Shown: positions 1 to 64,000 of the stretch, piece by piece | Layout: each line of letters starts with the position of its first letter | Position numbering within the stretch: the stretch's first letter is position 1 | From: an uncultured Saprospiraceae bacterium | GTDB lineage: Bacteria > Bacteroidota > Bacteroidia > Chitinophagales > Saprospiraceae | Length of the DNA: 64,000 bases | Assembly (NCBI GenBank): GCA_937951615.1 | Contig: CALFBH010000075.1 | Coordinates: forward strand, 62,001-126,000 | Direction: 5' to 3' | Notes under the pieces: generated by a model | Database searches by the model: none | What the model saw: the letters and a program-made list of their open reading frames with translations, nothing else | Told to the model about the DNA's origin: nothing | Translations under genes and position numbers: made by a program

Positions 1-217
1 TGATTGCTATGATAGCTGTTTGTGTAAACTCATATACTCCACCTTTCAATAAACACTCTAAGCATGAAGTATTTTTGTCATTGTTTACCAGCCAGTTAGC
101 GAGTTTGAACGAATGTAAATCCATCGCTCCTGATTTTGGAATACCGAATTTCCGAAATCCAATTCTGCCGCCATCTTGAATGGTGCTGTGTATGCCGTTT
201 TTGAGAACTTTTAGCAT
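1..217 (-). CDS. pxpC: Biotin-dependent carboxyltransferase / 5-oxoprolinase subunit C (PxpC/KipA-like), N-terminal part, runs off left edge
   Basis: Not in ORF track. Reverse translation from ATG at 217: MLKVLKNGIHSTIQDGGRIGFRKFGIPKSGAMDLHSFKLANWLVNNDKNTSCLECLLKGGVYEF; matches the family pattern QDxGRxGxxxxGxPxSGAMD. Confidence 0.82.
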   Translation of the reverse strand, partial: MLKVLKNGIHSTIQDGGRIGFRKFGIPKSGAMDLHSFKLANWLVNNDKNTSCLECLLKGGVYEFTQTAIIAI

Positions 218-289
218 CTGTTTTTGTGTTGTCGTGTTGTGGTGTTGATGTGTTGTTGTACTTTGCTGAATAAGACATCAACACCACAA
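218..289. repeat. Palindromic intergenic element with GTGTTGTC/GATGTGTTG-type arms (degenerate core)
   Basis: tttttgtgttgtcgtgttgtggtgttgatgtgttgttg ... catcaacaccacaa; abuts the pxpC start codon. Confidence 0.75.
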
Positions 290-340
290 GCTGACTGTAT
301 ATGTTTTTTCTTCTTTTTAGGTGGAAACGAAAATACGGTA

Positions 341-480
341 GTGTTCGACTAAAGTATGATTGAGTAAACTCCGTTGTCGTCAGACGAATTCGCTTAGAAA
401 TACGGCATATCTAAAGGGATAAATTACCAATTTTCATAAAATCCTTCGTCTGCCGACTATTCCATACTTTAATCGAACAC
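341..480. mobile_element. MITE-like 140-bp element with imperfect terminal inverted repeats
   Basis: gtgttcgactaaagtatg (341-358) vs ccatactttaatcgaacac (462-480), plus inner inverted pair gtcgtcagacgaa (376-388) / ttcgtctgccgac (445-457). Confidence 0.55.
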
Positions 481-503
481 CCTTGAAAATACCCTCCCGT
501 ACA

Positions 504-3500
504 TTAATTATTTCCACAAGCTTCAATTTCTGCTGAAAACTCGGCATTGGGCTCGACCGAAAACCCTGAGTCCAATATAATGATTTGTCCAGCTTTAAAA
601 CTGGTCGTATTGCTGGAAGGTACTGTTCCGTCTGAATTAATGCTAATGCCAGCCTGATAATTTCCAGTAAGTATATTTGCAGCATCGAGTGTCGTAGGGC
701 AAACAGAGCCACTGCAATCTACTAAGTTACCATTTTGATCGTAAACGGGAAGGTATTGCCCTTCTATTTCAAAAGGGATAATAATTGCGGTGTTCATAGC
801 ATCGCTGACTGTTACGGAATATAAACCAGCGCTAAGGTCGCTTATACTCTGTGTTGTTTCGCCAGTACTCCACGTGTAGGAATAAGGAGGAGTTCCATTA
901 GCAACATCAAGAAGCCCACTGCCGAGTGTTCCGCAGCCTTCATTTGCAACAGATACTGTTGCAGAAAGTGCATTTCCAAATATCCCCTGATCTGTCCAAA
1001 GTCCATAAATGGATGTACCATTTGCTTGTTCGCTCACTTCATCGGCAGTCATTCTTGTACCATTGCTTAAACTAACCGTGAAGGGATCTCCATTGGGTAA
1101 ATCATTAGCAATCACAATAGTTTCGAAGGCTACAACAGGCCCAATACATAACCTATTGGTTCGATCTGTACGGGTAAGTCCAAACTCCAGCGTATTGTTT
1201 TCCTGGTCATATACATCAATATATTGCTGCGGTTGGAGAGAAGAACCTGATATATTTACACTGGCACTCTGAATCGGTAAATCTCCAAAATTGATAGAAC
1301 AAGATATGCCGTGGGCTGTTGCGGGGGCACCGTCAGACTCTAGGTACACATTATAGCTGAGTAGTGTTGTGGTGTCAGTCAGATTGGTTTGTCCTGTAAA
1401 TTCCATTTTCAATTCAGTTGTCCCAAGAATGGCATTGGGGAGACCGAGGGTATGGGTATTATTATAATTGTCGATTAAGACTTGCAAATCCTGTACTTCT
1501 ACGATTCCATTGCCATCGCCATCTTGATATTTACCATTTATACCCGCCAGAGATTGCGACCAGTTTGGGCAATCTTGTCCTTGCCAATTGGTTGTGGCAT
1601 TAGGGCGGCTTGCTCCTGTATTATTTTCGGCTAAACCCCAATATAAAACATCGTGATAATTGGCAATTCCATCATTATTGAAGTCGCCAGGCCAGACGAG
1701 GTCGGTGCAGGAGCCTGAACCTGCATTACAAAAACTTTCCCATGCAGCTTCGAAATTATTTCCATCACTAATCGAAGCATTATTATTAGAGACGGTCTCC
1801 AACTGGAAACAGAGGCTTATTAAATTGGCGTCATAACAACCAGAGAGTTGATTATTATGTAAATAAAGGGTTTCGAGTGTTGTTAGATTTCCTAGTTCAG
1901 GCGGAATATTGCTGGAAAGCTGATTGTTTTGTAATTGTAAATCAAGAATGCTTGTCAAATTTCCCAGTTCAGGTGGGATGTTACCTGTCAATAGATTACC
2001 ATCTACATCCAGTTGGGTCAGGTTGCTCAGTACACCAAATTCAGGCGGGATATTGCCAGTGAACTGGTTATCATAGAGTCGCATTTTTACAAGATTCGGG
2101 CAATTGCTGAACTCGACTGGAAGATTTCCGGTGAGTTGATTATCTCCAAAATTTATATACCGCAAATCACAATTTCCCAACTCTGGCGGAATGTTTCCAG
2201 TGAGTTGATTCTTGTTTATGTATAAATTTCTGAGGACGCTAATATTGCTCAATTCTGCAGGAATCGTACCAGTCAATTGATTATAACCCAAGTATAATTG
2301 GAGTAAATTACTAAGATTACTTAATTCAACAGGAATCGTGCCTGTGAGTTGGTTTTCCGATAAGTACAATACTGTTAAATTAGTCATGTTACCCAATTCA
2401 ACAGGAATATTTCCTGTCAGGCTATTGTCTGTCAGATATAGGACTTCTAGGCTACTTAGGTTGCTGAGTTCGGGTGGAATATTCCCGGTTATATTTCTAC
2501 TGCTTAGGTCAAGTTCATTTAGGCAGCCATTTCCATCTAAGGTCACTCCCATCCAGGTATCCATAGGCTGACTCAGATCCCAGGGATTTGTCCAGGTAGC
2601 ACCATTATTGGTGAGGTAAAAAGTGGACAAGGTAAGAGAGTCTAGTTGCCGACAGCTTAGTGTAGAACAATCGCCTGCACCGCTACTACAGAAGTCTTCC
2701 CAGGGCGTATAAAAATTATTGCCATCGCTGATATAGCTATTGGTATTGGAATTAGCATTGAGTTGATTACACAAAGCAGTTAATGAGGGCGGATAGCACC
2801 CACTCAATTGGTTGTCTTTTAATATCAAAGCATCTAGATTACTCAAATTACCTAACTCGGCTGGAAGAGTACCACTTAACAGGTTATTTACTAAAAAGAG
2901 CGAGACTAAATTACTTAAATTTCCCAATTCTGGCGGGATATTGCCCTCCAAAAAATTATTGCTACACCGGAGGTATTCTAAATTTGATAAACCACCTAAT
3001 TCTGGCGGAATATTTCCAGACAAGTTATTTCCAGACAATACCAGTGAAACCAAGTTGCTAAGGTTGCTGAGTTCTGGCGGAATATTTCCAGACAAGTTAT
3101 TTCCAGATAATATCAGTGAAGCCAAGTTGCTAAGGTTGCTGAGTTCCGGCGGAATATTTCCAGACAGGTAATTATTACTTATATTAATGTATGTCAAATT
3201 ACTGAGCTGACCCATTTCGGGTGGGATACTACCACTTAGGCAATTTTCATTTATATCGAAATAAGTCAGACTTTCTAGGTTGCCCATTTCTGAGGGGAGT
3301 TCTCCACAGATATTTAATTCAGATAGATTTAAGGTCGTAACACAATTATTCTGATTGAGACCTACCCCATACCAAGTGTCAATAGGCTGGTCTAAATTCC
3401 AAACTAGCGACGAGTTGGGAACATCTGCGGAATAGTAAAAAGCCACCAAGGCTAGCGAATCAATTTGGCGACAGGTAATATTGGCGCAATCTGCATTAGG

Positions 3501-5669
3501 CGTGTTGCAAAAATATTCCCAGGGAACATCAAAATTATTGCCATCGCTGATACCTGCATTATTATTATAAGTGGCGAATAACTGGTTGCACAAACCTGAT
3601 AAATTTGCATCATAACAACCACTGAGTTGATTATTATGAACAATGATGTTTCTCAAACTGGGAATATTACCTAATGTGCTGGGAATACTTCCCGTCAGTT
3701 GATTGTCGGAAACCCACAAAGTGGTCAGGAGATTCATATTGCCAAGTTCGGGAGGAATATCACCTGTTAATTGATTGTTATGAAGGCCCACAGTGCCCAA
3801 ATTATCCAGATTACCCATTTCACTCGGGATATTGCCCGTAAACATATTCTCAAACATGTCCAGAACAGATAAGCTGCTCATATTACCTATTTCAGGCGGA
3901 ATACTTCCAGAAAACTGATTGGTACTCAAGTATAAAACCTCCAGATTGACCAGATTTCCTATTTCAGCGGGGACACTACCGCTCAATTGATTGTCATTTA
4001 AAAATAAATAATTCAGATTGATGAGGTTTCCGATAGTTGAAGGGAGGGTGTCGTTTAGCTGATTGTAGTTGAGATTCAGCCATTCTAAATCAGTCAAATT
4101 TCCCAACTCCGGTGGAATGTTTCCTGTTAAGTTATTATTCGCCAAATCAAGATTAAATACTCGGTTATTTCCATTTGTCAATACACCATACCAGGTATTC
4201 ATTGGCTGATTCAGATCCCATGTAAAGAACCAGTCAGCCCCATTAGTTGCATTATAAAAACTAACTAAAGCAATAGAGTCCTGAGAACTAGAAGAAGGCG
4301 GGTCAAAATAAAGCAGTGCTTCATGTAAATTCAATCGCCCATTACTCACACATTTTCCACTAAGTGCGGGAAGGCTTTCTGCGGAATTGAGTACAGCAGA
4401 TTTGATGTCAGTAAAAGATTTATTTGGATAACGTTCCCACAATAGAGCACAAGTTCCGGTAACAAGCGGCACAGCCATGGAAGTGCCATCAATCTGCCCA
4501 TAACTATTATTAGGAAAACAACTGGTGATAGCTGTTCCGGGAGCCGCGATATCGACGGTATTGGCTCCGAAATTGGAAAAGCTAGTTAGTGAATCATTAT
4601 GATTTGTTGCGGTCACAACAATAATATTATCGATATTATATCCAGCAGGATAAACAGGACTGAGACCATTATCGTCTCCGATATTGTCGTATGAGCCATT
4701 GCCAGCGGCGGTCACAAACAGATGTCCGCTATTCTCTGCATTTTGTAAAGTCTGAAAAAGCGCGGTAGAATAGGCGCCGCCGCCCCAACTGTTATTACTT
4801 ATTGGTATGCCCATGTCTACGGCATAAGCAAGTGCTGCTATAGCGCCTGAAGAAGAACCTGTTCCATTATCACCAAGAAATTTGAGTGGAGCTATTTGTA
4901 CATCCCAGGTGACTCCGGCTATACCTATACCATTATTTCCGGCCGCGCCTAATATGCCCGCTACATGAGTACCGTGGAAATTATTACCGTAAGGATTATT
5001 ATCATTATTTTTAAAATCCCAGCCAATGAAGTCATCTATGTAGCCATTACCATCATCATCAACACCATTTTCATCACCTGAATCAAAAACCCAGGCATTG
5101 CCGTTCCATTCCAATACTTTTCCATCTCCATCGGCATCTTCGGCAAGGTTTTGCCAGATATTATCTATCAGGTCTTCGTGTCCCCAGTCTATACCCGTGT
5201 CGATAATGCCTACCACAATAGATGGGCTGCCAGTAGCGATGTCCCATGCTTCAGGAGCGTCTATATCCGCATCGAATGTACCATTGGTCTGCGCGGTGTT
5301 GTGCAGCCCCCATTGATTGCTGGTCATTGGGTCAGCTGGATAAGTTGCATGGGTGGTGTAGATATAATTCGGTTCTACAAACTCAATATCGGGATGGTTT
5401 TTATAAGCGTTTACGAGGTACTGAATATCTGTTTTTGATGAATTTTCATTAATTTTCCATAGTTCAATATTGGTCTGTGGAAAAGTTTTCAAAACAGTTG
5501 CTTTCATCCCGTCTTTAAGGCTATTCTTTTGGTTTGCTGATTTTCCAGCTTTCATTTTTACCAATAGTTGATCGGGGATATAATTTCCGGATTGAGCGAA
5601 AGCCATAGCCGTGAGGAAACAGAGGGCTATAAGCAATATTGCTGATTTTTGGTCACAGGGAATATGCAT
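504..5669 (-). CDS. Secreted subtilisin-like (S8) peptidase with three plant-type LRR cassettes, dockerin-like segment, SprB-like repeat and C-terminal surface domain
   Basis: GIIDTGIDWGHEDL, NFHGTHVAGI, DGTSMAVPLVTG catalytic blocks; many LTGNIPPELGNLSNL repeats; GDFNNDGIANYHDVLYWG; TPPYSYTWSTGETTQSISDLSAGLYSVTVSDA. Confidence 0.93.
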   Translation of the reverse strand: MHIPCDQKSAILLIALCFLTAMAFAQSGNYIPDQLLVKMKAGKSANQKNSLKDGMKATVLKTFPQTNIELWKINENSSKTDIQYLVNAYKNHPDIEFVEPNYIYTTHATYPADPMTSNQWGLHNTAQTNGTFDADIDAPEAWDIATGSPSIVVGIIDTGIDWGHEDLIDNIWQNLAEDADGDGKVLEWNGNAWVFDSGDENGVDDDGNGYIDDFIGWDFKNNDNNPYGNNFHGTHVAGILGAAGNNGIGIAGVTWDVQIAPLKFLGDNGTGSSSGAIAALAYAVDMGIPISNNSWGGGAYSTALFQTLQNAENSGHLFVTAAGNGSYDNIGDDNGLSPVYPAGYNIDNIIVVTATNHNDSLTSFSNFGANTVDIAAPGTAITSCFPNNSYGQIDGTSMAVPLVTGTCALLWERYPNKSFTDIKSAVLNSAESLPALSGKCVSNGRLNLHEALLYFDPPSSSSQDSIALVSFYNATNGADWFFTWDLNQPMNTWYGVLTNGNNRVFNLDLANNNLTGNIPPELGNLTDLEWLNLNYNQLNDTLPSTIGNLINLNYLFLNDNQLSGSVPAEIGNLVNLEVLYLSTNQFSGSIPPEIGNMSSLSVLDMFENMFTGNIPSEMGNLDNLGTVGLHNNQLTGDIPPELGNMNLLTTLWVSDNQLTGSIPSTLGNIPSLRNIIVHNNQLSGCYDANLSGLCNQLFATYNNNAGISDGNNFDVPWEYFCNTPNADCANITCRQIDSLALVAFYYSADVPNSSLVWNLDQPIDTWYGVGLNQNNCVTTLNLSELNICGELPSEMGNLESLTYFDINENCLSGSIPPEMGQLSNLTYINISNNYLSGNIPPELSNLSNLASLILSGNNLSGNIPPELSNLSNLVSLVLSGNNLSGNIPPELGGLSNLEYLRCSNNFLEGNIPPELGNLSNLVSLFLVNNLLSGTLPAELGNLSNLDALILKDNQLSGCYPPSLTALCNQLNANSNTNSYISDGNNFYTPWEDFCSSGAGDCSTLSCRQLDSLTLSTFYLTNNGATWTNPWDLSQPMDTWMGVTLDGNGCLNELDLSSRNITGNIPPELSNLSSLEVLYLTDNSLTGNIPVELGNMTNLTVLYLSENQLTGTIPVELSNLSNLLQLYLGYNQLTGTIPAELSNISVLRNLYINKNQLTGNIPPELGNCDLRYINFGDNQLTGNLPVEFSNCPNLVKMRLYDNQFTGNIPPEFGVLSNLTQLDVDGNLLTGNIPPELGNLTSILDLQLQNNQLSSNIPPELGNLTTLETLYLHNNQLSGCYDANLISLCFQLETVSNNNASISDGNNFEAAWESFCNAGSGSCTDLVWPGDFNNDGIANYHDVLYWGLAENNTGASRPNATTNWQGQDCPNWSQSLAGINGKYQDGDGNGIVEVQDLQVLIDNYNNTHTLGLPNAILGTTELKMEFTGQTNLTDTTTLLSYNVYLESDGAPATAHGISCSINFGDLPIQSASVNISGSSLQPQQYIDVYDQENNTLEFGLTRTDRTNRLCIGPVVAFETIVIANDLPNGDPFTVSLSNGTRMTADEVSEQANGTSIYGLWTDQGIFGNALSATVSVANEGCGTLGSGLLDVANGTPPYSYTWSTGETTQSISDLSAGLYSVTVSDAMNTAIIIPFEIEGQYLPVYDQNGNLVDCSGSVCPTTLDAANILTGNYQAGISINSDGTVPSSNTTSFKAGQIIILDSGFSVEPNAEFSAEIEACGNN
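3001..3144 (-). repeat. Near-identical 72-bp (24-aa) tandem LRR duplication inside the subtilisin-LRR gene
   Basis: tctggcggaatatttccagacaagttatttccaga... at 3001 and 3073, next unit start at 3145. Confidence 0.85.
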
Positions 5670-5836
5670 GGTTTATCATTTTGCAGGATATAGAAAAATG
5701 ATTACCTTACGTAAATAAACTTTGCTATATCCTAATTGTAAAATCGCCAGATTTTTTTGTTGAAATGGAGCATTTGTGAACGGCAATAAATGTTTAATTA
5801 TTTTGAAATATCAATATTTTCCAATGCTAAAAAAGG

Positions 5837-5894
5837 GCCTTGCAACGTTAAAGTTGCAAGGCGTCGGCGATTTTATCAATTGGAAATTGATAAA
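5837..5894. other. Two tandem intergenic hairpins
   Basis: gccttgcaac-gttaaa-gttgcaaggc (5837-5862) and tttatcaatt-gga-aattgataaa (5872-5894), both perfect stems. Confidence 0.7.
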
Positions 5895-6076
5895 CAATCT
5901 TGGGTGTCTTTAGTAGAGTATAATTAAACTATAATAATCATTGTCCTGTCGTCTTGTTTTTATAGGATAAAACAAATTTACAATGAAATTTTTATATTTT
6001 TTTACACTAATTTGAGGTTGAATACGATGTGTTATTTTATATTGTATTTAATACGTGTTGGTTTTTAGAGCATTAT

Positions 6077-7561
6077 ATGAATTTGAAAGCAAATAAAACT
6101 GAAAAAAAAAGGCCTTTTCTTCTGATAGAATTGATTCAGACCTTTACAGAGCAGGAAATAGAAGGTTTTGTACATTTTGTAGCTTGTCAACATTTCAATA
6201 CAGACCAGTATGCGTTAAGACTGATTAGGATGTTGCGGGAAAAAATTTGGAACAGGAAAGACTTTGACAAGTCGATGCAGTATCTGGCTTATCAAGAAAC
6301 CTTTTCAGACCGTCCTATTGCCCAAAAAGAATTAGGTAAACCGGAAAGAGGTTTGCTGAATGCTAAAATGAGCCTATTAATTCGGCTGGCAGAAACATTT
6401 TTGTCGATAGAAAGTATGCATAAAAAACCGGAGACCAAGAGCGAATTATTATATTCAGCATTGCTTGAACGAGGACAATATTGGTTATTCAACCGAAATA
6501 TAAAAAAAGATAAGAAACGACTTGAAGACATAGCAGAAAAAGATATTAATTATCACAATTATCACTGGAAAATAGAAGAGCAGGTTTTAGATTATTTGCA
6601 TCAAAAGGGACAACTGGTTAATACGGATAATTTGGCCGATTTGAATTACCATCTTGACGTTTTTTATATGCAAAGGAAGTATAGCTTATACTTCACTGCC
6701 TTGTCACTGGCTATTTCTTCAAGTAAAAAATCCTATGATCACGCTGAAATGAAAGCTGTTTTTAAGTTGGCAGAATTACCGAATTACTCAAGGCATCCCT
6801 TTATTAGAGTTCATGAAGCCATTAGGCTCATGATGGAAACGCACTCAGACGATGCTTACACGCATTTATTGGAGACGCTGCACGAACACGAAGCAGCTCT
6901 GTCGCAGAAAGACCTAAGCGGTGCTTACATGATGGCAACTGTTTTTTGTGTAAGAGAAGTGATTAGAGGAAGTGAAGCGTATAATTGGAGATTATTTGAA
7001 TTGTATCAAACTATGCACAGAAAAGACCTGCTTCGTGAGAATGGTTTTATTGATACCAGAAATATAAAAAATGTAGTTACGGCAAGCTGTAGGGCAAATG
7101 AATTTGATTGGGCGGCAGAAGTTATTGAACATTATCGCAGCTCTATACAAAAGCCCATTCGAAACAGTGTATGTCATTTCAATTTTGGCTTGATTGCCTT
7201 CTACCAAAAAGACTATAAGGAAGCGATTCGGCATTTTATTCGTGTGGACAAAGTGAATCTGGTTTATGATGTAAATTGCAGAATCATGTTACTGAAGTCG
7301 CATTATGAAACCGATAAAGAGTATGATGAGCGTACCATGCAGATATTCCGATCAGCAGGCAAATATATTGTGGAAAACAAATCCTTGCCTTCGGCACATA
7401 GAAAAGCCTATAAAAATTTCATTCAGGCATTGATTAATCTTTATCGGGTTCGGCATCAGGCCACCAAAATCACGCTAGAACGAGTAAAGGAAAAACTAGA
7501 AAAATTCGAGGTTTTCACGGATAAACAATGGTTAATGGAGAAGATTGGCGAACTAGAATAA
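6077..7561 (+). CDS. Hypothetical helical-repeat protein (likely ATG start 6077 inside ORF 6029..7561)
   Basis: Long ORF; MNLKANKTEKKRPFLLIELIQTFTEQEIEGFVHFV; TPR-like C-terminal half (NFGLIAFYQKDYKEAIRHFIRVD). Confidence 0.7.
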   Translation: MNLKANKTEKKRPFLLIELIQTFTEQEIEGFVHFVACQHFNTDQYALRLIRMLREKIWNRKDFDKSMQYLAYQETFSDRPIAQKELGKPERGLLNAKMSLLIRLAETFLSIESMHKKPETKSELLYSALLERGQYWLFNRNIKKDKKRLEDIAEKDINYHNYHWKIEEQVLDYLHQKGQLVNTDNLADLNYHLDVFYMQRKYSLYFTALSLAISSSKKSYDHAEMKAVFKLAELPNYSRHPFIRVHEAIRLMMETHSDDAYTHLLETLHEHEAALSQKDLSGAYMMATVFCVREVIRGSEAYNWRLFELYQTMHRKDLLRENGFIDTRNIKNVVTASCRANEFDWAAEVIEHYRSSIQKPIRNSVCHFNFGLIAFYQKDYKEAIRHFIRVDKVNLVYDVNCRIMLLKSHYETDKEYDERTMQIFRSAGKYIVENKSLPSAHRKAYKNFIQALINLYRVRHQATKITLERVKEKLEKFEVFTDKQWLMEKIGELE

Positions 7562-7580
7562 AAAGAATACCGAATATTCC

Positions 7581-9041
7581 TCAACCTTCCAGTAATTCCC
7601 GAACCTTAAATAAACTTTTCAATGCTCTGCAAACCTCCATTTGTTGCTCTGTGCTCAGCCCCACAGAAGAAGGCAAACTAAAACCCTGACGGGAAATATA
7701 TTCCGTATTCGGATATTCGCCGGAAGCATACTCTACATAAGGTGGCATGACGTGTAAAGGATAAAAAACAGGACGTGCCTCAATGCCATTTTGCAAGAGC
7801 TTTTTAATAATATCATCCCGATTCAAATCCGTTTTCTGCTCATTCACCAGCAAAGTATAAAGCCAGTACGTATTGCGAACATCAGGAGACTGTGGTGGCA
7901 AAGTCAGCTCTTCCACATCAGTGAGCCATTCATTATAACGCACTCCGATTTGGCATTTTTTATGTAAAATTTCATCAATTCGCTCCATCTGTGCCACGCC
8001 GATAGCCGCCTGCAAATTGGTCATTCTATAATTAAAACCAACATAGTCGTGCCAGTATTTTCGCTGCTTCGACATGCCGTGATCGCGCAAAATAGCTGCT
8101 TTTTCATAATGTGCCTTGTCTTTGAAAAAGATCATCCCACCTTCGCCAGTCGTCACTGTTTTGTTTCCAAAAAAGCTGAACGTCGCAGCATCGCCAAAAG
8201 TAGCCATCAGTTGTCCATTGAGCGTCGTACCCAAACCTTCCGCATTATCTTCTACGACCAATAAATTATGCTCGCGGGCAATCGCCTCTATCGCAGGCAT
8301 ATCACAAGGAAAACCATATAAATGAACCGGCATAATCGCTTTAGTGCGTGGCGTAATCGCAGCACTTATTTTTTCTGGTGAAATTGCCCAGGTATCCGCT
8401 TCTACATCTACGATAACAGGCCTTGCTCCAGTGTAGATAATCGAATTGATAGAGGCAGCAAAAGTCAGGTTCGGCACAATCACTTCATCGCCTTCACCAA
8501 TTCCTAATGCATCCAAGGCAAGGTGCAAAGCCACCGTCCCATTACTCACGGCCAGCGCATACTCCACACCATGAAACTCTGCCATCATCCGCTCAAAATC
8601 CCGCACAAACCGCCCTTGCGAAGAAATCCAATTGGTCCGCACACATTCACTGACATAAGCGAGTTCATTACCACCAAGCAAAGGCTCCATAATCGGGATA
8701 CGATGGAGGCGGGTACGCGAAGCATAATCAACAACTTTTCCTGCTTCGTCCATCAAGGGAATATGTCGTATTCGGTCGGACAAGAGGAGATTGATTTGTT
8801 CTGGAGAAGCCGTTACATGCAGGCTGGTAAAACGGGTTTGCATCACCTCTACAACGGGGCTTTCCAGCGTCTTTCCAGCATTGATAAATGCCCGTCGAAT
8901 ATCCCCATCCGTCAGCACCCCAACAAGCTGCTGGTCAGCATCCACAACAAAGCCTGTACCCTGAGCATTAGCATCAATAATAGCCAGTGCATCGCGGATA
9001 TTTCCCGTATCAGGGATAAGCATTTCCTGTATTTTTGACAT
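7581..9041 (-). CDS. CBS-domain + DegT/DnrJ/EryC1 PLP-dependent sugar aminotransferase fusion
   Basis: N-terminal CBS pair (GTGFVVDADQQLVGVLTDGDIRRA); aminotransferase body (LAVSNGTVALHLALDALGIGEGDEVIVPNLTFAASINSI, FSFFGNKTVTTGEGGM). Confidence 0.92.
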   Translation of the reverse strand: MSKIQEMLIPDTGNIRDALAIIDANAQGTGFVVDADQQLVGVLTDGDIRRAFINAGKTLESPVVEVMQTRFTSLHVTASPEQINLLLSDRIRHIPLMDEAGKVVDYASRTRLHRIPIMEPLLGGNELAYVSECVRTNWISSQGRFVRDFERMMAEFHGVEYALAVSNGTVALHLALDALGIGEGDEVIVPNLTFAASINSIIYTGARPVIVDVEADTWAISPEKISAAITPRTKAIMPVHLYGFPCDMPAIEAIAREHNLLVVEDNAEGLGTTLNGQLMATFGDAATFSFFGNKTVTTGEGGMIFFKDKAHYEKAAILRDHGMSKQRKYWHDYVGFNYRMTNLQAAIGVAQMERIDEILHKKCQIGVRYNEWLTDVEELTLPPQSPDVRNTYWLYTLLVNEQKTDLNRDDIIKKLLQNGIEARPVFYPLHVMPPYVEYASGEYPNTEYISRQGFSLPSSVGLSTEQQMEVCRALKSLFKVRELLEG

Positions 9042-9069
9042 ATTCTCTCTGTTTTATGTAAAAAAGTAT

Positions 9070-9141
9070 CTCTCCTCTCTCAGCGAAGCGGTCTCTCCTC
9101 TCTCAGCCGAAGGCGGTCTCTCCTCTCTCCTCTCTCTTCTT
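9070..9141. repeat. CTCTCAGCCGAAGGCGGTCTCTCC-type intergenic repeat (two units)
   Basis: ctctcagcgaagcggtctctcctctctcagccgaaggcggtctctcctctctcc; related copies at 38533 and 43588. Confidence 0.7.
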
Positions 9142-9972
9142 CCCCAGTAAATTAATCTGCTGATGAATTTCCCCTATACTCAACGCTTTTACTTCCAAAA
9201 CATGTACAAGTTCCCGATAATTATTCAAATAGTCAAAAAACCAGTACTCTTCTGTGATTTTTTCATTAGTGTCAAACAGCCCATCATTATCACTATGATG
9301 AATGCCTTTTATATGCGGACGAATCCAGGACATCGCATCAGCAAGACTGAATTGCTGGGTTTGGGCAGAGACTTTCAGGTGAGCAGTGTCTAGCAAAATG
9401 CCCAATCTTGGATGCTGAATATCCGTCATCAGTCGAGTCATCTCTTCGGCATCTGTACAAAGCAAGGGGTGCTGACCACCTTCGACATTTATTGATATAA
9501 TGACATTATTTTCAATTAAAAAATTTATGTCTAACTCATCCGCTGTTTTTAGAATTTCTTCTACAGATTGTAAAAATAAATCCCAGTGTACTGCTCGGTC
9601 ATAGGGCCGCTTTACGCGAATTTTTTGCCCCAACTCCGAAGGATCAGGATCCACACAAAACCCAGCATGAGCCGCATAAAAAGGAGCTTCAGCCTGTGAA
9701 GATAGCCGCAAGCCCAATTTGCAATGCTCAATCGAAGTCCTACGAATAGTTTCGTTATTGCTGGCTAAATTGAGTACAAAAGGCACTTCAGGAGCTGGAA
9801 AATAATTATGCGGCATTCGTATCAGCGAACAAGAATTATAGACTTCCACCATATCCGCCCGATGCGGCAAACCCGAACTAAATTCTATAGCCCAGCCCTC
9901 CTGTTGGCAGACTTGTATAGCCGCCTCAATAGACTGTCCGCGAAAAGCAATTGTACTGATATAAATGTTCAT
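9103..9972 (-). CDS. Sugar phosphate isomerase/epimerase-like TIM barrel protein
   Basis: Homologous start MNIYISTIAFRGQSIEAAIQVC at 9972 (upstream ORF residues are translated repeat); FLIENNVIISINVEGGQHPLLCTDAEEM, LGILLDTAHLK. Confidence 0.75.
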   Translation of the reverse strand: MNIYISTIAFRGQSIEAAIQVCQQEGWAIEFSSGLPHRADMVEVYNSCSLIRMPHNYFPAPEVPFVLNLASNNETIRRTSIEHCKLGLRLSSQAEAPFYAAHAGFCVDPDPSELGQKIRVKRPYDRAVHWDLFLQSVEEILKTADELDINFLIENNVIISINVEGGQHPLLCTDAEEMTRLMTDIQHPRLGILLDTAHLKVSAQTQQFSLADAMSWIRPHIKGIHHSDNDGLFDTNEKITEEYWFFDYLNNYRELVHVLEVKALSIGEIHQQINLLGKKREERGETAFG

Positions 9973-10099
9973 TTTTGTGTTGTCGTTGTTCAGACATCCT
10001 GCCTGAATCGTGTTGTCGTGTTGTCGTGTTGTCGTGTTGTCGTGTTTTGCTCCGCAAAACAAACGACATCAACACATCAACACATCAACACGACAACAC
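9973..10099. repeat. Palindromic element: GTTGTCGT arms around core GTTTTGCTCCGCAAAAC (10044-10060)
   Basis: (cgtgttgt)n left arm, core hairpin, acatcaac/acgacaac right arm; also contains ttcagacatcctgcctgaa (9989-10007). Confidence 0.85.
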
Positions 10100-10100
10100 T

Positions 10101-10514
10101 TCAATACATTAAACGCATCAAAATATAATGCGTCGTTTTTTTCAAAATGCTAAAACCAAATTTTTCATATAAGCGTTGCGCGGCTACATTTTCCAAATCA
10201 ACCGACAATTGAATAAACGGCAAATCCAATTCCCGCCCTTTTTCGACAAGATAAGTCATCATTTTTCGCCCCAGCCCTTTGCCCGTCTGCCCTTCCACCA
10301 CAGCAATACCCAACCAGACAATATCCTCTTCCTTGTCCAAGTGTCCATAACAAATCGGATCCCCATTTTCCAGTAACAAACAGGTAGAAACATGATTATT
10401 AATCACCGACAAAGGCCGCTTATTAAAATAACGAAAACTAAGCAAAGACTCTCCAGCGACTGCCAAAAAACGCTCCAGCAAATGAATATTATTATAATTA
10501 ACTTCAATAAACAT
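10101..10514 (-). CDS. GNAT family N-acetyltransferase
   Basis: WLGIAVVEGQTGKGLGRKMMTYLVEKGRELDLPFIQLSVDLENVAAQRLYEKFGF. Confidence 0.88.
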   Translation of the reverse strand: MFIEVNYNNIHLLERFLAVAGESLLSFRYFNKRPLSVINNHVSTCLLLENGDPICYGHLDKEEDIVWLGIAVVEGQTGKGLGRKMMTYLVEKGRELDLPFIQLSVDLENVAAQRLYEKFGFSILKKTTHYILMRLMY

Positions 10515-10518
10515 ATAG

Positions 10519-10620
10519 GTCGTGTTGATGTGTTATCGTGTTGCCGTGTTGTCATGTTGTCGTTTTTTGCTTCACAAAACAAATTACATCAACACATCAA
10601 CACATCAACACCACAACACA
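10519..10620. repeat. Palindromic element: GTGTTGAT/GTGTTGCC arms around core ttttttgcttcacaaaac
   Basis: cgtgttgatgtgttatcgtgttgccgtgttgtcatgttgtcg - core - acatcaacacatcaacacatcaacaccacaacaca. Confidence 0.85.
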
Positions 10621-10624
10621 ATTT

Positions 10625-11680
10625 TCACCAATCAATAGCATCAAAAGAAATCGGCACATCAGCAGGAATATCCCTACGCACCGCTTTACCCACTACATCC
10701 CACAACATCCTCGGCGGAATGCCCGTAGCAGGACGCTTATAACCTAAGTGTTTTTCCTCAATAATTGTTCCCGCAGTCAGCGGTTGAAGCGCAATCAAAC
10801 TACGTCGCATCCCCTGCGTATTAGCCACCTCTGCAGCAGTCGGCTTCTTCAGCGGGCTACCCAGCGAAGCCTCCACACTCCGAATTCCATGTACTAATTC
10901 CGAAAAACCACCAACATCCAGCGAACTCGAATGATCAGGACCTTCCATAGTACAATCCAGCGTAAAATGCTTTTCAACTAAGCTTGCGCCCAATGCAACA
11001 GCAGCATAACAAGCATAATTATTCGGCACATGATCGGAATAACCAATCGTCACATCCATCGCCTTCGCCATACTAACCATCGCCTGCACATTGGCATCTT
11101 CCAGACTTGACGGATAATTAGTCGTGCATTGCAACAAAATAATATCCTCATTTCCTGCATTGCGTATCGCCTGCACGCCCTCATACACCTCCGCCAGCGT
11201 AGCCATGCCCGATGAAATAATCATAGGTTTTCCCTTACGGGCAACATAATCCAAAAACGGTGTTTCTACCAACTGACCGGAAGCAATTTTATAAGCATCC
11301 ACACCAAGATCAGCCAGCAAATCGGCATCCTCTTTATTATAAGGCGTAGAAAGAAACTGAATCTCCAGTTCGGCACACAAAGCCATAATTTTCTGCCAGT
11401 CTTCCGTCTGCAATTCCAGTTTTTTCAGCATATCAAATTGCGATTCACCAGGATCGGTTACCTGCAATTGATAATTGGCTTTTGGTGCTTCAGGCGTTAC
11501 AATTTGTGCAGCTTTGAAGGTTTGAAATTTGACACAATCGGCACCAGTGGACTTTGCCTGTCGCACCAGTTCCAATGCCAAGTCGAGCCTACCATTATGA
11601 TTGACCCCTGCTTCGGCAATCACATATACTGGATGTCCGAAACCAATAGGTCTTTTGTTGATGTAGATGGTTTTATTCAT
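10625..11680 (-). CDS. neuB: N-acetylneuraminate/legionaminate-type synthase (NeuB family)
   Basis: YVIAEAGVNHNGRLDLALELVRQAKSTGADCVKFQTF; IGYSDHVPNN; GASLVEKHFTLD; C-terminal SAF-like domain. Start MNKTIY at 11680. Confidence 0.9.
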   Translation of the reverse strand: MNKTIYINKRPIGFGHPVYVIAEAGVNHNGRLDLALELVRQAKSTGADCVKFQTFKAAQIVTPEAPKANYQLQVTDPGESQFDMLKKLELQTEDWQKIMALCAELEIQFLSTPYNKEDADLLADLGVDAYKIASGQLVETPFLDYVARKGKPMIISSGMATLAEVYEGVQAIRNAGNEDIILLQCTTNYPSSLEDANVQAMVSMAKAMDVTIGYSDHVPNNYACYAAVALGASLVEKHFTLDCTMEGPDHSSSLDVGGFSELVHGIRSVEASLGSPLKKPTAAEVANTQGMRRSLIALQPLTAGTIIEEKHLGYKRPATGIPPRMLWDVVGKAVRRDIPADVPISFDAIDW

Positions 11681-11865
11681 AAAATACAAGGATAGAATGA
11701 GTGAATAAGTCACTGTTCTCGAATCAAAATTATAAAATATTCACAACATACAAGTTAATTAGAGTTTTTGTATTTTTATCATGTAGAACGAGATAAAAAA
11801 TTGATTTTAATGCCTGTTATAAAACATAAGTATAAAATTTAGACAGGTTCTTAATTATAAAATTG

Positions 11866-11873
11866 TATTTTTG
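11866..11873 (+). promoter_or_regulatory. Bacteroidota -7 box (TATTTTTG) upstream of gpx
   Basis: Matches TAnnTTTG, 18 nt before ATG. Confidence 0.5.
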
Positions 11874-11891
11874 CTTAAATAAACGTCAGCA

Positions 11892-12371
11892 ATGACTTCG
11901 ATATATAATATAAAAATAAAGGGATTAGCGGGAGAGGAGATTAATTTTGCAGATTTTAAAGGCAAAAAAATCCTACTGGTCAACGTGGCTTCCCAATGCG
12001 GATACACACCACAATATGCCCAGTTACAGGAACTTTATACAACATTTAAGGACATATTGGTAGTCGTCGGCTGCCCCGCCAATAATTTTGGCAAACAAGA
12101 ACCCGGCACACACGAAGAAATACAGACTTTTTGTTCCTTAAATTACGGGGTGACATTCCCCATGACTGCAAAAATTTCCGTGACCGGAAACGATATACAT
12201 CCATTATACCAATGGCTGACTCAAGAGTCGGAAAATGGCAAAATGGACAGCGAGGTAAAGTGGAATTTCCAGAAATACCTCATCAGTGAATCCGGTGAAT
12301 TTATAGATACTTATGGTTCGGGCATCGACCCGTGTAGCGAGGAAATCGTGAATACCGTGACCGGAATATAA
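11892..12371 (+). CDS. Glutathione peroxidase-family protein
   Basis: KILLVNVASQCGYTPQYAQLQELY; GCPANNFGKQEPG; VKWNFQKYLI. Confidence 0.93.
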   Translation: MTSIYNIKIKGLAGEEINFADFKGKKILLVNVASQCGYTPQYAQLQELYTTFKDILVVVGCPANNFGKQEPGTHEEIQTFCSLNYGVTFPMTAKISVTGNDIHPLYQWLTQESENGKMDSEVKWNFQKYLISESGEFIDTYGSGIDPCSEEIVNTVTGI

Positions 12372-12479
12372 TAACCCAGAATTTTTCCTTTCTTTTCTTT
12401 TTATCGAAGTTTATCTTGTTGGCGGCAACATATAATACATATAATGTATGTTGTTTTTTAATGTTTAATTATCGAAAAA

Positions 12480-13364
12480 ATGAACGATAAAATCCAGGTT
12501 ATACAAAATATTTCCTCTAACATACTTAAGTTAAGGTATCGGTTTAAAACAGACAGAATCCTATCCCAGGATATAGATTATGCTTTATCAAATTGGAATG
12601 AATATGCAGAGCATTATGATAAAATAACGGATTATTTTGAGTCGACAGCTATCTCTAAAAATCCTTTTTTAAACAAGCTGATTTTAAGAAAATTTTATAA
12701 GCAATACCTATCTTTTATTGATAAATCTGCTGACTGGGCAGCATCGGCAGTAGAGGAGAAATTCATAATTGGTGAAAATCGAATTATAAAAAAATATGAG
12801 AAAGTCTTTACTAGTGGAATGAGTCAGTTAAAAGAGAGAGAGAAGAGCCTTCGAGAGATAGAACCTTTACTTTTAAAACTTCAAGAAAATGCACAAAATA
12901 GGATCTATGATAATAGACAGCTACATGATGAAACTCAGATTAGTTTAAATAAATTTTTTTCCATTTATCTACATAATTTTTTAGATAGATTTCATTCTAT
13001 TTTGCTAAAATGTGAATCTCCTTTAGAAGAGGCTTTCTTCATAGGAATGATTGCTTATGAACCCTTTAATGACTTCTGGCTTTTTGATGACCACTTTGAT
13101 GGACAAGTCAATGTCGGAAATTATAGGCTAGATTTTGCATATACTGATAAAGAAAAAAATATTTATATAGATATAGAATTAGATGGACACAATTACCATG
13201 AAAGAACAGAAGAACAAGCTGTTAGAGACAGACAAAGAAATATAAAATTACAAGAAAAAGGCTGGTATGTGCTTAGATTCCATAGAAAAGAAATTGAAGA
13301 TGATTTAAAAGGCTGCATACTTAGAATAAAGAAGTTTTATGAGATGAAAGCTAATCAGGGATAA
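12480..13364 (+). CDS. Protein with C-terminal DUF559/VSR-like PD-(D/E)XK nuclease-fold domain
   Basis: C-term: CESPLEEAFF...NYRLDFAYTDKEKNIYIDIELDGHNYHERTEEQAVRDRQRNIKLQEKGWYVLRFHRKEI. Confidence 0.7.
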   Translation: MNDKIQVIQNISSNILKLRYRFKTDRILSQDIDYALSNWNEYAEHYDKITDYFESTAISKNPFLNKLILRKFYKQYLSFIDKSADWAASAVEEKFIIGENRIIKKYEKVFTSGMSQLKEREKSLREIEPLLLKLQENAQNRIYDNRQLHDETQISLNKFFSIYLHNFLDRFHSILLKCESPLEEAFFIGMIAYEPFNDFWLFDDHFDGQVNVGNYRLDFAYTDKEKNIYIDIELDGHNYHERTEEQAVRDRQRNIKLQEKGWYVLRFHRKEIEDDLKGCILRIKKFYEMKANQG

Positions 13365-13405
13365 GTGCCTAAGTGAGCAATTGCTTTATTAGCACACAGA
13401 ATGCT

Positions 13406-14188
13406 ATGACACAAAAACTAAAAATCGTTCCAACAACACTATTAGAAATATTCAAGTCAAAAGTGGCTTTCGATCCATTAGACAAGCTAATGGCAAAAGA
13501 GCAAGAAGACGTGTCTTTCGATAAATTTGATTTTTACACGTCCTTATCCTCTGTTTATTCTTCCAAAATTGAAGGAGAAAGCATAGAAGTGGACAGTTAT
13601 ATCAAGCACAAATTTGCTGGGGTTCAGTACGAACCAGATTATACAAAAAGAGCAGATGACCTGTTTGCGGCATACCAATTTGTCAACAAGCAGGAACTGA
13701 ATGCTGAAAATGTACTGAAAGCACATACCATTTTGAGTCAAAATTTATTGGCAAAAAATCATCGAGGGAGAATCAGGACAAATCCAATGTTTGTCCTCAA
13801 TGAGCAGGACAGAATCGAATACATTGCCGCTGCTCCGAATGTGGTACAAGAAGAATGGGACAAGCTATTTGAAGATGTTGAGCAGCTGAAAAAAGTAAAT
13901 TTGACCACCAAAGAAGCCTTTTATTATGCGGCTGTTATTCATCTCGTTTTTTTGAAAATACATCCCATGCAGGATGGAAACGGGAGAACTGCGAGACTAA
14001 TAGAAAAATGGTTTTTACAAGAGCAATTGGGAGAGCAAGCAAATGTGATTGAACTAGAAAAAAATTATTATAAAAATAAACCAGCCTATTATAATAACAT
14101 TCGAAAAATAGGATTGGATTACGAAACATTAGACTATTCAAAAAGCCTGGATTTTTTATTAATGACCATAAAAAGTCTACAAAACTAA
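13406..14188 (+). CDS. Fic family protein (putative self-inhibited AMP transferase)
   Basis: HPMQDGNGRTARLIEKWF (Fic motif); N-terminal SSKIEGE fits [S/T]xxxE[G/N] inhibitory helix. Confidence 0.92.
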   Translation: MTQKLKIVPTTLLEIFKSKVAFDPLDKLMAKEQEDVSFDKFDFYTSLSSVYSSKIEGESIEVDSYIKHKFAGVQYEPDYTKRADDLFAAYQFVNKQELNAENVLKAHTILSQNLLAKNHRGRIRTNPMFVLNEQDRIEYIAAAPNVVQEEWDKLFEDVEQLKKVNLTTKEAFYYAAVIHLVFLKIHPMQDGNGRTARLIEKWFLQEQLGEQANVIELEKNYYKNKPAYYNNIRKIGLDYETLDYSKSLDFLLMTIKSLQN

Positions 14189-14192
14189 AAAG

Positions 14193-14228
14193 CATCCCCT
14201 TCTTTTCGCAAGAGAAGGGTTAGGGATG
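14193..14228. repeat. Palindrome related to CCTCTCC/GGAGAGG family
   Basis: catccccttcttttcgcaagagaagggttagggatg, immediately 3' of the Fic gene. Confidence 0.55.
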
Positions 14229-14239
14229 AGTTGAACGAT

Positions 14240-15361
14240 ATGCAATTCAAAAACATCATAGGACAACAAGCGATCAAGCAGCAGCTACTTCAGTCTATAC
14301 AATCGGACAGAATGGCTCATGCGCGGATATTCCTCGGACCGAAAGGCTGTGGAAAACTCGCCTTGGCAGTGGCTTACGCCCAATATGTGAATTGTGAAAA
14401 TCCGACTGAAACGGATTCCTGTGGTACTTGTCGGAATTGTGTGCGTATTGCAAAAGGCATTCATCCTGATTTGCACTACTCTTATCCGACGGTAGGGGCA
14501 AAAGCGATCAGCACGCAATTTTTGAAAGAGTGGAGAGCAGCACTGGAAGAAAATGCCTACATGGATGTGAACGACTGGCTGCAAAGACTAGGCGCAGAAA
14601 ATAAACAGGGCAATATCACACGAGACGAATGTGTGGACATTGTGAAAAAGCTAAGTTTTAAAACTTACGAAGCAGAATACAAAGTGCTCATCATCTGGCT
14701 GCCCGAATATTTGAGAAAAGAAGGCAACCGACTCTTGAAATTGATAGAAGAACCACCTGAAAAAACGCTATTTATTCTTGTTGCGGAAAATCAGGAATTG
14801 ATACTAAATACCATTTTATCGCGTTGTCAGGTAACAAGTATCAACAAACTGTCTGATGAAGAGATTATCGGAGGGCTGGTAGAAAAGGTGGGCGTGAGTG
14901 CAGAAGAAGCCAAGCGGGTAGCATTTTTGGCAGATGGCAATTTCAATGAAGCGCAAAAACTATTGCAAAGTAGCGAAAACGACCATGCGACCATGTTTTT
15001 AAAATGGTTTCGAGTCTGCTACAAAGGCAACGGACTGGAAATGGTGAACTGGGTGGATGCTTTTTCCAAACTGGGTCGTGAAAACCAAAAACAACTCCTC
15101 AGTTATGCCCTGCACTTTATGCGGGAATTTATGGTGATACGAATGACAGGCAATACCGACGTGCGCCTACAAGGAACAGAATTGCAAACCGCTCAAAACA
15201 TGACCAAGGTCATCAACTTTGAGCAAATTGACCGGATTACAAAACTATTAAACGATAGTTATTATTATATAGAAAGAAATGCCAACCCCAAAGCATTATT
15301 TTTGGACGCTTCGATACAGTTGAATACGATTTTGCGAAGGCAGGTGGCTGTAATGAAGTAA
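14240..15361 (+). CDS. holB: DNA polymerase III subunit delta'
   Basis: FKNIIGQQAIKQQLLQSIQSDRMAHARIFLGPKGCGKLALA; CGTCRNCVRIAKGIHPDLHY; LLKLIEEPPEKTLFILV; LSRCQ. Confidence 0.92.
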   Translation: MQFKNIIGQQAIKQQLLQSIQSDRMAHARIFLGPKGCGKLALAVAYAQYVNCENPTETDSCGTCRNCVRIAKGIHPDLHYSYPTVGAKAISTQFLKEWRAALEENAYMDVNDWLQRLGAENKQGNITRDECVDIVKKLSFKTYEAEYKVLIIWLPEYLRKEGNRLLKLIEEPPEKTLFILVAENQELILNTILSRCQVTSINKLSDEEIIGGLVEKVGVSAEEAKRVAFLADGNFNEAQKLLQSSENDHATMFLKWFRVCYKGNGLEMVNWVDAFSKLGRENQKQLLSYALHFMREFMVIRMTGNTDVRLQGTELQTAQNMTKVINFEQIDRITKLLNDSYYYIERNANPKALFLDASIQLNTILRRQVAVMK

Positions 15362-15373
15362 TTAAGAACAAAA

Positions 15374-15556
15374 TGTGTTGAGGTGCTGGTGTGTTGATGT
15401 ATTATTGTGTTGATGTGTTGATGTGTTGAGGTGTTGTCGTGTTGAGGTGTATTTTGCTGTGCAAAATATGCTATTAACACGTTAAATACACTAAGACATG
15501 AACACACCAAAAGACACTAAATACACCAACACGACAACACGACAACACAACAACAC
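15374..15556. repeat. Largest palindromic element: GTGTTGATG/ACACGACAAC arms around core ATTTTGCTGTGCAAAAT (15451-15467)
   Basis: ~77-nt G/T arm, core, ~86-nt A/C arm ending 8 nt before the start codon at 15565. Confidence 0.88.
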
Positions 15557-15564
15557 GATATAAA

Positions 15565-16986
15565 ATGGGATGCACAAGTTGTGGAACTACGCCGGGAGGC
15601 TGTAAAAGTAATGGGCATTGCGCGACAGGCGGATGCAACAGATTGAACACTTACGACTGGTTGTCGAATATGGAGATGCCAGACACCTATGATTTTAATA
15701 TCATTGAAGTCAGCTTCAAAAATGGTGCGCGGAAAGGTTTTTATTTCAATCCGCCATACTCACGGGCAATGACGGGCGACATGGTCGTCGTAGAAGCCAA
15801 AAGTGGTGGTTTTGATATAGGCAGAGTTTCGCTGACAGGGGAGTTGGTCAAACTTCAAATGAAGAAAAAACGGGTACGGGAAGACAATTTTTTCCAGTCC
15901 GTTGTACGAAAAGCCAATGAACGTGATTTAGAACGTTTGCAAGAGGCGCGTGATTCAGAGCGTGAAACGATGATAAGAGCGCGGGTCGTAGCACGCGATT
16001 TAGGACTAGACATGAAGATTGGCGATGTCCAATATCAGGGCGATAAGCGTAAAGTCACGATTTATTATACTGCGGATGGTCGTGTAGACTTCCGTGAATT
16101 AATACGGATTTATGCACGAGACTTTAAAGTAAAAATTGAAATGCGGCAGATTGGTGCAAGGCAGGAATCTGCACGGATTGGAGGTCTGGGGTCTTGTGGA
16201 CGTGAATTATGTTGTTCAACTTGGTTGAGTGGCTTCAAATCCGTCTCTACAGCAGCAGCGCGATACCAAAACATAGCCATCAACCAGTCCAAACTATCAG
16301 GACAATGTGGCCGCTTAAAGTGTTGCTTGAACTACGAATTGGATACTTACCTAGATGCGCTGAAGCATTTTCCTAAACGGGCAGATCGCATTGAAACAAA
16401 AGTTGGCGTAGCACATTTAGTGAAAACTGACATTTTCAAAGGCATCATGTATTACAGCTATCGCGACCAGCCATTCTCTAAGTTTTTCCAGCTTCCGAAA
16501 GAACGGGTACATGAAATACAAGCGATGAACAAGCGCGGAGAAAAGCCAGAAGAACTGCTTGATCGCGACGCAATATATGCAGAATATGAAGCAGCAGCAG
16601 AGGAAAAAGGCTTTGTTGATGTAACTGGACAAATTGAATTGCCACCGGAAGAAAAAAGACGTGGTAGAAGACGTGGAGGTAAAAAACGACCAGATAACAG
16701 ACGCGGCAACAGCAATAGATCTGGAGGGAATAGCAAATCTGGAGGCAATAAACCTAGAAATCAGGATAACAGATCAACAGGTAAAAAATCAACTGGCAAT
16801 AAACCGAAAAGTCAGGATAGAAAACCTACAAATCAGCCCTCTAAAAATACTAATTCTTCAAATAAGCCAAAGCCGTCCAATAATAAAGGCAAACCAAAAT
16901 CTGATGCGCCAAAGAAAGACAATCAAGGCAATCAAGAAGGCGGCGGAAAGAAAAAGCGCTGGTTTAAAGGCAAAAAGAAGAAGTAA
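15565..16986 (+). CDS. PSP1 domain (RicT/YaaT-like) protein with basic low-complexity C-terminal tail
   Basis: GDMVVVEAKSGGFDIGRVSLTGELV; GARQESARIGGLGSCGRELCCSTWL; QSKLSGQCGRLKCCLNYE. Confidence 0.93.
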   Translation: MGCTSCGTTPGGCKSNGHCATGGCNRLNTYDWLSNMEMPDTYDFNIIEVSFKNGARKGFYFNPPYSRAMTGDMVVVEAKSGGFDIGRVSLTGELVKLQMKKKRVREDNFFQSVVRKANERDLERLQEARDSERETMIRARVVARDLGLDMKIGDVQYQGDKRKVTIYYTADGRVDFRELIRIYARDFKVKIEMRQIGARQESARIGGLGSCGRELCCSTWLSGFKSVSTAAARYQNIAINQSKLSGQCGRLKCCLNYELDTYLDALKHFPKRADRIETKVGVAHLVKTDIFKGIMYYSYRDQPFSKFFQLPKERVHEIQAMNKRGEKPEELLDRDAIYAEYEAAAEEKGFVDVTGQIELPPEEKRRGRRRGGKKRPDNRRGNSNRSGGNSKSGGNKPRNQDNRSTGKKSTGNKPKSQDRKPTNQPSKNTNSSNKPKPSNNKGKPKSDAPKKDNQGNQEGGGKKKRWFKGKKKK

Positions 16987-17058
16987 TGGAGTAGGAAATT
17001 AGACTCGTGGAGCTAAATAAGGTTTGACTAAAAGCATGTTTTTTCCTAATTTCGCCCC

Positions 17059-18093
17059 ATGCAAATTACTGCCCAACAAATAAATGACTTGCTTCACGGA
17101 ACACTGGAAGGCGATCCGCAAACGGTCATACGCCGACCCGCAAAAATAGAGGAAGCACAGCCTGGTGATATCTGTTTTATCGCCAACCCAAAGTACGAAC
17201 ATTATGCCTATACCACAGAGGCATCTGTGCTACTCGTCAGTCGGGATTTTCAACCTGAACAAGCCATAAAAGCCACCCTCATCCGTGTGGATGATGTATA
17301 TAGCTGTGTGAGTCTTTTGTTGGAAAAATTTGGAAATCAGATTCAACAACACACGGGCGTGGACAAACAAGCCTATGTTCACGAAAAAGCAAGACTGCAG
17401 GAAGGCGTCTCTGTCGGCGCATTTTCTTATATTTCAGAAGGTGCAGATATTGGCAAAAACACAAAGATTTATCCACAGGTATTTATTGGTAAAGAGGTCA
17501 GTATTGGACAAAATGTTACCCTCTATCCAGGCGTTCGCATCTATGCTGATTGTGTGATTGGAGACAATACAATTATTCATTCTAATACGATTATTGGCAG
17601 CGATGGTTTTGGTTTTGCGCCACAGGAAGACGGCACATTCAAAAAAATACCGCAAATTGGAAATGTGATTGTCGGCAGGCAAGTAGAAATTGGTGCAAAT
17701 ACCGTTATCGACCGAGCTACAATGGGGTCTACTGTTATCAGAGACGGTGTAAAACTGGACAACCTGATACAAATTGCCCATAATGTGGAAATTGGTGAAA
17801 ATACCGTCATCGCAGCTCAGGCAGGCATTGCAGGCAGCACCAAAATGGGCAAAAATTGCATGATAGGCGGACAATCTGGCTTTGTTGGACACATCACAGT
17901 AGCCGACGGATCAAAAGTACAGGCACAAAGTGGTGTAGCCCGTTCAATCAAAAAGCCGAATGCCGCCTGGCACGGGTCTCCTGCTTTTGATTATGCCCAG
18001 TTTATGCGCTCACAGGTTGTTTTCAAAAACCTACCCGATTTAGCAAAAAAAGTACACGAACTGGAAAAAATAATAGCTGAATTGAAGAAATGA
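17059..18093 (+). CDS. lpxD: UDP-3-O-acylglucosamine N-acyltransferase
   Basis: Left-handed beta-helix hexapeptides; SDGFGFAPQEDGTFKKIPQIGNVIVG; QAGIAGSTKMGKNCMIGGQSGFVGH. Confidence 0.96.
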   Translation: MQITAQQINDLLHGTLEGDPQTVIRRPAKIEEAQPGDICFIANPKYEHYAYTTEASVLLVSRDFQPEQAIKATLIRVDDVYSCVSLLLEKFGNQIQQHTGVDKQAYVHEKARLQEGVSVGAFSYISEGADIGKNTKIYPQVFIGKEVSIGQNVTLYPGVRIYADCVIGDNTIIHSNTIIGSDGFGFAPQEDGTFKKIPQIGNVIVGRQVEIGANTVIDRATMGSTVIRDGVKLDNLIQIAHNVEIGENTVIAAQAGIAGSTKMGKNCMIGGQSGFVGHITVADGSKVQAQSGVARSIKKPNAAWHGSPAFDYAQFMRSQVVFKNLPDLAKKVHELEKIIAELKK

Positions 18094-18499
18094 GTCGATA
18101 ATCTGTATTAAATTTCGCTCAGATTACCGGATTTTACTAGAAAATGTCCTGTTTTTATAACAATGGACTTGTTTTTGCGTAAAAGAATGCTTGCAATGGA
18201 TTTGTTATTTGTATTAAACATAGTTGTTTAATGACAAATGTTTAATACATAAATAAAATATGTCACATTTGAATGACCCAAAATAGTACCTAAGCGGCAT
18301 AAATACTCGTCCAAATACTACAAATACTCTTAATGCAAAGCTTAGAATTTATTTAGGGTAAGTTCTAAAAAAAAGGTCATTTTATAGTTGTTTTGACAAA
18401 CTGTATGTAATTTGCATTATAATTACCCAACAAGTATTTACAAAGGCGTCCCAACGTAACGAATCAGTACATCCATTAGGTAACCAAATCAATCAAATC

Positions 18500-19876
18500 A
18501 TGAGGTTGAAAATACTTGTTTTCTTCCTGTTATCCACATTTGCCTGCAATCTTACAGACCGTGTAGAGCAGGCCAGCAGCAAAGATGAAAAACTTAAATT
18601 CAGCAATAGAACCATCCGTTCTTTACAGGCTGAACTCAAAAGCGACACTCGTAATGCTATCCGACAAATGACAGTTAATGAAGCTGTAGAAGAAGCGGAT
18701 CGACTATACGAGGGCGAGGCTTACGATAAGGCTTATTATTATTACGATTATGCAAATAGTAAAAAGCCTTTTAATAAGGAAATTTCTTATCGACTTGGCG
18801 TTGCATCTCTTGCTGTTCGGGATTATACAAAAGCACAGGAAAATCTTAAATTTTACATCGGCAAACCGGACTATCCGCTTGCCCGCTACCACTATGGGAG
18901 GGCATTGATGCACCTTAGTGAATACGAGCGTGCCATTCAGCAATTTGACCGATATTTGTTGGAGTATAAAGAGGCAGACAGTACCTTATATCATCTGGCA
19001 GTACGCTACCGAGATGGGGCTACTTTTGCAGCAAATCCGCGTGTCAGTAATCTCCGAATTGATCGTCTGTTTGCCAATGTAAATAGTGGCTATACAGAAA
19101 CAGGTGCAACAACAACACCTACCGGAACTATCGTATATACACATTTCGACAAAAACGCTAAAAGCATTATTAAACAGGTGGATCCTAATGGTATTGATGA
19201 GCCTGTTGAGCTTGCATCAAATATAAATATAGAAGATTTTATCAATAAAGATCCTTTCATTACGCAGGATGGACAGACCATGTATTTTACCCGTTGCTAT
19301 TATGGCGAATTGCCAGAATGTGCCATTTATATCGCAGACCTGAAAGGCGGAGGGAAAATTGAGAATGTCAGAAAGTTGAATGAGATTATTAATCTGGCAG
19401 GTTTTTCTAGCATGCACCCCGCAGTGGCAGCCAATGAATATGGGCAGGAAATTTTATATTTTTCCTCTGACCGTCCCGGCGGATATGGCGGAATGGATAT
19501 TTGGTTCAGTATCCGACTGACCAATGGAGAGTATACCCGACCTTATAATTGTGGCTCTCGTGTGAATAGTGATTTCGATGAAGTGACGCCTTATTATAAT
19601 GAACTACAGCAACTCTTGTATTTCAGTGCAAATCACCCAGAAACCATGGGCGGATTTGATGTATATAAAACAAAGGGAGAGAAACGCTATTGGAGCCGGG
19701 TCATCAATATGGGGATTCCAGTAAATTCCAGTGCAGATGATTATTATTATCGAATGCCAAGAGCAGAAGGACATTTTGTATCCAACCGAGAAGGCGCACC
19801 TTTTGCAGATTATTCCAATTGTTGTGATGATATTTATGTGGTGAAGGCTCCCAGGAAAAAGCTGGTGGAGCAGTAA
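18500..19876 (+). CDS. TPR + PD40 (WD40-like) protein, PorE-like without OmpA domain
   Basis: TPR region (AYDKAYYYYDYANSKKPF...) then PD40 blocks: GQTMYFTRCYYGE, ILYFSSDRPGGYGGMDIWFS, LLYFSANHPETMGGFDVYKT. Confidence 0.82.
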   Translation: MRLKILVFFLLSTFACNLTDRVEQASSKDEKLKFSNRTIRSLQAELKSDTRNAIRQMTVNEAVEEADRLYEGEAYDKAYYYYDYANSKKPFNKEISYRLGVASLAVRDYTKAQENLKFYIGKPDYPLARYHYGRALMHLSEYERAIQQFDRYLLEYKEADSTLYHLAVRYRDGATFAANPRVSNLRIDRLFANVNSGYTETGATTTPTGTIVYTHFDKNAKSIIKQVDPNGIDEPVELASNINIEDFINKDPFITQDGQTMYFTRCYYGELPECAIYIADLKGGGKIENVRKLNEIINLAGFSSMHPAVAANEYGQEILYFSSDRPGGYGGMDIWFSIRLTNGEYTRPYNCGSRVNSDFDEVTPYYNELQQLLYFSANHPETMGGFDVYKTKGEKRYWSRVINMGIPVNSSADDYYYRMPRAEGHFVSNREGAPFADYSNCCDDIYVVKAPRKKLVEQ

Positions 19877-19966
19877 GGCAAAGGGATTCAAAGTCCCAAA
19901 AATTGTTCGCTTGAGTTTTTTATTGGGTTGCGGTCGGGACATTCTTTTTACCACTAAGTAAGCGTC

Positions 19967-20656
19967 ATGAAATTTAAATTGATAAGCATAGCCCTTCTAT
20001 ACTACGGAATTATCAGTATCAGCACGGCACAATGCGACATAACAGATGTCATGTTAGATTCACAGGAAGACATTGACAATTTTTCGGCTAATTATCCGGG
20101 ATATACAATGCTTCCTGCCGGTGTAAATGTTATCATCTGGGATAATGCGGATGGTATTACAGACATCACCAACGTAAAAGCCTTGTCTGCCCTCACTTAT
20201 ATTGGCGGAAGCCTTCACATAGCCTTCAATGAAAAATTAAACGATATAGACGGCTTAGCTGCTTTGACTTCTATTGGCGGAAGCCTTATCATTAACTCCA
20301 ATCCTGCCTTAAGCAATATAGGCGGACTGACTCATCTAGCCGCCATTGGACAAGACTTCAAGATTCAAAACAATGCTACCTTGACTAATCTGGACGATTT
20401 ATCTAGGCTAAATACTATTGGAGGAGAGCTTGGCATTTCCCAAAATCCTGTCTTAGACAATCTAGACGGGCTGGCTAATCTAAAGTCTATCGGGACAAAT
20501 CTTAGCATTCGGAATAATCTCATGCTAAATAATCTGGAAGGGCTGGCTAATTTAAATACGCTTGGCGGGGCTTTTTATATTGACCATAATGATAAACTAA
20601 CTGATATAGATGGACTGGCTAAGCTAAAACATTTGTCAGAAGGTGATGGGAGATAA
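19967..20656 (+). CDS. Secreted receptor L-domain-like protein, possibly C-terminally truncated
   Basis: Signal peptide then repeated LTxIGGSLxIxxNxxLxxIDGLAxL; stops within a repeat. Confidence 0.7.
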   Translation: MKFKLISIALLYYGIISISTAQCDITDVMLDSQEDIDNFSANYPGYTMLPAGVNVIIWDNADGITDITNVKALSALTYIGGSLHIAFNEKLNDIDGLAALTSIGGSLIINSNPALSNIGGLTHLAAIGQDFKIQNNATLTNLDDLSRLNTIGGELGISQNPVLDNLDGLANLKSIGTNLSIRNNLMLNNLEGLANLNTLGGAFYIDHNDKLTDIDGLAKLKHLSEGDGR

Positions 20657-20714
20657 GGAAGTTCATTTCTATTTTTCCAATAAGCACAAACTGGATATTT
20701 TTATCAGCAATTAG

Positions 20715-20722
20715 TATATTTG
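20715..20722 (+). promoter_or_regulatory. -7 box TATATTTG, 6 nt before ATG of Uma2 gene
   Basis: Matches TAnnTTTG. Confidence 0.55.
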
Positions 20723-20728
20723 CACAAT

Positions 20729-21307
20729 ATGACAATCTCTCAATCCATACCAGATGCTTTAATTTATGAAATGGTCAATGGACAAGCCATTTATTATAAG
20801 GGCTATCAGTCCTATTTAGATGGTGAAAAACAAATCGAAGAACTCATGGCGAGCAGTTTTATTCAGTCTTTGATTATTTCACGATTACTGTTTTTATTAC
20901 AAAGCCAACTGGGAAACGAATATGAACCCCTGACGAATGAAGTAGGGATACAATTTGCGCCAAAATCCTGGCGTGGAGCAGATATTGCGATTTTGAGAAC
21001 AGCAGATTTTGAAGTAACAGACATCAATAATAAATACCTTAATTTTGCGCCAGAAGTCGTCATTGAAATTGACACCAAAGCAGAACTCCGGGATATTGCC
21101 AATCCGCTGGGCTATTATCATGTAAAAACAGATGAGCTGTTGCAGTTTGGGATTCAAAAAGTACTCTGGATATTTACAGACTCCCAAAAAGTCATGGTAG
21201 CAGAACAGGGAAAAAGATGGGAAACCTCCGGATGGGACGAGGAAGTAGAAGTCATCAATGGCATTTTTGTAAACGTCAGTGATTTGATAAAAAAGCAACG
21301 TAAATAA
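20729..21307 (+). CDS. Uma2 family (DUF820) endonuclease-like protein
   Basis: WRGADIAILRTADFEVTDINNKYLNFAPEVVIEIDTKAE; VLWIFTDSQKV. Confidence 0.85.
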   Translation: MTISQSIPDALIYEMVNGQAIYYKGYQSYLDGEKQIEELMASSFIQSLIISRLLFLLQSQLGNEYEPLTNEVGIQFAPKSWRGADIAILRTADFEVTDINNKYLNFAPEVVIEIDTKAELRDIANPLGYYHVKTDELLQFGIQKVLWIFTDSQKVMVAEQGKRWETSGWDEEVEVINGIFVNVSDLIKKQRK

Positions 21308-22110
21308 TGAAAAGTATCAACGGCTCTATCGTCAATGCCAGCAGCATTGCACATTATCGGGAACAATTTAAAAATTCCCGCCCGTATAAATACGTGATTA
21401 TTGACAACTTTCTCAATGAAGAGGTGGCCAATAATTTATACGAAAACTTCCCGAAAGTCACCGAATTGCGCAAGCATTATAAAGGACTGAATGAAAACAA
21501 ATCGGAAGGGTCCAGCTTTGAGCAGTATCACGGCGATTTTATCAATATGCTCGACAGCATCAAAAGCGAAGCCTTCATCAATTGGCTGGAAAAAGTAGTC
21601 CAAATAGACGACCTCACGCTACCTGACGACCACCGTGGCGCAGGCGTACACCAGGGAAAAGACGGCAGTTTCCTAGATATTCATGTGGATTTCAGCGTGC
21701 ATCCGATCCTCAATTTGCATCGTCGCCTCAATCTGCTTATCTTCCTCAACAAAGGCTGGAAAGAAGAATATGGCGGTCTGCTCGAACTTTGGGATCCCGA
21801 AGTTTCTGTCTGTGAAGCGGAGATCCTCCCTTCCTTCAATCGCTGCGTCATTTTTGAAACCAATGATGTTTCTTATCATGGTTATGACAAAATTACTGTG
21901 CCAGAAGGCGTGACGCGAAAGTCGATTTACAGTTATTATTATTCGCCTATCGGCGAAGGTGTGAAGTACCACGATACCATCTTCAAACCCCGCCCAACAG
22001 ACAGTACACTCAAAAAAACACAGACCCACGCCAAAGAAAATGTGAAAAACGGCATCAAAAAAACACTAAAAGCACTCGGTTTGACAGGAATTTTCAAAAA
22101 ATTTGAATAA
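21307..22110 (+). CDS. 2OG-Fe(II) oxygenase
   Basis: FLDIHVDFSVHPILNLHRRLNLLIFLNKGWKEEYGGLLELWD. Confidence 0.88.
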   Translation: MKSINGSIVNASSIAHYREQFKNSRPYKYVIIDNFLNEEVANNLYENFPKVTELRKHYKGLNENKSEGSSFEQYHGDFINMLDSIKSEAFINWLEKVVQIDDLTLPDDHRGAGVHQGKDGSFLDIHVDFSVHPILNLHRRLNLLIFLNKGWKEEYGGLLELWDPEVSVCEAEILPSFNRCVIFETNDVSYHGYDKITVPEGVTRKSIYSYYYSPIGEGVKYHDTIFKPRPTDSTLKKTQTHAKENVKNGIKKTLKALGLTGIFKKFE

Positions 22111-22175
22111 AAATACCCCTGACTATTTCCTGATAATGTTTTTTGTCGTAAATTCGCCCCACAATTCGAGATAAT

Positions 22176-22246
22176 TGTCCCATGGTGTAATGGTAGCACT
22201 CCGGTTTTTGGTACCGTCAGTCTAGGTTCGAGTCCTGGTGGGATAA
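22176..22246 (+). tRNA. tRNA-Gln (anticodon TTG)
   Basis: Acceptor tgtccca/tgggata; anticodon arm ccggt-ttttggt-accgt; T arm ggttcgagtcc. Confidence 0.93.
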
Positions 22247-22250
22247 CTTG

Positions 22251-22286
22251 AAGTCCTGTAAATCTTAGATTTGCAGGACTTTTTTA
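22251..22286 (+). terminator. Rho-independent terminator after tRNA-Gln
   Basis: aagtcctgtaaatc-tta-gatttgcaggactttttt. Confidence 0.88.
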
Positions 22287-22706
22287 TTTTATTCGCCCCA
22301 ACCAAAAATCCTCCTTCGCCCGCATCTCCTTTTTTTCGGCTGCTGATTTATCGCCCTGACCCAGCAGGTGCAGCACGCCATGTATCATCACACGATGCAG
22401 TTCCTGCTCAAAATCGACTTCAAAAGTAGCTGCATTTTCACGCACGCGGTCGATGCTGATAAAAATGTCACTTTCCAGTTCCGTTTTAGAATAGGGGAAA
22501 GTAATGATGTCCGTATAGGTATCGTGGTTCAGATGTTCGAGGTTGATCGTATGCAGATAAGTATCGCTGCAAAAAATAAAATTGATAAAGGAAAGTTTAC
22601 CCCCTTCTTCTTGGATGGCTTGTTCTATCCAAGCTGTCGTTTTCTCTACCTCCTGAACTTGAAAATCGACATCCTCTGTATAAAAATTAATGGCTTGTTC
22701 GTCCAT
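22284..22706 (-). CDS. ybeY: rRNA maturation endoribonuclease YbeY
   Basis: INFYTEDVDFQV start region; HRVMIHGVLHLLGQGDKSAAEKKEMRAKEDFWL. Confidence 0.9.
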   Translation of the reverse strand: MDEQAINFYTEDVDFQVQEVEKTTAWIEQAIQEEGGKLSFINFIFCSDTYLHTINLEHLNHDTYTDIITFPYSKTELESDIFISIDRVRENAATFEVDFEQELHRVMIHGVLHLLGQGDKSAAEKKEMRAKEDFWLGRIK

Positions 22707-22880
22707 AAGAAATCCGTGTGTATAACAAAATTGCACCGTTTTAAAACTCTCTCGCCTTTCAACGCCCATGAATGAATTCATTGGCTACCAGACCAAGTCG
22801 TGTCGATGACACTTTATTCAGCCTTCCAACTAATGAGATAGCGACGGACTGTTATTTGGTAGCCGATGATTTTAATCATG

Positions 22881-22911
22881 GGTGAATTGCAATTTGCAAT
22901 GCAAAATCACC
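22881..22911. repeat. Degenerate TTTTGC..GCAAAA-type hairpin
   Basis: ggtgaattgcaatttgcaatgcaaaatcacc. Confidence 0.45.
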
Positions 22912-22978
22912 GTTGTTTTGCACAAAAGTACGACAATCCATTTTGGAATTTGGAATTTTATTTTTGGAAAAGCATGAC

Positions 22979-24214
22979 TTAATTTCCATACCGATCCAAC
23001 TCCCGAAAATATTTCAACAAGTCGAGCGCATCTCCATCCTGCCCCGACAACCAAACTGCAGCTTTCCGAACAGGAATACTCGCATAATATCCATCTCGCG
23101 CATCATGCACATATTTCAAAACCATAAAAGCAGAGAACCAGCGAAAAAATCGTTGTCGAAAAGTAGCTGGGCTAGAAGTGTTTTTTTGAATTTCTTTTAT
23201 TTTTTGATAAAAATCATGTTTCAATAAAAAAGTACGCACGCTAGCCGGCAAATCGCTTGTCCACTTTTCCATTGCCGCCTCATTTATACCGTAAAGTTCA
23301 TCTATTTTGTCCAAAAACATTTTCAAATCCACAAAAACATCTGGGTGGTAAGCGAGATAGCCGCCCTGTGCGTCCAGCATATCCTGAATGGCTTTGCCCG
23401 TCCCGAAAGGCACACGATGCGAAGGACGCGGAGAAGGAATAACTGTGGTCGTCTTCAATTCCGAAAAATTGCCCAAAGGAATAAATTTGTGTAAAAAATA
23501 GAAATCCTCCCCAGCTTTCCGCCTATTCATCCCGCCCTGCTGCTGATAAGCATCCGCCCGCACCGCCATACTCGAACCAATCGTCTGATGTGCATGAGGA
23601 AAGCCCGCAAAACGAAGCGCGTGAACATAATAACGCAAATACAATTCATACTCCACAATCGCCTGATAAATGGCAGGTGGATAAATTGTGCCACTTGTCG
23701 GATGTTCATAATAAATACTACAAGCCTGCGTATTTGGATGAACTTGAAAATGATGTTCTAAAGCCTGTAAATAATTGGGCGCACAAGCAGAATCAGCATC
23801 AAAACAAGCCATCACCCCTTGTGGGTTTCCCACCTGCTCAAAACGCCTGACAGCCTCGTCCATGCCTATTTTTCTTGCCAATCCGACTCCAGCATGTTTT
23901 TTCGGTAAGTCGGGATGATATAAGGCGAAGCAGCGAAAACGAGATTCAGTATGTTCAGCAATCCAGGACTGGACATCAGCCAAAGTTGCCTTGTTTTGTT
24001 GCTTAATCTCCTCCACATCCGTTTCAGAGCTATTGATGACAATAATCACTTCAACACTTCCAATAGGCGGCTGGCAATCGCGCAAAGCCTGCAAACTGCC
24101 CACCGCATCCGGCTCATCATGGCAAGGAATGACTACAACAAGACTCAAATCCTCGGCTGGCAAGTCCGAAATTTGAGTCGGCAGAAAGGCGTGTTTTTGT
24201 AAATAGCTCGTCAT
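22979..24214 (-). CDS. Glycosyltransferase family 2
   Basis: LSLVVVIPCHDEPDAVGSLQAL; ACFDADSACAPNYL; MNRRKAGEDFYFLHK. Confidence 0.85.
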   Translation of the reverse strand: MTSYLQKHAFLPTQISDLPAEDLSLVVVIPCHDEPDAVGSLQALRDCQPPIGSVEVIIVINSSETDVEEIKQQNKATLADVQSWIAEHTESRFRCFALYHPDLPKKHAGVGLARKIGMDEAVRRFEQVGNPQGVMACFDADSACAPNYLQALEHHFQVHPNTQACSIYYEHPTSGTIYPPAIYQAIVEYELYLRYYVHALRFAGFPHAHQTIGSSMAVRADAYQQQGGMNRRKAGEDFYFLHKFIPLGNFSELKTTTVIPSPRPSHRVPFGTGKAIQDMLDAQGGYLAYHPDVFVDLKMFLDKIDELYGINEAAMEKWTSDLPASVRTFLLKHDFYQKIKEIQKNTSSPATFRQRFFRWFSAFMVLKYVHDARDGYYASIPVRKAAVWLSGQDGDALDLLKYFRELDRYGN

Positions 24215-24265
24215 TTATTATAAAATATGCTGTGTTCCTTCTATTTTGGTATGAAATGTGGTTGT

Positions 24266-24384
24266 ATGGTCGATAGTCCATAGTCCATGGTCGATAGTCC
24301 ATAGTCCATGGTCGATAGAAAACAAGTACATTTTGCTTTGCAAAATGCGTGAAAACCATCGACCATCGACTGCGGACTATGGAC
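24266..24384. repeat. Palindromic element: 7-bp GTCCATA/GTCCATG/GTCGATA arms around core ATTTTGCTTTGCAAAAT (24330-24346)
   Basis: Left heptamers GTCGATA GTCCATA GTCCATG x2; right ACCATCG ACCATCG ACTGCGG ACTATGG. Confidence 0.9.
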
Positions 24385-24419
24385 ACAAACGTTTACGTTT
24401 TAAAAAATTAATTCACACA

Positions 24420-25649
24420 ATGAAAAATATCATTCTTCTTTCCACCCTCTTTCTATTCGTCGCGACCTTGGCTTCCGCCCAATGTGTGTCAGGCGATTGT
24501 AAAGACGGGCAGGGCGTATTTGAATACGGCGACGGCTCAAAATACGAAGGAACGTTCAAAGATGCCAAACGGGATGGCCAAGGTACTTTAATATTTGCAG
24601 ACGACAGAAAATATATTGGCGAATGGAAAAACGGTCGTCCTTACGGAGAAGGCACGATGTATTATGCTGAAGGCAAGGAAGAACAGGGCTATTTTAATGG
24701 CAAATATATTGGCAAAAACCCTCCCGCAGAAAGTGTAGCAGAAACAGAAACCCTTCCCGAAGAAATGAATACAAAAGGAGGCGATACAACTGGAACTGAA
24801 ACAACAACAGAGGAAGAAACCGCTGCCACAACAGAAACCGAGCCTATGCCCGAAAAAGTAGAAACCACAACTAGCCCTGCGGCAGACAATACAGAGCGTT
24901 CGGACGAGGTAAATCCAGAAGATATAAAAGTATGGGCAGTTATTGTAGGCGTTACAGATTACACGGCGATGCCACCATTGCAATTTTCAGATGATGATGC
25001 CTATCAAATATATGCCTTGTATAAAAGCCCTGCTGGCGGTGCCTTGCCAGACGAGCAAATCCGCCTGCTGATTAATGATAAAGCCACCAAAGCAAATATT
25101 GAATCAGCCATGCGGGAAACCTTTATGAAAGCGGATGAAAATGATGTTATTATGCTTTATTTTTCCGGTCACGGCTTAGAAGGTTCTTTCCTACCCTTTG
25201 ATTATGATGGCAGTAAAAACAAATTAAAGCACAAAAATGTCAGGAAAATTCTGGAAGAAAGTCCAGCAAAACATAAATTATGCATTGCGGATGCCTGCCA
25301 CTCAGGTAGCCTTGTCATGTCAAGAGGAATAGGTTCTGCAAGCGAAACCATCAAGACCTTCTACCAGGCTTTTAGTCGCTCAAAAGGCGGTACAGCTTTG
25401 TTCTTGTCATCCAAATCCAATGAAGTTTCACTGGAATCCAATGGTTTGAAGCAGGGCGTATTCAGCCATTTCTTTATGCGCGGACTGAAGGGGGAAGCAG
25501 ATACGGATAAAAACAACATCGTGACGATAACGGAATTATACAATTTTGTACACGGCAATGTAAAATCCACTACGCTGGATTATCAGTCGCCTGTGCTGGA
25601 TGGTCAGTACGATGTGAATATGCCAGTTGGTGTGGTGGAGCAGCGGTAG
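24420..25649 (+). CDS. Secreted MORN-repeat + caspase-like (C14) peptidase
   Basis: Signal MKNIILLSTLFLFVATLASAQ; MORN YEGTFKDAKRDGQGTLIFADDRKYIGEWKNGRPYGEG; VWAVIVGVTDY, MLYFSGHG, CIADACHSGS. Confidence 0.93.
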   Translation: MKNIILLSTLFLFVATLASAQCVSGDCKDGQGVFEYGDGSKYEGTFKDAKRDGQGTLIFADDRKYIGEWKNGRPYGEGTMYYAEGKEEQGYFNGKYIGKNPPAESVAETETLPEEMNTKGGDTTGTETTTEEETAATTETEPMPEKVETTTSPAADNTERSDEVNPEDIKVWAVIVGVTDYTAMPPLQFSDDDAYQIYALYKSPAGGALPDEQIRLLINDKATKANIESAMRETFMKADENDVIMLYFSGHGLEGSFLPFDYDGSKNKLKHKNVRKILEESPAKHKLCIADACHSGSLVMSRGIGSASETIKTFYQAFSRSKGGTALFLSSKSNEVSLESNGLKQGVFSHFFMRGLKGEADTDKNNIVTITELYNFVHGNVKSTTLDYQSPVLDGQYDVNMPVGVVEQR

Positions 25650-25726
25650 GGAGCATAACGAATATCGAACAGAGGAATATCGAATGTCGAAGTATTACAA
25701 GTGCTTCGACATTTTTTTTGAGGCGA

Positions 25727-26614
25727 TTATAATTGTTCAATTTCTTCGACAGAAAGTCCTGTGTATAGAGCAATTTTGTCAGTTGGCATCTCGTCTTTTT
25801 TCATGGCACGTGCTGCTTCTGTTGCCTTTCGTTTTTCTCCTTCGACTTTTCCTTCTGCTTTTCCTTCTGCTCTTCCTTCTGCTCTTTGTCTTTCGCGCTC
25901 TTCTCTCTGCATTTCCAATATACTCCCCTTTTTTGCCATAGACATTTCAAACCACATCCGTTGTTCAGATGTCATTTTACTCTTATCTACTTTTTTTAAT
26001 GCCTGTGCTATCCAGTCTTCTTGTGCAAATTCAGGCAATTGCTTGCTGTCTTTTATGGTATCTGATTGTTTCATGATGTAAATCAGTTTATCTAAATCCT
26101 TATTAATTTTTGGCGGTTCTTTGTCAAATTTACCAATTTCTACAATGATATGCACGATTTGGCGGTCTAATTCTTCTCCTACCTGGTTCTTTAACGTTGC
26201 AAAGTGGTAATATTGTTCCGATTTAGGATAAATATCTTTAGCTAGAAAGCTGATGCAATAAATCGGAGTCAGGCTGTCAAATTTGTATTTTCCACGTTCA
26301 ACAAGGGTATTCAAACGATGAAAAGCATAAAATTTTGCCCTTTGGATAAAGTGTTTGTAATGTCCCAACTGCATCTCAACAATAAAATAGTTTCCGTTTT
26401 CGTCCTGACAAGAAAGATCATAAACACCTCCTCTGGACTCTTTAGTAAGTCCGGGGAATTCATTTCTCAAAAATTCTATTTCCTTTATTTCGTGAGGACT
26501 CTGAATAAGTGCTGCCAGCGATTTTCTTAGGAACAGCGTATCTGCTTCGTCTGCAAAAGTGACTTTGAAGCCATAGTCGGAAAGTAGCGAAATAAATCTA
26601 TTGGTGTTTTCCAT
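25727..26614 (-). CDS. Rpn family recombination-promoting nuclease / PD-(D/E)XK transposase-like protein
   Basis: ISLLSDYGFKVTFADEADTLFLRKSLAALI; YDLSCQDENGNYFIVEMQLGHYKHFIQRAKFYAFH; C-term RAEGRAEGKAEGKVEGEK. Confidence 0.9.
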   Translation of the reverse strand: MENTNRFISLLSDYGFKVTFADEADTLFLRKSLAALIQSPHEIKEIEFLRNEFPGLTKESRGGVYDLSCQDENGNYFIVEMQLGHYKHFIQRAKFYAFHRLNTLVERGKYKFDSLTPIYCISFLAKDIYPKSEQYYHFATLKNQVGEELDRQIVHIIVEIGKFDKEPPKINKDLDKLIYIMKQSDTIKDSKQLPEFAQEDWIAQALKKVDKSKMTSEQRMWFEMSMAKKGSILEMQREERERQRAEGRAEGKAEGKVEGEKRKATEAARAMKKDEMPTDKIALYTGLSVEEIEQL

Positions 26615-26654
26615 GAAACAAAAATAGATTTATTTTAATAAAAAACAAATAATT

Positions 26655-27530
26655 TCAATCAAACGTTTTTGTTTCTTTGTCAATTTGACCACCAAAACTC
26701 AAAAAAGTCAAATTCAAAATCAGCAATTCATAAAACATAACGTGGATAAAAAGATAAGTCATCGTATGAAATGCGATAGGCAAAACGAACCACCACCAGT
26801 CATACTTTTTGGTAAAAAAACCAATCACAAATAAACTTTCCATCAATATCGCAACCGTAGAAGCAACAAAAGACCAGCTCGGATGTGCAATGAAAAAAGT
26901 ATAAAAAGGCGTCAGCCAGCCATCCGGATTCAGGGCGATGTGCGTGGCGTTTTCGTTCATGAAATTAGCAACACCTTGTTCGTAATTAAACAAACTACCT
27001 CGAAGCAATTTCCATAAAAAAGCAGAAAAATAAACCCACAAAGTAAAATAGCGCAAGCCTTCCCACAGCAACGTAAACGTCCGATCATTTTTAAACCAAA
27101 AAGGAATACTGACCAACAAAATTCCAACCATACAATGCGTATGGTGTATGCCAAACGAATTATAAGACACAAAATAAATCAGGTACAACAGCCCAAAAGC
27201 AATCGGGAATATCCGCTTTTGCACAAAAAAGAAACTCCCAAGCGCAGCCACAAACAATAGCACATCAAAGACGATAGCCAGCCCATAATGACTGCTAATA
27301 AATTGCGGCAACTGCCCTAAATGCAATGCCCAATACGTCAAATCCACATAAGGATAAATAAACACTGGTGCTTCCAACTGACTCAGCAAAACATGTGTCC
27401 ACCAGCGATACAGCAAAGACAAAATCACGCCACCAAAGACGAGTCGAGACAGCCATTTTCGCTGCGCCATGTCCAGCGTCGGAAGCTCTTTTTTTCGCTG
27501 CCGACCAAAGATGAGTCGTCTATAATCCAT
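26655..27530 (-). CDS. HTTM-like integral membrane protein (start uncertain, ORF extends to 27599)
   Basis: Multiple TM segments; SYNSFGIHHTHCMVGILLVSIPFWFKNDRTF, KLLRGSLFNYEQGVANFM. Confidence 0.65.
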   Translation of the reverse strand: MDYRRLIFGRQRKKELPTLDMAQRKWLSRLVFGGVILSLLYRWWTHVLLSQLEAPVFIYPYVDLTYWALHLGQLPQFISSHYGLAIVFDVLLFVAALGSFFFVQKRIFPIAFGLLYLIYFVSYNSFGIHHTHCMVGILLVSIPFWFKNDRTFTLLWEGLRYFTLWVYFSAFLWKLLRGSLFNYEQGVANFMNENATHIALNPDGWLTPFYTFFIAHPSWSFVASTVAILMESLFVIGFFTKKYDWWWFVLPIAFHTMTYLFIHVMFYELLILNLTFLSFGGQIDKETKTFD

Positions 27531-28056
27531 ATCGGATAAGTGCTTGCGAGGTGAGTAAATCCAATTGTCCATTGGGTGCATATTGCCAGCTTTGTACATC
27601 GACTTCCAGCGTTTGGATGTCTTGGTGTGTGCTGCGTTCTAAGTAGCGATGCAGCCAGTTTTCAAAGGCTGAATATTGGGTGGAGTCATTGGTCATCTGC
27701 TCGACGAGTGGCTGGAAAGCTGCATATTGCCCACCGAGTTTTTGCTGAAAAAACTGTCGGGTCGGGTCAATATCAGACTCCGTTTTCATGTCGTGATAAT
27801 GACTGATTGTACCGATAATAATATGTCGATTGGCATCTATCAATTCCTGTGTGTAGTTGAAGGGCTGACCATTTATTTTGATGCTTATGATTTCCTGTTT
27901 AGGCTGCACTTCCACTTTTTCAGAAAACATTGCCCATAGGAAAAAGGGCGTAATTTGATGTCCGGCGAGGGTGAGGAGGAGCGTTAGCCCGCAGAAAATG
28001 GCGATGCTTCGGTATAGGGTTTTGCTGTGGGATATTAGGTGTTGGAAGTAGGTCAT
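27520..28056 (-). CDS. Hypothetical membrane-anchored protein upstream of HTTM-like gene
   Basis: Likely start MTYFQHLISHSK at 28056; longer ORF start lies in the palindrome and is rejected. Confidence 0.6.
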   Translation of the reverse strand: MTYFQHLISHSKTLYRSIAIFCGLTLLLTLAGHQITPFFLWAMFSEKVEVQPKQEIISIKINGQPFNYTQELIDANRHIIIGTISHYHDMKTESDIDPTRQFFQQKLGGQYAAFQPLVEQMTNDSTQYSAFENWLHRYLERSTHQDIQTLEVDVQSWQYAPNGQLDLLTSQALIRYGL

Positions 28057-28062
28057 AAGTTC

Positions 28063-28181
28063 TTGCCTCACCCCCAACCCCTCTCCATCCTTCGGCGGAG
28101 AGGGGAGCCTGTCTTTTTGCCAAAGGCAAAAAGCGTAAATCCCCCTCTCCACTGCGTGGAGAGGGGCTAGGGGTGAGGCAA
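28063..28181. repeat. Cloverleaf-like compound palindrome, 25-bp outer arms plus three internal hairpins
   Basis: ttgcctcacccccaacccctctcca (28063-28087) / tggagaggggctaggggtgaggcaa (28157-28181), 23/25 complementary; inner ctttttgccaaaggcaaaaag (28113-28133) and cccctctccactgcgtggagagggg. Confidence 0.92.
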
Positions 28182-28541
28182 CTGAGCTCGAATTTTATCC
28201 AGCACAGCCTTCATATTTTGTAATTCTTCATTTTTAATTCTAAGCACTTTAATACCCTGCTCATTTATAATACCGTCTCGAATGCGATCACGTTCCTTCT
28301 GATTCTCATGTATTTTACCATCCAATTCCAAGACTAATTTTGCAGCAGCACAATAAAAGTCAGCCACAAAAAAAGACTTCCAATTATCCATATTTGTATG
28401 ATAAACAATAGGATGTTGCCGACGAAATTTGAAGCCATCCAACTGTCGATTTCTGAGATATTGCCAGAGTATATCTTCTTCAGGCGTAGCCAATTGACGC
28501 AACTCCCGCACCCGGCTTGTAATAGATTGACCTTTTTTCAT
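28167..28541 (-). CDS. DUF559 domain (VSR/PD-(D/E)XK-like) protein
   Basis: ATPEEDILWQYLRNRQLDGFKFRRQHPIVY; VADFYCAAAKLVLELDGKIHENQKERDRIRDGIINEQGIKVLRIKNEE; last residues LPHP and stop lie in the palindrome. Confidence 0.92.
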   Translation of the reverse strand: MKKGQSITSRVRELRQLATPEEDILWQYLRNRQLDGFKFRRQHPIVYHTNMDNWKSFFVADFYCAAAKLVLELDGKIHENQKERDRIRDGIINEQGIKVLRIKNEELQNMKAVLDKIRAQLPHP

Positions 28542-28546
28542 AAGGT

Positions 28547-30022
28547 TTATTTTTTCATCAATTTAGACACAACATAACCAGCCACCAAGCTACACAAAAA
28601 AGCAGGACCCAATTCAGCAATGCTTTCAAAATACACCCCAACACCTGCTATTTTCGGCGCGACAAATTTAAAAAATGGGATAGATATAAACCCGACCAAC
28701 ATAGAAGCAATGGCGCCACGTTCCGTATAGTCTTTCCAAAATAAAGTCAAAATCATCATTGGGCAAAAACTAGCTGCAATACCCGACCAGCCGAAAATAA
28801 CAAACCAAAAAATGGTGCGTTCTGGCGTTGTTACAGCAACCGTTAAAGCAATCATAAGTGCGAAAATTGCCATCGCAAAAGTCACCTTGCGGGAAAAACC
28901 AGTCAACTCATCCAACTTTATATTTGGATTCAGAATTTGCTGATAAATATCTCGCACAATCGCGCTCGATGCTACCACTAATAACGAATCTACTGTGGAC
29001 ATAATTGCGGCAAGCACCACTGCGATATAAATACCCGTAAAAAACAAAGGCAAAGTATGCTCAACAAGCATAATCAGAGAGTTTTGCCCATTATTGCCCA
29101 ATATAACATCTACCGAATCGCCCGCTTCCGTAAAAAAGTATCGAGCCAAAATACCGATCATCACCGCAGCCGCATCCGTCAGCAAGGTAAAAAAAATCGC
29201 TACCCAACGCCCTTTATTAATCTCCGCTTCATCCTTAATGGACATAAATCGCACAAACAACTGAGGAGAACCCATGAAGCCAAGTCCGATCAAAGCATAG
29301 CCAATTAAGGTGGCTATATTCACACCAGTCAAACCACCTTCACCCCAGATATTGACCAATCCAGGATCGATACTTTCTAGCGTTGCCCAAAGCGGAAAAC
29401 CATCTTTTAAATAGAAAAAACCAATAATCGGCAGGAGCACCAGTCCTAAAAACATCAAAAGCCCTTGAAACAAGTCTGACCAGGCCACCGCCACAAAACC
29501 ACCAAATAAAATATAAGCCAGCACAATCCCAAATCCGACCAATGCCCCAACGTAATAATTCCAACCCAGAAAAGACTCAAAAGCCGAGCCTGTCGCATCT
29601 ATTTGTGCGCTAACATAAATAACCACAAAAACCGACAAAATGACGGCTGCAAGTAGTCGAAGCGTATGTGTTTTGGGTTTAAAATGACTAACCAAATAAT
29701 CAGGAATCGTAATCGAACCATAGCTATCGCTCAATCGCTTAAAACGTTTTGCCATCAAAAACCAAGCGACGCTGACGCCAATAAGTTCACCCAACACCAC
29801 CCAAAAGGCACTCACGCCCACCGCAGCACCTAGCCCTGTCAATCCCAGCAGTAGCCAAGCGGATTCCCCCGTTGCCCGCGTTGAAAATGCCACGACCCAA
29901 AAGCCCATTTTTTTCCCGCCGACATAATAATCTTTGATGTCCTTCACCTTTCTTGATGACCAAACACCAATGAGGAACAGCATGAAAAAGTATAAAACGA
30001 GAATGATGAGTTTGAGTACCAT
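28547..30022 (-). CDS. Sodium:solute symporter (SSS, PutP-like)
   Basis: DYYVGGKKMGFWVVAFSTRATGESAWLLLGLTG; GSPQLFVRFMSIKDEAEI; multi-TM. Confidence 0.92.
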   Translation of the reverse strand: MVLKLIILVLYFFMLFLIGVWSSRKVKDIKDYYVGGKKMGFWVVAFSTRATGESAWLLLGLTGLGAAVGVSAFWVVLGELIGVSVAWFLMAKRFKRLSDSYGSITIPDYLVSHFKPKTHTLRLLAAVILSVFVVIYVSAQIDATGSAFESFLGWNYYVGALVGFGIVLAYILFGGFVAVAWSDLFQGLLMFLGLVLLPIIGFFYLKDGFPLWATLESIDPGLVNIWGEGGLTGVNIATLIGYALIGLGFMGSPQLFVRFMSIKDEAEINKGRWVAIFFTLLTDAAAVMIGILARYFFTEAGDSVDVILGNNGQNSLIMLVEHTLPLFFTGIYIAVVLAAIMSTVDSLLVVASSAIVRDIYQQILNPNIKLDELTGFSRKVTFAMAIFALMIALTVAVTTPERTIFWFVIFGWSGIAASFCPMMILTLFWKDYTERGAIASMLVGFISIPFFKFVAPKIAGVGVYFESIAELGPAFLCSLVAGYVVSKLMKK

Positions 30023-30153
30023 GAGTATTATTTTAAAACAGGACTTTAGGCTTCGATAAAAGTAGCTCATTTTTCCCATATCCTCATGTTAAACAATGTT
30101 TAAACCCAACAATTGCTAAGATATTTACCAGGAAAGACAATAGATTTGTGCTA

Positions 30154-31095
30154 ATGCTCAAGACCATCTTACATATTCGTTTCAGGCAATTCGGACGTAT
30201 GCTTCAGGAAATTGGGATTATTTATTTCCTGTTGCTACTCTTGGTTTTATTTCCGCTGACTTTGGGATTCTTGGCAAAAATTGCAGAGATACCAGGGATT
30301 TGGATGGCAATCGGTGTGCTGATTTCCTTACTCGCCATTCACTTGAATCGACCAGATAAAAATTTCCTGCGGCTGGTTTTGAAAAAGCCCTTTCCGCTCT
30401 ATCTTGCAGAATATGGTTTGATGACTTTACCTCTTCTCGTTTGGCTGGTATATTTGCAAAACTGGACTGCAATTGCACTGCTGATTGCAGGTGTTTTTGT
30501 GGTGAGTTTGCCTCAATTTACAATACGGCTCAAACCAAACAAACAAGTTCCTATTCTGAAATTCCCCAAACACTTTATCCGACATTTTGAATGGGTCAGT
30601 GGCTTACGCAAACATGCTTTTACATTGATTATTTTATATCTGCTGGGCTTGGGTTTGTGCATGTTTACCGCAACTATTCCGGTTATTTTATTTCTAATTG
30701 GGATAACGACCACCGACTTTCATTTTGATTGTGAACCTTCGACTTTCGTCGAATTATACGGCAAAACACCCCGTTCTTTTTTACATCAAAAAATAGGCTG
30801 GCACTTATTGATTTTCTGGACAGCTTGTCTTCCGCTAGTGGTTTTGTTTTTAATTTTTCATGGACAATATTGGTACATCCTCGCAGTCGTGATCTTCATT
30901 GTCTCGATTTTTCCCATATTGAGTATCACCTTAAAATACGCCAGTTATCAGCCGAATATTCGCTTATCGCAAAACGGAATTACACTTGGCTTCATGGTGG
31001 GTTTTCTGGTTTTTCCATTCACACAACCCGTCCCGCTTGTCATGTCCGTTATTTATTATAAAAAGGCTTTAAACAACTTACGTCAATGGCTTTAA
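30154..31095 (+). CDS. Multi-TM membrane protein, probable ABC transporter permease partner
   Basis: Hydrophobic ORF overlapping downstream ATPase start by 10 nt. Confidence 0.7.
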   Translation: MLKTILHIRFRQFGRMLQEIGIIYFLLLLLVLFPLTLGFLAKIAEIPGIWMAIGVLISLLAIHLNRPDKNFLRLVLKKPFPLYLAEYGLMTLPLLVWLVYLQNWTAIALLIAGVFVVSLPQFTIRLKPNKQVPILKFPKHFIRHFEWVSGLRKHAFTLIILYLLGLGLCMFTATIPVILFLIGITTTDFHFDCEPSTFVELYGKTPRSFLHQKIGWHLLIFWTACLPLVVLFLIFHGQYWYILAVVIFIVSIFPILSITLKYASYQPNIRLSQNGITLGFMVGFLVFPFTQPVPLVMSVIYYKKALNNLRQWL

Positions 31096-31778
31096 ATTGC
31101 GCTAACATACACGTCGCTTATCGCGAAAAACAAGTGCTGACCGACTTGAACTTTGTTGCGCCTGTTGGCGAAATCACAGGCATTGTCGGACTCAATGGCA
31201 CAGGCAAAACAACCTTACTCAATGCCATTTACGGAACAGTCAAATCGCAACAGGGAACAGTTACTTATAACAAGCAAAGCATCGAAGCCGGCACTATTGC
31301 TTATCTCGAAACCCAAAACTTTTTTTACCAACGCATCACAGGCGGCGAGTATTTGCAATTATTCCGCATCCAACATCCGAATTTTGACATTGAAGAATGG
31401 AATAAAGTATTTCGATTGCCCTTGAATAAACTGATCGACACCTACTCCACTGGCATGAAGAAAAAACTGGCTTTCATGGGCATCCTCAGCCTCAATCGCC
31501 CCATCATTATGCTGGACGAACCTTTTAATGGACTCGATTTAGAAACCAATGAAACCCTGAAAAGTATTCTACAAATATTGCGCAGCAAACAAAAAACCAT
31601 CATCGTCACTTCACACATCCTCGACACCCTCACCACCACCTGCGACAGCATTCATTACCTGAATAATGGCATCATTGAGCATCGTTTTGATGCTCCTGAT
31701 TATGAACCACTGAAAAACCTGCTGGCGAAGTTTGCCTACGACGAACTAGAAACATTGGTCGATGGTCTTCAAGACTAA
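31086..31778 (+). CDS. ABC transporter ATP-binding protein
   Basis: GIVGLNGTGKTTLLNAIYG; YSTGMKKKLAFMGILSLNRPIIMLDEPFNGLD. Confidence 0.95.
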   Translation: MALNCANIHVAYREKQVLTDLNFVAPVGEITGIVGLNGTGKTTLLNAIYGTVKSQQGTVTYNKQSIEAGTIAYLETQNFFYQRITGGEYLQLFRIQHPNFDIEEWNKVFRLPLNKLIDTYSTGMKKKLAFMGILSLNRPIIMLDEPFNGLDLETNETLKSILQILRSKQKTIIVTSHILDTLTTTCDSIHYLNNGIIEHRFDAPDYEPLKNLLAKFAYDELETLVDGLQD

Positions 31779-32127
31779 AGACCAGGCAAATTTGCCCCGA
31801 TAGATTTTACAAAGCTGTCTGGTCTGAAATCTATCAGTTCTTTTGTGGACTTCTTTCTTGGAATTATCAAAAAATAAGATTAAATTGAATGATAAGAAAG
31901 CGCAACTTTAACAGCCTGAAAACGTATAGTTATCGTTACTTAAATGTTAAAACTGCGCTTTAGTCAATCCTTTTAGAGAAAAAAGATGTTATTTTATAAG
32001 TTAATTTTCTCTAACGAAGTAATGGCGAGGAAATGACTTACCTAAAACAGGGATTTTATTTTTTACCATTACTCAAGCAATTATGTCTATGGGAATTGCA
32101 TAATTGCTCACGCTGCTAAAGACAAGT

Positions 32128-35100
32128 ATGATGGCAATGGAAACCAGTAATTATCAGCTTCTGATAAAGAAGCTCGACCAGTTTATTCGTAAATATTACA
32201 TTAATCAGCTGATTCGAGGCACATTATACTGTATCGCATTGATTATTGCGTTGTATATCGCCATCGCTCTGCTGGAGTATTTTTTCTATTTTCCTACCAC
32301 GACGAGGAAAGCACTTTTCTATTCTTTTTTAGGGATTAGCGGACTTGCCCTTACAGGCTGGGTTTTACTGCCCCTGACAAGGTATTTGCGACTAGGCAGC
32401 GTGATTTCTCACGAACGGGCTGCTGGGATTATTGGTGAACATTTTACGGAAGTAAAAGATAAATTACTCAATATTCTCCAACTCAAAAAACAAGCGGGTT
32501 CTTCGGAAACAGACCTTATCAATGCGAGTATCGACCAGAAAATTGGCGATCTCAAACCAGTTCCCTTCAAATCAGCCATCAATCTCGGACAAAATAAAAG
32601 ATACCTAAAATACGCCCTTCCACCATTGCTCTTGTTGTTTGTGCTTTTATTTGCTGCGCCAAATTTGCTAAGAGATGGCACCAATCGCCTGATAAAAAAT
32701 AATGAAACTTTTGAACGTCCTGCGCCTTTCACTTTTTCGGTGGAAAATGACGACATGACAATTGTGCAGTTTGAGGATTTTGAACTGGATGTCAAAGTAA
32801 AACCAACCGAAGTTGGTGCAATTCCAAATGAAGTTTTTATTGACGTTGATAATTACCAATACAAACTAACGCCCGACGAAAAAGACCGCACACACTTTAC
32901 TTATAAGTTTAGAAAAATAGCAAAAGACACAAAATTCAAACTGTCTTCTGGCGGTTTTGATTCCAAAGATTATGAAGTAGAAGTTCTCAAAAAGCCAAAT
33001 ATTGTCGGTTTTGATATTACGCTCGACTATCCGCGTTATACAGGTAGAAAGGATGAGCTTGTCGCAAATATCGGTGATGTAGTGGTGCCAGTTGGTACAA
33101 ATTTGCGCTGGAAATTTACTTCTCAAAACACAGAAGAACTGGGCATCAAATTTTCAAGAGAAAAAGGTTTGTTAAAAACGGAGCGCGTCGGCGGGCAGTC
33201 TTTCGGACTCAAACGCCGTGCGATGAAGGACGAAAATTATATGGTGTATGTGTCCAATCAATATTTGCAAAATGCAGATTCAGTGGGCTACTCCATTAGC
33301 GTGACGCCAGATTTATACCCAACCATTAATGTAGAAAAATTTGAAGACAGCACAGACAGCAAATTGCTGTTTTTTGTCGGAGATGCCTCTGATGATTACG
33401 GATTGCGCAGCCTGACATTCAACTATACACTACAACCTGGTGATGGAGAAACTCCAGCTACGATGGAGACTGTTCCGCTACAAACCGACCCTGGCTCGCA
33501 GACCAATTACGATTACACCTGGGATATTCAACCAATGGAACTTAGCCCTGGAGACCAACTGACTTATTATTTTGAAGTCTATGATAATGACGGTGTAAAC
33601 GGGAATAAAGCCTCCAAAACCACCGTAATGAACTACAAAATGCCGACGGTAGAGGAGTTCGAAAAAATGGAGGACGACAATAATGAAGACATTAAAGAAG
33701 ACCTGAAAGAGACGATAGAAGAAGCAAAAGAACTCAAGGAAGAAGTAGAGGAGATTAAAAATAAAATGCTCCAAAAGAAAGAACTTGACTGGCAGGATAA
33801 AAAAGACATTCAGAATTTGCTGGATCGCCACAAAGAGATGCAACAGAAAATGGAAAATGCGCAGGAGAGTTTTGAAGAAAACCTGAAAAACCAGTCGGAG
33901 TTTGAAGAAACCAAGGAATCCATCATGGAGAAGCAACAGAAGTTGCAAGAGATGTTTGAAGAGTTGATGAGCGATGAGATGAAGGAGCTCATGAAAAAGA
34001 TGGAAGACTTGCTGGACGAAATGACCAAAGAGGAGGCGATGGAAGAATTGGAGGATATGGAAATGACGGATGAAGAGCTCGAAAAAGAACTAGATAGAAT
34101 GTTGGAGTTGTTTAAGGAAATGGAACTTGAGCATCAATTAGAACAAGCAGTCGAAAAACTGGAAGAACTAGCCGAAAAAGAAGAAAAACTGGCAGAAGAA
34201 TCGGAAAAGGGAGAAAAAAGTGCGAGTGAACTCGAAAAAGAGCAAGAAAAACTCAATGAAGAATTTGAAAAAATAAAAGAAGATATTGAAAGTATCGAAG
34301 AGAAAAACGAGGAGCTAGAAAAGCCGAAAGACCTCGGCGACATGGAAGAGCAGTCGGAAGATATAGAGCAGGACATGCAGGAAAGTTCCGAGCAATTGCA
34401 ACAGCAGAAAAAACAAGATGCTTCTAAAAAACAGAAAAGTGCTTCGGAAAAAATGAAGCAGATGGCAGAGAGCATGAAGAGTATGATGGCTTCCTCCAAC
34501 CAGGAACAGATGGAAGAGGACATGGAATCGCTACGTCAGTTGCTCGAAAATTTGGTCACCTTGTCTTTCGATCAGGAAGAAACCATGGAAGACATTCAGG
34601 CATCGCAAATCAATACGCCGAATTATGTAGAGCTGGTTCAGAAGCAATACAAAATCAAAGACGATTTCAAATTAGTAGAAGATAGTTTGCAGGCATTGAG
34701 CAAGCGGGTTTTCCAGATCGAGTCCTTCGTTACCGAAAAAGTAACAGATGTAAAACGCAGCATCAAAGACGGACTGAAAGAACTGGAAGAACGCAAAAAA
34801 GCTCCTGCCGCCACCAAGCAGCAATACGCCATGACAGGCATGAACGACCTCGCACTCATGCTAAGTGAAGTCATGCAGCAAATGCAACAACAAATGGCTA
34901 GCCAAATGCAAGGCAGTCAAATGTGTGAAAATCCCGGGCAAGGAAAAGGGGGCAAAGGAAAAATGAAATTGGGCGGCATGCAACAACAACTCAACGACCA
35001 AATCTCCAAGATGGAGCAGGAAATGAAAGGCGGCAAATCCCCGGGCGGCAAAGGAGGAGATAAGGGCATGAGCAAGCAATTTGCAGAAATGGCCGCCAAG

Positions 35101-35496
35101 CAGTCTGCTATCAGAAAAGCATTGAAGGAAATGCAAAGCGAAAAGCAGCAGCAAGGAAAAGGCTCAAAAGAATTGCAGGAACTGATAGACGAAATGGATA
35201 AAACCGAGACAGATTTGGTAAACAAACGTCTAAGCGCACAGATGATGAAACGTCAGCAGGAAATACTGACCCGTCTGCTCGAAACAGAAGAAGCAGATCG
35301 CCAAAGAGAATACGAACAAAAACGAGAGTCCAAAACCGCTCAGGAACGCGAGCGCAAAATGCCACCAGAACTCGAAGAGTATATTAAAAAACGTGAAGCT
35401 GAAATTGAAATGTATAAATCAGTATCTCCATCTTTGAAACCCTATTACAAAACGCTGGTGGAGGACTATTTCAACTCACTCAAGAAAAAGAACTAA
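32128..35496 (+). CDS. DUF4175 family membrane protein with long charged coiled coil
   Basis: N-terminal TM segments, Ig-like region, then E/K/Q/M-rich coiled coil (EEAMEELEDMEMTDEELEKELDRMLELFKEME). Confidence 0.85.
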   Translation: MMAMETSNYQLLIKKLDQFIRKYYINQLIRGTLYCIALIIALYIAIALLEYFFYFPTTTRKALFYSFLGISGLALTGWVLLPLTRYLRLGSVISHERAAGIIGEHFTEVKDKLLNILQLKKQAGSSETDLINASIDQKIGDLKPVPFKSAINLGQNKRYLKYALPPLLLLFVLLFAAPNLLRDGTNRLIKNNETFERPAPFTFSVENDDMTIVQFEDFELDVKVKPTEVGAIPNEVFIDVDNYQYKLTPDEKDRTHFTYKFRKIAKDTKFKLSSGGFDSKDYEVEVLKKPNIVGFDITLDYPRYTGRKDELVANIGDVVVPVGTNLRWKFTSQNTEELGIKFSREKGLLKTERVGGQSFGLKRRAMKDENYMVYVSNQYLQNADSVGYSISVTPDLYPTINVEKFEDSTDSKLLFFVGDASDDYGLRSLTFNYTLQPGDGETPATMETVPLQTDPGSQTNYDYTWDIQPMELSPGDQLTYYFEVYDNDGVNGNKASKTTVMNYKMPTVEEFEKMEDDNNEDIKEDLKETIEEAKELKEEVEEIKNKMLQKKELDWQDKKDIQNLLDRHKEMQQKMENAQESFEENLKNQSEFEETKESIMEKQQKLQEMFEELMSDEMKELMKKMEDLLDEMTKEEAMEELEDMEMTDEELEKELDRMLELFKEMELEHQLEQAVEKLEELAEKEEKLAEESEKGEKSASELEKEQEKLNEEFEKIKEDIESIEEKNEELEKPKDLGDMEEQSEDIEQDMQESSEQLQQQKKQDASKKQKSASEKMKQMAESMKSMMASSNQEQMEEDMESLRQLLENLVTLSFDQEETMEDIQASQINTPNYVELVQKQYKIKDDFKLVEDSLQALSKRVFQIESFVTEKVTDVKRSIKDGLKELEERKKAPAATKQQYAMTGMNDLALMLSEVMQQMQQQMASQMQGSQMCENPGQGKGGKGKMKLGGMQQQLNDQISKMEQEMKGGKSPGGKGGDKGMSKQFAEMAAKQSAIRKALKEMQSEKQQQGKGSKELQELIDEMDKTETDLVNKRLSAQMMKRQQEILTRLLETEEADRQREYEQKRESKTAQERERKMPPELEEYIKKREAEIEMYKSVSPSLKPYYKTLVEDYFNSLKKKN

Positions 35497-35502
35497 TTGT
35501 TT

Positions 35503-35922
35503 ATGACCGAATCTCATACCATGGCATCCGATCAGCTAGAGCTACAATCCGACCCCAGAAACATTGCCCATATTGAGCCTTACGTGAATCAAATCATGGA
35601 GGAACACAATATTTGTCAAAGTGTGTATGGGAATATCCTGATTGCACTGACGGAGGCTGTCACCAACGCTATTGTACATGGCAATAAAGAAGATGGCTCA
35701 AAAACCGTCACGGTCAATATCAAAGATTGTGAGGATAAAAAAATCGTCTTTCAAGTCACAGACCAAGGAGCAGGTTTCAATCCTGACGACCTGCCTGACC
35801 CTACTGCTCCCGACAATATTATGAAGCTCGGCGGACGTGGCGTTTTCCTGATCCAACAACTTGCCGATAGCGTGACTTTTTGCGATGAAGGGCGATGTGT
35901 GGAGATCTTATTTAAATATTGA
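35503..35922 (+). CDS. RsbW-like ATP-binding protein (HATPase_c_2, anti-sigma factor type)
   Basis: ILIALTEAVTNAIVHGNKEDGSKTV; DQGAGFNPDDLPDP; GGRGVFLIQQLADSV. Confidence 0.92.
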   Translation: MTESHTMASDQLELQSDPRNIAHIEPYVNQIMEEHNICQSVYGNILIALTEAVTNAIVHGNKEDGSKTVTVNIKDCEDKKIVFQVTDQGAGFNPDDLPDPTAPDNIMKLGGRGVFLIQQLADSVTFCDEGRCVEILFKY

Positions 35923-36036
35923 TTCTTGGAATTATCAGCCTTCAACGCTATTCAATACAAAACCAATACCCCATTACTCAATGTTGGTTTCGACCATCGT
36001 TGTTGGGAAGTTAAAGGGGCTTGGTGATGGTTGTAT

Positions 36037-38304
36037 TCAATTCAAATCACCCAAAAACTTATCCAGCATGTCCATCGAAAATTGTCCATGACTGAAATTG
36101 ACAGACTTAATTAGCGGAAGCGACAAAAAAATAGCTTTAGCTTCAATATCTTCTGGCTTATCCGATTCCAGCGAAGTGCCGAAATCCTTTAATATTTTTT
36201 CAACAAAAGGTCTGCCAATGGGATGATCGACCAAATCGCGGAGTGGGCTGAATCGGTCATAAACAACCTCTCGAACCTGTGAAGAATGAAGCTGCACTGT
36301 TTCGTATAAACGAATATCCCGCGACGAACTGCCGACCAGCAATTGAAATTCGCCAGACTCGGCAAACCAAGTGTGCAGCGTGTCATCATAATAACTAAAG
36401 TCAGCTTTACTGAGTTCAAATTCTACCTGCTGCTGCTCGCCGGGCTCTAAGTTTATTTTTGCAAATCCTTTTAATTCCTTGATGGGACGAGGCAAAGTCG
36501 ATTCCACATCACGTACATACAATTGCACGACTTCCGCGCCAGCACAATCGCCTGTATTGAGTATCGCACAACGAATTTTCAACGTATCGCTGTCGCTAAA
36601 TTCTTTTTTATCGACCAGTAAATTAGAATACTCAAAAGTCGTGTAAGACAAGCCATGTCCGAAAGGAAACATGACCTCCATGCTTTTGGTATCATAATAC
36701 CGATAACCTACATAAATGCCTTCACGATAAGTCACCTCCCGGTTCTGACCAGGGAAAAACAGGTGAGAAGGATTATGCTGCAAACGCAAAGGAAAACTCT
36801 CCGCCAGCTTGCCAGAAGGATTGGTTGTGCCAAATAAAATATTCGCGATTGCCTGCCCACTGCCCTGCCCAGACAACCAGGATTCCAGAATCGCGGGTAC
36901 ATCGCGCTCCCACTCGTCCACTTCCACTGCTGCTCCATTCGACAAGATGGCAATCGTATTGGGCTGCACTTGCGACACCTCCCGAATCAAAGCCTTATGC
37001 GATTCGGGCAAATCTATATGCTCGCGATCCAGCCCTTCCGCCTCAAAATCATCCGGCAGACCGATAAAAACAAGTGCTACATCCGCTTTTTTAGCAAGCC
37101 CGATGGCTTGGTCGAGATCGGATTGGTCGTATTGATCGCCCATCGCTTCATAGACAGGAAGATAATAGACCTCTACCGCTTCGCCTAGTATAGCCTGAAT
37201 CGCATCCAGTGCATTTTCAGTCTTGTAGGCATTGACATTGGAACTGCCGCCCCCTTGATACCTGGGCATTTTGGCAAAGCTACCTAGCATAGCTACAGAC
37301 TTGAGTTTATTTGCATTTAGCGGAAGCGTATTTTCTTCATTTTTTAATAAAACAAGACTTTCCTCAGCCGTGCGAATCGCCAGTTGATGATGCGCTTCAA
37401 AATCAAGCTGCACCTTGGTTTTCCGCAGGGCGTATGTTTTTAAAATAATTTTCAATAAAGGCGCAATCACTTCGTCCAGCCGTTCTTCTGTGAGTGTTCC
37501 AACTTGTACCGCCTCGACTATTCTTGCCGGACTGAATGCATTGTCGGGCATTTCGAGATTGAGTCCGGCTTGTATGGCTTTATCGGGATTATTCACTGCG
37601 CCCCAGTCGGATACCACAAAACCTTCGAAGCCAAATTCCTCGCGCAGCACCGTGGTCAACAGCCATTCATTTTCTCCTGCCCACACGCCGTTTATTTTGT
37701 TATAAGCACACATAGCCGACCAAGGCTGTCCTTCTTTCACAGCTATTTCAAAACCTTTTAAATAAATTTCCCGTAAGGTGCGCTCGTCTATATTTGAGCT
37801 GTTCATCATGCGCTCGTGTTCCTGATTATTGCCGACAAAATGTTTGATACAAGCCCCTACACCTTCCGATTGTACGCCACGCACAAAAGCCGCCGCCATT
37901 TTACCTGACAGATGCGGGTCTTCGGAATAATATTCAAAATTCCGCCCGTTCAGTGGTGTGCGCTTGATGTTAAGTCCGGGACCTAGTAGAATCTGTACAC
38001 CATTCGCCTGACATTCTTTACCAATCGCAGTACCAACCTGATGAATCAAATCCTGATTCCAGGAAGCAGACATGGCGGAGGCAGTTGGGAAGCAGGTCGC
38101 GGGTACACTTCCGTGCAAAGAAGCGGCATCGCTGGCCATTTTTCTCAGCCCATGCGGCCCATCGGCAACATACATGGGCGGAATGCCATATTTTTCAAAA
38201 GGATGCGTTGACCAGACATCTCTGCCGGAAGCGAGTTTGGCTTTTTCTTCCAGCGTCATTTTAGAGATGATCTTCCAGTGGTCGGCGGTCTTAGTGTTGC
38301 TCAT
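36037..38304 (-). CDS. Glycoside hydrolase family 3 (beta-glucosidase-like)
   Basis: YVADGPHGLR; KHFVGNNQEHERM; GFVVSDWGAVNN; C-terminal Fn3-like domain. Confidence 0.95.
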   Translation of the reverse strand: MSNTKTADHWKIISKMTLEEKAKLASGRDVWSTHPFEKYGIPPMYVADGPHGLRKMASDAASLHGSVPATCFPTASAMSASWNQDLIHQVGTAIGKECQANGVQILLGPGLNIKRTPLNGRNFEYYSEDPHLSGKMAAAFVRGVQSEGVGACIKHFVGNNQEHERMMNSSNIDERTLREIYLKGFEIAVKEGQPWSAMCAYNKINGVWAGENEWLLTTVLREEFGFEGFVVSDWGAVNNPDKAIQAGLNLEMPDNAFSPARIVEAVQVGTLTEERLDEVIAPLLKIILKTYALRKTKVQLDFEAHHQLAIRTAEESLVLLKNEENTLPLNANKLKSVAMLGSFAKMPRYQGGGSSNVNAYKTENALDAIQAILGEAVEVYYLPVYEAMGDQYDQSDLDQAIGLAKKADVALVFIGLPDDFEAEGLDREHIDLPESHKALIREVSQVQPNTIAILSNGAAVEVDEWERDVPAILESWLSGQGSGQAIANILFGTTNPSGKLAESFPLRLQHNPSHLFFPGQNREVTYREGIYVGYRYYDTKSMEVMFPFGHGLSYTTFEYSNLLVDKKEFSDSDTLKIRCAILNTGDCAGAEVVQLYVRDVESTLPRPIKELKGFAKINLEPGEQQQVEFELSKADFSYYDDTLHTWFAESGEFQLLVGSSSRDIRLYETVQLHSSQVREVVYDRFSPLRDLVDHPIGRPFVEKILKDFGTSLESDKPEDIEAKAIFLSLPLIKSVNFSHGQFSMDMLDKFLGDLN

Positions 38305-38370
38305 TTTTATAATGATAAATGATAAATGAACAGGTAAGATAGGAGGATTTTTTGGTGAAAAGAAATGTAG

Positions 38371-38417
38371 CTCAGGCATTCCTGTCTGAGCCGCATTGTA
38401 CTTAGACAGGAATGTCC
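38371..38417. repeat. Palindrome ctcaggcattcctgtctgag plus inverted copy agacaggaatgtcc
   Basis: ggcattcctgtct (38375-38387) / agacaggaatgtcc (38404-38417); 9989-10007 carries a related palindrome. Confidence 0.65.
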
Positions 38418-38532
38418 GAACTATCTTCGGACTAAATGAAAATAAGTGGATTTTTTTTATCCTGAGAAATGATTATTTTTTACCATTCCTTATATACACT
38501 CCGACATGTCGAATGTATATGTTTGAGCGTTT

Positions 38533-38563
38533 GCCCTCCTCTCGCAGCCGAAGGCGGTCTTTC
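38533..38563. repeat. Copy of GCCGAAGGCGGTCTnTCC repeat
   Basis: gccctcctctcgcagccgaaggcggtctttcc, directly 3' of the M1 peptidase stop. Confidence 0.65.
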
Positions 38564-41500
38564 CTAAAAAGAAACCCCACGAATCAAATCAAAAGGATTT
38601 GCCCGATTTATATTGACCGTAAAGCCGATTTGCTTGAGGAAATTACCCCTTGACTTCAATTCATTCGACAGTTTTTCATTGCTAATTAATGGCAAATAAA
38701 CACCGACCACTCCATCTCCAAATTCTATGGCTACGCCCAAATTATATAAAATCTCATCGCCTGGCCCAGGTTCTACAGCAGGCGCAGTGTTTTTGAAATA
38801 ACCAATATCGAAATAAGGCTTTAAGGGCAGATTCAGCGGCAGACGAATAGGCAGATCCGCTTTTACATTGAGCGCAAACACATAAGCATTGCTTGTTCCA
38901 TAAGTCGAATTGAGCGTAGGCGTTTTGAAGCCTCCATCTATAGGCTGAACTTGTTGTGACCAAATGCCTTCTGACTCGCTTCTGCCGAAATAATAATCAT
39001 TAAAATTAACATCGCGGAAGCCTTGCGTAACCAAGTTGAAAGTATTGCGACCAAAATCTGGATTAGCATTATACAAAAAAGTACCACTGAACAAACGGAG
39101 GCTCAATCCCTTTCCTCCTTTTGCATATACATAGCGATATTTGCCCTCCAAAGAAAGCTTGACATGCGTATTATCACGGTCAAATGGATCACTTTCGTCC
39201 AAACCATCGGGGTAAACCTCAAGTCCGGCAGTTATTGCAAAGGGATTGATGGTGTTTTTATTTTCATATTTATAAACCAGTTGGGCCAAAAGGCGACTGC
39301 TCAAATCATTTCCACCATAAGCAAGCGGCTTGTCTGGAAAATCATAGACAAATAAGTCCGCTTTTTCCTGCAAGACTTGCACTAGTCGGGCTTCGATATT
39401 TTGAGAGACCGGGCTTCTTGGCCTTTTCTTACGCAACTCGACATTCACACGCGGGACAAGTCGATAATAACGTTCCAAATAATTCGGAATAGCCGGATTG
39501 CTGCCGCGATAATTATTATAATGAAAAGTCCGTGCACCCAGCCCAAGTGTGACGCGCTTAATCGCGCCCTGACGTGGATAAATCCGATAACTTAAATCCG
39601 CCATCCCAACGGCTTCTTTAGAAGCAAATCCAAACATCGGCGCGAACGATAACTCAAATTTTTTGGAGGGCAAAACAACATTATACAAAGCCGCGCCAAG
39701 CATAAAACCATCATAAGCATTGCCACCGATAAGTGGTGTGGCATAGAGCGTTTTTTTGTCTTCATTTTCAATGCCGCCCAATAATTTAATTTCTAAATTA
39801 CGCTTCTGCCCATTATTGCGACGATTGACATCAGGCATTACTTTAATCGCGTCTATTACCACTTCATCATAATCTTCGGTGGTGATGTTCACCGCTTTTT
39901 CACCTTCAAAACCTTTATACCAAAATGTCTTGGTGATTTTATCGTCTTTGATAATGGAGATAGAATATGGTGCTGCAATTTCTCCTTTGTTTTGTATCGT
40001 TGCCGTTGTGCCTTTTACACTTTTCAGGGCGTAGTCCATTTGTTTGGTGGTCATCAAGAGGTCGTCAAAAAACCAGGACAAATCTTTATCCACGGCGCCT
40101 TCAAATACTTTTCTGAAATCCTCTGGTTGGGGATGCTTGAATTTCCATACTTCATAATACTTCTGCATGATGGCATCAAAATTCTTTTCGCCCAGATAAT
40201 TGCACAAATACCACAGCACATCCGCTGGACGGGTATAGCCCGACAATAAATAATTCATATTGGTCAGTTCGGCAGAATGACAATGTATCGGCTGCTCATT
40301 ATGTTGCCGAGCCTGCATTTGATACAAACCATGCCCCATTTCAACCTCATCGGCATCTATAAAACGACTGAGTCCATCGGGTAACATGTCGCCCAATTTG
40401 TCTTGTCCGGGGTAGTATTTTGCGGTATAACGTTGTTCATAATAAGAATTCATGCCCTCGTCCATCCAGGGATAATCACGCTCATTGCTCGCCAGAATAC
40501 CATAAAACCAGTTGTGTCCAACTTCATGCGTGATGACAATATCCAAAGTCTTTGCATCGCCCGACTGACCAATTACTGTTATCATTGGATACTCCATACC
40601 GCCGCCTGCACTCAAGGCACTTTGAACTGCGGTAGCATGTGGCCATGGATATTCGCCTACTTTTTCAGAGTAGAATTTGACGGAGCGGTCAAGGTAAGTT
40701 GTAGCATCTTTCCAGAGATTGGCTTCAAGGTCGGTAAACATTGCCCAGGTATCCACCGTTTTGCCAGAAGCAAGGGTGACTTCACTTTTTAATACATGAA
40801 ATCGCTTATCTGCAAACCAGGCGAAGTCGTGTACATTATCTGCTGTATAATGGAGTGTTTTGGTTGTCGTTGAAGATTCAGGAAATTTGGATTTTTTATT
40901 GGTTTTTGAATAGTCAATCCGTCTACATTCCTGTGCTTTTTTATGGAGAAAGTCTATTTCACTTTGACTTTGCAAGACACCTGATGCACCGACAACATAA
41001 TTCGCGGGAAGCGTAATTTTTATATCAAAATCGCCAAACTCTGAATAAAACTCACCTTGATCGAGATAAGGCATCGGATGCCATCCTTCTTTGTCATAAA
41101 CAGCCGGTTTTGGATACCACTGAGTCAGTTGATAAGATTGCTCAACATGTCCGAGTCGGGAAAATGAAGATGGAATATCGACTAGAAAAGGTGTATTGAT
41201 AGTGACAGTCTCGCCAGGTGTCAGCGCACGTTTCAGTCGGACAATAGCAATATCAGGATTCTCAGCGTCATAATCCCAGCTTAATGCTTCACCACTTACA
41301 TTAAAATTTAAGTCACTGATTCCCCCCTTACTTTTTTCGTCAGAAAAATAAAACTTCGTACTCCCACCTTCCAGTTTTTGCTTAGCAAAAGCAGTGCTAG
41401 TATTCCGGTAAGCATTTGGCCACAAATGGAAGTAAATAAAGTCCAGTTTATCAGAAGAATTGTTGGTGTAGACGATATTTATGTCTCCTTGGAGGCTATG

Positions 41501-41629
41501 ATTCGCATCATTCAATGTCACATTAATCTGATAATCGACATCTTGCTGAAAATATTTTTTTCCCTGTCCCGTAAGGGAGAAATTTAATATCAAAAAAGCG
41601 TAAATAAACAAAATAACAGTTTTCATCTG
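38564..41629 (-). CDS. Secreted M1 family metallopeptidase with C-terminal outer-membrane-like domain
   Basis: ITHEVGHNWFYGILASNERDYPWMDEGMNSYYE; GGGMEYPMITVIG. Confidence 0.92.
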   Translation of the reverse strand, partial: QMKTVILFIYAFLILNFSLTGQGKKYFQQDVDYQINVTLNDANHSLQGDINIVYTNNSSDKLDFIYFHLWPNAYRNTSTAFAKQKLEGGSTKFYFSDEKSKGGISDLNFNVSGEALSWDYDAENPDIAIVRLKRALTPGETVTINTPFLVDIPSSFSRLGHVEQSYQLTQWYPKPAVYDKEGWHPMPYLDQGEFYSEFGDFDIKITLPANYVVGASGVLQSQSEIDFLHKKAQECRRIDYSKTNKKSKFPESSTTTKTLHYTADNVHDFAWFADKRFHVLKSEVTLASGKTVDTWAMFTDLEANLWKDATTYLDRSVKFYSEKVGEYPWPHATAVQSALSAGGGMEYPMITVIGQSGDAKTLDIVITHEVGHNWFYGILASNERDYPWMDEGMNSYYEQRYTAKYYPGQDKLGDMLPDGLSRFIDADEVEMGHGLYQMQARQHNEQPIHCHSAELTNMNYLLSGYTRPADVLWYLCNYLGEKNFDAIMQKYYEVWKFKHPQPEDFRKVFEGAVDKDLSWFFDDLLMTTKQMDYALKSVKGTTATIQNKGEIAAPYSISIIKDDKITKTFWYKGFEGEKAVNITTEDYDEVVIDAIKVMPDVNRRNNGQKRNLEIKLLGGIENEDKKTLYATPLIGGNAYDGFMLGAALYNVVLPSKKFELSFAPMFGFASKEAVGMADLSYRIYPRQGAIKRVTLGLGARTFHYNNYRGSNPAIPNYLERYYRLVPRVNVELRKKRPRSPVSQNIEARLVQVLQEKADLFVYDFPDKPLAYGGNDLSSRLLAQLVYKYENKNTINPFAITAGLEVYPDGLDESDPFDRDNTHVKLSLEGKYRYVYAKGGKGLSLRLFSGTFLYNANPDFGRNTFNLVTQGFRDVNFNDYYFGRSESEGIWSQQVQPIDGGFKTPTLNSTYGTSNAYVFALNVKADLPIRLPLNLPLKPYFDIGYFKNTAPAVEPGPGDEILYNLGVAIEFGDGVVGVYLPLISNEKLSNELKSRGNFLKQIGFTVNINRANPFDLIRGVSF

Positions 41630-42007
41630 GTCTTTTTTTTCTGTAAAATTCAAATATTAATCAATATAAAGCTGGATAAAACAACTGATATTAAACCAAT
41701 TATTGTACATAATCGCAAGGATCGTAAAGTATAGACAATTTACCTATTTTTCAAACGCAAAGCTATTACCTTATGTTGTAAATAAGAAATATTGTTTTGG
41801 TATAGTATTTTATATAATTCCTTACAAAAAAAGCGTCACAAAAAGGCTGTCACTTAAAAAAAGTTTTTTTCAGCAAAATCAATGGAAACTTCTTATTTTG
41901 GTAATGCACTCTACTTATTTTGGAGCTTGTTAGGCGTTTTTATTTTGAACTATGAAGACTTAATTTCCTGACACTTGCTCTGGTCACTTTACAAAAACCT
42001 GTGAATT

Positions 42008-43411
42008 ATGTATCTCTTACCTCATGAAGAAGATAAGGCCTACTCCATAGTACATCGCTATGAAAAAATGGTCAAAGACGATTCGGTCGGTTTTCTGGAC
42101 ACCAGACAATTTGACGCCTTACTTGACCACTACGAAACAACCGAACAAATCGACAATGCCCTTCAGGTTGCCAATTATGCAATTGAACAACACGGTTATT
42201 CAGCTCATTTTTATGTTAAAAAAGCAGAACTACTTTTAAACAACGACTCAGAGCGTGAAGCACTCGAATGTCTGGAAAAAGCAAGTTCTCTGGATACCAC
42301 TGAAATGGAAATTTATCTATTGAAAGCCGAAGCACTTGCCGCTTTGAATCAGCATGAAGAAGCCATGTTCGTTTTGGAAGAAGCCAGAGCTTTGTCAACA
42401 TCCGATGATCGGATAGAGATTTTGAAAGTGAAAGCGGGAATTTATGAAATGCAGGGACAATATGAGCAAGCTTTCGATACACTTGCCATTGGCTTGAAAC
42501 TACAACCTACAGATGAAGACATCCTTACCCGAATCTGGCTGATTGTAGAAATTTCAGGTTTGTACGAAAAAAGTATCCAGCTTCACGAGCCTTTGGTGGA
42601 CGAAGCTCCATACTCCAAGCTCATCTGGTACAACCATGCTCATGCACTGCTGAATCTGGAACGTTATGGGCAGGCCGCAGAGAGTTTTGAATATGCTTAT
42701 TTGATTGATGAAAAATTTGAATCCGCTTATTTAGACCGGGCAACCGCTTTATCCAAGCTTGAGTTGTATGAAAAAGCAATTGAGTGTTATGAATGTGCTT
42801 TGGAGCATATCGAACCTGATGCTAATTTACACACACAGATGGGCTTATGCTTTGAGCAGTTGAAAAATTGTCCGGATGCTGAATCCTGTTACCTAGAAGC
42901 TATCCGGTTGGATCCTGCTCACGATGAAGCTTACTTTAGACTAGGAGAATGTTTGTTTCAAAGAGAACGCTGGGAAGGTGCAAAAGGGGCTTACGAGTCG
43001 GCTTTCCGCCTAAGTAAAAAAGCCGATTATCTGACTGCCCTGGGTGAAACGCATTATCAAATGGGCAATTATGAGAATGCTCAGCTTTTCTTTCAGGATG
43101 CCTGCGATATGGCGCCAGATGAATGTGAGCAATGGGTGCGTCTAGCGACTTTCCAAATGTCGATTGGAGATTATGAACTGGCAGTTGAAACACTAGATGA
43201 AGCCGCCATGTACAGCGATTGTCTTCTACATATCAATTATTGCAAAATTGCCTGTCTATACAAAAATGGACGCAGGCAGGAAGCACTTGTTATTCTACAA
43301 CAAACGCTGGGCGAACACAAAGGAAAAGAATACCAGATTTTATTTGATCTGGCTCCTGAGATACAGTATGCCGATGCTTTTATGGCAACGATAGATGCTT
43401 TTTTTGCTTGA
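42008..43411 (+). CDS. Tetratricopeptide repeat protein
   Basis: About ten TPR units, e.g. AYLDRATALSKLELYEKAIECYECALEHIEPD. Confidence 0.92.
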   Translation: MYLLPHEEDKAYSIVHRYEKMVKDDSVGFLDTRQFDALLDHYETTEQIDNALQVANYAIEQHGYSAHFYVKKAELLLNNDSEREALECLEKASSLDTTEMEIYLLKAEALAALNQHEEAMFVLEEARALSTSDDRIEILKVKAGIYEMQGQYEQAFDTLAIGLKLQPTDEDILTRIWLIVEISGLYEKSIQLHEPLVDEAPYSKLIWYNHAHALLNLERYGQAAESFEYAYLIDEKFESAYLDRATALSKLELYEKAIECYECALEHIEPDANLHTQMGLCFEQLKNCPDAESCYLEAIRLDPAHDEAYFRLGECLFQRERWEGAKGAYESAFRLSKKADYLTALGETHYQMGNYENAQLFFQDACDMAPDECEQWVRLATFQMSIGDYELAVETLDEAAMYSDCLLHINYCKIACLYKNGRRQEALVILQQTLGEHKGKEYQILFDLAPEIQYADAFMATIDAFFA

Positions 43412-43424
43412 TCAGACGACTTCG

Positions 43425-43606
43425 GAGGCGAGACCGCTTTGCTGAAAGTCCTTGAGCGTGTTGCTACCAGCTAGTTTTCAACCCGATTTTACAGAAGGGT
43501 GACGAACTTATGTCCGTACACAGGTTCAAAAGACTGGACAGGCAGACCTAGCTTATCAAGCACAAAAAAAGCGTCGGGGAAAAAATTCTAGCCGAAGGCG
43601 GTCTCT
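43425..43606. repeat. Segment bounded by inverted copies of the GCnGAAGnCGGTCTC repeat
   Basis: ggaggcgagaccgctttgctgaa (left) vs gccgaaggcggtctctcttcc (right, inverted). Confidence 0.45.
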
Positions 43607-43614
43607 CTTCCCAA

Positions 43615-44535
43615 TCAATTAGGAATTTTAATCTGATACGTTTTCTTAGCCGAATTGGTCAATAAAGAAGCCCGTAACCAGGGATTATAAACTTTCAATA
43701 CTCGGTAAGTCGTGCCATGCTGATGCGCAAAATCTGCCCAGCTTGGTATTGCACCGCTCACTTCTACAATTCGATAATTGAATGGCGGATACAATTCATC
43801 CTGATCCAGATAAAAGCCATAATTATTGGGATTGCTCATGATTTCTTTCAGGGCAATGATACGCGGCACATAACGGGAAGTTTCCTCGTTCATTTCCATG
43901 TTATAATAATCCGTTTCTTTCTGGGAATTTTGAAGTTTGCGTAAACGGGATTTTCCCATATTATAGGAAGCCGCTGCTTCTGCCCAGGTTCCAAATTGAC
44001 CTTTAGCGTTTTTCAAATAACGACAGGCAGCGTGGGTGGCTTTTTCTACATGATAGCGTTCATCCACTTCGCTATTTACGGTCATTCTGTACTCTTTTCC
44101 TGTAGAGGCTAAAAACTGCCAAACTCCTTTTGCGCCAGCAGGAGAAGAAGCGTTCCGCAATCCACTTTCCGCAACAGCGAGGTATTTAATATCATCTGGT
44201 ACACCTTCCTGCGCCAGTATAGGTTCTATAATTGGAAAATAACGATTCGCCAATTTCAAATACTGCAACGTTGCAGAATGACGATAAGAATTGACCATCA
44301 TTTCGCGGTCTATTCGCTCCCTGACGTCGAAGCTGTTGGGAACAGATTCCCCAGCAAAAGTAAGGTTGTCGGAAAGGCGTATCCCTTTCACTACTTGTGG
44401 CAAATTGGACGCTTTTTCAGAACGATACCGTCTTGCATCATCTTCTGCCGATTCACTCTCAATAGTTGAAGTAAAAAACAATAATGCCCCTACGGCAATC
44501 AGCACAATAACAGAAATGGAAATGGAACGAATCAT
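43615..44535 (-). CDS. Lytic transglycosylase (SLT, MltD-like)
   Basis: VPDDIKYLAVAESGLRNASSPAGAKGVWQFLASTGKEYRM; ASYNMGKSRLRKL; start MIRSISISVIVLIAV. Confidence 0.9.
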   Translation of the reverse strand: MIRSISISVIVLIAVGALLFFTSTIESESAEDDARRYRSEKASNLPQVVKGIRLSDNLTFAGESVPNSFDVRERIDREMMVNSYRHSATLQYLKLANRYFPIIEPILAQEGVPDDIKYLAVAESGLRNASSPAGAKGVWQFLASTGKEYRMTVNSEVDERYHVEKATHAACRYLKNAKGQFGTWAEAAASYNMGKSRLRKLQNSQKETDYYNMEMNEETSRYVPRIIALKEIMSNPNNYGFYLDQDELYPPFNYRIVEVSGAIPSWADFAHQHGTTYRVLKVYNPWLRASLLTNSAKKTYQIKIPN

Positions 44536-44548
44536 ATTTTTATGTAAA

Positions 44549-44636
44549 TGAGATGAAATGAATGAATGGGTGAATGAGCGAATTGTTGAATGAGAAAATG
44601 AGTGAATTATGGTCATTCTATCATTCATTCATCTAC
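44549..44636. repeat. 8-bp period ATGnnTGA arm with inverted CATTCATT arm, no TTTTGC core
   Basis: gagatgaaatgaatgaatgggtgaatgagcgaattgttgaatgagaaaatgagtgaa ... cattctatcattcattcatctactcattg. Confidence 0.7.
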
Positions 44637-44643
44637 TCATTGC

Positions 44644-45165
44644 TTACTTAAGACGAGGTTTTTTGAAAATGGGAACGGTCGAACAAGGTTCACCGTACAT
44701 AATACTTTTTGCATAGGGACGTAATAAGCGCACCAACTCCATATAAGCAGCCACTGGTACAGGCTTATTGCTACATCCTTTTATTACAATACGCTGGTCT
44801 TCATATTGTTTTACATCTATTCCAGACAGGACTTCCAGGTAATACGTTGCATAGAAAGTATCCAGGTTGCCTTGTGTTATGCTTTTCGCAAATGGTTGGG
44901 CATAAGTCGTGATCAGCATAAAGGCCCAAGTCGGCAATATAGCATCCGTTGAGCAATGTATAGCAAGGTGTTTGCCTTCATACTGCTTCCAATCATGTTC
45001 TTTAAGTGCTGTTCTGAATTCTTTTTCTTTCAAAATAAGCTCATGAAACAGATAGTCTTTTATATCAAAAACAATCACCTCCGCTGTTGGAAAGTATTCT
45101 TCCAGATTCAGTGTGATCAAGCCGCTACTAGCTACTCGATTGACTAATGGTTTTTCAGCATTCAT
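44644..45165 (-). CDS. DUF2480 family protein
   Basis: PLVNRVASSGLITLNLEEYFP; KHLAIHCSTDAILPTWAFMLITTY. Confidence 0.85.
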   Translation of the reverse strand: MNAEKPLVNRVASSGLITLNLEEYFPTAEVIVFDIKDYLFHELILKEKEFRTALKEHDWKQYEGKHLAIHCSTDAILPTWAFMLITTYAQPFAKSITQGNLDTFYATYYLEVLSGIDVKQYEDQRIVIKGCSNKPVPVAAYMELVRLLRPYAKSIMYGEPCSTVPIFKKPRLK

Positions 45166-45428
45166 GTATTCTTTATTTAAAATCACATCGCTTTCTTTCG
45201 TATTCTTTCATTTACCATACGGAAAAAGCTAACATTTAGTTGCATCGAAAGTAAAGGTTTGCACCGAAAAGAAAGGCAAAGTAAGCTCTTTTATTATAAA
45301 ATTAACGCAAAACACGTATCTGATATTAAGAATATAATTGACTCGGAAATGGATTGCACATCGGGCATTCTTGAACCTCTAAGTTTGTAAGGCTATCTTC
45401 TTCATCATTTATCGTTCATCATTCATCA

Positions 45429-46064
45429 TTAAATCACTCGTTCTACAAGTTCTAGCAATTCACTTAATATCATCGCTGTTGCTCCCCAGACGACATGTCC
45501 ATTTATATCGTAATAAGGCGTATCTTTTAAAGTCAGACCTTCGCTTACAGTCATGTCTGTCCTTTTGATGGTGGCTGCATCGCGAAGCGTGGATAGCGGT
45601 GCTTCGATCACATGCTGCACTTCTTCAGGGTCAATCTCGTAATTTGGAACGCGCTGCGAATAAGCAACAACAGGATGCACCAGCGAATTACTCACAGGAA
45701 TATACAAAGGCGTCAATTTACCCAAAACCATTACTTCTTCCGGTTGAATGCCAACTTCCTCTTGGGCTTCTCGCAAAGCCGTTGCTATAATATCAGCATC
45801 CTGTGCTTCTACACCTCCGCCTGGAAAACTGACCTGCCCGCTATGTGGCCCACGTTGTGTTCGCAACATCAGGGTTAGAAATATTTCTTCATGTTTGGGA
45901 TAGAACATGGCCAGTACACCAGCTACACGAACATCAGCAGGCGGCGAGGGGTAGGATTCTATCCGCATTTGCCGCGAATAACTGGACATTCTACTTTGCG
46001 CAGCCACTCCTGGCAACGCATTTGCCAACTCTCCTTCTAAGTCACTTGTTATTTTATCAAACAT
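45429..46064 (-). CDS. NUDIX / CoA pyrophosphatase-like hydrolase
   Basis: GPHSGQVSFPGGGVEAQDADIIATALREAQEEVGI. Confidence 0.93.
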   Translation of the reverse strand: MFDKITSDLEGELANALPGVAAQSRMSSYSRQMRIESYPSPPADVRVAGVLAMFYPKHEEIFLTLMLRTQRGPHSGQVSFPGGGVEAQDADIIATALREAQEEVGIQPEEVMVLGKLTPLYIPVSNSLVHPVVAYSQRVPNYEIDPEEVQHVIEAPLSTLRDAATIKRTDMTVSEGLTLKDTPYYDINGHVVWGATAMILSELLELVERVI

Positions 46065-46341
46065 ATCATTACTAACACAAAAACAAACCCCAAATGTTTT
46101 AGGAACAGGTTAGAATTTTTCATTCTTTATGAAAATAGTATATTTGTGAGGATTAGATATTGGCTGAAATCTAAACTCACCTTTTTGTGTGTAGTGGCAT
46201 TCCTATGTGCTTACGAGATTTCTCAGTTATTCATCATTTTATTTTTAAACCTTTTTGAAGGAATTAATAAGAAATGGGGCATAAATAATATATGAAAATG
46301 TACATTTATTTTGCGTCATTCTAAATCAAACCATTTGAATT

Positions 46342-49300
46342 ATGAAGCACATCAACCTATTACTTTGCTGTCTGGCATTTTGGTGTCTGGGACTACAAGC
46401 AGCTTTTGCAGACGTTACTGCTCCTGTAGCTTCGGGTACTTATACCTGCAACGGAGACGGAACAGTACAATTGACGATGACTGTAACTTACACTTCAACT
46501 ACTTTTGAATGGCTGGACTGTGTGAGCTTTACTTTCCCCACAGGCTGGGACTTTGCAGGAAATCCTGCCGGCGATGCCATCAATGATGTTGGAAGTGCTG
46601 GAAATCTAGCTGCCTTTGGCACAACAGGATTCTGTCCGGGCGGAGATTCTGACCTGAGTGTATTGGGCGGAAGCCCTTATACTTTTATCTTTGACATGAC
46701 ACCTCCTGCAGGCTGGACAGAAGCTGATTGCGCTACTGCCGGAGATGGAGATGCTATTTCTTTTACCTGGGATTATGCTGGCGATGGATATGGAGAAGCA
46801 GGTGCTTCTTCTCCTGGAACTAATGGAGATCCAACGACACAAACGGATTTGACCGATGCTGGCTCAACTATTCCGCCGCCGCCATGTAATGCAGGAACAC
46901 TCGTAAATGCAGGACCTGTTGATGTATGTCCAGGTGACTTTGTTGATTTTGCAGTCACGAATGACACCATTCCCACAGGAGGTGCTTATAATATACAGTT
47001 TGACGATAGCATGGGCGGTACTGGCGGACTAGCTGGAGGATTCACATTGACTGGTGTCACACTCCCTTATAATTTTGATGCTGGAGTGAATGGAGTCATG
47101 GCTGCTAATAATCTGGATAATCTTTTAGGTACATGGGTACTTACAGGTGTTGCACTGGATGATGCTGGATTGGATTGTTCACTTACTACAGGATTTACAA
47201 TAAACTTTTTAGATGTTAGTGACCCTAGTTGTACGGTCATCACGACCTGCGAAGCAGGCGCAGTTACTAATCCTGGACCACTTGATCTTTGCCCTAGTGA
47301 GACGACTATTTTTGAACCTGCCGGAGATACGCTGCCAACAGGCGGAGGATATTTTATACAATTTGCAGAAGGTGCAGGAGCTTCCGGAGGTATTGCTGGT
47401 GGATTTGATTTGACAGGAGTCACGACACCTTATTCTTTTGATGCTACGCTTAATGGCGTTTTACCCGCCAATAATATTCCCGACCTCTCGGGTACATGGA
47501 TTTTGACCGGTTTTATGCTGGATATAAATGGAGCAATTTGTGATTCTACCTCAAATACAATGACGGTAAACTTCCTAGATGCTACAGACCCGCTTTGTAA
47601 TACAATGGCTATGCCTTGTATAGACTGGCTCAACCCTACAGATAGTACAGGCTGGACGAACTTTAATACAAGCTTTGGCGGTGCGCCCTGCGACGATGGA
47701 ACGGGTTGCCCCTTTAATGAATTGACCGCTTTTGAAGTCTGGGCTTCCGAAGCTTATGCGATGGATAATGTCGTGATGGGCGGAACTTATACATTTTCTG
47801 CCTGCAACAGCACAGCAGGAGCAGGTATGGGCGGACAAGCCTGGGCACTTGAATTTACCATCATTTCTCCAAGTGGAAATGTGGATGCATTTGGGCTAGA
47901 CATGGGCTCAACTTGTGAACTGACTTGGACAGCCTCAGAATCCGGTTCTTATGTAATTGTAGTAACGGAAGCTGGTGCTTGTGGAACAACAACTAATACA
48001 GCTGTGAATAATGGTTTCCCTGCAATAACGTGTAACAGCAGTCCTGAAACAGCCTGCCCCGCCGCACCAGCCAATGATGATTGCGCCAATGCAATAGCTT
48101 TAACACTTGATGTACCTACATCAGGCACAAACATTAGTGCAACGGTCAGTCAGGCAGAATTTGACGCGATAAGCCAAGTGGGTATTCTTGCTATTTGTAG
48201 TCCACCAGATGGGTTCTCTATTGAAAATCCGGTTTGGTTTAGCTTTACAGCAAATAACACAGGCAATCATACTGTCGCACTCACCAATGTGAATTGTGCG
48301 CAGTCGATGGCGATTTATCCAGTAGGGGATATTGATTGTACCGATATTAATAACAGTACCCTTGATGGCCCTGACGCGGTTTGTATTGCGCTTGGCGTAG
48401 GTGGCGACTCTACCGTTGTTTCCCTGCCTGCTGGCGATTATTATATCGTGATAGACGGTGCAGGTGGTGCAGCTTGTGATTTTGACCTTGAAGTATTTGA
48501 AGGACCAACCTGTTTAGAGCCATCAGACCTAACAGCATTAATTAATATAGATGGTATGTCTGCTGATTTATCATGGACATCGGCAGTTAGTACTTTTAAT
48601 GTAGAATGGGGCGCGACTGGTTTTGCACAAGGCAGTGGCACACAGCTAGTCGCAGGTAATCCTTATATGCTGACAGGACTTATGCCTTCCACGACTTATG
48701 ATTATTATGTACAGGCCGATTGTGGAGCAGATGGATTGAGCAACTGGATCGGGCCATTTACATTCACTACTGCACCTGCTGCGCCAATCTGTGGTGGTGG
48801 TTTCTTGGATACAGGTGGACAGGCAGGTGATTATTCCAATAGTGAAAATAGCACTTATACGATATGCCCAGATAATGCAGGTGATGCAGTTATGGTCGAT
48901 TTCATTTCCATAGCGATTGAATCGGCTGCTAGTGCTGGCTCAGATGGTACAGGTTGCTGGGATTATCTCTCCATTTATGACGGAGCAGATGCTACTGCGA
49001 CTTTCCTCGGCGATTTTTGTACAACACCTGATGCATCAGGCACAGGTATGGCTTTGTCGGCAGGTGATGGATTTACTTCTACTGACCCAAGTGGTTGTCT
49101 GACTTTTGTGTTCAACTCAGATGCCTCTGTGACGCAGGCGGGCTGGGAAGCCAATGTGACTTGCGCTCCCCAAAACCCATGTCCTGCTCCTGTAGCCGGT
49201 ACAGCGATTAATATGACCGATTCTTCCGCTGATTTGACCTGGACTTCTACGGAGACTGTATTTAATGTGGAATGGGATACCGCTGGATTTGCACAAGGCA

Positions 49301-52299
49301 CAGGAATAATGGCAAACGGCGTAGGCAATCCATACAGCTTGACAGGACTATCGTCCGAAACGACTTACGAATATTATGTATGTGCAGTATGCCCGGATAT
49401 GGGAACTGGTGCAATGACCGAAAACCTGATTATCACAGGAACTTATGACGGACCACTATCTGGTGGCACACCTAAAGGGGTCGAATTATATGCGATTGAT
49501 GATATTGCTGACCTGAGTTTATATGGTATCAGTTCTGCTAATAATGGAACGGGACCTACAATGACACCGGAATATACTTTCCCGGCGAATAGTGTAGCAG
49601 CAGGAACATTTATTTATATTACAACAGACTCCACTTCTTTTGCAGACTTCTTTGGCTTTAATGCCGATTTGATAGACGGTTCTATGTCTATCAATGGTGA
49701 TGATGCCATAGAATTATATTATAACGGTGCAGTAATTGATGTCTTTGGAGATGTCAATATGGACGGAACAGGAGAAGCCTGGGAACACTTAGATGGCTGG
49801 GCTTATCGCAATAACGGACAAGTCACAAATGGCGGTACTTTTGATGCAAATAACTGGACTTACAGTGGCATCAATCAACTGGAAGGTGGCATGACAAATG
49901 CAACGACAACAGTGCCATTCCCACTGGGCAGTTATACGGCTCCAACAGGCGGCGGAACAACGACTTCCGATTGTGCTGGGCCATTTACATTTACGACGTC
50001 CTTCCCCACACCAAGTTGCTCAAGTGGTGTCTTTTATGATAATGGAGGTACACTGAATAATTATGCCAATAATTCAAGCGACTCTATCACGATTTGCCCA
50101 GATAATCCAGGCGATTTAGTGACGGTTTCCTTTAGTCTTGTAGATATTGAATCGGCTGCTTCTGCTGGTGCAGATGGCACAGGTTGCTGGGATTATCTCT
50201 CTGTTTATGACGGAGCAGGTACGGCTGCCGGTTTCTTAGGGGATTATTGTACTAGTCCGGATGCTTCTGGTACAGGACTGGCACTGGCAGCGGGCGATGG
50301 GTTTTCTTCTAGCGATGCAAGTGGTTGTCTGACTTTTGTGTTCAACTCAGATGCTTCTGTGGCACTGGTAGGTTGGGAGGCAACAGTAAGCTGCGCTCCT
50401 CCTCCATGTCCATCAGACCTCGGACTATCTGCTGCCACAACGGGCGAATCTAGTGCAGGTGCAAATGATGGAAGCATTGATCTTACTGTTGCCGGAGCAG
50501 GTACAGCACCTTATACTTATCAGTGGGATAATGGAGCAACAACAGAAGACCTGACAGGTGTAGTCGCAGGCACATATTGTGTTACGGTGACCGATGCAAT
50601 AGGTTGTACAGATAATGCCTGCTATGCAGTCGAGAGCTTATGTTCTGCTAACTGGACTTACGCTGCCATTGTAGAATATGAAAGCGGATTTAGTGCCGCA
50701 GATGGTAGTATTGATTTCAGCATATTTGGCGGCACAGCCCCTTATATCTATTCCTGGAGTAATGGAGAAACGACTGAAGACTTAGCAGGGCTATCTGGCA
50801 ATACAACATATACCGTCGAAGTAACAGATGCCACAGGCTGTATGATTACTTATGATGTATTTGTAGGCACTGATTGCGCGCCTGATTTTGCGATTACCGG
50901 AGTAGTGACAGATATGGAATTTGGTTTGATGAATGGAGCTGTTGACCTTACTGTCAATTCTGGAAACCCACCATTTACGTATAGCTGGAGTAATGGAGCA
51001 ACAAGTGAAGACATTAGCGGACTAATCCCTGGAATCTATTCAGTAACTGTTGTAGACGCAGCAGGTTGTACAGATAGTTTCACAGGTACAGTTAATGGAA
51101 TTTGTTCGCCAAACTTATCGCTTTCTACCAATGTTACAGATGAAACTTTCCTTGGACAAAATGACGGGACAGTGGACTTAGTCGTTGGAGCAGGCCTCGC
51201 ACCATTCACTTATCTATGGAATACTGGAGCAAATACACAAGACCTCTCAGGACTTGGAGCAGGTACTTATTGTGTGACGGTGACGGACGCAATGGGTTGT
51301 ACAGGCGCAATTTGCGCGACTGTAGCGGCAGGTTGTAATCCTTCGCTTATCGCTAATATTGATGTAACAGATGAAAGTGTAGTTGGAGTTAATGATGGTT
51401 CAATTGACTTGTCTGTATTTGGGGGCAACCCAATTTATACCTATACTTGGGACAATGGTGCAACAACAGCCGACCTCAGCGGACTAGCAGGCGGAATATA
51501 TTGTGTTACTGTAACAGATGGTTCAGGTTGTACAGAAACAGCTTGCGCTACTGTCAATACGATTTGTGCAGGCAGCATTACGCTAAATGCTGTGGTGACT
51601 GATGAAAGTCAGATGACCTTAAATGATGGAGCGATAGACCTTGAGCTTACAGGCGGTACAGCACCTTACACCTATTTGTGGGATAATGGACAAACAAGTC
51701 AGGATTTAATCGGACTCGCGCCGGGTGAATACTGTGTGGTCGTGACCGATGCTTTGGCTTGTACAGGTAATGCTTGCTATACTGTAGGTGTGGGTTGTCC
51801 GTTTAACCTGATTACTGCTGTACAAATTACAGATGCCCTTGGTGGCAATAATGGTTCTATAGACCTAAGTGTCGGCAATGGTACTGCGCCATACAGTTTT
51901 GTCTGGGACAATGGCGACATGACTGAAGACATCAGTGCCTTAGGTTCCGGAAATTATAGCGTAACGGTAACAGATGCCAATGGATGTCAGGATGCTGCTA
52001 TTTATATGGTAGATGGTGTTATTGCGATAAGCGATATAGCTACGCTCACCGATATACAACTGTTTCCGAATCCAGCCAATCAACAAGCTCAACTGACATT
52101 GGCATTTAGTAAGTCAGCAGAAGTACAGGTAGAAGTCATAGATATTATTGGTCAGGTATTGAAGCAATATCAGTATGAAAATACGATGTTGATACAACAA
52201 ACTTTCGACCTCAGTCGATATGCTGAAGGTATCTATTTGATTAGAATCCGTGTAGATGGTCAGCAATTGACTAAGCGATTGGTGGTGCGGAAGTATTAA
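46342..52299 (+). CDS. Giant T9SS-secreted adhesin: FN3, two CUB-like modules, lamin-tail-like domain, seven SprB-like repeats, type A sorting domain
   Basis: Signal peptide; GCWDYLSIYDGAD...; ENLIITGTYDGPLSGGTPKGVELY; seven ~75-aa NDGSIDLxVxGGTAPYTYxWDNGATTEDLxGL units; C-term IQLFPNPANQQAQL...RLVVRKY. Confidence 0.93.
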   Translation: MKHINLLLCCLAFWCLGLQAAFADVTAPVASGTYTCNGDGTVQLTMTVTYTSTTFEWLDCVSFTFPTGWDFAGNPAGDAINDVGSAGNLAAFGTTGFCPGGDSDLSVLGGSPYTFIFDMTPPAGWTEADCATAGDGDAISFTWDYAGDGYGEAGASSPGTNGDPTTQTDLTDAGSTIPPPPCNAGTLVNAGPVDVCPGDFVDFAVTNDTIPTGGAYNIQFDDSMGGTGGLAGGFTLTGVTLPYNFDAGVNGVMAANNLDNLLGTWVLTGVALDDAGLDCSLTTGFTINFLDVSDPSCTVITTCEAGAVTNPGPLDLCPSETTIFEPAGDTLPTGGGYFIQFAEGAGASGGIAGGFDLTGVTTPYSFDATLNGVLPANNIPDLSGTWILTGFMLDINGAICDSTSNTMTVNFLDATDPLCNTMAMPCIDWLNPTDSTGWTNFNTSFGGAPCDDGTGCPFNELTAFEVWASEAYAMDNVVMGGTYTFSACNSTAGAGMGGQAWALEFTIISPSGNVDAFGLDMGSTCELTWTASESGSYVIVVTEAGACGTTTNTAVNNGFPAITCNSSPETACPAAPANDDCANAIALTLDVPTSGTNISATVSQAEFDAISQVGILAICSPPDGFSIENPVWFSFTANNTGNHTVALTNVNCAQSMAIYPVGDIDCTDINNSTLDGPDAVCIALGVGGDSTVVSLPAGDYYIVIDGAGGAACDFDLEVFEGPTCLEPSDLTALINIDGMSADLSWTSAVSTFNVEWGATGFAQGSGTQLVAGNPYMLTGLMPSTTYDYYVQADCGADGLSNWIGPFTFTTAPAAPICGGGFLDTGGQAGDYSNSENSTYTICPDNAGDAVMVDFISIAIESAASAGSDGTGCWDYLSIYDGADATATFLGDFCTTPDASGTGMALSAGDGFTSTDPSGCLTFVFNSDASVTQAGWEANVTCAPQNPCPAPVAGTAINMTDSSADLTWTSTETVFNVEWDTAGFAQGTGIMANGVGNPYSLTGLSSETTYEYYVCAVCPDMGTGAMTENLIITGTYDGPLSGGTPKGVELYAIDDIADLSLYGISSANNGTGPTMTPEYTFPANSVAAGTFIYITTDSTSFADFFGFNADLIDGSMSINGDDAIELYYNGAVIDVFGDVNMDGTGEAWEHLDGWAYRNNGQVTNGGTFDANNWTYSGINQLEGGMTNATTTVPFPLGSYTAPTGGGTTTSDCAGPFTFTTSFPTPSCSSGVFYDNGGTLNNYANNSSDSITICPDNPGDLVTVSFSLVDIESAASAGADGTGCWDYLSVYDGAGTAAGFLGDYCTSPDASGTGLALAAGDGFSSSDASGCLTFVFNSDASVALVGWEATVSCAPPPCPSDLGLSAATTGESSAGANDGSIDLTVAGAGTAPYTYQWDNGATTEDLTGVVAGTYCVTVTDAIGCTDNACYAVESLCSANWTYAAIVEYESGFSAADGSIDFSIFGGTAPYIYSWSNGETTEDLAGLSGNTTYTVEVTDATGCMITYDVFVGTDCAPDFAITGVVTDMEFGLMNGAVDLTVNSGNPPFTYSWSNGATSEDISGLIPGIYSVTVVDAAGCTDSFTGTVNGICSPNLSLSTNVTDETFLGQNDGTVDLVVGAGLAPFTYLWNTGANTQDLSGLGAGTYCVTVTDAMGCTGAICATVAAGCNPSLIANIDVTDESVVGVNDGSIDLSVFGGNPIYTYTWDNGATTADLSGLAGGIYCVTVTDGSGCTETACATVNTICAGSITLNAVVTDESQMTLNDGAIDLELTGGTAPYTYLWDNGQTSQDLIGLAPGEYCVVVTDALACTGNACYTVGVGCPFNLITAVQITDALGGNNGSIDLSVGNGTAPYSFVWDNGDMTEDISALGSGNYSVTVTDANGCQDAAIYMVDGVIAISDIATLTDIQLFPNPANQQAQLTLAFSKSAEVQVEVIDIIGQVLKQYQYENTMLIQQTFDLSRYAEGIYLIRIRVDGQQLTKRLVVRKY

Positions 52300-52348
52300 T
52301 TTTATAGGAGAGACCCATGCCTTTTGGCATTGTGAGAAGAGGGAGATA

Positions 52349-52396
52349 AAAAGAGGGAGTTGGAAAATTTGTTTTCCGACTCCCTCTTTTATTTTT
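52349..52396 (+). terminator. Strong rho-independent terminator downstream of giant adhesin
   Basis: aaaagagggagttggaaaa-tttg-ttttccgactccctcttttattttt. Confidence 0.9.
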
Positions 52397-52452
52397 GACT
52401 GTTTATTTTTGATCGCGAAACAGTTGGCATACTTCAAATAACGAACATGCTC

Positions 52453-52656
52453 TTATTCGCTGACGGCTTTATATTTTCGAATATATACTCCCCTAAAGAT
52501 TATAATGAAACAGATGCAATATGGGAGAAATTTAGATAAACTATTTCCTCCGAAACATCCTGCTACAATAAAAAGTGGGCTTATAAGTTGTACTATTAAG
52601 CCTAATATACCAATAACAATCATTACGTTTCCTAGAAGTCTTTTTTCGGCATCCAT
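52453..52656 (-). CDS. Small two-TM membrane protein
   Basis: 67-aa ORF, strongly hydrophobic, fills gap between neighbours. Confidence 0.5.
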   Translation of the reverse strand: MDAEKRLLGNVMIVIGILGLIVQLISPLFIVAGCFGGNSLSKFLPYCICFIIIFRGVYIRKYKAVSE

Positions 52657-52670
52657 GTTCTTGTAATTAT

Positions 52671-53435
52671 TTAATTATGCAAAATCAACTCCCATTCTCC
52701 GGGTTCATTGATTTTAAAATCAAAATATACGGTATAAGTTGAGGTGCGGAGTTTATTTTCAGTCGTATAAACAATACTTCCTTGAAAGGGGAAATCGAGA
52801 TTTTCCCAGCCTCTTGCATTTTGCTGTAAAGCCAGTTCATTGCCGCTACTCCATTGAAAACGATAATTTGTCACCGTAATATTAGGCATTCCATTTTGCA
52901 TGATTTTGATGGTCAGGCGATTTGCATTGCTTTTACCATCTCCTACTTTATTCAGGGTATATCGTTCTATGCTTCTTCGGTTGGTCACGACATAGGGTTT
53001 TTTGGGCTTAGGTCCGATGTATTCGCCTTCTTTCCAGACACCTTCATATAAGGTGTCTTTTTCTGGGGATTTCAGGTGGAATGCTCCTTCTCCATCTCTA
53101 AGGTCTTCCTTCCAGCCACCTGTATAAATGCTGCCATCTTCGTCGGTAAAAGTACCTTTTCCATGTCGTTCGCCTTCTTTCCATTCTCCTTCATAGATGC
53201 CGCCTTCCGTGTAGGTGTATGTGCCGCGTCCATGTGGCAAACCTTTTCGAAAATTGCCTTTATAACTATCCGTTCCTTTGGCTACGCCTTTTCCATGTGC
53301 AAGTCCTTTTTTGCAGGCACCGGCGTAAAATTTATCTATTCCGTCATATAAAACTTTGCAATCTTGTCCGTAAGTGCTGTTGCTAAAAAGCAAATAAAAA
53401 AAGCAGATACAGGTGGTTATAGCGTATTTTTTCAT
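52671..53435 (-). CDS. Secreted MORN-repeat protein
   Basis: YKGNFRKGLPHGRGTYTYTEGGIYEGEWKEGERHGKGTFTDEDGSIYTGGWKEDLRDGEG. Confidence 0.9.
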   Translation of the reverse strand: MKKYAITTCICFFYLLFSNSTYGQDCKVLYDGIDKFYAGACKKGLAHGKGVAKGTDSYKGNFRKGLPHGRGTYTYTEGGIYEGEWKEGERHGKGTFTDEDGSIYTGGWKEDLRDGEGAFHLKSPEKDTLYEGVWKEGEYIGPKPKKPYVVTNRRSIERYTLNKVGDGKSNANRLTIKIMQNGMPNITVTNYRFQWSSGNELALQQNARGWENLDFPFQGSIVYTTENKLRTSTYTVYFDFKINEPGEWELILHN

Positions 53436-53609
53436 TCTTTAATATTTTTTGTATCGTTTGGAAATAAATGGGGGCTATGGTAAAAAACAAGTTTATTTGA
53501 GGGTGTAAATAATTAGGGGCAATCTAATATGTTAAGCAATTTTTTTGTTTGTTCTGTGGGGTGTTTTTCTATTTCTATACCTTCTGCAAAATTTTAAATA
53601 GATAATCCC

Positions 53610-54515
53610 TCAATTCTTTGTCAGCTTCTGAAATACATCTTCTACGCTATAAATTTCTCGGCGCATTTCAATCAGGGTCAGCCCATTCTGTGCTGCCCAC
53701 TTGGAGACGGCAGGACGAATGTCCGTTTTGCCAGAAATCAACTGAAATTCATTGTCTTTTAGTATTTCAACGCGCTTGACTCCGGGGATTTGTGCCAGTT
53801 TTCCTGCGCCGATTTTTTCCAGAAATTGCACCACCACACCCGTTTCTCCAGAAATACGTTCACGCAGGACATCAATAGGATCATCGGCAACCAGTTTGCC
53901 CTGATTGATGATAATCACCCGGTCGCAAATCGCCTGAACTTCCTGCATGATGTGGGTAGAAAAAATGACGGTTTTTTCTTGTCCAATATTTTTAATCAAT
54001 GCCCGAATATCGACCAGTTGGTTGGGATCTAAGCCGGAGGTTGGTTCGTCGAGAATCAGCACTTCAGGGTCGTGGAGCATCGCCTGTGCCAGTCCAACCC
54101 GCTGCCGATAACCTTTGGATAATGCGCCAATGAGTTTCTTTTGTTCTACCTGCAAACCCGTCATTTCTATCATCTCATCTATGCGGGCTTTAGGGTTTTT
54201 GAGCTTGTGCAAACCAGCAATGAAAGCCAGATATTCGCGCACGTACATGTCTTTGTACAAAGGGTTATGTTCGGGTAGATAGCCGATGCGACGACGGACT
54301 TCCATCGAATTTTCAGATGTGTCGTAGCCGCAGACTTCTGCTGTGCCTTCGGTTTGTGGAATGAAGCAGGTGATGACTTTCATCGTGGTGGTTTTGCCTG
54401 CTCCGTTTGGTCCGAGGAAGCCGAGGACTTCTCCTTTTTTGGCTTCAAATGTTACGTTATCTACTGCGCGTTGTGTGCCGTAAATTTTTGTTAATCCTTG
54501 TATTTTTACTGACAT
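53610..54515 (-). CDS. gldA: Gliding-motility ABC transporter ATP-binding subunit GldA
   Basis: KGEVLGFLGPNGAGKTTTMKVITCFIPQTEGTAEVCGYDTSENSMEVRRRIGYLPEHNPLYKDMYVREYL. Confidence 0.9.
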   Translation of the reverse strand: MSVKIQGLTKIYGTQRAVDNVTFEAKKGEVLGFLGPNGAGKTTTMKVITCFIPQTEGTAEVCGYDTSENSMEVRRRIGYLPEHNPLYKDMYVREYLAFIAGLHKLKNPKARIDEMIEMTGLQVEQKKLIGALSKGYRQRVGLAQAMLHDPEVLILDEPTSGLDPNQLVDIRALIKNIGQEKTVIFSTHIMQEVQAICDRVIIINQGKLVADDPIDVLRERISGETGVVVQFLEKIGAGKLAQIPGVKRVEILKDNEFQLISGKTDIRPAVSKWAAQNGLTLIEMRREIYSVEDVFQKLTKN

Positions 54516-54517
54516 TT

Positions 54518-54558
54518 ATTTGTGTTGCGGTGTTGTTGTGTTAATGTGTTGTTGTGGG
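54518..54558. repeat. Half element: GTGTTGTT arm abutting gldA start, no core
   Basis: ttgtgttgcggtgttgttgtgttaatgtgttgttgtggg. Confidence 0.65.
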
Positions 54559-54694
54559 AAATTCCAAAAAATAAAATCCAAATTCCAAAACTATCTTGAC
54601 ATGTAGATAGGCTTTTTCTTTTGGTTTTACTGGGTTGCGTATCCAGGCATTTTTTGAACCACTAAATGAAGAAGGGACACTAAGTTTTTTGTTT

Positions 54695-56011
54695 TTAGCT
54701 TAGAAATTGATGGATTCCTTGTGCCGCCTTCTTAGCCTCTGCACAAGCATTGACGACTTCTGCGCCTCCATTTACAGCATCGCCGGCGGCGAAATATTTG
54801 GTTTTGCCACAGCGAAAATGCTCGTCCACTTCTATTCTGCCGCTATTATCGTAAGCTACGTTTAATGTATCCAGAAAATTGCGTTGTTTTTCTTGTCCTG
54901 TTGCTTTGATGACCATGTCGCAGGCGATGTCAAATTCTGTTCCTGCTATATTGGATAGTTTTCCGTCTTTAGATTCGGTGCGGATGCTGCGAATGCCTTC
55001 CACTTTTCCATCACCCAGAACTGCTAATGGCTGTACATTGAATACTGCCCGCACGCCAACGCCTTTTGCTAAGTCCAACTCAAATTCGTAAGCTGGCATT
55101 TCTTCTTTTGCCCGGCGGTATAAAAGCGTGACTTCACTCGCGCCCATTCTTGAGGATTCGGAAGCGGCATCCATCGCTGTATTTCCACCGCCAATCACGA
55201 CGACTCGTTTGCCAACTGCCGCTTTCAGCGGAGCTAATTTTAAAGTTTCAATAAACTCAGTCGCGCCTTCACAATTTTCAAAATCTTCGCCTTCTATACG
55301 GGCTGAACGTGTGCCGCCTAAACCGATGCCTAAGAAAATTGCATCATATTTCTCTTCCAGTTCGCGGGCTTCTGCCGCGCTGTTTATTTTTTTATTATAA
55401 TGAGTATTAAAACCGAATTGGGCTTCCAAATATTGCATTTCTTCCAAAACTTCCGCATTGGTAATTTTATAAGGCGCAGTGCCATGCAAAGCTAAGCCAG
55501 AAGGTTGTGCTTTTGCTTCAAATATATCTACTTCGTAGCCAAATAATCTCAGTTCGCAGGCCGCAGCAATTCCAGCTGGACCAGCACCAATGACAGCTAT
55601 CTTTTTCCCATTTTCTGGCAAGGAAGTAAACAACTTTGTATTGTCCTGAATGGCTTTTGTCGTCGAATGGCTTTGCAATCGCCCAATTTCGATAGGCTTG
55701 ACGTTTTGCTCATTATATACACAAGCGCCTTCGCAGAGCACTTCTGTCGGGCAGACTTTGCCACATACATTTCCAAAATGATTGGATTCGTAAATGGTTT
55801 TTGCCGAGCCTTTCAGGTTACCCGTATTGATTTGTCGGATAAACAGGGGAATATCTATACCTGTCGGACAGGCTTTGATGCAAGGCGCATCGTAGCAAAA
55901 CAAGCAGCGAGAACTTTCGTAATAGGCTTCTGTGTCGTTCATCAAAGGTTTGATTTGCTCAAAGTTTTGATGAAAGGCTGCTTCGCTTGTTGGTCTTTTA
56001 TATTCTGACAT
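54695..56011 (-). CDS. preT: NAD(P)-dependent oxidoreductase, PreT-like (dihydropyrimidine dehydrogenase small subunit)
   Basis: CLFCYDAPCIKACPTGIDIPLFIRQI; CPTEVLCEGACV; GAGPAGIAAACELRLFGYEV. Confidence 0.82.
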   Translation of the reverse strand: MSEYKRPTSEAAFHQNFEQIKPLMNDTEAYYESSRCLFCYDAPCIKACPTGIDIPLFIRQINTGNLKGSAKTIYESNHFGNVCGKVCPTEVLCEGACVYNEQNVKPIEIGRLQSHSTTKAIQDNTKLFTSLPENGKKIAVIGAGPAGIAAACELRLFGYEVDIFEAKAQPSGLALHGTAPYKITNAEVLEEMQYLEAQFGFNTHYNKKINSAAEARELEEKYDAIFLGIGLGGTRSARIEGEDFENCEGATEFIETLKLAPLKAAVGKRVVVIGGGNTAMDAASESSRMGASEVTLLYRRAKEEMPAYEFELDLAKGVGVRAVFNVQPLAVLGDGKVEGIRSIRTESKDGKLSNIAGTEFDIACDMVIKATGQEKQRNFLDTLNVAYDNSGRIEVDEHFRCGKTKYFAAGDAVNGGAEVVNACAEAKKAAQGIHQFLS

Positions 56012-56147
56012 GGTTGGTGTATTGGTTTATTGGTAACTGGTGATTCGTGATTGGTAAGTAGTGATTCGTGGATGGTCGTAGAAGGTATTTCGCTCTGCGA
56101 AATATATTAACCAATAACCAGTTACTAATCACCAATCACTAAATTAC
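56012..56147. repeat. Palindromic element: 7-bp TTGGTGA/TTGGTAA arms around core ATTTCGCTCTGCGAAAT (56087-56103)
   Basis: ggtgtattggtttattggtaactggtgattcgtgattggtaag... - core - accaataaccagttactaatcaccaatcac. Confidence 0.9.
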
Positions 56148-57010
56148 AATTCAGTTAATTTACCATAAGTTTCCGGACGTCTGTCTCTGAAAAACTGCCA
56201 GGTCGAGCGGACTTCTTCTATAAGGTCTAAATCGAACTCAGCGATTAATAATTCGTCATCGTACTCAGAGGCTTCGGAGAAGACTTGTCCGCGTGGATCC
56301 ACGAAGTAGGAAGTGCCGTAGAAGCGTCCCAAATCCCAGGGTTTTTCTTCGCCGACGCGATTGATGCAGCCCATGAAGTAGCCATTGGCAGCAGCGTGGG
56401 CGGGTTGTTCGAGTTTCCACAAATATTGGGATAAGCCAGCTACAGTAGCGGATGGATTATAGACAATTTCTGCACCATTCAAACCCAATGCTCTTGCGCC
56501 GTCGGGGAAGTGCCGGTCATAGCAGATATAGACGCCGACTTTGGCGTACTTGGTTTGGAAAACAGGATAGCCGAGGTTGCCTGGTTTGAAGAAGAATTTT
56601 TCCCAAAATCCTGTGGTGTGTGGGATATGATTTTTTCGGTATTTACCGAGATATGTCCCGTCGGCATCAATGACCGCAGCAGTGTTATAGAGAATGCCGG
56701 GCTGCTCTTTTTCATAGATCGGCACAATCATCACCATGTCGTACTTTTTGGCGTAAGCCTGCATCCGTTCTATCGTCGGGCCGGGAACACTTTCTGCTGA
56801 TGCATACCATTTTCTATCCTGTCCAGGACAAAAGTAGGGCGTGTTGAAAATTTCCTGTAGGCAGAGGATTTGTACGCCTTGCTCACCAGCTTTTTCGATG
56901 TATGGAATGTGCTTGTCCACCATGGCGTCCATGATTTCCTGAATTGTTCCTTCGCCTTCTGTCATGGGAAGGCTCATCTGTATGAGTCCTGATTTTACTA
57001 TTCTTGGCAT
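56144..57010 (-). CDS. Carbon-nitrogen hydrolase, beta-ureidopropionase-like
   Basis: GVQILCLQEIFNTPYF; KYRKNHIPHTTGFWEKFFFKPGN; GVYICYDRHFPDGARALGLNGAEIVYNPSAT. Confidence 0.9.
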   Translation of the reverse strand: MPRIVKSGLIQMSLPMTEGEGTIQEIMDAMVDKHIPYIEKAGEQGVQILCLQEIFNTPYFCPGQDRKWYASAESVPGPTIERMQAYAKKYDMVMIVPIYEKEQPGILYNTAAVIDADGTYLGKYRKNHIPHTTGFWEKFFFKPGNLGYPVFQTKYAKVGVYICYDRHFPDGARALGLNGAEIVYNPSATVAGLSQYLWKLEQPAHAAANGYFMGCINRVGEEKPWDLGRFYGTSYFVDPRGQVFSEASEYDDELLIAEFDLDLIEEVRSTWQFFRDRRPETYGKLTEL

Positions 57011-57012
57011 GA

Positions 57013-57046
57013 TTTGGTGATTGGTTGATTAGTAATTAGTTGGATA
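57013..57046. repeat. Half element: TGGTGATT arm abutting start of C-N hydrolase
   Basis: tttggtgattggttgattagtaattagttgg. Confidence 0.6.
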
Positions 57047-57141
57047 AATGGTGTTTTTTCTTTCTCAATAAGTTGTTGCTTATCTGACATCTGCGTAGGT
57101 TTTTTTGCAAGGTATGAAAAATTAAGAAACGATAAAAACTT

Positions 57142-57735
57142 TCACGGCATGACCAACAAACCAAGTTCAAACTCAAAATCCGGCATGACCTGCTCGCCGG
57201 AAAGCACTTTGTCAAAGCCTTTAATAATTTCTACTTCTGCGTTTTCACGATAAATATAAGTTTGCTGCTGTTGTGGGTCTATCAGCCAGCCTAAGCGGAC
57301 GCCATTTTCCATCCATTCTTCCATTTTCTCAATAAGTGGCTTGAGGTTGTCGGTTTTCGAGCGAATTTCTATTACAAAATCGGGGCAGACAGGGGCAAAT
57401 TTTGTTTTGTCTGTATCTGTTAAGGTTGCCCAGCGTTCGGGGCTGACCCAGCAGGCATCGGGTGAGCGTACTGCTCTGTTGGGTAATGTAAAGCCTGTGG
57501 AGGGACTAAATGAAACACCTGTTTTGTGTTTTTTTGCCCAGGCACGAACTTCACCAGCCGCCTCATTTTCATAATAACCTGATGTGTTGTTCACAGGTGC
57601 CATAATAATGATGTTTTTGTTTTTATCCCGCTCTATCCGCATGTCTTTATTGACCATACAAAAATGGAGGAACTCCTCATCCGTCATATTTTCGGAATAG
57701 TTCTGAATGGTATATTTATTTTCTAATACAAGCAT
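57142..57735 (-). CDS. Uma2 family endonuclease-like protein
   Basis: RSPDACWVSPERWATLTDTDKTKFAPVCPDFVIEIRSKTDNL; GVRLGWLIDPQQQQTYIYR. Confidence 0.92.
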   Translation of the reverse strand: MLVLENKYTIQNYSENMTDEEFLHFCMVNKDMRIERDKNKNIIIMAPVNNTSGYYENEAAGEVRAWAKKHKTGVSFSPSTGFTLPNRAVRSPDACWVSPERWATLTDTDKTKFAPVCPDFVIEIRSKTDNLKPLIEKMEEWMENGVRLGWLIDPQQQQTYIYRENAEVEIIKGFDKVLSGEQVMPDFEFELGLLVMP

Positions 57736-57877
57736 AAGCGACGTAAGTTTAAGTTTCCAAATTTACGTTTTTTTTTGGTTTTATGCACGTCTTTGTTGTT
57801 TAGAGTGAACTATTTTGTTCATATGTGCGTTATTCACACTTTAAGCCAAAGATATTTAACTTTTAAAAAAATTAGTT

Positions 57878-58207
57878 ATGAGTAATGAAATAAGAAGATA
57901 TGATAGCCAAGAAAGAGATTATTGGTTGTTATCTGATGGGTCTAAAGCCGCAAATAAATATGTATTGGGAGACAATAGCGGAAGGTCTATAAGCTTAAGA
58001 AAAGGTCATGGACTAAAAAAGGTATTAAATTTAGATATTTCTGATGATAACGCTGTACATTTAGTACATGTGGGAATAGCAACTTCTTTGATTTTATTAA
58101 AATCTAAAGATAGCGGAAAAAAGGTTTTAGGAGGCTTCTTAGGACTTGCTTTATTTGGATTATATCAGGCAGGAAGACAAGACGACGACGAATTACTTAT
58201 TTATTAA
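57878..58207 (+). CDS. Hypothetical protein (109 aa)
   Basis: MSNEIRRYDSQERDYWLLSDGSKAANKYVLGDN; clean ORF with ATG; no family recognised. Confidence 0.5.
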   Translation: MSNEIRRYDSQERDYWLLSDGSKAANKYVLGDNSGRSISLRKGHGLKKVLNLDISDDNAVHLVHVGIATSLILLKSKDSGKKVLGGFLGLALFGLYQAGRQDDDELLIY

Positions 58208-58324
58208 GCAACGATAGCTTTTTTCAACTTTGATGCCCGCATAAACTGGAGAGTCTTTCGCAATATATTCTGCAATAGCCTCCATGTCATCAATTGCACC
58301 ATCTGTCCAATTTAGCGCAACCAT
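58193..58324 (-). pseudogene. Truncated RelE/ParE-type toxin
   Basis: Not in ORF track. Start overlaps antitoxin stop: MVALNWTDGAIDDMEAIAEYIAKDSPVYAGIKVEKSYRCLINK*; ParE-like N-terminus, C-terminal half missing. Confidence 0.72.
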
Positions 58325-58497
58325 TTACCCAATTTAGTTTTTTTTAAATTATTACTTGAAACTATTTTATCTGCTTTTGATTGAGCCAAACCTCGTTCAA
58401 TTTTTTGTAATACAATAAGCCTTTCTATTAGCTCATCTACAGAAAACTGTTCTGGTAGTTGTTTAACACTGTCAATAACTTGTTGTCTATCTAACAT
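58312..58497 (-). CDS. Antitoxin-like small protein paired with truncated ParE
   Basis: MLDRQQVIDSVKQLPEQFSVDELIERLIVLQKIERGLAQSKADKIVSSNNLKKTKLGKWLR; 4-codon overlap with toxin frame. Confidence 0.68.
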   Translation of the reverse strand: MLDRQQVIDSVKQLPEQFSVDELIERLIVLQKIERGLAQSKADKIVSSNNLKKTKLGKWLR

Positions 58498-58551
58498 CTG
58501 TTTAATTTTCTTACAAGATATAAAAAAATAAGGTAGTTTCAAATACCCAAT

Positions 58552-59934
58552 TTAAACCACCAAGGACGTCTTCCCGCGTTTTAGGAATTGTCCGTATCCT
58601 TTTTGAATGCCTACACTTCCTTTATCAATTGCTTTTTTGCCACGTAGGAATACCTGTTCGCATTTGCCGGTGACTTGCCAGCCTTCGTAGCCAGAGTAAT
58701 CGACATTCATGTGGTGGCTTTTCACCGAAAGGGTGTGTTCTTTATTGGGATCTAAAATGACTAAATCGGCATCTGAACCGATAGCGATACAGCCTTTTTT
58801 CGGGTGCATGCCGAATATTTTTGCCGCATTGGTTGAGGTGACTTCTACGAATTTGTTGGGGCTGATTTTTCCTTTTTTCACGCCTTCAGAAAACAGCAAT
58901 TCTATTCGATGCTCGATGGCTGGATGTCCATTCGGTATTTTAGAAAAATCGTCTTTGCCCATGAGTTTTTGTTCCCATTTGAATGGACAATGATCTGTAC
59001 CGACGACTTGTATTAAGCCTTGATTCAGTCCTGCCCATAAGGCAGTTTGGTCTTTCTTTTCCCGTAAGGGCGGACTCATGACCCACTTGGCACCTTCAAA
59101 GTCTTTTTCGTATAAAGAAGCATCTAAGAGCAGGTATTGAATACAAGTTTCGACAAACATTTTTTGATTGCGCAAAGCGGCTTTACGGACAGCATTGAGC
59201 GCACCTTCACAGGTCATGTGTACAATGTAACCTGGCACGCCTGTATAGTTCGCCATGTCGCAAAACCGCCCAGAGGCCTCTGCTTCCGTGACTTCTGGCT
59301 GTGATAAATAATGGTATAATGGAGATAGTTTGCCTTCTGCACGATGCTTGGCAATGAGGGCATCAATCATATCGCCATTGGTCGCATGAACGGTGACAAT
59401 GCCGCCCTGCTCGCGCACTTCTTTCATCAGCCCGACCATCTGCCCATCGTCAATCATCAATGCGCCTTTGTATGCCATGAAGGTTTTGAAAGATGAAATG
59501 CCTTCTTCTTCAATCATTTGTCGGACTTCCTTCGCTGTGTTGTCATTGAAATCAGTCACGGCAATATGAAAACCATAATCGCCATAAGCATTTCCATTGG
59601 AGCGTCCCTGCCATGCGTCGAGCGCGTGGTGGAGCGATTTGCCCTGTGTTTGCAGGACAAAATCTATGACGGTGGTCGTGCCGCCATGTAGGGCAGCGAG
59701 TGTTCCGGTTGAGTAGTCGTCGCTGGAAAACGTTCCCATAAATGGCATGTCGAGATGCACGTGGGGATCAATGCCGCCAGGGATGAGCCATTTGCCTGTT
59801 GCGTCGATAATTTCATCGGCTGGCATATCGAGATTGGCACCGATGGCTTGCACGGTTTCACCTTTGATATAGACGTCGCCGGTGTAGTCGTCGGCTGCGG
59901 TGACTATTCTTGCGTTTTTTATTAGTATGGACAT
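58552..59934 (-). CDS. hydA: Dihydropyrimidinase
   Basis: IDATGKWLIPGGIDPHVHLDMPFMGTFSSDDY; SSFKTFMAYKGALM; GTDHCPF. Confidence 0.94.
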   Translation of the reverse strand: MSILIKNARIVTAADDYTGDVYIKGETVQAIGANLDMPADEIIDATGKWLIPGGIDPHVHLDMPFMGTFSSDDYSTGTLAALHGGTTTVIDFVLQTQGKSLHHALDAWQGRSNGNAYGDYGFHIAVTDFNDNTAKEVRQMIEEEGISSFKTFMAYKGALMIDDGQMVGLMKEVREQGGIVTVHATNGDMIDALIAKHRAEGKLSPLYHYLSQPEVTEAEASGRFCDMANYTGVPGYIVHMTCEGALNAVRKAALRNQKMFVETCIQYLLLDASLYEKDFEGAKWVMSPPLREKKDQTALWAGLNQGLIQVVGTDHCPFKWEQKLMGKDDFSKIPNGHPAIEHRIELLFSEGVKKGKISPNKFVEVTSTNAAKIFGMHPKKGCIAIGSDADLVILDPNKEHTLSVKSHHMNVDYSGYEGWQVTGKCEQVFLRGKKAIDKGSVGIQKGYGQFLKRGKTSLVV

Positions 59935-60111
59935 TTGTTTAAAATTCAAATACAAACAAGAAATTCAAATTCAACTTATCGGGGACTAAGTTACAAAATT
60001 ATTGGAAGTTGGGTAGGATTGAAGTGATTTCAGGCTTCAGATATGTATGAAAATGGAGATTTTTTTCAACTTGTGTAGCGTCAATAAAATGCTTTGTCCA
60101 TTCACTCCACC

Positions 60112-60180
60112 ACCACAAACCTCCGACTCATCAGCTGCCCATCCGCCTTCAAATTACAAAAATACATTTCATAATAAAGT
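60112..60180 (-). pseudogene. Relic of a T9SS type A sorting domain C-terminus
   Basis: Reverse translation YYEMYFCNLKADGQLMSRRFVVVE* resembles ends of type A CTDs; no intact gene upstream. Confidence 0.5.
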
Positions 60181-60235
60181 CTAAATATAAGATACAAATT
60201 TTCCAGGTCATCTGCTCTTTTCAAATAAGATTAGC

Positions 60236-60243
60236 TATTTTTG
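60236..60243 (+). promoter_or_regulatory. -7 box TATTTTTG, 6 nt before tmk ATG
   Basis: tagctatttttgcaaaatATG. Confidence 0.55.
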
Positions 60244-60249
60244 CAAAAT

Positions 60250-60852
60250 ATGTTTATCGTAATAGAAGGCTTGGATGGCTCTGGGAAATCGACTGCTGGA
60301 AAACAACTGGCGGAAGAACTGTGCAGCCGTTTACATAAAAAAGTACAACTGACCCACGAACCCAATAAGGACTACTGCGGTGGGGACTACATTCGTGCAG
60401 TATTGGCAAAAAAAATCACCAAATTTCATCCGCGTGTGCTGCCTTTGTCCTTTGCGGCGAATCGCCTCGATCACTGTGTCCGACTGGTGCAGCCTTGTCT
60501 GGATGCTGGGCAGATGGTCATCAGCGACCGATATTATTTGTCTTCTCTAGTGTATCAAAGTAGCGAAGATTTTCCGTTTGAAAAAGTGATGGAGGTCAAT
60601 GAAAAAGCGCTGAAGCCCGATTTGATTTTCTTTCTCAATGTCAGCAATGAAGTTTGCTATGAGCGCATGAGTATCCGCAATGAGCCGGAGGAGTTGTTTG
60701 AAAGTCGGCTGGATGATTATCGCAAAAAATATATCTCAGCCATTGATTTTTTGCGGACGGTGCATGGTGATTATATTATTGAGATTGATGGAAATGGGAC
60801 GGTCGCGGAGACGGTTCAGCAGATGGTGGAAGTGGTTGAGTCCTTACTGTAG
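60250..60852 (+). CDS. tmk: Thymidylate kinase
   Basis: MFIVIEGLDGSGKSTAGKQLAEEL; SDRYYLSSLVYQ. Confidence 0.95.
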   Translation: MFIVIEGLDGSGKSTAGKQLAEELCSRLHKKVQLTHEPNKDYCGGDYIRAVLAKKITKFHPRVLPLSFAANRLDHCVRLVQPCLDAGQMVISDRYYLSSLVYQSSEDFPFEKVMEVNEKALKPDLIFFLNVSNEVCYERMSIRNEPEELFESRLDDYRKKYISAIDFLRTVHGDYIIEIDGNGTVAETVQQMVEVVESLL

Positions 60853-60900
60853 ATTAAAAATCAGAAATAATTTGAATTTGAATTTGAATTTTGAACTTGA

Positions 60901-62394
<1,494 letters not shown>

Positions 62395-62397
62395 TTG

Positions 62398-62692
62398 GGT
62401 GATTGGTAACTGGTGATTCGTGATTGGTAACTGGAAATTGTCATTCTAAAAAATAATAAACTTTGGTGATTCTTGATTGGTAACTGGTTGATAACCGGAA
62501 ATCAAGAAGTCCAGATTGTAAGCGATAGCGAGACAATCGCAGCCGAAGTCCCTCTCCATCGAAGAATGGAGAGGTTAGGAGAGGCAGATTGCGATATTGA
62601 TTGTCGATAGGAAAAATACATTTTGCTTTGCAAAATGCGTTCTTACATAATAGCCTATCGACCATGGACCATCGACTATGGACAATTCCCCC
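62398..62692. repeat. Composite repeat island between guaB and porZ-like gene
   Basis: TTGGTAACTGGTGATTC arms; cctctccat..atggagagg hairpin (62551-62574); core ATTTTGCTTTGCAAAAT (62620-62636) with ATCGACCATGGACC arm. Confidence 0.85.
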
Positions 62693-62808
62693 ACTTATCT
62701 TTTTTCGCTTTCGCGTAATATTTGAAGCTGATTTGCAGTTTTAAATAGACGTGCAAATTCTCGCACAAAACCTATTCGTGCATTTGTGGCAAAAATAAAA
62801 AACCGTTT

Positions 62809-64000
62809 ATGAAATACACCTTCTACATATTCCTGTTCTTACTCGCTTATACTTCCACGCAGGCACAGGATCTCAGCATCGGACAATGGCGTTCTCACCT
62901 GCCTTACACTTTTGCAGTTTCGGTGGCACAAAGTAGCGAAGCGGTCTATTTTGCCAGTGAGGAATCTTTATTTTCTGTGAATAAATCGGATAATGGAATT
63001 GAATTATTCAATAAAGTCAGCGGACTGAGCGATGCAGGCGTGCAGCGAATAGCCTATAATGAGGCGGTGGAGACTTTGTTTATTGCTTACACAAATAGCA
63101 ATGTTGATCTCATTTCAAAAGAAAGGGGCATTGTCAATATTTCTGCCATCAAGGACGAAAATATCATTGGAGACAATAAGATTTATCACATCTATTTTCA
63201 GGATACATTTGCCTGGCTTTCTACTGGTTTTGGCATTGTGAAATTTGACATGGAAAACGAAGAGTTTCGGTTTACTTCTTTCACCAACTTGAGAATAAAC
63301 AGCATTGTTGCCTATAATGATAATCTCTACGCTTCTACGGATGACGGTGTTTTTCGCATCGGACAAAATGAGTCAGAATTGTATCAGGCTAATTTTGCAA
63401 ACTGGCAAAAACTAGGACCCGCAGAAGGCTTTCCATCGGCTTATTATTCCAATGTCAATGAAACGCTGAACGATAAATTATACGCTGATGTGAATGACAG
63501 TCTTTACGTGTATGATGGTGCAAACTGGCAGTTTTTTTATTATAAAGAGGAACATAGATTTAAAACATTGGCTGCTGGAACAGACCAACTCATTGCAGCT
63601 ATGGTAAATGATAGTTTTATAGATAGAGTTGAAGTCATTCTAACAGGTGGCTTGTCTTATGGCATTACAAGCGGGGAATTGGTCGGCAAAATTGGCGAAG
63701 CTATAGAAGATGAAAATGGCGTGATTTGGATTGCAGATCAGTTTCGGGGTATGGGCAGTTTTAATCCTGACACGGGCGATATTCGCAGCTATGATGTCAA
63801 TGGTCCTTATTCGAGCAATGCCGGAGAAATTATTATACATAATAATGAAGTCTGGGTGGCTGCTGTTTCTGTCAAACCACTTTGGCAATACCGGACTTTG
63901 AGCGATGGCTTTTTTCATTATAAAGACAATCAATGGGAAACTTTACGTCCTTTCGATAACCCTGAATTGAATGGTTATCTGGACATGGTGACGGCGGCAG
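62809..64000 (+). CDS. porZ: PorZ-like T9SS beta-propeller protein, N-terminal part, runs off right edge
   Basis: Not in ORF track (no stop in window). MKYTFYIFLFLLAYTSTQAQDLSIGQWRSHLPYTFAVSVAQSSEAVYFASEESLFSVNKSDNGIELFNKVSGLSDAGVQRIAYN. Confidence 0.82.
   Translation, partial: MKYTFYIFLFLLAYTSTQAQDLSIGQWRSHLPYTFAVSVAQSSEAVYFASEESLFSVNKSDNGIELFNKVSGLSDAGVQRIAYNEAVETLFIAYTNSNVDLISKERGIVNISAIKDENIIGDNKIYHIYFQDTFAWLSTGFGIVKFDMENEEFRFTSFTNLRINSIVAYNDNLYASTDDGVFRIGQNESELYQANFANWQKLGPAEGFPSAYYSNVNETLNDKLYADVNDSLYVYDGANWQFFYYKEEHRFKTLAAGTDQLIAAMVNDSFIDRVEVILTGGLSYGITSGELVGKIGEAIEDENGVIWIADQFRGMGSFNPDTGDIRSYDVNGPYSSNAGEIIIHNNEVWVAAVSVKPLWQYRTLSDGFFHYKDNQWETLRPFDNPELNGYLDMVTAA

Follow-up and report, generated by a model that had tools for sequence, protein, structure and literature searches.

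A DUF559 nuclease gene joined to a REPIN-like palindrome in an uncultured Saprospiraceae bacterium: a probable nuclease-palindrome element

Introduction

In REP/RAYT systems (REPtrons, TnpA-REP; REPINs) a small nuclease gene, encoding an HUH tyrosine transposase, lies between similar short palindromes that are dispersed elsewhere; these palindromes are lineage-specific, form inverted pairs with a spacer and have a GTAG tag before the hairpin. Homing endonucleases of the EDxHD family, to which DUF559 belongs (PMC9403480), cut vacant target sites, into which they are then copied, and behave as selfish insertions, in-frame or intergenic, with solo and occupied alleles; the member I-Bth0305I has a long DNA-binding region. 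Rickettsia palindromic elements (RPEs) insert in-frame into proteins (PMC10969869). Vsr nucleases, which are of the same superfamily as DUF559, have a mismatch repair role, nicking T:G mismatches beside a cytosine methylase motif, and no palindromes have been described for them. The DUF559 member VsrA of Caulobacter has been called Vsr-like, and it triggers the SOS response in cells without a cytosine methyltransferase (PMC12907096). In the open-access literature that we searched, we found no prior report linking DUF559 to palindromes, and no such link appeared in the open-access literature on REPINs and RAYTs, EDxHD nucleases or GIY-YIG nucleases either. Here we describe a DUF559 gene that is joined at its 3' end to a palindrome.

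Results

The window, a stretch of 64,000 nucleotides from an uncultured Saprospiraceae bacterium, carries on its minus strand a gene for a DUF559 protein of 124 aa (28167-28541; Pfam PF04480, E=7e-30, residues 7-121) and, at the 3' end of this gene, a REPIN-like palindrome of 119 bp (28063-28181), recognised by its fold, arm match and pattern counts. As the sequence-only reading had stated, the DUF559 coding sequence terminates within the right arm of the palindrome, where minus-strand TTGCCTCACCCCTAG encodes LPHP and the TAG stop (28167-28181, minus strand). The same reading had described a cloverleaf, with outer arms enclosing three hairpins. The arms (28063-28087 and 28157-28181) are indeed complementary at 23 of 25 positions (92%), but the cloverleaf had to be corrected: of the hairpins at 28078-28105, 28114-28132 and 28142-28166, two have bases in common with the 25-bp arms. 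A cloverleaf, made of a 12-bp outer stem and the three hairpins, is therefore an alternative to a long rod and is the less stable of the two as DNA (-34.5 vs -41.5 kcal/mol). A REPIN-like arrangement describes the unit better, with a pair of inverted REP-like units, CCTCACCCCYAR with CCCCTCTCC-loop-GGAGAGGGG, and a spacer. Unit 1 (28063-28105, plus strand; sequence and exact core repeats) consists of TTGCCTCACCCCCAA and the hairpin CCCCTCTCC-loop-GGAGAGGGG, the inverted unit 2 (28142-28181, minus strand; sequence, arm match and core repeats) consists of TTGCCTCACCCCTAG and the same type of hairpin, and the fold places the central spacer hairpin TTTTTGCC-AAA-GGCAAAAA between them (28114-28132). 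With up to three mismatches allowed, CCTCACCCCNNNCCCCTCTCC occurs twice in the window vs 0.00 expected, and the fold z-score of the palindrome against shuffles is -8.7 for DNA and -9.2 for RNA. Neither a GTAG nor a CGTC tetranucleotide stands beside the hairpins, which, as far as can be read by eye, are preceded by CCCCYAR. Around the DUF559 gene Rfam gave no family above its gathering score; we rejected an RNA-family reading of the palindrome, for which there were just sub-threshold chance matches to miRNA hairpins.

Upstream of the DUF559 gene lies a sodium:solute symporter gene (PF00474; 28547-30079, minus strand), with 5 bp between its stop and the ATG of DUF559; no palindrome was found on this 5' side, and the symporter gene is, as far as known, outside the DUF559-palindrome unit. 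The downstream neighbour (27520-28056, minus strand), which has no Pfam match, begins 6 bp past the palindrome. The window also holds a gene of the Rpn family of recombination-promoting nucleases/putative transposases about 1.5 kb from the palindrome (25727-26614, minus strand; TIGR01784, E=2e-28) and, within a 300-aa ORF, a second and weaker DUF559 match (13080-13334, plus strand; E=1e-9) with no clear palindrome beside it.

PF04480 has six matches in the source assembly (6.96 Mb, 142 contigs). Each of the four other short DUF559 genes of this genome is adjoined by REP-like palindromes, found by eye and with a repeat finder, and their sequences differ from that of the window palindrome. Loci L002 and L005, which encode similar DUF559 proteins, have one palindrome family in common; exact-pattern copies of it number 19 across the genome, 4 of them less than 250 bp from a DUF559 gene, vs 0 for the reversed-pattern control. 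Palindrome families of the genus g43 are dispersed as well. The window palindrome, searched with up to two mismatches, occurs at a single site in the assembly, beside the DUF559 gene and on its 3' side only; as a 5' palindrome and dispersed copies are both lacking, the window element may be inactive here.

That DUF559 genes often lie beside such repeats had been stated in the sequence-only reading, and we found the association to be correct and much stronger than it was put there. We chose 80 DUF559 loci by similarity to the DUF559 proteins of the source genome, 74 of which were testable, from Bacteroidota, Chloroflexota, Cyanobacteria, Cloacimonadota, Ignavibacteria, Aminicenantes, Patescibacteria and others, and asked, irrespective of palindrome family, if any repeat is common to the 350 bp on the left and the 350 bp on the right of the gene. 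This was so at 54 of the 74 DUF559 loci vs 7 of 243 size-matched short ORFs and 14 of 637 ORFs of all lengths on the same contigs (DUF559 vs control ORFs, odds ratio 91, Fisher p=4e-36), in a set which includes a few near-duplicate loci and with control ORFs from a crude caller. Off-centre positions, taken as a further control, gave 15/1078. Among the 32 DUF559 loci of a second set, drawn from genomes that belong to the phylum of the window, 24 had a shared flank repeat; the two-sided signature is missing at 27% of DUF559 loci. The shared repeats are whole palindromic units, 43 in direct and 12 in inverted orientation (n=55), the DUF559 stop lies inside the downstream repeat at 14 of the 55 two-sided loci, and the median distance from stop to repeat is 12 bp. 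We also looked for the two outcomes named in the sequence-only reading as refuting it: the CTCACCC arm with a hairpin core was present at 25 of 74 DUF559 gene ends and at 3 of 679 unrelated ones, hence neither a lack of enrichment near DUF559 genes nor an equal frequency at unrelated gene ends was seen. The palindrome type CCTCACCCC...CCCCTCTCC is linked to DUF559 as proposed, but it is one among many families, each with its own DUF559. Exact-pattern enrichment alone was discarded as a measure; it gave six matches at four loci within ~100 bp of DUF559, with the other ~70 dispersed. At one locus next to CCTCACCCC palindromes (L042:10001-10366) the DUF559 stretch has a stop inside the matched coordinates, which is either its last codon or internal.

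Gene and palindrome also covary in sequence. The more alike two DUF559 proteins are, the more similar are their flanks (99 loci), and for pairs that are less than 70% identical and come from different organisms (n=4679) Spearman rho is 0.307 (permutation sd 0.049, 0/500). Examples cross phyla, such as locus L095 of Chloroflexi with L109 and L070 of Cyanobacteria. Judged by these sequence comparisons, each DUF559 lineage has its own palindrome.

A search for empty sites had likewise been proposed, and both empty sites and sites with a solo palindrome do exist among congeners. We compared alleles in eight genomes of the genus g43. At locus A, G069 has neither palindrome nor gene, G038 and G247 have one palindrome of ~165 bp, and G026, G054 and G100 have the order palindrome-DUF559-palindrome (G100 by gap length and local alignment). 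Locus D is occupied in G026, G100 and G247 (G247 by gap length), with a solo palindrome in G038 and G054; the solo has the spacer of the right-hand copy in G038 and that of the left-hand copy in G054. As the solo spacers thus match both flanking copies, gene loss by recombination fits locus D better than gain. Loci B and G have empty alleles in which palindrome and gene are absent together. All four combinations of presence at A and D occur among five genomes, so that gain, loss or exchange took place more than once; the branches of a flank tree built for polarising gain vs loss were unresolved. The solo palindromes of G038 are mostly common to its close congeners. We therefore dropped them as a sign of present mobility, which is evidently low, with slow turnover. 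For the window's own site, an orthologue of the downstream neighbour was found in four congeners with neither palindrome nor DUF559 upstream of it. G208, the one candidate among the congeners, was rejected as an empty allele since the symporter is also missing there and the site is not a clean empty one.

Among the top-scoring PF04480 matches of the phylum, many fall within ORFs of 800-1400 aa. DUF559 modules are inserted in-frame in LeuRS (L011, L013, L036), MetH (L025, L030), HsdR (L014, L016), HsdM (L022) and DNA methyltransferases (L009, L010, L012), the host names being assigned by reading the sequences and not by profile searches. The modules are bracketed by peptides such as SPLPLGEDLGEG or SPTGRGAGGEG, which are translated palindromes. 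In one LeuRS family of 30 genes, the module occupies one loop in 3 and the site is empty in 27. These palindromes, like RPEs, lie in-frame within unrelated protein genes (PMC10969869). RPEs have no known enzyme, while the DUF559 element has a nuclease gene inside or between its palindromes. At the window locus the palindrome arm contributes merely the 3' end of DUF559 and its stop. In-frame insertions of a palindrome only, giving peptides such as SSPSGRLGGT, ISSPSGGGREGAS and SSPTGRGQGEG, were also noticed in LeuRS and HsdR (L013, L036, L011, L016), and in L156, L160 and L167 the LeuRS loop that accepts the module has short HAELVEAP/HSELNSES inserts resembling another translated palindrome.

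The window protein is assigned to the EDxHD/PD-(D/E)XK (Vsr-like) nucleases by Pfam, residue conservation, AlphaFold2/Foldseek and profile match. The residues that are invariant over 28 homologues (T19, E22, W26, F39, R41, Q42, D61, F62, C64, E72, D74, G75, H78, D85 and R101) are all intact in it, and among them D61, E72, D74, H78 and D85 correspond to the catalytic residues of I-Bth0305I. In the PDB, a profile of five DUF559 proteins matched two entries and no others, the endonuclease-like protein 3HRL and the mobile-intron homing endonuclease I-Bth0305I (3R3P, E=9e-6), and Foldseek with the AlphaFold2 model (pLDDT 84) placed the same two structures first (E=7e-4 for I-Bth0305I). The DUF559 protein has an intact active site of homing-endonuclease type, and dN/dS of ortholog pairs in g43 is near 0.1 (0.00-0.19 in 13/14). 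The likeness to EDxHD homing endonucleases lies in the catalytic domain, by profile and fold, and in the insertion habit with its solo and occupied alleles. Unlike them, the 124-aa DUF559 protein is without the long DNA-binding region of I-Bth0305I, its gene is palindrome-flanked, and its in-frame modules remain in the host protein; Rfam gave no self-splicing intron, and no intein was found around the window gene, which stands alone as an ORF.

Discussion

Considering the linkage of gene and palindrome, their covariation, their joint presence and absence, the solo alleles, the in-frame insertions and an intact nuclease under selection, we think that gene and palindrome probably form one nuclease-palindrome element, REP/RAYT-like but with an unrelated enzyme, in which DUF559 is the counterpart of RAYT. 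The likeness to REP/RAYT pairs, suggested in the sequence-only reading, holds for the anatomy and fails for the enzyme. As in those pairs, palindromes flank the enzyme gene more than other genes in the sets compared above, they are lineage-specific, and they form inverted pairs with a spacer; Y1_Tnp (RAYT-type) genes of the same genomes, examined as positive control, showed the same flank signature in 10 of 19 cases. On the other hand, the window gene is PF04480 and not an HUH tyrosine transposase (Y1_Tnp, PF01797), a C-rich CCTCACCCCYAR arm is found where REPs have the GTAG tag, and the RAYTs in these genomes have palindromes other than those of DUF559. DUF559 thus has the anatomy of RAYT with palindromes of its own. 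As neither the HUH enzyme, which defines REP/RAYT, nor the GTAG tag is present, we do not regard the element as a member of REP/RAYT, though it would work alike.

We infer a cycle in which the DUF559 protein would recognise its cognate palindrome, probably as a dimer and perhaps on hairpin extrusion, and would nick or cut there. Repair of the break would copy from another copy of the palindrome, which would spread in this way, with or without the gene, and so be mobilised by DUF559. Copying at palindromes would leave the DUF559 gene between two palindromes or inside one, and recombination between the flanking copies would remove the gene, leaving a solo palindrome.

Alternatively, the palindromes may be moved by some other enzyme, a RAYT for example, or by replication slippage, with DUF559 as cargo or simply tolerated where intergenic regions are rich in palindromes. 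Candidates for such an enzyme are at hand, since RAYT-type Y1_Tnp genes were present in all 15 genomes checked, including the source genome (contigs C1, C37, C38 and C123, none on the window's contig), but RAYT flanks are unlike DUF559 flanks, with best scores of 12-21, near background, and one exception of 43.5. The palindromes are far more numerous than DUF559 genes and recombination can yield direct flanking copies, as this explanation would have it; yet the signature occurs in just 2.9% of other short genes, several of the few control matches are either simple repeats or nucleases themselves (two RAYTs and two GIY-YIG), and covariation with the DUF559 sequence is unexpected for cargo. We consider this explanation unlikely. 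That DUF559 serves mainly as a Vsr-like mismatch-repair nuclease of the host, as proposed for Caulobacter VsrA, with incidental palindromes, seems to us quite improbable: it agrees with the purifying selection on DUF559 and with the SOS response to VsrA noted above (PMC12907096), but leaves unexplained the two-flank and lineage-specific palindromes, the in-frame insertions in LeuRS and MetH and the patchy presence among congeners, and VsrA-type and palindrome-bearing DUF559 proteins may have different roles. Finally, we consider it highly improbable that the palindrome acts in regulation or termination so as to limit a hazardous nuclease, with repeats elsewhere reflecting unrelated hairpin use. 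It does stand at the 3' end of the gene, and gene ends of DUF559 show more structure than others (median MFE -43.8 vs -31.7), but we found no intrinsic terminator-like site and no T-run at the window palindrome, and copies occur on both sides of genes, inside coding genes and alone.

If gene and palindrome do form one nuclease-palindrome element, a widespread domain of unknown function would gain a working role, and the origin of the very common C-rich palindromes of the CCTCACCCC...CCCCTCTCC type and its relatives, found in Bacteroidota, Chloroflexi, Cyanobacteria and other groups, would be accounted for, as would low-complexity peptide insertions in housekeeping proteins, e.g. LeuRS and MetH. 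RAYT would then be one of several solutions to one lifestyle. Nuclease and palindrome would come as naturally matched pairs, whose specificity would be testable by swapping.

A wider and more tentative proposal is that short bacterial palindromes are divided among HUH RAYTs, EDxHD DUF559 proteins and stand-alone GIY-YIG proteins, each maintaining and spreading its own set, with the palindrome as both target and flank; if so, such pairs would have produced many of the orphan repeats as well as the SPxxxxGRGxGGEG-type peptides in annotated proteins. Such a general partition among small nucleases is possible, its GIY-YIG side having been examined less carefully than DUF559. Stand-alone GIY-YIG genes of the same phylum had repeats on both flanks in 19 of 24 cases, of other families and with about three resembling tRNA repeats, and this similar signal tells somewhat against our reading of DUF559, since small mobile genes of more than one kind may have repeats at their flanks. 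The flank repeats of GIY-YIG genes at L117:3883-4221 and 4791-5129 and at L275-L304 include TTCGACAAGCTCAGCCTGACA- and GTCATTGCGAGG-type palindromes, and the L117 GIY-YIG protein ends in GFDKLSLTDE, which is encoded by the palindrome. At G053:C34:6991-9748 we noticed a tandem array of some eight GIY-YIG genes that recur every ~364 bp, a pattern that suggests their amplification between direct repeats.
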